Source: a virus. Taken from it: a stretch of 24,105 nt of DNA. This document shows, in pieces, positions 1-24,105 of the stretch (positions within the stretch are counted from its first letter, which is position 1; every line of letters starts with the position of its first letter). The stretch covers positions 1 through 24,105 of IMG/VR virus record IMGVR_UViG_3300031565_003359; one strand, given 5' to 3'. Below the pieces are notes generated by a model. It saw nothing but the letters and a program-made list of their open reading frames with translations. It ran no database searches and was not told the origin of the DNA. The position numbers and the translations under genes were made by a program.

Positions 1-965
1 CCCCCGAGCACGAGGTTGTTACAGCGGGGTATTTACGTATAACTCTCCTGCATCCTATTGCGGAAGACGATACGTTTGTCGCGCCCTTTAAACTCAACTA
101 CGACATCGTAGATGGGGATCTCCCCCCAACTTGTAAGATTACTGTTCCTGGTGTGTATGAATTTAGAATCATGGACACCGCAGAGAATCGGATTTGGTCT
201 TTCCAAATCTGCGTCATTTATGGCGTTGGTACCCCCATTTCTATCGCTCAGTTGTGGTTATTAGCCCGCTTAGAGAATGGAGAATGTGGTTGCCCAGATA
301 ACTGCGATTCTTTGGACGCGGCTAATTTGGGTTCGGATAGCGCACCCGATGGTTGGGTGCTTACATCTAACGGGGACGGCACTTCTGAGTGGCGCATCAT
401 ATCTGGTGATGGATTTGGGGATATGCTCAAATCTGTCTACGACACAAACAATGACGGTATTGTAAATGAGGCTGATTACGCCGGTAATGCGGGTTTGTCA
501 CAGAACTCGTTACGATTGGGTGGGTTACTGGCTTCCGCATACCAACTAAAGCTCCCGGATGGGGTAAATGAGGGGGCAATTCTTACTTGGGACGACACTT
601 TACAGAAGTGGACGCCTAATGAAAATTTCCTTGTTGGCCCCGGTGGTGATGTAACCTTCGGGGATATTATTATCAATGGGGGCATTTACACGAACCCCAC
701 CGTGGTTAATCAGGTTTATTATGAGATAGACGATGAAACGCACATTCTCGTCATCATTGAGGATGATGCAGAAGTCGTTCTACCTGATCCGGTCGCAGAA
801 GACCGTAGAGTTATCAATATTAAGCGAACATCGCCTAATACGTATGATGTGCTAGTTACTGTAGACGGTGGTGGAGACATTGAGGGTTCTCCGTCCTATA
901 CGCTAAAGCATAAATATGACGCAATTACGTGTGTAGCAATAAACGGTGAATGGCATATCTACTAA
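1..965 (+). CDS. Tail fibre / appendage protein, 5'-truncated by the window edge
   Basis: The frame is open to the left edge: codons from position 3 read without a stop into the rest, so the GTG at 153 is internal and the true start lies outside. The visible part is 320 aa. Residues from about 98 onward carry tail-fibre-style glycine/asparagine-rich text. Around residue 147 (nt 441) there is a DTNNDGIVNEAD loop matching the DxNxDGxxNxxD pattern of dockerin/EF-hand calcium sites. The C-terminal ~75 residues (from nt 741) form a beta-rich module ending in an aromatic-rich tip, and the same module ends the next gene. It is most likely a distal host-contact or baseplate-appendage subunit of the virion. 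The family name is uncertain. The tail-fibre assignment rests on these modules and on its neighbours. Confidence 0.75.
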   Translation, partial: PEHEVVTAGYLRITLLHPIAEDDTFVAPFKLNYDIVDGDLPPTCKITVPGVYEFRIMDTAENRIWSFQICVIYGVGTPISIAQLWLLARLENGECGCPDNCDSLDAANLGSDSAPDGWVLTSNGDGTSEWRIISGDGFGDMLKSVYDTNNDGIVNEADYAGNAGLSQNSLRLGGLLASAYQLKLPDGVNEGAILTWDDTLQKWTPNENFLVGPGGDVTFGDIIINGGIYTNPTVVNQVYYEIDDETHILVIIEDDAEVVLPDPVAEDRRVINIKRTSPNTYDVLVTVDGGGDIEGSPSYTLKHKYDAITCVAINGEWHIY

Positions 966-983
966 GATTTTTGGAGGTTTGGG

Positions 984-3113
984 ATGTCACATATTAGAGA
1001 GGTACCTGAGGCTTGGAAAAATTTTCTTTCATTAGAAGATACTCCAGCAGCCTATGTAAATGGGCAATTTTTGCGTGCGACTGCGGTTGGTGTAGAACTT
1101 ACAGCCGATGTAGTTCAAAAAACTGGGTCAACAATGTCAGGGTTTCTTACCCTGTCTGCGGACCCCACGAATCCGCTACACGCGGCGACTAAGCAGTACG
1201 TTGATAGCGTTGCTACAGGATTGGACGTAAAAGAGTCAGTCCGAGTTGCAACAACAGAAAATACTTCGCCAGCAGCGCAGTCCCAAGAGACCGTACACAC
1301 TGGGCCGAATGGCGTATTAGTTTCGTTTGCGAGTGCAGATGGTGCAGGGTCGGTTATTGGTACTTTACCTGTTAGCCCGAACTCTGTAACGTTTACGGCC
1401 ACTATCGGGGCGTCTCCGTATACAGTCACGGATAATGGCAGTGGTGTGTTATCTGGATCTGGTCCTACTGGGGCCATTTCAGGTACCATCAACTATGCAA
1501 CGGGTGCGTGGACTATTGATTTCGATGCGGCTGACCCTCCAGATGATACAACGGATATCGTTGTAGATTACTCGGTTCCTTCGTCAGCGATTACGCTTTC
1601 TGGGTTGCAAACCATTGATGGTGTCTCGCTTATTGCGGGGGATAGGGTTCTTGTTAAGGATCAAGGTACAGGTAGCCCCCATGCAGACAATGGCATTTAT
1701 GTTGTTGCTTCTGGTGCATGGACTCGGGCCGAAGATGCCGATTCAGACGACGAATTCAACGCAGGGATGTTCACCTTCATCGAAGAGGGTACAGATAATG
1801 GCAATAGTGGTTGGGTCTGCACTACAGATAACCCAATTACTGTTGGTACCACTCCTACCGAGTTTGCTAAATTTTCTTCGGCTGGGGATTACGCAGCCGG
1901 TGAGGGTCTGACGCTTACGGGTGGGAATACCTTTAACGCCGACTGGGAAACCAACGTTGGTAACATTCAGGACGTAGGAACTGCCGCAGTAGGTACGTCT
2001 ACGAAGATTGCTCGGGCTGACCACGTTCACGCTCACGGTACTCAAGGTGGTGGTACACAGCACTCTGAGGTTACAACCTCAGTTGCTGGTTTCATGTCGG
2101 CTACGGATAAAACCAAGCTTGACGGTATTGACGCTAATGCTGAAGTCAACCAAAATGCTTGGTCGATTGTCGATATCAATGCAGCGGAAACTGTTCTGAA
2201 CTCTGACGCTAAAACGGATACCCTCTACTTGGTGGAGGCGAACGTAGTCAACATCGCTGGCAGTGGTACTGATACGGTCACTATAGGCCTTACAGCGGGT
2301 ACTAACGGCCAGTTGGTCAAGACGGTGGGTGGTGTACCTACTTGGGCCTTTGCAGCGTTCCTAGAGCTTTCTGATACGCCTGCGACGTATGCTGCCGCTG
2401 GTGGGCATAAGGTCAGGGTAAATTCTGGGGCTACGGCTCTTGAATTCATTGACGACACGTTGTTGTCACTTGACGACACTCCGTCGTCATATGTGGGTTC
2501 GGCTGGTTATCGTTTGGTTGTGAACAGCACCCCAGATGCCGTAGAGTTCATTGCTGACACCTTCATTAACCTGTCAGATACCCCCGCAAGTTACACGGGT
2601 AATAGCTTGGATCTTGTCCGGGTGAATGTGGGTGAAACGGCACTTGAGTTTGTTTCTGCTGGTATCGTTCCAGCCACAGCTACTCTAGGTCAGACTCTGT
2701 ATTGGAACGGTACTACCTGGACAGCAAACAGCTTGATTTTCAATGAGTTTGCTAGCCTTGAGGTTGGTATCAATACCGCGTCTCCACATTCTACCCTCCA
2801 TGTAAATGGTTCGTTTGCGGTTAATCTGTCTACGTTTACTGCAACTGTGGATCTTGGGGCGGGTACAAATGGTGCTGCAAAGACCATTATCATGAACAAC
2901 GCTGCTGCGGCTACAATTACGCTGCCTAGTGCGGTTGGTATTGAAGGTCGTGAGTATGACATTAAGAAAGTCAGTGCTACTGGTGGTGGTCGTACCGTGA
3001 CGATTGATGGAGCGGGGTCAGAAACCATTGATGGTTCACTCACTTTCGCCCTTGTTTCACAGTATGAGGCGATTACCGTTATTTCTGACGGCGCGAATTG
3101 GTGGATCGTATAA
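984..3113 (+). CDS. Tail fibre protein with tandem 34-residue repeats
   Basis: This 709-aa structural protein is preceded by a good ribosome site (TTGGAGG) in an 18-bp gap. N-terminal residues 14-24 (FLSLEDTPAAY) resemble the repeat unit found later. Residues 53-75 (GFLTLSADP...ATKQYVDS) match a common phage fibre segment and recur in the next gene. A segment near 360-382 (SEVTTSVAGFMSATDKTKLDG) is another widespread fibre motif. Three copies of a 34-residue unit begin at residues 459, 493 and 527 with exact periodicity, core (S/L)(D/E)DTPxxY...VNxxxxALEF. A GINTASPHSTLHVNGS segment follows. The last ~77 residues (from 633) share the C-terminal module of the upstream gene (ITLP...YDIKK...TIDG...YEAITV). 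A trimeric beta-rich fibre binding the host surface is the natural reading. The receptor is unknown. Confidence 0.88.
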   Translation: MSHIREVPEAWKNFLSLEDTPAAYVNGQFLRATAVGVELTADVVQKTGSTMSGFLTLSADPTNPLHAATKQYVDSVATGLDVKESVRVATTENTSPAAQSQETVHTGPNGVLVSFASADGAGSVIGTLPVSPNSVTFTATIGASPYTVTDNGSGVLSGSGPTGAISGTINYATGAWTIDFDAADPPDDTTDIVVDYSVPSSAITLSGLQTIDGVSLIAGDRVLVKDQGTGSPHADNGIYVVASGAWTRAEDADSDDEFNAGMFTFIEEGTDNGNSGWVCTTDNPITVGTTPTEFAKFSSAGDYAAGEGLTLTGGNTFNADWETNVGNIQDVGTAAVGTSTKIARADHVHAHGTQGGGTQHSEVTTSVAGFMSATDKTKLDGIDANAEVNQNAWSIVDINAAETVLNSDAKTDTLYLVEANVVNIAGSGTDTVTIGLTAGTNGQLVKTVGGVPTWAFAAFLELSDTPATYAAAGGHKVRVNSGATALEFIDDTLLSLDDTPSSYVGSAGYRLVVNSTPDAVEFIADTFINLSDTPASYTGNSLDLVRVNVGETALEFVSAGIVPATATLGQTLYWNGTTWTANSLIFNEFASLEVGINTASPHSTLHVNGSFAVNLSTFTATVDLGAGTNGAAKTIIMNNAAAATITLPSAVGIEGREYDIKKVSATGGGRTVTIDGAGSETIDGSLTFALVSQYEAITVISDGANWWIV
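1140..1211 (+). repeat. Fibre segment duplicated at 3408-3479
   Basis: The segment encoding GFLTLSADPTNPLHAATKQYVD here is matched by GFLTLHADPVNALHAATKQYVD at 3408-3479 in the next gene, in the same relative place near the N-terminus. The two fibre genes therefore share an ancestral N-terminal block or exchanged it by recombination. Confidence 0.8.
2358..2663 (+). repeat. Three tandem 102-bp (34-codon) repeats in the tail-fibre gene
   Basis: Units begin at 2358, 2460 and 2562, exactly 102 bp apart, and encode FLELSDTPATY, LLSLDDTPSSY and FINLSDTPASY, each followed by a VN...(A/V)EF strand. The DNA has diverged but the protein pattern is kept. Single related units occur at 1023-1100 in the same gene and 3159-3248 in the next gene. 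Confidence 0.85.
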
Positions 3114-3125
3114 TCTGGGGGCTGT

Positions 3126-5204
3126 GTGGCTTACACCGATCAGATTCCTGATCTTGATTTTACAGACTTGCTTAACGTCCCCAGTGATTTCACTGGGGCG
3201 GGCAAGTATGTTGTAGTGGTTTCTGCGTCTGAAAGTGCTCTGGAGTTTGTCCAGTATGTTGCTGCGGGGCAGATTTTAGAGAAAGAACTTCTTCAGAGCA
3301 CTCCGGCTGATAAGCAGATCCTAGTCTTTAATGCAACCAGCGATAAGTGGGAAGCAATTGATCACTCCCACACTGAATTTGTACAACGAATCGGGGATAG
3401 CATGTTGGGTTTTCTTACCCTTCATGCTGATCCCGTTAATGCCCTCCATGCAGCTACGAAACAGTATGTGGATGCTATCGAGAATGAGCAGGGAGACCAG
3501 AATCAGGCCACTAAAGAGCCTACTGGTTTTGAGCGCACAAATGAAGACACCGTATACACATGGTCGAATAGTACGCGGGTGTTTACAATCGCGCCTACGG
3601 GAGCTTCGTACACTATTTGGTTCTGGGGGACTAAGTTCGTAAAAACTGGGTTAGAGCAGGTTACCCTCCCTAATAGCCCAGGATTGCACTCGATTTACTT
3701 CGATGAAAATGGCGTGCTCCAAACCTCACAAGTTATTTCTCCTGAAGATCTTATCTCCGATTATGTTATCGTTGCGTATGTGTACTGGAGCGTACAAGAT
3801 AACATGGCCCTATATGTGGGGGACGAGCGTCATGGCTTGATGCCTTGGCAGATGCACCTCCGCTATCACAGAGACCAGGGGTCGTCGTACATCTCTGGTA
3901 TGAACTTAGGCAATATCACCGCAGATGGTAATGGTAACTTAAACGCCCATGCCCAATTTTCAATCACATCGGGCATTTTTGATGACGAGGATATTCGTCA
4001 TTATGTACCGAATGTCGCCTTCCCAGCCACGGTTCCCGTCTTTTACTTGTCAGGTAGCCCAGGGTACTGGCGTCGGTTGTCTCAAACAGCTCCGGTGATC
4101 AATTATGGGGGTACCGGGCGTGTAGCAAAGATGGTGGTTACAGGGTCTACTTGGAGCTTGGCAGAAATTAAGAATAATGATTATTTCTTAGTTCATATTT
4201 TCTCGACTAATGACCCGAGCACGCCATATGTGACTATTGCCCCTACTACGTCCTATGACAACGTAGGAAAAGCTGAGTCGGCAGCAGAAGCCGATCTCCA
4301 GACAGCCATGTTGTTACCGGATTTTCCGGTTCAAGAGTTCATCCCCATGGTGTCGTTAATCTACCAGACTTCTTCTGCGGCGGCTAATACATTCAAAGCA
4401 CGTATTGTAAGCGTACCCTCTACAGGTGATCCTTTCATTGACTGGCGGGGTAAGCCGCTGAATCCTCAAGCGACTATCAGTCACTATAGCCTTATTGACC
4501 GAGCGGAAGATGGTCAGCATCCAGCCTCAGCTATTTACACGGATGTGTCAGGGTTCAATGGCAACCTACAGGGCGTAGACAACGATGTTCAAGCTGCTCT
4601 AGACGCCCTCGATGACTTGATCATTACGCAAGCAGTTAGTGCTGCTACGAGTCTGGGTACGGGTGCGCCTATTCTCCACGGTAAGAACGCCAATACCCTT
4701 GAGTTCCATAACATCAAGAGTAATGACCCCAAGCTGGCAGTGTCGTTGGTATCGAATGATGTTATTTTAACCCCAGCTAATTTTATCTTCCATGCGTTCA
4801 ACGCTGCGGGAGGTATCAGCCTTGTTAGCTCTGCGTGGGCAGACCTTACGTGGACAGACGAGGTACGTAAAGACGCTGGGTTTACCCATAGCACCAATTC
4901 TGCTGAGATCACATTTACGGTAGCTGGAGATTATCTGGTTACCGTGGATATCACGACCGAAGTTACGATAGATGATCGTACTTCCGGTGTCTTTCGTATG
5001 CTGAAGAATGGTGTAGAACTCCCTGGTACCCGGACAGCCACTTATCAGCGGCTAGCTGCGGACCCGTATGGGCAGGCAAGCATAACCCGCCTGATAACTG
5101 TCAGCTCAGGGGATACCATGAGAGTTCAAGGGTACTCTAACCGGTCGAGTGCGGGAGTTCGTACTCTTGCAGATGGATGTCGTATCTACATCGAGAAGAA
5201 ATAG
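3126..5204 (+). CDS. Tail fibre protein with C1q/TNF-like C-terminal domain
   Basis: This 692-aa protein has a GTG start preceded by CTGGGGG, 12 bp after the previous stop. Residues 12-41 are one copy of the 34-residue fibre repeat of the preceding gene (nVPSDFTG...SALEF). Residues 95-118 repeat its GFLTLHADP...ATKQYVDA segment, so the two genes share N-terminal building blocks. The middle region (about 140-530) is unlike its neighbour. From residue ~552 to the end the sequence reads as a C1q/TNF-type jelly roll: FHAFNAAGG, a strand-rich core with ITFTVAGDYLVTVD and RMLKNG, and GDTMRVQGYS near the end. Such domains trimerise and often sit at fibre tips. The stop codon touches a promoter for the next gene. 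Receptor specificity cannot be read. Confidence 0.87.
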   Translation: MAYTDQIPDLDFTDLLNVPSDFTGAGKYVVVVSASESALEFVQYVAAGQILEKELLQSTPADKQILVFNATSDKWEAIDHSHTEFVQRIGDSMLGFLTLHADPVNALHAATKQYVDAIENEQGDQNQATKEPTGFERTNEDTVYTWSNSTRVFTIAPTGASYTIWFWGTKFVKTGLEQVTLPNSPGLHSIYFDENGVLQTSQVISPEDLISDYVIVAYVYWSVQDNMALYVGDERHGLMPWQMHLRYHRDQGSSYISGMNLGNITADGNGNLNAHAQFSITSGIFDDEDIRHYVPNVAFPATVPVFYLSGSPGYWRRLSQTAPVINYGGTGRVAKMVVTGSTWSLAEIKNNDYFLVHIFSTNDPSTPYVTIAPTTSYDNVGKAESAAEADLQTAMLLPDFPVQEFIPMVSLIYQTSSAAANTFKARIVSVPSTGDPFIDWRGKPLNPQATISHYSLIDRAEDGQHPASAIYTDVSGFNGNLQGVDNDVQAALDALDDLIITQAVSAATSLGTGAPILHGKNANTLEFHNIKSNDPKLAVSLVSNDVILTPANFIFHAFNAAGGISLVSSAWADLTWTDEVRKDAGFTHSTNSAEITFTVAGDYLVTVDITTEVTIDDRTSGVFRMLKNGVELPGTRTATYQRLAADPYGQASITRLITVSSGDTMRVQGYSNRSSAGVRTLADGCRIYIEKK

Positions 5205-5233
5205 TTGACAGCGCCAATACCTTTGCGTATTAT
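5205..5233 (+). promoter_or_regulatory. Sigma70-type promoter for the coiled-coil gene at 5255
   Basis: TTGACA (5205-5210), a 17-bp spacer and TATTAT (5228-5233) match the host housekeeping promoter consensus, with a perfect -35 and five of six -10 bases. It starts directly after the stop codon of the fibre gene and lies 21 bp upstream of the ATG at 5255. It argues against the longer reading frame that would begin at 5177. Confidence 0.8.
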
Positions 5234-5254
5234 CACAATCAAGGAGAAGAACTA

Positions 5255-5668
5255 ATGTCACACCCTAAGATCCGTCAACCGAAGAAGAAAGAACAGCCCA
5301 CCGCTCGGTCCCTAGACGTGGACCCGGATATTTTGTCCAAGGAGTTTCAAACCTTGGATGCCCAGCTTGCTCAGATCAACCAGATTATCAATGGGGCAGT
5401 AGAGATTGCCAAGAAGCAGCAGGCTATCATCAATTCGGCCAAAGCCGAGGGGCAAGTTATCCTCGGAAAAATGGATATGTTGAGCCGGATTTTGACCGGA
5501 ATGGGTATTGATCCGCGAGATTTAGCCACCCATGTACCTGCTCCAGAGGAAAATTCTGAAGAAAATCCCCCAATTTTTTCTGAGGAAATTCCTAAAAATA
5601 CCCCTCAACCTGTTGAAAACATTGAAGATGCACGTATTAGGGCCATCAAACAGCGTTTGAACCGATAA
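5255..5668 (+). CDS. Coiled-coil protein of unknown function
   Basis: This 137-aa protein was placed at the ATG at 5255 because it has a strong ribosome site (AAGGAGAA, 5241-5248) and a promoter just upstream. An in-frame ATG at 5177 lies inside the fibre gene and upstream of that promoter. The N-terminus is basic (PKIRQPKKKEQ). Residues about 25-90 are a predicted helix with heptad-like spacing (FQTLDAQLAQINQIING). The C-terminal part is rich in Pro/Glu/Asn (EENSEENPP) and the protein ends basic (RAIKQRLNR). I do not recognise a family. Its position behind the fibres would suit a fibre-assembly helper or small virion protein, but that rests on context only. The following 75-bp gap carries the TGCTTTATTAA element. 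Confidence 0.75.
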   Translation: MSHPKIRQPKKKEQPTARSLDVDPDILSKEFQTLDAQLAQINQIINGAVEIAKKQQAIINSAKAEGQVILGKMDMLSRILTGMGIDPRDLATHVPAPEENSEENPPIFSEEIPKNTPQPVENIEDARIRAIKQRLNR

Positions 5669-5679
5669 TCTCTCTTCGC

Positions 5680-5690
5680 TGCTTTATTAA
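5680..5690 (+). promoter_or_regulatory. TGCTTTATTAA element (copy A), candidate phage promoter
   Basis: TGCTTTATTAA lies in the 75-bp gap before the gene at 5744, ending 53 bp upstream of its ATG. The identical 11-mer occurs at 12831-12841, and related forms occur in three other gaps. No TTGACA-like box is suitably spaced upstream. It may be the -10-type element recognised by the phage sigma-like protein encoded at 7310. This is inferred from recurrence only. Confidence 0.4.
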
Positions 5691-5743
5691 GTGTTACGAT
5701 ATCTGAGGGCGTCAAAACCCTAATACGAAAATAGGAGGATATC

Positions 5744-6175
5744 ATGAGCACGTTTGATTACACTTACGAAGAGCGGCAAAGAGATGTCAACAGAGGGCTG
5801 TACATCCCGTTCTATATCGAGACCCCGGTTGGGGATGCCGATATTGAGGTCGGGGCAGAAGCGGCTGACGTGATCGAGGTTACTATCCAGGTCGTAGATC
5901 CGGGTGGGGACCCCATCGAAGATGTTATGTCTTTGATGGTCACCGCTTGCAGTGACGCTGCGGGTACAACTCCGGTTGCTACCACAGGTGGGATCGCTGC
6001 CACTACCGGTGCGGTTATCGCAGAGCTTGTTGCTGACACCAGCTTTCAGTTTACTACTGATGAGCTTGGTAAGGCAGTTCTTGAGGTTACTGACACGAAT
6101 GTAGCGGACATTTTCCTCGGGTTCACGCTTCCCGGTGGTAAGTACATTGTTAGTGATCCGTTAGAGTTCGCATAA
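5744..6175 (+). CDS. Ig-like virion / decoration-type protein
   Basis: This 143-aa protein has a near-perfect ribosome site (ATAGGAGGATATC) before the ATG. After a short polar N-terminus (TYEERQRDVNRG), residues ~40-143 are strand-rich: VIEVTIQVVDPGGDPIEDVMSLMV, then TTDELGKAVLEVTD and a closing GGKYIVSDPLEF. The 'T(T/D)...GKAVLEVTD' part resembles bacterial Ig-like (Big_1/invasin-type) folds that phages use on capsids and tails. There are few charged patches and no catalytic motif. It is flanked by a candidate promoter and a strong terminator, so it appears to be a self-contained transcription unit, as expected for an abundant virion component. Decoration protein is the leading guess; a tail or baseplate Ig subunit is the alternative. 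Confidence 0.65.
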   Translation: MSTFDYTYEERQRDVNRGLYIPFYIETPVGDADIEVGAEAADVIEVTIQVVDPGGDPIEDVMSLMVTACSDAAGTTPVATTGGIAATTGAVIAELVADTSFQFTTDELGKAVLEVTDTNVADIFLGFTLPGGKYIVSDPLEFA

Positions 6176-6203
6176 GTTTATGTGACAGTCAAGTTATTAT
6201 TTT

Positions 6204-6232
6204 GGGAGCAGCTTGCTGCTCCCTTCTTTATT
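6204..6232 (+). terminator. Intrinsic transcription terminator
   Basis: GGGAGCAGC (6204-6212) pairs perfectly with GCTGCTCCC (6215-6223). Folded realistically this is an 8-bp GC-rich stem with a CTTG tetraloop, followed by a T-rich tract (TTCTTTATT). It sits 28 bp after the stop of the Ig-like gene and closes that unit. Confidence 0.9.
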
Positions 6233-6234
6233 GA
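6224..6234 (+). promoter_or_regulatory. TTCTTTATTGA element (copy E), candidate phage promoter
   Basis: This matches TGCTTTATTAA at 9 of 11 positions and ends 32 bp upstream of the cupin ATG. It overlaps the T-tract of the terminator, so the T-run alone could explain the resemblance. Confidence 0.25.
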
Positions 6235-6266
6235 CTGGAATGTGAATTCTTATAGGAGACCTTTAA

Positions 6267-6656
6267 ATGTCACGGGAGATCATACATCAATTAGAAGAAC
6301 TCGAAATAAAGTTCAACGAGCATGATCGCTCAATTATTTGGGAGTCTACTGAGGGCAAACAGATAATTGCTTGGGCGTTGAAGAAGGTTCCGGCTGTAGC
6401 TGTTGCTGATTCTTTTCTACCTAAAGGTGTTGAATTTCCTATACATAAGCACGAAGAGGCTGAAGTACTCATTTGTTACGAGGGCAGGGCCGATTGCATC
6501 GTCCGGTGTGACGAAGCGGGCGAGGTAGTTATCCCTCTGGTTCCTGGGAGACACGTTAGTATTCTTCCTCGGGTACCCCATTGTATAAAAACGAAAGAAG
6601 ATACGAGATTTATTGCTGTTACGGTTCCAGCATCAGAAGGATTCCCTGATGAGTAA
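6267..6656 (+). CDS. Single-domain cupin protein
   Basis: This 129-aa protein is preceded by TATAGGAGACC. Residues 54-73 fit the cupin motif 1 pattern G-x5-H-x-H-x3-E-x6-G exactly: G54, H60, H62, E66, G73. A motif 2-like stretch follows (GRHVSILPRVPH, residues 94-105), with H105 as the likely fourth metal ligand. The usual downstream Asn is missing. Known cupins bind a divalent metal and serve as isomerases, dioxygenases, epimerases or simple binding proteins. Nothing here fixes the substrate. The length is that of one compact beta barrel. Cysteines 70, 77, 81 and 106 are numerous for such a small protein. It follows a terminator, so it opens a new unit. Its end overlaps the next gene by 8 bp, implying co-translation with a holin-like protein. 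Confidence 0.8.
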   Translation: MSREIIHQLEELEIKFNEHDRSIIWESTEGKQIIAWALKKVPAVAVADSFLPKGVEFPIHKHEEAEVLICYEGRADCIVRCDEAGEVVIPLVPGRHVSILPRVPHCIKTKEDTRFIAVTVPASEGFPDE

Positions 6657-6987
6657 TGGATCTTTTAACGACGAGGATAGCATTCATAACGGAAAAGACC
6701 GAGAACTTTTCCGTGAATACCGGAGATTGATTTTGTCTGAAATCGAGAGATTGGGGCGCGACCAGGAAAAGTTTAGCGCCCGTGCTGAAAAGAAGATTGA
6801 TGACCTGGAAAAAATCTTCGTGGGTAAGTTGGACGCTATGAAAGTAGAAATAGCCGACCTTAAGAGCGATTTTAAGGCCAGCGAGCGTGAGCGTAAGGTT
6901 CTTAGTAGTGTTTGGGGTTTGGTTGGTGGTGCCGTTCCAATCGTCATGTGGATGTTTTACCAGCTATTTCAAACTGGGTTAGGTTAA
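6649..6987 (+). CDS. Coiled-coil protein with C-terminal membrane anchor (XhlA/holin-like)
   Basis: The ATG at 6649 (112 aa) was chosen because GAAGGA lies 7-8 bp upstream and the start overlaps the cupin stop by 8 bp. The frame extends further upstream only through the cupin gene. Residues ~18-80 are a highly charged helix with coiled-coil character (EIERLGRDQEKFSARAEKKIDDLE). Residues ~84-108 are a single hydrophobic segment (VLSSVWGLVGGAVPIVMWMFYQLF). Charged helix plus C-terminal membrane anchor is the layout of haemolysin XhlA-type phage proteins, which take part in lysis. No endolysin is seen nearby to support that role, so holin-like is an architectural inference. A virion or membrane-exclusion role is also possible. 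Confidence 0.7.
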   Translation: MSNGSFNDEDSIHNGKDRELFREYRRLILSEIERLGRDQEKFSARAEKKIDDLEKIFVGKLDAMKVEIADLKSDFKASERERKVLSSVWGLVGGAVPIVMWMFYQLFQTGLG

Positions 6988-6988
6988 T

Positions 6989-7258
6989 ATGCCAATCAAA
7001 GATACTTTCGCGGCTTTTAAGAAAAAAGGGTTCAAATTTAACTTTTTGAAAATTCCTACAAGAGCCACTCCCCAGAAAATAGAACATAACATGCGGGAAG
7101 AAATGGATAGGGCTAGGGTTATTCGCGCTCTTACCAAAATGCAGGAATTCCTTGATAATACCCCCACTTTCCTACCTCTGGATCGGGAGCTTGAGATCCA
7201 CACCTTAACCGTGGAAATTAGTGCCTTAATCGAACAGCTAAAAGCTTACAAGAAGTAG
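6989..7258 (+). CDS. Small basic protein of unknown function
   Basis: This 89-aa frame begins one base after the previous stop and has only a weak ribosome site (TTAGGTTAAT), suggesting coupled translation with the holin-like gene. The N-terminus is rich in Lys and Phe (FAAFKKKGFKFNFLKIPTR). The rest looks helical, with REEMDRARVIRALTKMQEFLDN and a C-terminal ISALIEQLKAYKK. No membrane segment or motif is visible and I do not recognise the family. Its stop lies directly in front of the sigma-type promoter at 7261. Confidence 0.7.
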   Translation: MPIKDTFAAFKKKGFKFNFLKIPTRATPQKIEHNMREEMDRARVIRALTKMQEFLDNTPTFLPLDRELEIHTLTVEISALIEQLKAYKK

Positions 7259-7260
7259 TG

Positions 7261-7289
7261 TTGACAGGCATCTTTAGCGATCCTATAGT
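7261..7289 (+). promoter_or_regulatory. Sigma70-type promoter for the sigma-factor-like gene
   Basis: TTGACA (7261-7266), a 17-bp spacer and TATAGT (7284-7289) form a near-consensus host promoter. It ends 20 bp before the ATG at 7310 and begins 2 bp after the preceding stop codon. Transcription should start near 7296, leaving a very short leader that contains the ribosome site AGGGAG (7297-7302). Confidence 0.82.
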
Positions 7290-7299
7290 CAGTTATAGG
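7282..7299. promoter_or_regulatory. Inverted repeat CCTATA-N6-TATAGG over the -10 box, candidate operator
   Basis: CCTATA (7282-7287) and TATAGG (7294-7299) are perfect inverted 6-bp arms separated by 6 bp. The left arm covers most of the -10 element and the right arm reaches the expected transcription start and ribosome site. A dimeric repressor bound here would block the promoter. No candidate regulator is identified, and the arms are short enough to arise by chance. Confidence 0.35.
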
Positions 7300-7309
7300 G
7301 AGCGCGAGT

Positions 7310-8098
7310 ATGTCATCAGGTTGGTTTGCATCTTTGGGTTGGTGGAAGCAGGAAGAAGCTTACACCGCCTTTGATTTGTACCGCTCTGACCCGTCTGAAG
7401 CCAATTACGAAGACGCCGTAAATACCGCCCTCCCCATCATACGTGTTGTGTACTCCACCCAAAAATTTAAAGTTACTTATGGTGGCGACGAGGACGATCT
7501 TATTGCTCATGCGGCTTTAACAATAGCCAAAGCCATTCCAAAAATGATCAAGAAGCCTGCCCATAAACTAGATAACGACAAGAAATATATGAGGTATCTT
7601 TTCACGTGCGTTATTAACGCTTTTTACCGTGAATACGACATTCTCCATGGCAAACACAACAAACTTCAGCGAAAAATTAATGAGCACGCCGACATAGACA
7701 CCCCCAACCCCGCCAACCAAAATTTCCGCCAAGTAGAAGCCGAAATGACACTGAAGTATCTACCTCAGCTTCTTTATGATATCGCCGTGGATATGGTCCG
7801 GTTTGAGGGGCAAGAACAACAGATATGCGTGTACATCCTCAACCAGCTTATTGATGGCCGTGAAGTGGCTAAATCGGTCCTACAACTCATAGGTTGTAAG
7901 GACCGTAGTTTTTTTATCAACTATTGTCAGAGTCTCCTGCTCCAGGCTTTTCTCTACCTGAGAAAGACGCGGAGTAGAGAAACCCTTGACCCTGCCGAGG
8001 TTTACGGTGGGGACGATGGGCCAGATTTTGACATATACGAGTACGAGACTCTTGGGTTCGCAGACGATTGGGATTCCTGGGAGGCAGAGTATGTATAG
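7310..8098 (+). CDS. Sigma-factor-like transcription protein (putative phage late sigma)
   Basis: This 262-aa protein starts at an ATG with AGGGAG 7 bp upstream. Residues ~33-120 resemble sigma70 region 2: two helices with YGGDEDDLIAHAALTIAKAI (the D-L-I...A...L pattern), then KYMRYLFTCVINAFYREYD, like the 'YL...N...R' helix that contacts the -10 DNA. Residues ~172-220 have helix-turn-helix character (LIDGREVAKSVLQLIGCKDRS). The tail from 224 is strongly acidic (14 Asp/Glu in 39 residues) and ends LGFADDWDSWEAEYV. T4 gp55 is a comparable small divergent phage sigma that directs host RNA polymerase to late promoters. Here a host-type promoter with a palindrome drives the gene. It could instead be a sigma-like adaptor or anti-sigma. 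The family assignment is from pattern only. Confidence 0.65.
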   Translation: MSSGWFASLGWWKQEEAYTAFDLYRSDPSEANYEDAVNTALPIIRVVYSTQKFKVTYGGDEDDLIAHAALTIAKAIPKMIKKPAHKLDNDKKYMRYLFTCVINAFYREYDILHGKHNKLQRKINEHADIDTPNPANQNFRQVEAEMTLKYLPQLLYDIAVDMVRFEGQEQQICVYILNQLIDGREVAKSVLQLIGCKDRSFFINYCQSLLLQAFLYLRKTRSRETLDPAEVYGGDDGPDFDIYEYETLGFADDWDSWEAEYV

Positions 8099-8240
8099 GC
8101 AGGGCACCCCGAGTGCAGCCTTTGTGGATATCGCACCCTCATCTTTTTGGCATTGGGCCGATTTTTATCGGGCAACATCATATACGTTAAGCAGGGAGCT
8201 AGTCTACAATGTGATCTCGTTCGGGGTGTCCTCTTTTTAA
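8091..8240 (+). CDS. Small 49-aa protein bridging two genes
   Basis: An ATG at 8091 overlaps the end of the sigma-like gene by 8 bp and has GGGAGG about 6 bp upstream, a good ribosome site inside the previous gene. The 49-aa product is rich in aromatic and small residues (SSFWHWADFYRATSYTL) and ends VISFGVSSF. It has no membrane helix of convincing length. Without it there would be about 145 bp with no gene here. The following gene begins 2 bp after its stop and has no ribosome site of its own, which fits reinitiation. I do not recognise it. Confidence 0.55.
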   Translation: MYRQGTPSAAFVDIAPSSFWHWADFYRATSYTLSRELVYNVISFGVSSF

Positions 8241-8242
8241 TT

Positions 8243-8506
8243 ATGAATGACACCACCTTAATCCCCGATATCTTTCTCACCCTCATGGCTCAGGCTGACA
8301 AAATTGAAGAGCTTGACGAAGAGACCATGAGCCAGTATTATGAACTTCTTAATGATGCCCCCAGTTTCATGCCGGAACTGGTAGCTATTGTGGGGCCAGA
8401 AGTGTTTGAGATTCTAGTCAAAAACTATGGTGGCCGGTCGATGCAGATTCCGACAGCCGATCAGATAATCAGTCTTGTGAGGAAAAATGGACAACCAGAA
8501 GAATAG
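8243..8506 (+). CDS. Small acidic protein of unknown function
   Basis: The ATG at 8243 (87 aa) is taken as the start. The frame extends upstream, but only through codons overlapping the 49-aa ORF and without a ribosome site. The region before the ATG (CTCTTTTTAATT) also lacks one, so translation probably depends on ribosomes finishing the 49-aa ORF. The protein is mostly helical and acidic (ADKIEELDEETMSQYYELLND), with a hydrophobic middle (MPELVAIVGPEVFEILVKNYGG) and the end SLVRKNGQPEE. No known motif is seen. Its end overlaps the next gene by 20 bp. Confidence 0.7.
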   Translation: MNDTTLIPDIFLTLMAQADKIEELDEETMSQYYELLNDAPSFMPELVAIVGPEVFEILVKNYGGRSMQIPTADQIISLVRKNGQPEE

Positions 8507-9017
8507 GGCTAGCCTTGTACACCAGTTAGCTACAGAGTTATTGGATGCCGTCGCTACTGGAGAACAGGTTGATCCTGAGCTTCTGGTCCAAGCAGAGAAG
8601 TTCATCCAGGCTCACCAGCTTGTCGTTCAGCTACTGTACGTGGGTATGGTGGTTGACCGCATCTCTCAACTCCCCCACTACTTTGACGCCCTGGACGCTA
8701 TCATCGAAGATGTGGACATACGTGATCTTGCAGAAGCCGATGCCGGGACTAAGCTCCGGGCAGTCGGTGCAATTAATGCCGCGATCAAGTCCAAGGTAGA
8801 GATCATCAATAACATGATGGCTTCCAAGGACGCCACCGGATTGCTTGTTGCCAACCTCAAAGAGACCTTCGGAGAAACTGTGAATCTCTTTGAGGAAGGT
8901 GGTGGTAAGGATCTGATGACCAAGATTCAGGAGATGACTCCTGAGAAGCGGCAAAGATTCTTGGGTGGGGTTATAAGCTCCCTTAAGACAGCAATGAAGG
9001 AGAGTGAAGATGAATGA
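8487..9017 (+). CDS. Helical acidic protein of unknown function
   Basis: This 176-aa protein has GAGGAAAA directly before the ATG and begins inside the previous gene. It looks entirely alpha-helical: LVHQLATELLDAVATGEQVDPELLVQAEKFI at the start, then HYFDALDAIIEDVDIRDL, and a C-terminal MTPEKRQRFLGGVISSLKTAM. The NIKs-type glycine stretch FEEGGGKDLM breaks the helices near residue 138. There is no membrane segment or catalytic signature. A helical protein of this size upstream of terL could be a small terminase, but no helix-turn-helix DNA-binding domain is visible, so I do not call it that. Confidence 0.75.
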   Translation: MDNQKNRASLVHQLATELLDAVATGEQVDPELLVQAEKFIQAHQLVVQLLYVGMVVDRISQLPHYFDALDAIIEDVDIRDLAEADAGTKLRAVGAINAAIKSKVEIINNMMASKDATGLLVANLKETFGETVNLFEEGGGKDLMTKIQEMTPEKRQRFLGGVISSLKTAMKESEDE

Positions 9018-9363
9018 TGCTGAACTAATTGAGAGAAAGGCGAACAGACTTCGCCTAGTAGGTTTGGAGGGCACAAGGATAACGATTGAGAAGAACCAGA
9101 AGTATGGTGACGCAGTTCGTAAGACCCTGGGTGTCCTTCAGGAACTCTACCCAGATGGCATCCAGCCTAACCAGTACTCAGATCTCTTACTCTTGGTCCG
9201 TGTTCTTGACAAACTTATCCGTATCGCTAGCTATACCCCTGACCGTAGAGCAGCAGATGACGAAAGTCCCTGGGCTGACGTGAGGGGATATGGCATCCTT
9301 GGCGAAGAGAAAGACTTAGACCCTAAGGAAACAGGGTTAGAGCCTGGGGAGTATGAAATCTAA
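9010..9363 (+). CDS. DUF1599 / Nmad1-like protein
   Basis: The ATG at 9010 (117 aa) lies 7 bp after AAGGAG. The GTG at 9004 is too close to that site. The protein shows the spaced signature KNQKYGDAV (28-36), then LLLVRVLDKLIRIA (60-73), then SPWADVRGYGILGEE (86-100). This layout (KxxxYGD, RvxDKLxRi, WxDvxGYxiLg) is that of the small helical DUF1599, or nucleotide modification associated domain 1, proteins common in phages. Their link to modified-nucleotide metabolism is largely inferred from genomic context and no activity is established here. It overlaps the previous gene by 8 bp and the next by 3 bp (ATC-TAATG). The C-terminus is acidic. Confidence 0.62.
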   Translation: MNDAELIERKANRLRLVGLEGTRITIEKNQKYGDAVRKTLGVLQELYPDGIQPNQYSDLLLLVRVLDKLIRIASYTPDRRAADDESPWADVRGYGILGEEKDLDPKETGLEPGEYEI

Positions 9364-9659
9364 TGTTACAAACCATCCTACTTACGAGTGCGGCCTTGTT
9401 GGTAATCAATATCGTTTTTTGGTTTATAGCCATTCGTGTTTTCAGCATGATTTACCAGGATAAGTTCGATATGGTCGTAAAGATCATCCATGAAGGTATG
9501 GCTGAGCGGGATGCCAAGCTACGAGTAATTCAGGCCATGTTGAGTAAGGCGTTTGTAACGGATACGAGGTTGTTTGACATCTTGATGGAAGAGAGCGAAG
9601 GTGGTTCGTCGCTGCCGGAGGAGACAGTTAATGAACGTGAAGAAGAGAATCAAGGATGA
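9363..9659 (+). CDS. Small N-terminally anchored membrane protein
   Basis: This 98-aa protein starts in a TAATG junction with the previous gene. Residues ~4-30 form one strong hydrophobic segment (ILLTSAALLVINIVFWFIAIRVF) without a signal-peptidase or lipobox motif, so it should remain as a membrane anchor with a soluble helical tail. That tail is charged (MAERDAKLRVIQAMLSKAF) and ends very acidic (EETVNEREEENQ). It could be an i-spanin-like, holin-accessory or membrane-scaffold protein. No partner outer-membrane lipoprotein frame is visible inside or after it, which weighs against a spanin. The function is unknown. Confidence 0.7.
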   Translation: MLQTILLTSAALLVINIVFWFIAIRVFSMIYQDKFDMVVKIIHEGMAERDAKLRVIQAMLSKAFVTDTRLFDILMEESEGGSSLPEETVNEREEENQG

Positions 9660-10449
9660 GCTAGACAAGCTCATAGTTATTGTAGCTACGGCTTACAATG
9701 AACTTATAACCGAGGATATCCCAGACAGAAGATTCGAAGAAACGGTTGACGTAGTTTCTAAAGCGAAGGATCAAGCCGAAGAAAACTTTGTCTCGTTAGC
9801 TAATGACATTGTAGTGGAGACTGTTCTCGCTACTGAAGAGGCGGCAAAGAAAAAGTCTGACCGCCTGAGTAAGCTTGTTCCAGGTATAACTATTCCCCAA
9901 GAAAGCCCCCCTGAGGTGGCGGAAATCCCCGTAGCCCCCATTAGGCCCGCTGCTAAATTGGAGGGGCCTGCTATGCCTCTCCCGCGTGATGTGAGTGGGA
10001 ACTTGGAAGGTATGCCGCCGAACATGCACCAATTGGTGGAACAAGCGGAGGCTGTGGCTACCCAAAGCATGAGTGGTGGGGTTCTTGACGGCGGAATGGG
10101 AGTGGATATAGACCCCAACGTTAAGGTAAACCATGACCTGGGTATGACGGTAGCGGAAGAGAATCGTGCGAAGGCCGGTCTTCCTATAAAGATTAACCGG
10201 CCTACTATCCATGTGACTGGTAAACCCCTTAATATGAACCCCGTTCCGGCACCGACTGCTGCTTCGGCTACGCCGAAGGCAGCGACCCCCTATGAAGAAG
10301 CTCTAAAAAAGATAGGTCGCTTAGCTGCTGAACACTCTGATAGTGATAATGAGGAACTAGCAAAATTTGCTTTCAAAGTACTCACCGTTGTTGAGGTGAC
10401 TCTTGGGGTAAATTTTACAGAAGCTCCGGGGGAGGCGGAAAATGTTTGA
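9631..10449 (+). CDS. Proline-rich protein with helical ends, unknown function
   Basis: The ATG at 9631 (272 aa) was chosen because GGAGGAGA precedes it. An upstream ATG at 9601 lies inside the previous gene without a site. Residues 1-85 are a charged helix (KKRIKDELDKL and FEETVDVVSKAKDQAEENF). Residues ~90-215 are a low-complexity linker rich in Pro, Gly, Met and Ala (PPEVAEIPVAPIRPAAKLEG; MSGGVLDGGMGVDIDP). A helical C-terminus (YEEALKKIGRLAAEHSDSDNEELAKFAFKVL) follows. This dumbbell layout suggests a scaffold or linker protein. I recognise no family. It overlaps the next gene by 8 bp. Confidence 0.72.
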   Translation: MNVKKRIKDELDKLIVIVATAYNELITEDIPDRRFEETVDVVSKAKDQAEENFVSLANDIVVETVLATEEAAKKKSDRLSKLVPGITIPQESPPEVAEIPVAPIRPAAKLEGPAMPLPRDVSGNLEGMPPNMHQLVEQAEAVATQSMSGGVLDGGMGVDIDPNVKVNHDLGMTVAEENRAKAGLPIKINRPTIHVTGKPLNMNPVPAPTAASATPKAATPYEEALKKIGRLAAEHSDSDNEELAKFAFKVLTVVEVTLGVNFTEAPGEAENV

Positions 10450-10801
10450 AGAGTACCCCACCTTTGGGGTTTTGGTCACACTTAAAGTCTATCTTATTGG
10501 AGGACATACGCTGGAAGTAACGGATGCTTTTCGGGCACGGAACGAACAAGAAGCTCGTAATATGGCGATAAATATCTTTATAACGGGCAATGGAATGATC
10601 ATGTATGGGGTCGCAGCGATTGTTTTGGATGCTGTTGCTGCCATTGAAGTTGTAGGTACCACCTTTATTAATCTAGATGACCCGGCGAATGAGCACTGGT
10701 TACGAGCAATAGAAGTTTTTGAGAACTTTATGGAATCCCAAGATGTTGCACAAGAAGAAGACAGACCTGTCGCGGCTCTTACCGGATTTGGGCACGAGTG
10801 A
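10442..10801 (+). CDS. Conserved-looking small protein upstream of terL, unknown function
   Basis: This 119-aa protein has a strong GGAGG site (10431-10435) 6 bp before the ATG. It begins with a strand pattern (FGVLVTLKVYLIGGHTLEVTDAFRARNEQEARNMAINIF), resembling small alpha/beta domains. It continues with a hydrophobic stretch (MYGVAAIVLDAVAAIEVV) that is probably buried rather than membrane-spanning. The C-terminal helix carries WLRAIEVFENFMESQDVAQEE. It overlaps the start of terL by 59 bp, the position where small terminase genes often sit, but no DNA-binding motif supports that. Unknown. Confidence 0.7.
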   Translation: MFEEYPTFGVLVTLKVYLIGGHTLEVTDAFRARNEQEARNMAINIFITGNGMIMYGVAAIVLDAVAAIEVVGTTFINLDDPANEHWLRAIEVFENFMESQDVAQEEDRPVAALTGFGHE

Positions 10802-12821
10802 GCTAACTGGAGCAGATGACGAACTTGTTGCAGAATTAATGGATCTCATTTCGGCAACGGGAAGTACTGATATCCTAGATGATATCTTCCTTTTAGATTA
10901 CAATAGCACTCCGGTAACCCCCGAAGAGTTCCTGAACTCCCGATTTTATATGGGACCGTTCGTAGATGCCCTGTACCCCAAGTGGAAACAGGAGCTTTTG
11001 TATGTTTTGGACCCAGCTAATCAGATCAACGAGTGGGTGTTGTATGGGTCTATTGGTACTGGAAAGACCTCAGCAGCTTGCGTTGCTCAGTTCTACAAGC
11101 TCTACTGGCTTACGTGCATGAAATCCCCCCAGAAGGTGTTTGGCTTGGCCGAGCACTTTCCCGTGTATCTGGCCTTCTTCTCTGTTACGAAGGGTAAGGC
11201 CGAGGACGCGATCAGTAACAAGTTCGAGAGTCTACTGAACATGTCCCCTTATTTCCGTGAAGCCCTACAGAAGAACCCCCGTAGAGTCTTTCTCCAGGGT
11301 GCAGCCAACCTGTTTGGCTCAGGGTATAAGGAACACCCCAAGAAAGACGATCTATTTGAGCTTGTGCTCCCCCATAACCTTCACCTCCTATTCGGGTCTC
11401 AAACGCAGCACGCGCTATCTCTTGACGTTTTCTCAGCTACTTTGGATGAGATGAACTTCCGTGGTAAGAAGTCGATTAAAGAAGCCGATGATGAGAACAG
11501 TGCCCAAGCTCTGTACCATCAGGTGCGTACTCGTATTGAATCCCGTTTCCAAAACGCGGGGTACAACCCTGGGTTGGTTATCAACATTTCGTCCGCTCGG
11601 GCGTCTGACTCCTTCGTTGAGCAGCGGATTGAGGAAGTTCGTGCCCGTGGGCTTAAGAACGTTCATATCTCCGATTTTGCTCTGTGGGATGTAAAACCGG
11701 GAAGATATGGGGATAAGTTCTTCAAGGTATTCGTTGGGGCCGGGTTTAGGTCTTCTCGTATTCTGGAAGAAGAGGAAACAGTCAAGGACATGCTCATAGG
11801 TGAGAAGATCATTGATGTCCCAGAAACGTTCCGGGAATCTTTTGAGACCGGTTTGGATACGGCTATCCGAGATCTGGGTGGAGTGGCTACAGCCGCTATT
11901 AGTAAGCTGTTTAAACAACGCGAAGTTATACCGAAAGCGAACGGGAAATACACCAACCCGGTTCAGCCGGAGACTATTGAGATCGGGATGAAGAATGGTC
12001 TTGAGGTTTCGGATTTCTTTGATATTGACGAAATCAGTCGGTATGATAACGTTCAACGGCATTTGAACAACCATCCGAGAGCAGGCCGGTTTGTCCATGT
12101 TGACTTGGCGAGGAATGCAGACTGTGTGGGTATTACTTGCCTGTCTATCCCCTATTACTACAAGAAAACCCTACCTCATTACGACAACAATAAAGAGAAG
12201 GTCACGCTTCAGTTGCCTTTTGTTTTTGTGGACTTTTTCTGCCGGATCAAAGCACCAAAACTCGATGAGATCTCGTTTGAGAAAGTTCGACAATTTATTG
12301 TATGGTTACGGGATAATGCCGGGTATAACATTGTACGAGTGTCTTATGACTCCTGGCAGTCAGTCCATTCGATTCAGTTGTTGCAGGAGAATGGTTTTGA
12401 GGTAGAAACCATCTCGGTGGATAAAACGGATGAGCCGTATATGGATCTTTTGAACGCTTTTAATGAACATCGGATTATGAAGCCTCCGCATTCCTTTGTG
12501 GATGAGGAGCTTCGTAAATTGGATCACGACATCACTGCCGCTCGGGGAGCAGTGGATCACCCCCGGAATGGCTCTAAAGACGTTGCGGATTCTTTGGCTG
12601 GCGCGTACTACAACGCCCTGACATATATCCACAAAAATGGTTTCGGTGCAATCGGGGCACAACAGGTACAGGAAAATGTTCTTCCTGGTTTGTTTGCCCA
12701 GCACCCGAAAATGGCTAAAGCTGCCAAGCTTTCTAAAGAGCTTGGCTTCGATGAACCGGTTACGTTGGAATCCGGGTATGACGGTAGGTTCTATGGTAAA
12801 TCCCGGATTGCCGTAAGATAA
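10743..12821 (+). CDS. terL: Terminase large subunit (DNA packaging ATPase and nuclease)
   Basis: From the ATG at 10743 the protein is 692 aa. That start has no good ribosome site and lies inside the preceding gene, so coupled translation is likely. An in-frame TTG at 10719 is less attractive and an ATG at 10839 is possible. Walker A is GSIGTGKT at 102-109. Walker B is VFSATLDE, with D235 and E236. The coupling motif is NISSA at 281-285. The C-terminal RNase H-like nuclease shows VHVDLA with D454, VSYDSWQ with D536 and GSKDVADSLAGA with D613 and D616. These residues bind the metal ions that cut packaged DNA. The enzyme docks on the portal and pumps DNA into proheads. Both domains appear intact. 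Confidence 0.95.
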   Translation: MLHKKKTDLSRLLPDLGTSELTGADDELVAELMDLISATGSTDILDDIFLLDYNSTPVTPEEFLNSRFYMGPFVDALYPKWKQELLYVLDPANQINEWVLYGSIGTGKTSAACVAQFYKLYWLTCMKSPQKVFGLAEHFPVYLAFFSVTKGKAEDAISNKFESLLNMSPYFREALQKNPRRVFLQGAANLFGSGYKEHPKKDDLFELVLPHNLHLLFGSQTQHALSLDVFSATLDEMNFRGKKSIKEADDENSAQALYHQVRTRIESRFQNAGYNPGLVINISSARASDSFVEQRIEEVRARGLKNVHISDFALWDVKPGRYGDKFFKVFVGAGFRSSRILEEEETVKDMLIGEKIIDVPETFRESFETGLDTAIRDLGGVATAAISKLFKQREVIPKANGKYTNPVQPETIEIGMKNGLEVSDFFDIDEISRYDNVQRHLNNHPRAGRFVHVDLARNADCVGITCLSIPYYYKKTLPHYDNNKEKVTLQLPFVFVDFFCRIKAPKLDEISFEKVRQFIVWLRDNAGYNIVRVSYDSWQSVHSIQLLQENGFEVETISVDKTDEPYMDLLNAFNEHRIMKPPHSFVDEELRKLDHDITAARGAVDHPRNGSKDVADSLAGAYYNALTYIHKNGFGAIGAQQVQENVLPGLFAQHPKMAKAAKLSKELGFDEPVTLESGYDGRFYGKSRIAVR

Positions 12822-12830
12822 GATAAACCT

Positions 12831-12841
12831 TGCTTTATTAA
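12831..12841 (+). promoter_or_regulatory. TGCTTTATTAA element (copy B), candidate phage promoter
   Basis: This is an exact copy of the 11-mer at 5680-5690. It lies in the 41-bp gap after terL and ends 21 bp before the ATG at 12863. No sigma70-type -35 box is suitably placed upstream. Confidence 0.42.
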
Positions 12842-12862
12842 CATGATTGACGGAGGTCTACT

Positions 12863-13273
12863 ATGAGCTTTTTTGAAGAGGTTGACAGACATATTGATAA
12901 CATGTTGTCCGAGGGTGTTCTCCCGGATTCAGAAGAAATTATTGAAATGGAAGTTGGCCCGGTTATGCACGATGGACAGGTACCTGGACAACAGCTACCC
13001 CCGCAGCGCAGCGGCCCCGAAGGTGGCCCAATTTCTAAGCCTGCGGCTAATTTCCCCTGGATGGGAAACAACCGGGCAGCCGAGCTTTTCCGGGGCGCTT
13101 GCATGGGACGCGATTATACCGCTCCCCCATTCAGCAACCAGAATGTTGCTTATCCGCCCCCAATGTTCGGTGGTGCGTCCACTGGTGGTCTGGGAGAGGG
13201 CGACATCGACACTGAGAAGGTCGTAGATGCTGTTATTGCTGACTTGAAGGCACTTCAGGACTCTGACGAGTAA
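12863..13273 (+). CDS. Proline/glycine-rich protein, unknown function
   Basis: This 136-aa protein has GGAGG 7 bp upstream of the ATG. A short acidic N-terminal helix (SFFEEVDRHIDNMLSEGVLPD) and a C-terminal helix (DTEKVVDAVIADLKALQDSDE) flank a disordered centre rich in Pro, Gly, Gln and Asn (GQVPGQQLPPQRSGPEGG; YPPPMFGGASTGG). Terminal helices around a flexible spacer also describe the gene at 9631, although the sequences are not alike. It sits between terL and the portal and is probably a virion or assembly factor. No domain is recognised. Confidence 0.7.
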   Translation: MSFFEEVDRHIDNMLSEGVLPDSEEIIEMEVGPVMHDGQVPGQQLPPQRSGPEGGPISKPAANFPWMGNNRAAELFRGACMGRDYTAPPFSNQNVAYPPPMFGGASTGGLGEGDIDTEKVVDAVIADLKALQDSDE

Positions 13274-13283
13274 GGGGCCGTCA

Positions 13284-14384
13284 ATGGCTTCCTCTTTGAA
13301 ACGCCTCGCTAAGCAGAGCTTAGCCGGAGCTAAGAAGCGGGTTAGTCTACATCCTTTAACGCCAGAGCAAGCAACACAAGTTGTTTTTACGGTGTTGAAC
13401 GCTTCTCCGGCTCCCCTACTTCGAGCGGCTCAGAACTCGAAGCAGGGGAAAGGTTTGCCCAGAAACGTAAACGCACATGTGTTTGCTCAAATCATTACCT
13501 CAGTTTTAAACGTAAGAAAAGGTAGCGTTTATGCTGCCATTATTACAGCTATAGATGTTGAGAATGCTTTTCATTCAGATAGATTTGCTGTTTCGATTAC
13601 GAGACTTGGGGTTATGGACGAGATCGCTACGCAACTTATGTCTAATGGGTTCGGCCCTATTGCTGAACTGATTAGAAACAAGGCCCCGTTTTGGTGGGCT
13701 GAGATGTCAGCGATGGAGCTAAATACTGTCCGTGGAGAAATGAGTGGGGTTTTTACTAAGATCCTACATAAGTTCACAGAGGATCTTAACGAGGAAGAGA
13801 TTGACTTGTTGATCGAAGCTTCTGTGATGGATCTCCCTTCTAATTTGTTACCCGGAAAGCTCCAACTTATGCACGGAGCAGCCCAGACGGTTATGGGGTC
13901 CAATCAGAGTCAGTACATGAGTGTCATGCGCCGGATTGTGACCAAGCCGAACATCACCCTGCTTAACCCAAATAGCAGCCTGGAAGCCACGTTTGAGACG
14001 TACCACCAGCACCTCATGACTGACGTGAGTGCGCTCCAGAAATTGCTCCCTCGGGCATCTTTCGGGGGTAAACGATTGAGTGCGTCCCAGCTACAGCGGA
14101 TTTTTAGAGATACTCAGTTTACTCGTCGTTTGAAGCAGGCGTTCATGATGGCTTATCAACAGAGTACGCACTCTATCCAACTGGATAAGCTCTATAGGGG
14201 GCTTAAGCAGTTTAATGTAAACCATGAACTTGAGCGGGCGGCACGAATTCATGCTAAAGTATCATTGTCTGCTGAAGCCGTGTCCGCAATTACTAGTAGT
14301 ATTGTCGGACTTTTCTCCGCCTTTGCAGGAGACACGCAAGGTCAATCATTGCCATTTATGGCTTCTATAATCAAGAGGGGATAA
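13284..14384 (+). CDS. Unknown helical protein between terL and portal
   Basis: This 366-aa protein has AAGGGG 7 bp before the ATG and starts 10 bp after the previous stop. The N-terminus is basic (SSLKRLAKQSLAGAKKRVSL). Most of the chain looks alpha-helical (NVNAHVFAQIITSVLNVRK; LHKFTEDLNEEEIDLLIEAS), and the C-terminus is more hydrophobic (AVSAITSSIVGLFSAFAG). There is no obvious membrane protein signature and no catalytic motif. Its slot between terminase and portal suggests a head or packaging role, but nothing in the sequence identifies it. Confidence 0.78.
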   Translation: MASSLKRLAKQSLAGAKKRVSLHPLTPEQATQVVFTVLNASPAPLLRAAQNSKQGKGLPRNVNAHVFAQIITSVLNVRKGSVYAAIITAIDVENAFHSDRFAVSITRLGVMDEIATQLMSNGFGPIAELIRNKAPFWWAEMSAMELNTVRGEMSGVFTKILHKFTEDLNEEEIDLLIEASVMDLPSNLLPGKLQLMHGAAQTVMGSNQSQYMSVMRRIVTKPNITLLNPNSSLEATFETYHQHLMTDVSALQKLLPRASFGGKRLSASQLQRIFRDTQFTRRLKQAFMMAYQQSTHSIQLDKLYRGLKQFNVNHELERAARIHAKVSLSAEAVSAITSSIVGLFSAFAGDTQGQSLPFMASIIKRG

Positions 14385-14388
14385 GTAC

Positions 14389-16125
14389 ATGGCCGAAGTT
14401 ATAAACAAGCTACGCCAAGGGTTCATCCGGATGACCAAGCTGGATCAAGTGATTCGGCAACAGATGGCGTTGTCTTCCCAGATCGGTGGAATCCAAACAC
14501 ACTTCAGTGCCACTGACGACCTCGTTGGTGACTTGGCGGTTATTGAAGAAACGCTAAGTCAGTTTAATATGATCACTCGTATGCACCGTGAACGCCGGAT
14601 GCGTTACCGGGATTATGAGGCGATGGATAACTATGGAGACGTTAGTGTTGCCCTGGATATCTATGCTGAGGAGGCTACGCAGAACGATTTGGTGAAAGAT
14701 ACGAATCTCTGGGTAACGGGTGACCCTAAAACTGTGCAGATTCTTGAAGACTTTTTTGAGAAACAACGGATTCGGACAATGGTTCATGGTTTTGCTCGGA
14801 CCATTGCTAAGTACGGTGATCTGTTTATGTCCGTTAAGTATGATGTTAACGGCATTTCGAGCATCTTGTATCTTCCCCCGGACTACGTTGAACGTATTGG
14901 TCTCGGTGTGGATAAAGTCAAGTATTACAAGCTAGAGAATCAGCTTAAGCAGGTATCCCCCCGTAAAGATGGGATGCTCCTTCCGTGGGAGTGTGTTCAC
15001 TTCCGGCTGCTGTCCTTCGGTTTCTCAACCATTTATGGGCGGGCAATTATTGAGGCAGCACGTAAACGTTGGCTTCATCTTAAACTTCTTGAAGACGCGG
15101 TGGCTATTTACCGTCTTAACCGTGCCGTTGAAAGACTAATTTTCTACATTGATGTGGGGTCCGCTTCTCCGTCAGAGTCCCTGCGTATCGTTAATCAGTA
15201 CAAGAGGAAGTTCGGTAACAAGCGGTCGTATATTGATCCGAACTCAGGAACGTTCGAGCAGCAGTATGACCCAACCAACATGCTGGAGAATATTTTCTGG
15301 CCTGTTAACTCAGCTACGGAGCGATCTCGGATTGAGAAGCTAAACCCGCCACCGGAGCAGGGTCAGCTTCAGGATCTGGACCACTTTAACGAAAAGCTCT
15401 ATGTTGCCTTGGGTATCCCCCGAGAGTTTCTTACTGGAGAAACTACAGGAAGCTGGAACAGCCGTGAATCGCTTGCTCTGCAAGACGTGCGGTTCTCGCG
15501 TAAACTCCATCGTCTCCAGCAAGCCACCCTAGAGGGCCTAGAAACGCTTTGTCGCTTCCACCTAGCCGTCGTGCTCGGTGATGCCGATCAAGCGCAGGCA
15601 GCCAACTTCCAGCTTCATCTAGCGGACATCTCAAAGGTAGCTCGTCAGCAGTATGACCAAGTTCTCTTGAATCGTGCTCAGTTGATGACTGTTTTGAATG
15701 ATATGAGTCTTCAGATGAACCTGAATCGGGATGTGTGGTTGACTTGGGCGTTTGAGAACTACTTCCCAGATTTGCCTAAGGATCTTATCCCGCACGTTAT
15801 CATTCCTGATGCAGCGTTGTCGGGGGCTAGCCAAGAGATTGCTCAGGCTAACCAGCCTCCTGCTCCAGCAGCACCCGCAGCCAAGGCTAAGCCCAAGAAG
15901 AAGAAAAAGGCTAACGAATCTGCCCGCGATCTTGTCATGCAAGATCTTGGAGATGACGTACCGGTAGACGTGCTCAAGGAATTATTGGAAGACTTTAGTC
16001 CTGCGGAGGATGCCTATTCACAAACCCTGGTGGACAAGCCTAAGATCAATCATTCATGGCTGGAGAAACTTGTTGAGACATACAGTGAGAAAAGGGAAGT
16101 CAATACTCTAACAGAGGAGAGCTAA
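14389..16125 (+). CDS. Portal protein, T4 gp20-like
   Basis: This 578-aa protein sits 4 bp after the previous stop, with a purine-rich AGAGGGGAT site. The text resembles T4-type portals: RMRYRDYEAMDNYGDVSVALDIYAEEA near 70-96, LPPDYVERIG near 163, IYRLNRAVERLIFYIDVG near 240, then FDxFNEKLYVALGIPREFL-like text near 330-345. Portals form the dodecameric ring at one capsid vertex where terminase docks and the tail attaches. Beyond the usual core, residues ~488-510 are an Ala/Pro/Lys linker including K-P-KKKKK (501-507), followed by an acidic helical tail to 578. The internal 'wing-stem-clip' order cannot be assigned in detail from sequence alone. Confidence 0.9.
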   Translation: MAEVINKLRQGFIRMTKLDQVIRQQMALSSQIGGIQTHFSATDDLVGDLAVIEETLSQFNMITRMHRERRMRYRDYEAMDNYGDVSVALDIYAEEATQNDLVKDTNLWVTGDPKTVQILEDFFEKQRIRTMVHGFARTIAKYGDLFMSVKYDVNGISSILYLPPDYVERIGLGVDKVKYYKLENQLKQVSPRKDGMLLPWECVHFRLLSFGFSTIYGRAIIEAARKRWLHLKLLEDAVAIYRLNRAVERLIFYIDVGSASPSESLRIVNQYKRKFGNKRSYIDPNSGTFEQQYDPTNMLENIFWPVNSATERSRIEKLNPPPEQGQLQDLDHFNEKLYVALGIPREFLTGETTGSWNSRESLALQDVRFSRKLHRLQQATLEGLETLCRFHLAVVLGDADQAQAANFQLHLADISKVARQQYDQVLLNRAQLMTVLNDMSLQMNLNRDVWLTWAFENYFPDLPKDLIPHVIIPDAALSGASQEIAQANQPPAPAAPAAKAKPKKKKKANESARDLVMQDLGDDVPVDVLKELLEDFSPAEDAYSQTLVDKPKINHSWLEKLVETYSEKREVNTLTEES

Positions 16126-16499
16126 TGTCGGTCACTTTTCAGAAGTTAGCGACCAGAATACAAAAAAGTTATGAGAACGACCCCGAGGCCCCACAGATCA
16201 CCCAGCCACAGTTGGTGGGTATCATGCACCGCGTATTTTTTCTGATAGGCGATGCACTAGCCTCGGGGGAAGATGTTTATCTAGAGAGTTTTGGCCGGTT
16301 TTATCCTGATTGTAAACCGCCTCGGAAGGTTAAATCCGGGCTTACGTCCGAAACTCATGTGACCAGTTACAAGGTGTTTGTCCGTTTTAACCCGTTCAAG
16401 CAGCTAAATAACCAAGTGGAGATCTATCTCAGAAAGCTTGGTTTAACTCTGGAAATGGATGAGGAGGATACCGATGCTGCCGCATATGAAGAAGAGTAA
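16125..16499 (+). CDS. HU/IHF-like DNA-binding protein
   Basis: This 124-aa protein has its ATG in a TAATG junction with the portal stop, with GAGGAG upstream. Residues ~38-100 fit the HU/IHF layout: the helix VFFLIGDALASGE, then DVYLESFGRFY (the 'V-x-L-x-GFG-x-F' strand with Ser for the first Gly), the arm region CKPPRKVKSGLTSETH, and SYKVFVRFNPFKQLNNQV matching 'V-x-F-x-(P/A)-x-K-x-L'. The N-terminal ~25 residues and the acidic tail (EMDEEDTDAAAYEEE) are additions. HU-family proteins bend and compact DNA. Placement next to the portal suggests a packaging, genome-organisation or virion role. The family call is moderately firm; the role is inferred. Confidence 0.72.
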   Translation: MSVTFQKLATRIQKSYENDPEAPQITQPQLVGIMHRVFFLIGDALASGEDVYLESFGRFYPDCKPPRKVKSGLTSETHVTSYKVFVRFNPFKQLNNQVEIYLRKLGLTLEMDEEDTDAAAYEEE

Positions 16500-16644
16500 T
16501 CAAGAGAAGCCGGAAGAGTTCATCTCTGTTGAAAACGAGATGGCAAAGATCCACGCTGAAACACACCCGTTTACACCCGCTAGGGATGTGCCTAATGTCG
16601 AACTAGACAAAGACACCAAAGATGGTAAAAAGGCAACTGACTGA
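16474..16644 (+). CDS. Very small hydrophilic protein
   Basis: The ATG at 16474 (56 aa) lies 7 bp after GAGGAGG (16461-16467), a strong site within the preceding gene. The in-frame ATG at 16459 overlaps that site. The product is polar and probably unstructured (SNQEKPEEFISVENEM; DKDTKDGKKATD). It overlaps the HU-like gene by 26 bp and the next gene by 23 bp, so it bridges the two. No function can be given. The strong ribosome site is the main reason to accept it. Confidence 0.6.
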   Translation: MLPHMKKSNQEKPEEFISVENEMAKIHAETHPFTPARDVPNVELDKDTKDGKKATD

Positions 16645-17383
16645 AGCTAAGTCCATTGGTGGTCATACCGCGACAGAAAGCCCGTGGAAACATCATGCTA
16701 TCGTTGCAACAATCCGTGCGGCTGCTACTCCCGGTAGACACCAAACCTTACTTGATGTAGGGCAAAGGGTAGTTTATCCCCGTTTTGCCCGGTTAGAGGC
16801 ACAGTTTAGACGAGATCTTGATGATATTTTCAGCAATTTCTCTGCATACACCTCGCGCCGGGTGAAACGGATTTTTCGTGTTGCGTACACACAAGCATTC
16901 CAACTGGGTCAACTGGCGGCAAGCGGCAGCGGTTCGAACCGGCTCCCGGCACTTAAGCCGGAGGATAAGCGTTGGCTTGAAACATTTCTTCGTAAAGAGT
17001 TTGATCTTTGGAAGAAATTCATGGCTGATGTTGACGCCGGGAAAGGGAAGCTGGATTACAACAAGCGGAAAGAGATGTATGTTCAGGCACTAAAGTCTAT
17101 GTACAACAGTTCTCGGGTAATTGCTACTCCCCCTATGACGCTGTACTATTGGGAGACTACTCCCTCAGAGCACTGCCCACATTGCTTGTATCTACAAACT
17201 AAAAGCCCTTTTATCAAGGCTAATTTACCCACGGTTCCAGCATCTGGGGATACAAAATGTCTGTCTAATTGTAACTGCCACTTGCGAATAGAGCACGCTA
17301 CTATAGCCAAATACTTAAAAGTTAGTAAAAATGCTCCTTCTCGTGAAGAGCTTCTTCGAGGAATGCGAGCGTGGTCTAAGTAA
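16622..17383 (+). CDS. Head morphogenesis protein (Mu gpF / SPP1 gp7-like minor head protein)
   Basis: This 253-aa protein starts inside the tiny preceding ORF. The N-terminal two thirds are helical and basic (YPRFARLEAQFRRDLDDIF; RRVKRIFRVAYTQAFQLGQL). The C-terminus carries the hallmark of minor head proteins: a WETTPSEHCPHC segment with C185 and C188, a LPTVPASGD turn, then C213, C217 and C219 in KCLSNCNCHLRIE. In the family this reads 'W...d..C..C...lP...H..CrC' and may bind a metal ion. Such proteins are usually encoded directly after the portal and enter the prohead in few copies, helping DNA passage or head completion. Here two small genes intervene. Confidence 0.8.
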   Translation: MVKRQLTEAKSIGGHTATESPWKHHAIVATIRAAATPGRHQTLLDVGQRVVYPRFARLEAQFRRDLDDIFSNFSAYTSRRVKRIFRVAYTQAFQLGQLAASGSGSNRLPALKPEDKRWLETFLRKEFDLWKKFMADVDAGKGKLDYNKRKEMYVQALKSMYNSSRVIATPPMTLYYWETTPSEHCPHCLYLQTKSPFIKANLPTVPASGDTKCLSNCNCHLRIEHATIAKYLKVSKNAPSREELLRGMRAWSK

Positions 17384-17385
17384 CT

Positions 17386-17396
17386 TGCGGTATTAA
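17386..17396 (+). promoter_or_regulatory. TGCGGTATTAA element (copy C), candidate phage promoter
   Basis: This matches TGCTTTATTAA at 9 of 11 positions in the 33-bp gap before the gene at 17417, ending 20 bp upstream of its ATG. A TATATGAT run follows at 17398-17405. No TTGACA-like box is correctly spaced for either. Confidence 0.3.
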
Positions 17397-17416
17397 TTAT
17401 ATGATAGGGGTGAGAT

Positions 17417-17857
17417 ATGGACTTGATCGAATATTTAGACGCTTTTGTCGAAGAAGCAGTTGCAGAGCTATACACGCCTGAAGAAGCTACTTTTCTTCTT
17501 TTGAATGAGAGCTTTAAGTTCACCCAACTCGGAGAACCTGTCCACCTACTCACTGAAATGAAGCGTATCCGCGTGAAGGTTGCTGGTGGTGGGTATATGA
17601 CCAAACGTAAGATTGGTCGTAAAGATCCTCGTCGTTCGATGATCGCTAAACGTTCTGCCCGGAAAGGGAGAGCGAAGCGTATGGCCGCTATGCGTAACCC
17701 CCGGAGTAAGATGAAGCGCAGGCGGACTATGGCAGCCCGGTCTAGATTACTAGGTGCGAGCAAGCATAAGGCGTACAGAGGCTTTCACGGAGCCAAGCGG
17801 CACGCTGCCCCCCGCAGACAGGCCCACCCTCGCATTCGACGTGTTCGTAGGCGGTAA
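17417..17857 (+). CDS. Acidic-head, protamine-like basic-tail protein (possible prohead core / DNA-condensing protein)
   Basis: This 146-aa protein is preceded by AGGGGTGAG. It is sharply two-part. Residues 1-47 hold 11 Asp/Glu and a single Lys (MDLIEYLDAFVEEAVAEL). Residues 48-146 hold 40 Lys/Arg in 99 residues with only one Asp and no Glu, including KMKRRRTMAARSR and the end PRIRRVRRR. The T4 head cluster has small prohead core proteins (gp67, gp68) directly after the portal, and several T4-related phages encode an Arg/Lys-rich core protein there. Position and composition suit a scaffold/core component or a DNA-neutralising protein. The four-base TAATG overlap with the next gene shows tight coupling. 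I have no sequence-level proof of either role. Confidence 0.7.
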   Translation: MDLIEYLDAFVEEAVAELYTPEEATFLLLNESFKFTQLGEPVHLLTEMKRIRVKVAGGGYMTKRKIGRKDPRRSMIAKRSARKGRAKRMAAMRNPRSKMKRRRTMAARSRLLGASKHKAYRGFHGAKRHAAPRRQAHPRIRRVRRR

Positions 17858-20800
17858 TGATGATTAAGTATGATCGTACTAAGGGCGCATTTCTTCTGGA
17901 GAATTTTGGCGCAGGACGTGGGATAGAGGATGTCGGGCAACGTATCCCCGGCAGATGGCATGTTATCGAAAAGATGGATGCCCATAGCCTTTTTAAGCAG
18001 CAGTTTCCCTCTTTTAACACCCCCACTAAACTTGTCTTTGCTGCGCTGAGTCGAGCAGGGGTTCAGCCCAAGGTGTACCTCCGAGGTGTTCCGGATGCCG
18101 AGGGGAGCGTCGATCAGAGCATCCGTTACCCACGTAACCTAGACAGCTTTGCTACAGATATCAAAACTGTAACAATGGAAGGTCGCCCCCCGCATTCTTT
18201 CCGGGTTTTCATCAGCGGACCCCCAACGGAAACAATGGAAGCACTGGTCAAAAGTGCTCATACGCTTTGGCTAGAGCACTTGAAAAACCCTGATGTTACG
18301 ACCCTTGAGAAGGTACAGCGAGTTCTGGATGCCTACGTCAAAAGCAAAGTTTCCCAGCAGGTAATCAATGATTGGATAGACATCGCCATTGAAACTGAGG
18401 GTGGAGCACGCCCAAACCCCCATGTCCACACTAAATTCAAGTATGAGCGTATTGCGTTTAACACCATTGGGCACAGGTATGGTTTGGCTTCCCAAGCCCC
18501 GGATAGCGCAAAGCAGTCCTGGTTACGCACCAAAGATAAGGCGTTAAAGACTGAAGTCGATAAGTTGGTTGAAGCCATTATGGGGCTTTACTACTATGAG
18601 ATCTGGAAAGCTTTTCAAGAGTATGTTTTTGACAACACCGAGGGTGTTGTGCATACCATCGACAACCAGATAAAAACCGGGAAGGTACGCGAAGCTTACG
18701 ATAAGACGAAGGGTAAGCCCGTCCCGACAACGGTTGCGATCCCCGAGAAGAAATACGATCCACGGGAACCCCATAAAAACCCCGTGTTGTACAAACACCA
18801 AGGGTATGTCACGAGTACCAACCCTAGAGGGCCGAAGTCCAAAGTTGTGGCCTCCATTCGCCAAGATACTGGCGATCTTGGGACTATGCTTGTTACAGCA
18901 GAACCAAAGGAACGAGTGTCACAGCGTAGTGACGGTTCGTATTTCCGTCCTCCTACTGCACCAAGACATGTTGGTAGTATGGTTCCGGAGAGCAGTGTTG
19001 GGTCCATTGTAGACACAGGCGATTACCACGCGATCTTTGGTATCTATTACGACAACCCATTGATTGTTCCTAAACTCAGTCATCAGATTTACTGGTATGG
19101 AAACCGAGATCACTTCTTCCGTGCAGTATTTGAGTATGCCATTATGACGGGGGATACTCCCGTCTTAGCCTACCGGATCTACCCCAAAAAGGGTGATCGG
19201 GCAAATCTTGGGATTACCCGAAGAGAACTTGAGCAAAATGGTGGTCCTGAGGGTCGCAGAGCGGTTGCGGCGATTGACAAGACAATCACCGCATTTCATC
19301 GTGAGATTAAACGTGGTCATCAGCTTTGGCACGCCAAAATCGCCAAATGGCTCGGGGTTGAGGTTGACCTTAGCCAAAATGACATCCCGCTTAATCCTCT
19401 TCGTGACATGCCCGAGGGGAAGAACATCGACCCAGAAGGCTGGACGAAGTACAGAACTTGGGTACGAAATAACTCACGATCAAAATTAGGCTTGAATTTC
19501 CAAGCTCAGTTGTCGAAGAAGTATATTGACCCTAATACTGGGAGGCAGAAAGCTTGGAAGTTTTCACGTCACATGGATGCTTCACGAGAAGGGTACAAGA
19601 CTACGGTTCGGATGACTGGGGAACGCGATAAACACGGTAAGCCAGTTGAGCCTTGGGCAGTTTATCTGATCGAATATCTTTTAGCCCATAAAACTATTGG
19701 TATGGTCGGGGATACTTATATGGCTCCGATCAATGTTATTCGGGCAGATGACGATATCCCTCCACGTGGGACGACTAAGCGGTGGACTAAATCGGCGTAT
19801 ATGCAGCTACTACGAGAAAACTTTGGTCGCTTCCCTGTTTCAAAGGCAACGAATTGGAAGTTTCTCCGGGCAAGAACAAGCCATAAATTCCCTTTTTCTC
19901 GCTTGATTCGACACTCTGTTGTTCCCCCAGCGGATCTTCCCGAAGTCAACGAGAAGTTGAAACAGGGCGGTCTGCGGGGAATTACGAGAACAGAATTTGG
20001 CTACATTGTTGATGGGCTAGAGTGGGATGCTTATCAGATGGTAGTGGCTATGCCCCCATCTGTGGCCGAAAAAGAGTTCGGGCTACTCCACAGAAACTCC
20101 TACTCGCGTTTGGTCTTAGATGAGCCTAGAATCATTCGTCAGCACCGTCTGGGGAAACAGGGGCCTAGACGCTCTTTGAAAGAGTTTGGGTTCACCCCCT
20201 TCAAGGTTAAGAGCGAGTTTCTAACTAGTCCATTTTCAAAGGCGGACCAAACTTCTGTTGATCCGGCATCTATTATTGGGCGCAAAACAGTCCTTCCTCC
20301 AGGGTACTTTCACAGCAAGCTGGGGAGAACCTGGGTGCCTAAAGTTCACACACACCTAAACGATGCTGGGGAAGTCGCTCATCGGACGATTGTAGACTAC
20401 GAGAAATTGAACGACCCAGAAGATCGAATGAAGATGTGGGAGACTTACGCTCGCAGAGTCGCGTTACAGGCGAAAGAAGTAGAGTACGACATTCGTAGTT
20501 ACTTACGGGCATTGTCTTCGGTCGAGATGGCTGTAGGTAGCCGTCTTGGGGCAGATTTGGATGCCAACATCGACACGTATATCAAGTATGTGCGTAAGGA
20601 GCTTACTCCAACTGGGGGGCATTACACCATCCCGGTCGTAGTACAGAAACTCGGTTTGGCTAAGTACACCGCGCCTATTGGATCGGTGAATTTGCAGACT
20701 GCATGGTTGACTGTAAAAGCTCCTTCGGAATCAGTAGCTAAGTTCCTCATTCTGTACAGGTTGTTGCGGCGTTCGGTGTCGAATAAAGAAATGGGAAAAG

Positions 20801-21021
20801 CGATGAAGATACGCTCTAGAGGCGGATCTTATCGTATCTTCCCAGACAACAATGCTAGGCTGCTAGCACAGTGGGCAGCGTCGAATTTTGCTGTTGTTCG
20901 GAATGATGATCCTGGTGGAATCCGCCGAATTGGTCCTAGGATTAACCACGATCAGAAGGACTTAGAGCGCGGAGTTCCAGATGCCCAGCATCTCTTGGCC
21001 CGTTTGTTAAGGATTGACTAA
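17857..21021 (+). CDS. Large 1054-aa protein of unknown function
   Basis: This is the largest gene in the window and begins in a TAATG junction. There are two adjacent ATGs (17857 and 17860), either of which may be used. The protein is basic and soluble-looking, with no signal peptide, membrane segment, coiled-coil stretch or repeat that I can see. Notable segments are GIYYDNPLIVPKLSHQIYWYG, ELEQNGGPEGRRAVAAIDK near the middle, WRNNSRSKLGLNF-like text, and LLYRLLRRSV-like helices near the C-terminus. I could not identify ATPase, polymerase, protease, lysozyme or transferase signatures. Its place in the head cluster argues for a virion protein, perhaps internal or injected. It could equally be an enzyme of unfamiliar type. 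Confidence 0.8.
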   Translation: MMIKYDRTKGAFLLENFGAGRGIEDVGQRIPGRWHVIEKMDAHSLFKQQFPSFNTPTKLVFAALSRAGVQPKVYLRGVPDAEGSVDQSIRYPRNLDSFATDIKTVTMEGRPPHSFRVFISGPPTETMEALVKSAHTLWLEHLKNPDVTTLEKVQRVLDAYVKSKVSQQVINDWIDIAIETEGGARPNPHVHTKFKYERIAFNTIGHRYGLASQAPDSAKQSWLRTKDKALKTEVDKLVEAIMGLYYYEIWKAFQEYVFDNTEGVVHTIDNQIKTGKVREAYDKTKGKPVPTTVAIPEKKYDPREPHKNPVLYKHQGYVTSTNPRGPKSKVVASIRQDTGDLGTMLVTAEPKERVSQRSDGSYFRPPTAPRHVGSMVPESSVGSIVDTGDYHAIFGIYYDNPLIVPKLSHQIYWYGNRDHFFRAVFEYAIMTGDTPVLAYRIYPKKGDRANLGITRRELEQNGGPEGRRAVAAIDKTITAFHREIKRGHQLWHAKIAKWLGVEVDLSQNDIPLNPLRDMPEGKNIDPEGWTKYRTWVRNNSRSKLGLNFQAQLSKKYIDPNTGRQKAWKFSRHMDASREGYKTTVRMTGERDKHGKPVEPWAVYLIEYLLAHKTIGMVGDTYMAPINVIRADDDIPPRGTTKRWTKSAYMQLLRENFGRFPVSKATNWKFLRARTSHKFPFSRLIRHSVVPPADLPEVNEKLKQGGLRGITRTEFGYIVDGLEWDAYQMVVAMPPSVAEKEFGLLHRNSYSRLVLDEPRIIRQHRLGKQGPRRSLKEFGFTPFKVKSEFLTSPFSKADQTSVDPASIIGRKTVLPPGYFHSKLGRTWVPKVHTHLNDAGEVAHRTIVDYEKLNDPEDRMKMWETYARRVALQAKEVEYDIRSYLRALSSVEMAVGSRLGADLDANIDTYIKYVRKELTPTGGHYTIPVVVQKLGLAKYTAPIGSVNLQTAWLTVKAPSESVAKFLILYRLLRRSVSNKEMGKAMKIRSRGGSYRIFPDNNARLLAQWAASNFAVVRNDDPGGIRRIGPRINHDQKDLERGVPDAQHLLARLLRID

Positions 21022-22190
21022 TGGGGTATATCACCGTCGAAAGACAGGTATTTTACCTTCGAGCTAAGTCATACTCTGGGGATAAGGCCCAAACCCATCT
21101 TTGGGTGGAGACCCGTAGAATCCCCTGGGGTAATGATACGACTGCCCGAAGTGTGTTGTACATGGACGACGATTTATTCGGCGGTGTAAGCACTAAGGTA
21201 AACGGTCAGTCTATTGACGCTCTGCGGCGGTTCTTCTTGGGTGAGGGGGCTAAATACCCTAAGCTCCTTATAGCCGATGTCAGCGCAAAAGACTTGATGA
21301 GCAAAACGGAGATCAGCCAGAAGTTCTTCGAGGGGTATAAGAAGCAATTAAAAGATGTGTCTAACGTTGGGGTCCCTGCCGAAAACCCGTTGGACGAGGA
21401 CAGCTCGTATAAGTTAAAGATGGCTCAGTATCGTCTAGGCCGTTCTCCAGCAGGAACACGAGTTCTGACTCGTCCTGTACGGGGGGTAGAGAAGCACTAC
21501 AAAGCTCATTACGGCAAACACTATTTCAATACTGTTTGGACTGTGTACGATCCTACGAAACCGGGGAAACAGAAGGTTCCTAAGGACCGAGCATTAAGAT
21601 TGGCAAAATCCGTATTGAATACGAAATTTGCCAATGTGCTGTACCAGGGGCACCGTGGGCACCAAAAACTCATGGATAAGGATTCTGTGGTTGTTTTGGG
21701 TGTGGGGTTCATGCTCCGGTATTGGGACAAAATCCCTTCCCCAGATGTTGTACGGTTGCCTGATGTGGATCGTAGGGTGAGTATTTACACTCATAATGCG
21801 TTCAGGGGGCTGAAGAAAAAAGACCATGTTACTCGTGATCCGGGGCAAATTTGGTATGCTATAGGGAAGTATAAACTCCCGTTATTAAGTACTAGATTTA
21901 AGCCAAGTTCTAGGGGACGGGTAAAACGATATGCCACTCTACGTTCTGGGCATGGTATCGTCAGTATCCACCCAGAGGAAGAATATAAATTCACGCCTTT
22001 ATTCACAGTTAAGGGCAAAAATATGGCAGATGCCCGAGAGAATGCAGAGGAAAAGATCGAGCATATGCGGAAGAATCCTGCGTTGAAGGAAAAAGCTCTT
22101 GATCTTGGTAATGCGTGGAACGCAGCTAACCGCAAAATGGTCTCGAAGAACGCCCTGAAGATGTTGCAGCGATCTATGAAGAATCAATAA
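21021..22190 (+). CDS. 389-aa basic protein of unknown function
   Basis: This gene starts in a TAATG junction with the 1054-aa gene, with AAGGA 7 bp upstream, so both are probably co-translated. The chain is basic and mixed alpha/beta: YITVERQVFYLRAKSYSGD at the start, DRALRLAKSVLNTKFANVLYQG in the middle, and a long basic helical end (ADARENAEEKIEHMRKN; MVSKNALKMLQRSMKNQ). The segment VVVLGVGFMLRYWD is hydrophobic but too short to be a convincing membrane span. It shows no motif I recognise and no clear resemblance to the upstream large protein. A shared function with that protein is inferred only from their overlap. Confidence 0.78.
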   Translation: MGYITVERQVFYLRAKSYSGDKAQTHLWVETRRIPWGNDTTARSVLYMDDDLFGGVSTKVNGQSIDALRRFFLGEGAKYPKLLIADVSAKDLMSKTEISQKFFEGYKKQLKDVSNVGVPAENPLDEDSSYKLKMAQYRLGRSPAGTRVLTRPVRGVEKHYKAHYGKHYFNTVWTVYDPTKPGKQKVPKDRALRLAKSVLNTKFANVLYQGHRGHQKLMDKDSVVVLGVGFMLRYWDKIPSPDVVRLPDVDRRVSIYTHNAFRGLKKKDHVTRDPGQIWYAIGKYKLPLLSTRFKPSSRGRVKRYATLRSGHGIVSIHPEEEYKFTPLFTVKGKNMADARENAEEKIEHMRKNPALKEKALDLGNAWNAANRKMVSKNALKMLQRSMKNQ

Positions 22191-22192
22191 TG

Positions 22193-22234
22193 TACGAAAG
22201 TTTTTTTTGTTAGGGTTTATTACATGTGTTCGTA
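22193..22234. promoter_or_regulatory. 6-bp inverted repeat flanking a TTTATTA element
   Basis: TACGAA (22193-22198) and TTCGTA (22229-22234) are inverted arms in the 65-bp gap before the gene at 22256. They enclose a T8 run (22201-22208) and GGGTTTATTAC (22213-22223), which is 8 of 11 to TGCTTTATTAA (copy D). It may be an operator around a weak phage promoter. Coding DNA contains equally good matches, so confidence is low. Confidence 0.22.
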
Positions 22235-22255
22235 TGAACTTGATAGGAGGATACG

Positions 22256-22624
22256 ATGAATCGAGCAATTGACACGTTATTTTACCAGTGGGCGACTACC
22301 GATGACGACAAGAAGATCCCCACGATCATCGAAGATATTAGTGAAATGGATGACGCCGATAAAATCGACGTTCTACTGACCGAGTATGCCAGTTGTGTAG
22401 CAGAGTTGATCGAAGCCGAAGTTGTAAGTCGTGCGGTCATTGATGAGAAGATCCGCATGGCCCAAGAAGACCCCGAACTTGCTGAAGAGGATGGGGAACT
22501 TATTGCTGAAGCTATTATGGAATCTGAAGACGTACAGGAAATCCAGGAAGCGGTCGAGGCATCCAAAAATGCTCTTGATCTGCTCCATACCAGTATGGTC
22601 CGCGTATTCTCACGTGAGGTGTAA
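22256..22624 (+). CDS. Acidic helical protein of unknown function
   Basis: This 122-aa protein has a near-perfect ribosome site (ATAGGAGGATACG) and follows a 65-bp gap, so it probably starts a transcription unit. The sequence is strongly acidic and helical (TTDDDKKIPTIIEDISEMDD; QEDPELAEEDGELIAEAIME), with a mild basic end (MVRVFSREV). The composition resembles scaffold or chaperone-type helical proteins, but no family is recognised. The next gene starts 1 bp after its stop. Confidence 0.72.
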   Translation: MNRAIDTLFYQWATTDDDKKIPTIIEDISEMDDADKIDVLLTEYASCVAELIEAEVVSRAVIDEKIRMAQEDPELAEEDGELIAEAIMESEDVQEIQEAVEASKNALDLLHTSMVRVFSREV

Positions 22625-22625
22625 T

Positions 22626-23093
22626 ATGGGTAAGCCGCTTACAAGGTCATCACAGATTATAGATTCTGGGGCCGTTGCTAGAGCATTGGACGCCCTTTTA
22701 CACGGCGGAGACGAGCCTGCGGATAGAGATACCAGAGCTAAAGGCTGGGATGAGGGAGTTGATAACATGGAACAGAAGAAAATGTGGTATGAAGAATTAG
22801 CGGATATCGACCGCATGATTTCGGAAGCGGAAGAGGTTCCGTTGACGGCACTTCCCACGGGGAGCCTTGTGACTCAAGTTGAGGAATCTGCTCAACGTCT
22901 GAGCACTTGGTACGCCGCAGCCGTTCCGGTTTTCCAAAAACGGATGCTGCATATCCACTATGATGAGCTTTCTGAAGTGGCGGGAGACTTGCGTAGTGGC
23001 AAGATCAACGCTGCCGAAGCTCAGGCACGATATCAGACCATTATGGCTGATGTGTCTGAAATTGAGGGCTTCTCGAAGTTTATGGAGGGCTAA
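22626..23093 (+). CDS. Helical protein of unknown function
   Basis: The ATG at 22626 (155 aa) has GAGG 6 bp upstream (22616-22619). The same frame is open further upstream, but only through the previous gene. After a polar N-terminus the protein is helical: VARALDALLHGGDEP, then EELADIDRMISEAEEV, and ELSEVAGDLRSGKINAAEAQARYQ near the end. No motif or membrane segment is visible. It lies between an acidic helical protein and a beta-rich protein in what is probably one operon. Confidence 0.72.
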   Translation: MGKPLTRSSQIIDSGAVARALDALLHGGDEPADRDTRAKGWDEGVDNMEQKKMWYEELADIDRMISEAEEVPLTALPTGSLVTQVEESAQRLSTWYAAAVPVFQKRMLHIHYDELSEVAGDLRSGKINAAEAQARYQTIMADVSEIEGFSKFMEG

Positions 23094-23096
23094 GCC

Positions 23097-23456
23097 ATGC
23101 CGACCCTCGCTTTTGATGGGTCGGTTATCTACTCTACAGCCGTAGACCGTAGAGAGGTAGTCTATATCGCCCCGTCGTATACGCTCAGCGTGTTGACGAC
23201 CCGTGCTCAGACTTCGATTCTGAGCGGGGGAGTCCACACACCGGATTTTAGCGATTACCCTGGCGCTGTTTGCACGAACTTCATGTTCTCGCTTTCAGAG
23301 GGTAGTGTAACTGTAGCTATCACAGACGAGAGCGCAGGTACTACCGAGATGGTTATGACTCCTTCGGGGATGCTAATTCTTATGAATGTGCGTATCACAG
23401 GGGTTGTTATTACCGCTAGTGCTGACTCTGTATACGACATGATCGCAGGAGCTTAA
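23097..23456 (+). CDS. Beta-rich small protein, probable virion component
   Basis: This 119-aa protein has GGAGG 6-7 bp before the ATG and starts 3 bp after the previous stop. The sequence alternates short hydrophobic strands with Ser/Thr/Gly turns (VVYIAPSYTLSVLTT; FMFSLSEGSVTVAITDES; MLILMNVRITGVVITAS), with almost no predicted helix. That is typical of small virion beta-sandwich proteins such as decoration, fibritin-like or head-tail joining subunits. No family-specific motif is seen, so the role is inferred from fold pattern and place. Confidence 0.65.
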   Translation: MPTLAFDGSVIYSTAVDRREVVYIAPSYTLSVLTTRAQTSILSGGVHTPDFSDYPGAVCTNFMFSLSEGSVTVAITDESAGTTEMVMTPSGMLILMNVRITGVVITASADSVYDMIAGA

Positions 23457-23458
23457 TT

Positions 23459-24105
23459 ATGGCGGAACGGAATAACATCCCTGATCTCGGGCAGTTCTTT
23501 GGGGACGCGGGTGGCCCAGGTACCACTACTCCAAACACGATGGAGAATGGTAACAAGCCAACCTGTCCCTTTGCTGACCCTAAAATGGGGGAGTTTTGCA
23601 CCCTAGACGGGGCTATGTGCCCGTTTGTAGGCTTCAACTACCGTAGATGTCGGAAGTATACCAATAACATGGCTAAGGGCAATATGCAGGCCCTGCCACC
23701 GAGCGCACCCAACTCCAGTGGAGGGGGTCCACCTCGGAATGAGGCAGAAGAACTCCTGGAGGCGCGGCGTAAAAGGGTGACCAAAGCGGTCACCAAAAAA
23801 AGGGGGCCTAAACCTAAAGAATCTAAAGTAGAACAGGTTAAGGCCAAAGATCTCAACATCGAGGGACTTACTCTCGCTGACCTCCCTCCTGAAGCACAAG
23901 AAGCCGCAGCTTGGATGGCCCACCTAGACCTTGCCGGTGGTGGGGACTATGCTCGTGTACCTGAGGAAACCAAGAAGGCTGCTGTTAAAAAGTTCCTGAT
24001 AACCCGCCGAACTCCAGATAGCTCTTACTATGACCCCGACGACGAGAACTATGTTCTAAAACATGTTCATGGTGACTTGGTTGCTGCTGCTCTACACCTT
24101 GCACA
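23459..24105 (+). CDS. Cysteine-cluster protein of unknown function, 3'-truncated by the window edge
   Basis: An ATG at 23459 follows GCAGGAGC. The frame then runs 215 codons to the right edge without a stop, so the gene continues outside. The N-terminus is Gly/Pro/Thr/Asn-rich. Residues ~36-64 contain four cysteines spaced C-x10-C-x6-C-x8-C (CPFADPKMGEFC, then AMCPFVGFNYRRC), which could bind zinc or an iron-sulphur cluster. Next comes a basic linker (RRKRVTKAVTKKRGPKPKESK) resembling nucleic-acid-binding tails. A more ordered part follows (LTLADLPPEAQEAAAWMAHL; DPDDENYVLKHVHGDLVAAAL). No family is recognised. The A7G5 run at 23795-23806 lies inside the frame without disrupting it. Confidence 0.7.
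   Translation, partial: MAERNNIPDLGQFFGDAGGPGTTTPNTMENGNKPTCPFADPKMGEFCTLDGAMCPFVGFNYRRCRKYTNNMAKGNMQALPPSAPNSSGGGPPRNEAEELLEARRKRVTKAVTKKRGPKPKESKVEQVKAKDLNIEGLTLADLPPEAQEAAAWMAHLDLAGGGDYARVPEETKKAAVKKFLITRRTPDSSYYDPDDENYVLKHVHGDLVAAALHLA

Follow-up and report, generated by a model that had tools for sequence, protein, structure and literature searches.

Here we describe a putative transcription switch in a 24,105-base stretch of DNA (the window), an IMG/VR virus record from an uncultured virus whose head and tail genes are of the T4 type. These include a T4-type portal gene at 14389-16125 (Pfam Portal_T4, E 9e-46), and an HU-like protein and a terminase are also encoded in the window. The nearest named relatives of the terminase include Thermus phage phiLo and Vibrio siphoviruses. 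The gene of interest is an open reading frame on the plus strand at 7310-8098, which begins with ATG, is preceded by GGGAG at 7298-7302, and encodes a divergent sigma-factor-like protein of 262 amino acids, as judged from the reading frame, its relatives, and the predicted fold. The close family of this protein (the 7310 protein) is present in other uncultured viral contigs, where the gene order around the gene is kept; its seven closer relatives are 57-71% identical, and a ninth, more distant family member was found in L063. Three large relatives of the window, G001 (176,533 bases), G002 (168,260 bases), and G003 (139,526 bases), encode T4-type capsid (Gp23) and tail sheath genes; all three are classed as linear and may be incomplete.

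The sigma-like gene is preceded by a host-type (sigma70/sigmaA-like) promoter at 7261-7289 on the plus strand, which consists of a -35 hexamer TTGACA (7261-7266), a 17-nt spacer, and a -10 hexamer TATAGT (7284-7289), and matches the consensus at 11 of 12 positions. Promoter-like sites in the window taken alone occur at chance level (24 found vs 24.5 expected). Across the nine family members, the best promoter scores ahead of the sigma-like gene are 11, 11, 10, 11, 11, 11, 11, 11, and 9 of 12, with TTGACA exact in every member, a -10 hexamer that is TATA(G/C)T or near it, and a distance to the start codon of about 48 bases in all members except L012 (112 bases). Pairwise identity among these nine promoters reaches 90% in the hexamers vs 29% in the spacers, and the best scores of five neighbouring gene families are 6-10, typically 8. 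From the conserved hexamers, the drifting spacers, and the lower scores of the neighbouring families, we therefore conclude that the promoter of the sigma-like gene is under purifying selection in the nine family members, and the claim of an earlier note on this DNA, that the gene sits behind a near-consensus TTGACA-N17-TATAGT promoter, is borne out. In the large relatives, host-type sites are scarce (11 upstream windows vs 3 antisense vs about 0.8 in shuffles); they lie ahead of the sigma-like gene in all three, and also ahead of a UvsW-like helicase gene. A second host-type promoter in the window, TTGACA-N17-TATTAT at 5205-5233 on the plus strand, is kept in about five of eight sequences. 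It lies upstream of a coiled-coil-like gene at 5252-5668.

Comparison of the 7310 protein with Pfam, PHROGs, the sequences of PDB entries, and 50,697 phage records yielded no match, and a search of genome contigs returned no relative. The Pfam model Sigma70_r2 likewise gave no match to it, a miss that is not decisive because this search also left T4 gp55 (14.5 bits) and SPO1 gp28 (13.1 bits) under the cut-off of 24 bits. A comparison of profiles with those of E. coli sigma factors, SPO1 gp28 and gp34, and gp55 proteins reached P 0.015 at best (RpoE), and was dropped as evidence because control families such as the terminase score equally. Since the sequence profiles are below significance, sigma homology rests on the fold. 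The AlphaFold model is all-helical, with a mean pLDDT of 60. In a Foldseek comparison of this model with PDB, places 1-8 were all taken by sigma factors of the sigma32, SigA, SigD, FliA, SigB, and WhiG families (best E 4.7e-3, prob 0.98). Structural re-alignment gave sigma factors in 50 of 50 rows, with Z up to 9.6, in a list that consists of Foldseek's own candidates, not of a fresh search, and is drawn from a database that over-represents sigma structures. Residues 13-113 of the predicted model align with region 2 of many sigma factors with an rmsd of 2.5-3.5 A over 77-96 residues (Z 7-8), and all named matches with prob >0.9 in a viral structure library are annotated as phage sigma factors. 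The predicted region 2-like domain (residues about 14-123, encoded at 7349-7678 on the plus strand) contains the invariant segments DEDD[LF]I..AA and KYMRYLFTCV.NAFYREYD. The earlier note had proposed sigma region 2-like helices and a structural check by fold and profile; the predicted fold supports the proposal, with the sigma region 2 fold retrieved by both Foldseek and the re-alignment, and the profile searches do not. The best reading of the model is that the 7310 gene encodes a single-chain, highly divergent sigma factor. Its low pLDDT, the readiness of helical folds to match by chance, and the abundance of sigma structures in PDB count against the further reading as a late sigma developed below.

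The C-terminal part of the protein is predicted to form a five-helix domain (residues 138-223, encoded at 7721-7978 on the plus strand) with a helix-turn-helix-like segment [GD]RE[IV]AKSVLQL.GC, which makes it a candidate for region 4. When modelled alone, this domain reaches a pLDDT of 85, and its structural matches are weak: AlpA at Z 5.0 and 4.9, and SigA region 4 at Z 4.1. Thus, of the C-terminal helix-turn-helix-like segment noticed earlier, the helical domain itself is well predicted and the match to sigma region 4 is weak; a region 4-like helix-turn-helix is plausible from the model. The last 40 residues are acidic, with FD[LI]xxF-like patches in several family members.

The next clear gene after the sigma-like gene, at 8243-8506 on the plus strand, encodes an 87-aa Mor-type protein that matches the N-terminal part of PHROG 836, 'late transcriptional activator' (E 2e-4), and has the N-terminal part of Mor without its helix-turn-helix. 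In a distant ortholog, L085:5979-6410, the PHROG 836 match spans the helix-turn-helix (E 3.6e-8), accompanied by a match to Pfam Mor (E 2.6e-4). Judging by these sequence matches, the helix-turn-helix retained by the L085 ortholog has been lost in the window family. The gene just before this ortholog, L085:5246-5992, aligns over its full length with the sigma-like family (rank 1 of 25 ORFs, P 0.0011); the pair is preserved there, and the arrangement of a sigma-like and a Mor-type gene before the terminase is thus old. On this basis, the 8243-8506 protein is a probable partner or co-activator of the sigma-like protein. In a 145-kb phage contig, the gene at the corresponding position (L067:3798-4487) has Sigma70_r2 as its sole Pfam match (E 0.05); it does not align with the sigma-like family (rank 15 of 20) and was rejected as a member. 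As a lead, it may be a second, different phage sigma, and it is adjoined by a Mor-type gene (L067:4490-4879).

The Mor-type adjacent gene also lends itself to a different explanation, by which the 7310 protein would be a DNA- or polymerase-binding regulator (an activator or antiterminator) and the late element described below would be read by the host sigma with its help, as with Mu Mor/C. The same explanation draws on the C-terminal domain, which when taken alone matches AlpA, a polymerase-loading factor, above SigA region 4, and on the lack of any sequence match between the 7310 protein and sigma families. We consider it unlikely, as the full-length fold matches are sigma factors throughout, the late element is unlike a host -10 and has no -35, and the Mor-type protein of the window is without the DNA-binding helix-turn-helix.

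The second class of promoter-like sequences is a candidate late element, GCTTTATT-N3/4-TG. At 5681-5693 on the plus strand, GCTTTATT-N3-TG stands upstream of the gene at 5744; CTTTATT occurs at the homologous place in all eight aligned sequences, and the whole GCTTTATT in seven of them. At 12832-12845, also on the plus strand, GCTTTATT-N4-TG is located between the terminase and the gene at 12863; here GCTTTATT is found at the homologous place in 9/9 family members and TG in 8/9, the member without TG being L063, which retains GCTTTATT at this post-terminase gap. In both homologous gaps, the flanks drift and CTTTATT is kept, followed by TG 3-4 bases on. A third plus-strand candidate, CTTTATT-N3-TG at 6226-6237, precedes a cupin-like gene at 6267 and directly follows a terminator-like hairpin (6204-6223). 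The earlier note had described the element ahead of structural genes as an 11-mer, TGCTTTATTAA. The core survived as GCTTTATT-N3/4-TG, with which we replaced the exact 11-mer, whose trailing AA is not conserved and which, with up to 2 mismatches, is no more frequent in the window than expected by chance (7 vs 7.4). A further site at 10663 lies inside the ORF 10442-10801, has no TG, and was taken as chance.

Among 7-mers counted in gene-upstream windows, CTTTATT ranks first in G001, G002, and G003 (tied in G003), followed by ribosome-binding-site words, with TTGACA words also high in G002. In the upstream windows of the window and the large relatives, CTTTATT sites number 25 in sense and none in antisense orientation. 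The full pattern CTTTATT-N3/4-TG has 18 occurrences vs at most 5 for any of 41 other letter permutations, the top-scoring of which overlaps CTTTATT shifted by one base. The information content upstream of CTTTATT is below the shuffled null (maximum 0.35 vs a 95% null of 0.41 bits), and therefore we assign no -35 to the late element. As a strand-specific and phage-specific element ahead of late-type genes, GCTTTATT-N3/4-TG holds up.

Instead of a promoter, CTTTATT could in principle mark the T-run of an intrinsic terminator or some other processing signal. A stem of at least 6 pairs precedes six to seven of the 28 listed sites, where the T-run of a terminator could mimic CTTTATT, and the six sites behind hairpins also count against the late-sigma reading. 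The hairpin is missing at most sites, including the two best conserved, and a TG 3-4 nt downstream is more frequent among upstream sites (18/25) than in the rest of the genomes (12/38; Fisher P 0.002), which makes a terminator or processing signal very improbable and favours the promoter reading.

The genes that follow the element include the tail tube gene (in 3/3 large relatives), the post-terminase gene, and head, holin-like, tape-measure-like, and SbcD-like exonuclease genes. Directly upstream of the major capsid, sheath, and portal genes there is no such element, a point against the late-sigma reading, which must therefore assume read-through within operons for them. The motif co-occurs with the close family of the sigma-like gene: in the five distant stretches examined (L085, L067, L084, L080, and L027), which hold no close family member, no element was found upstream of genes. 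The three large relatives were also searched for other transcription factors. A multisubunit phage RNA polymerase was not found in them, with positive controls detected, nor was any other recognisable sigma or a match to the T4 gp55 profile; the T4 gp33 family was not found in the relatives, with its positive control detected. In the search of the relatives for a sliding clamp, the control itself fell below the cut-off, and no DNA polymerase was identified by motif. With no multisubunit polymerase of the phage and no other sigma found, the 7310 protein is the obvious candidate for a redirecting factor.

The link between protein and element is indirect, and the 7310 protein might instead serve as a sigma for middle or other genes, with GCTTTATT read by another phage factor such as the Mor-type protein or an unrecognised polymerase. 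The occurrence of GCTTTATT ahead of the exonuclease gene, which likewise speaks against a late sigma, would fit this arrangement, and the search for a T7-type polymerase was run without a positive control. We regard it as quite unlikely, given that no sigma-like gene other than that of the 7310 family was found in the large relatives, that these have no detected multisubunit polymerase, and that the motif accompanies the close family and was not seen ahead of genes in the five distant stretches.

We consider it probable that the 7310 protein is a gp55-like late sigma in a single chain, which host polymerase would produce early and which would direct polymerase to GCTTTATT promoters. By this scheme, host RNA polymerase with the main host sigma would transcribe the 7310 gene early from TTGACA-N17-TATAGT. 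The product would bind the host core polymerase via its region 2-like domain, displacing or competing with the host sigma, and would steer the core to GCTTTATT-N3/4-TG, a single -10-type element without -35, ahead of late-type genes such as those for the tail tube and the head. The C-terminal domain may occupy the place of sigma region 4 or of T4 gp33, the Mor-type protein would be a probable co-activator of late transcription, and late transcripts would start at or near the conserved TG. That both promoter types are conserved, that the two genes form a pair, and that the predicted fold matches sigma factors are computational results; from them we infer core binding, recognition of GCTTTATT by the 7310 protein, the timing, and the helper role of the Mor-type protein. 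The earlier proposal, in which host polymerase makes a phage sigma that then redirects polymerase, is partly supported: its two DNA halves stand, the protein half has the support of the predicted fold, and the 7310 protein probably acts on GCTTTATT.

The late sigma of T4-type phages, T4 gp55, which works with gp33 and gp45, is similar in being a small phage sigma on host core polymerase, as predicted here, and in using a single -10-type late element without -35, a likeness in kind and not in sequence, since the T4 late element is TATAAATA vs GCTTTATT here. The portal, capsid, and tail genes are shared with T4-type phages as well. There is no profile similarity between the two proteins (hhalign P 0.21 over 16 columns), and T4 gp55 has 185 aa vs 262 aa for the 7310 protein with its extra C-terminal domain; the T4 gp33 family has no counterpart found in the relatives of the window. 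The hydrophobic C-terminus of gp55 binds the clamp (PMC2988020), and the acidic tail of the 7310 family with its patches is reminiscent of it, a lead that was noticed after the fact. T4 gp55 would be analogous in its mode of action rather than a demonstrated relative.

In phiEco32, early promoters are read by host sigma70 and phi32_gp36, which has no recognisable region 4, uses the single-element promoter tAATGTAtA with the start 6-8 bp downstream, whereas gp47 of phage 7-11 uses a bipartite promoter (PMC8948821). The phiEco32 system resembles the one proposed here in its single-chain phage sigma, one-element promoter, and host-sigma early promoters, with family membership not implied, and the spacing is like that of a start near the conserved TG. 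Both phiEco32 and 7-11 differ as podoviruses of enterobacteria with another element. SPO1 gp28 and gp34 are single-chain phage sigmas of about 200-225 aa that act on host polymerase, and gp34 acts with a small partner, gp33, a role that the Mor-type neighbour may play here. The layout of gp28 is similar by eye, and neither protein has a significant profile match to the 7310 family (gp28 P 0.09, gp34 P 0.35). Mu Mor/C (PHROG 836, Pfam Mor) is matched by the 8243-8506 gene and its distant orthologs, and differs in that the Mor-type protein of the window family is without the DNA-binding part and its gene follows a sigma-like gene.

Single-chain phage sigmas are already known from phiEco32, 7-11, and SPO1, whereas, within the databases and literature searched, this sequence family and its proposed late element appear to be new, as does the pairing with a Mor-type gene. 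A review of T4 late transcription asks why there is no fused late sigma in T4-type phages (PMC2988020), and the 7310 family could be a natural test case for one. A bolder reading, which we hold to be less likely than not, is that a fused one-chain late sigma does the work of both gp55 and gp33 on an undescribed GCTTTATT promoter, aided by a co-activator that derives from Mor and has shed the part that binds DNA; phages with T4-type heads and tails would then have a second, separate way of controlling late genes. If the late-sigma reading is true, large uncultured phages carry a sigma family that is invisible to sequence searches and has a predicted target, and the promoter motif would help in practice to tell early from late genes when genomes of this virus group are annotated.

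Several minor features were observed along the way. The terminase (10758-12821) has its kin in phages with unlike tails and the portal is T4-type, as in a mosaic packaging module. Two large repeat-rich proteins with common internal segments (LSLDDTPSSYVG-like) are encoded at 984-5204 and are probably tail or fibre proteins. A possible 49-aa ORF at 8090-8239 overlaps the sigma-like gene at its 3' end; from there to the Mor-type gene, the DNA has a partly conserved look in the relatives, and the 49-aa reading frame is not clearly conserved. By eye, an SbcC-like recombination ATPase ORF, L067:1652-3835, is apparently interrupted by an intein-/Hint-like segment (CLPADT...THPIMSE...VITHN).
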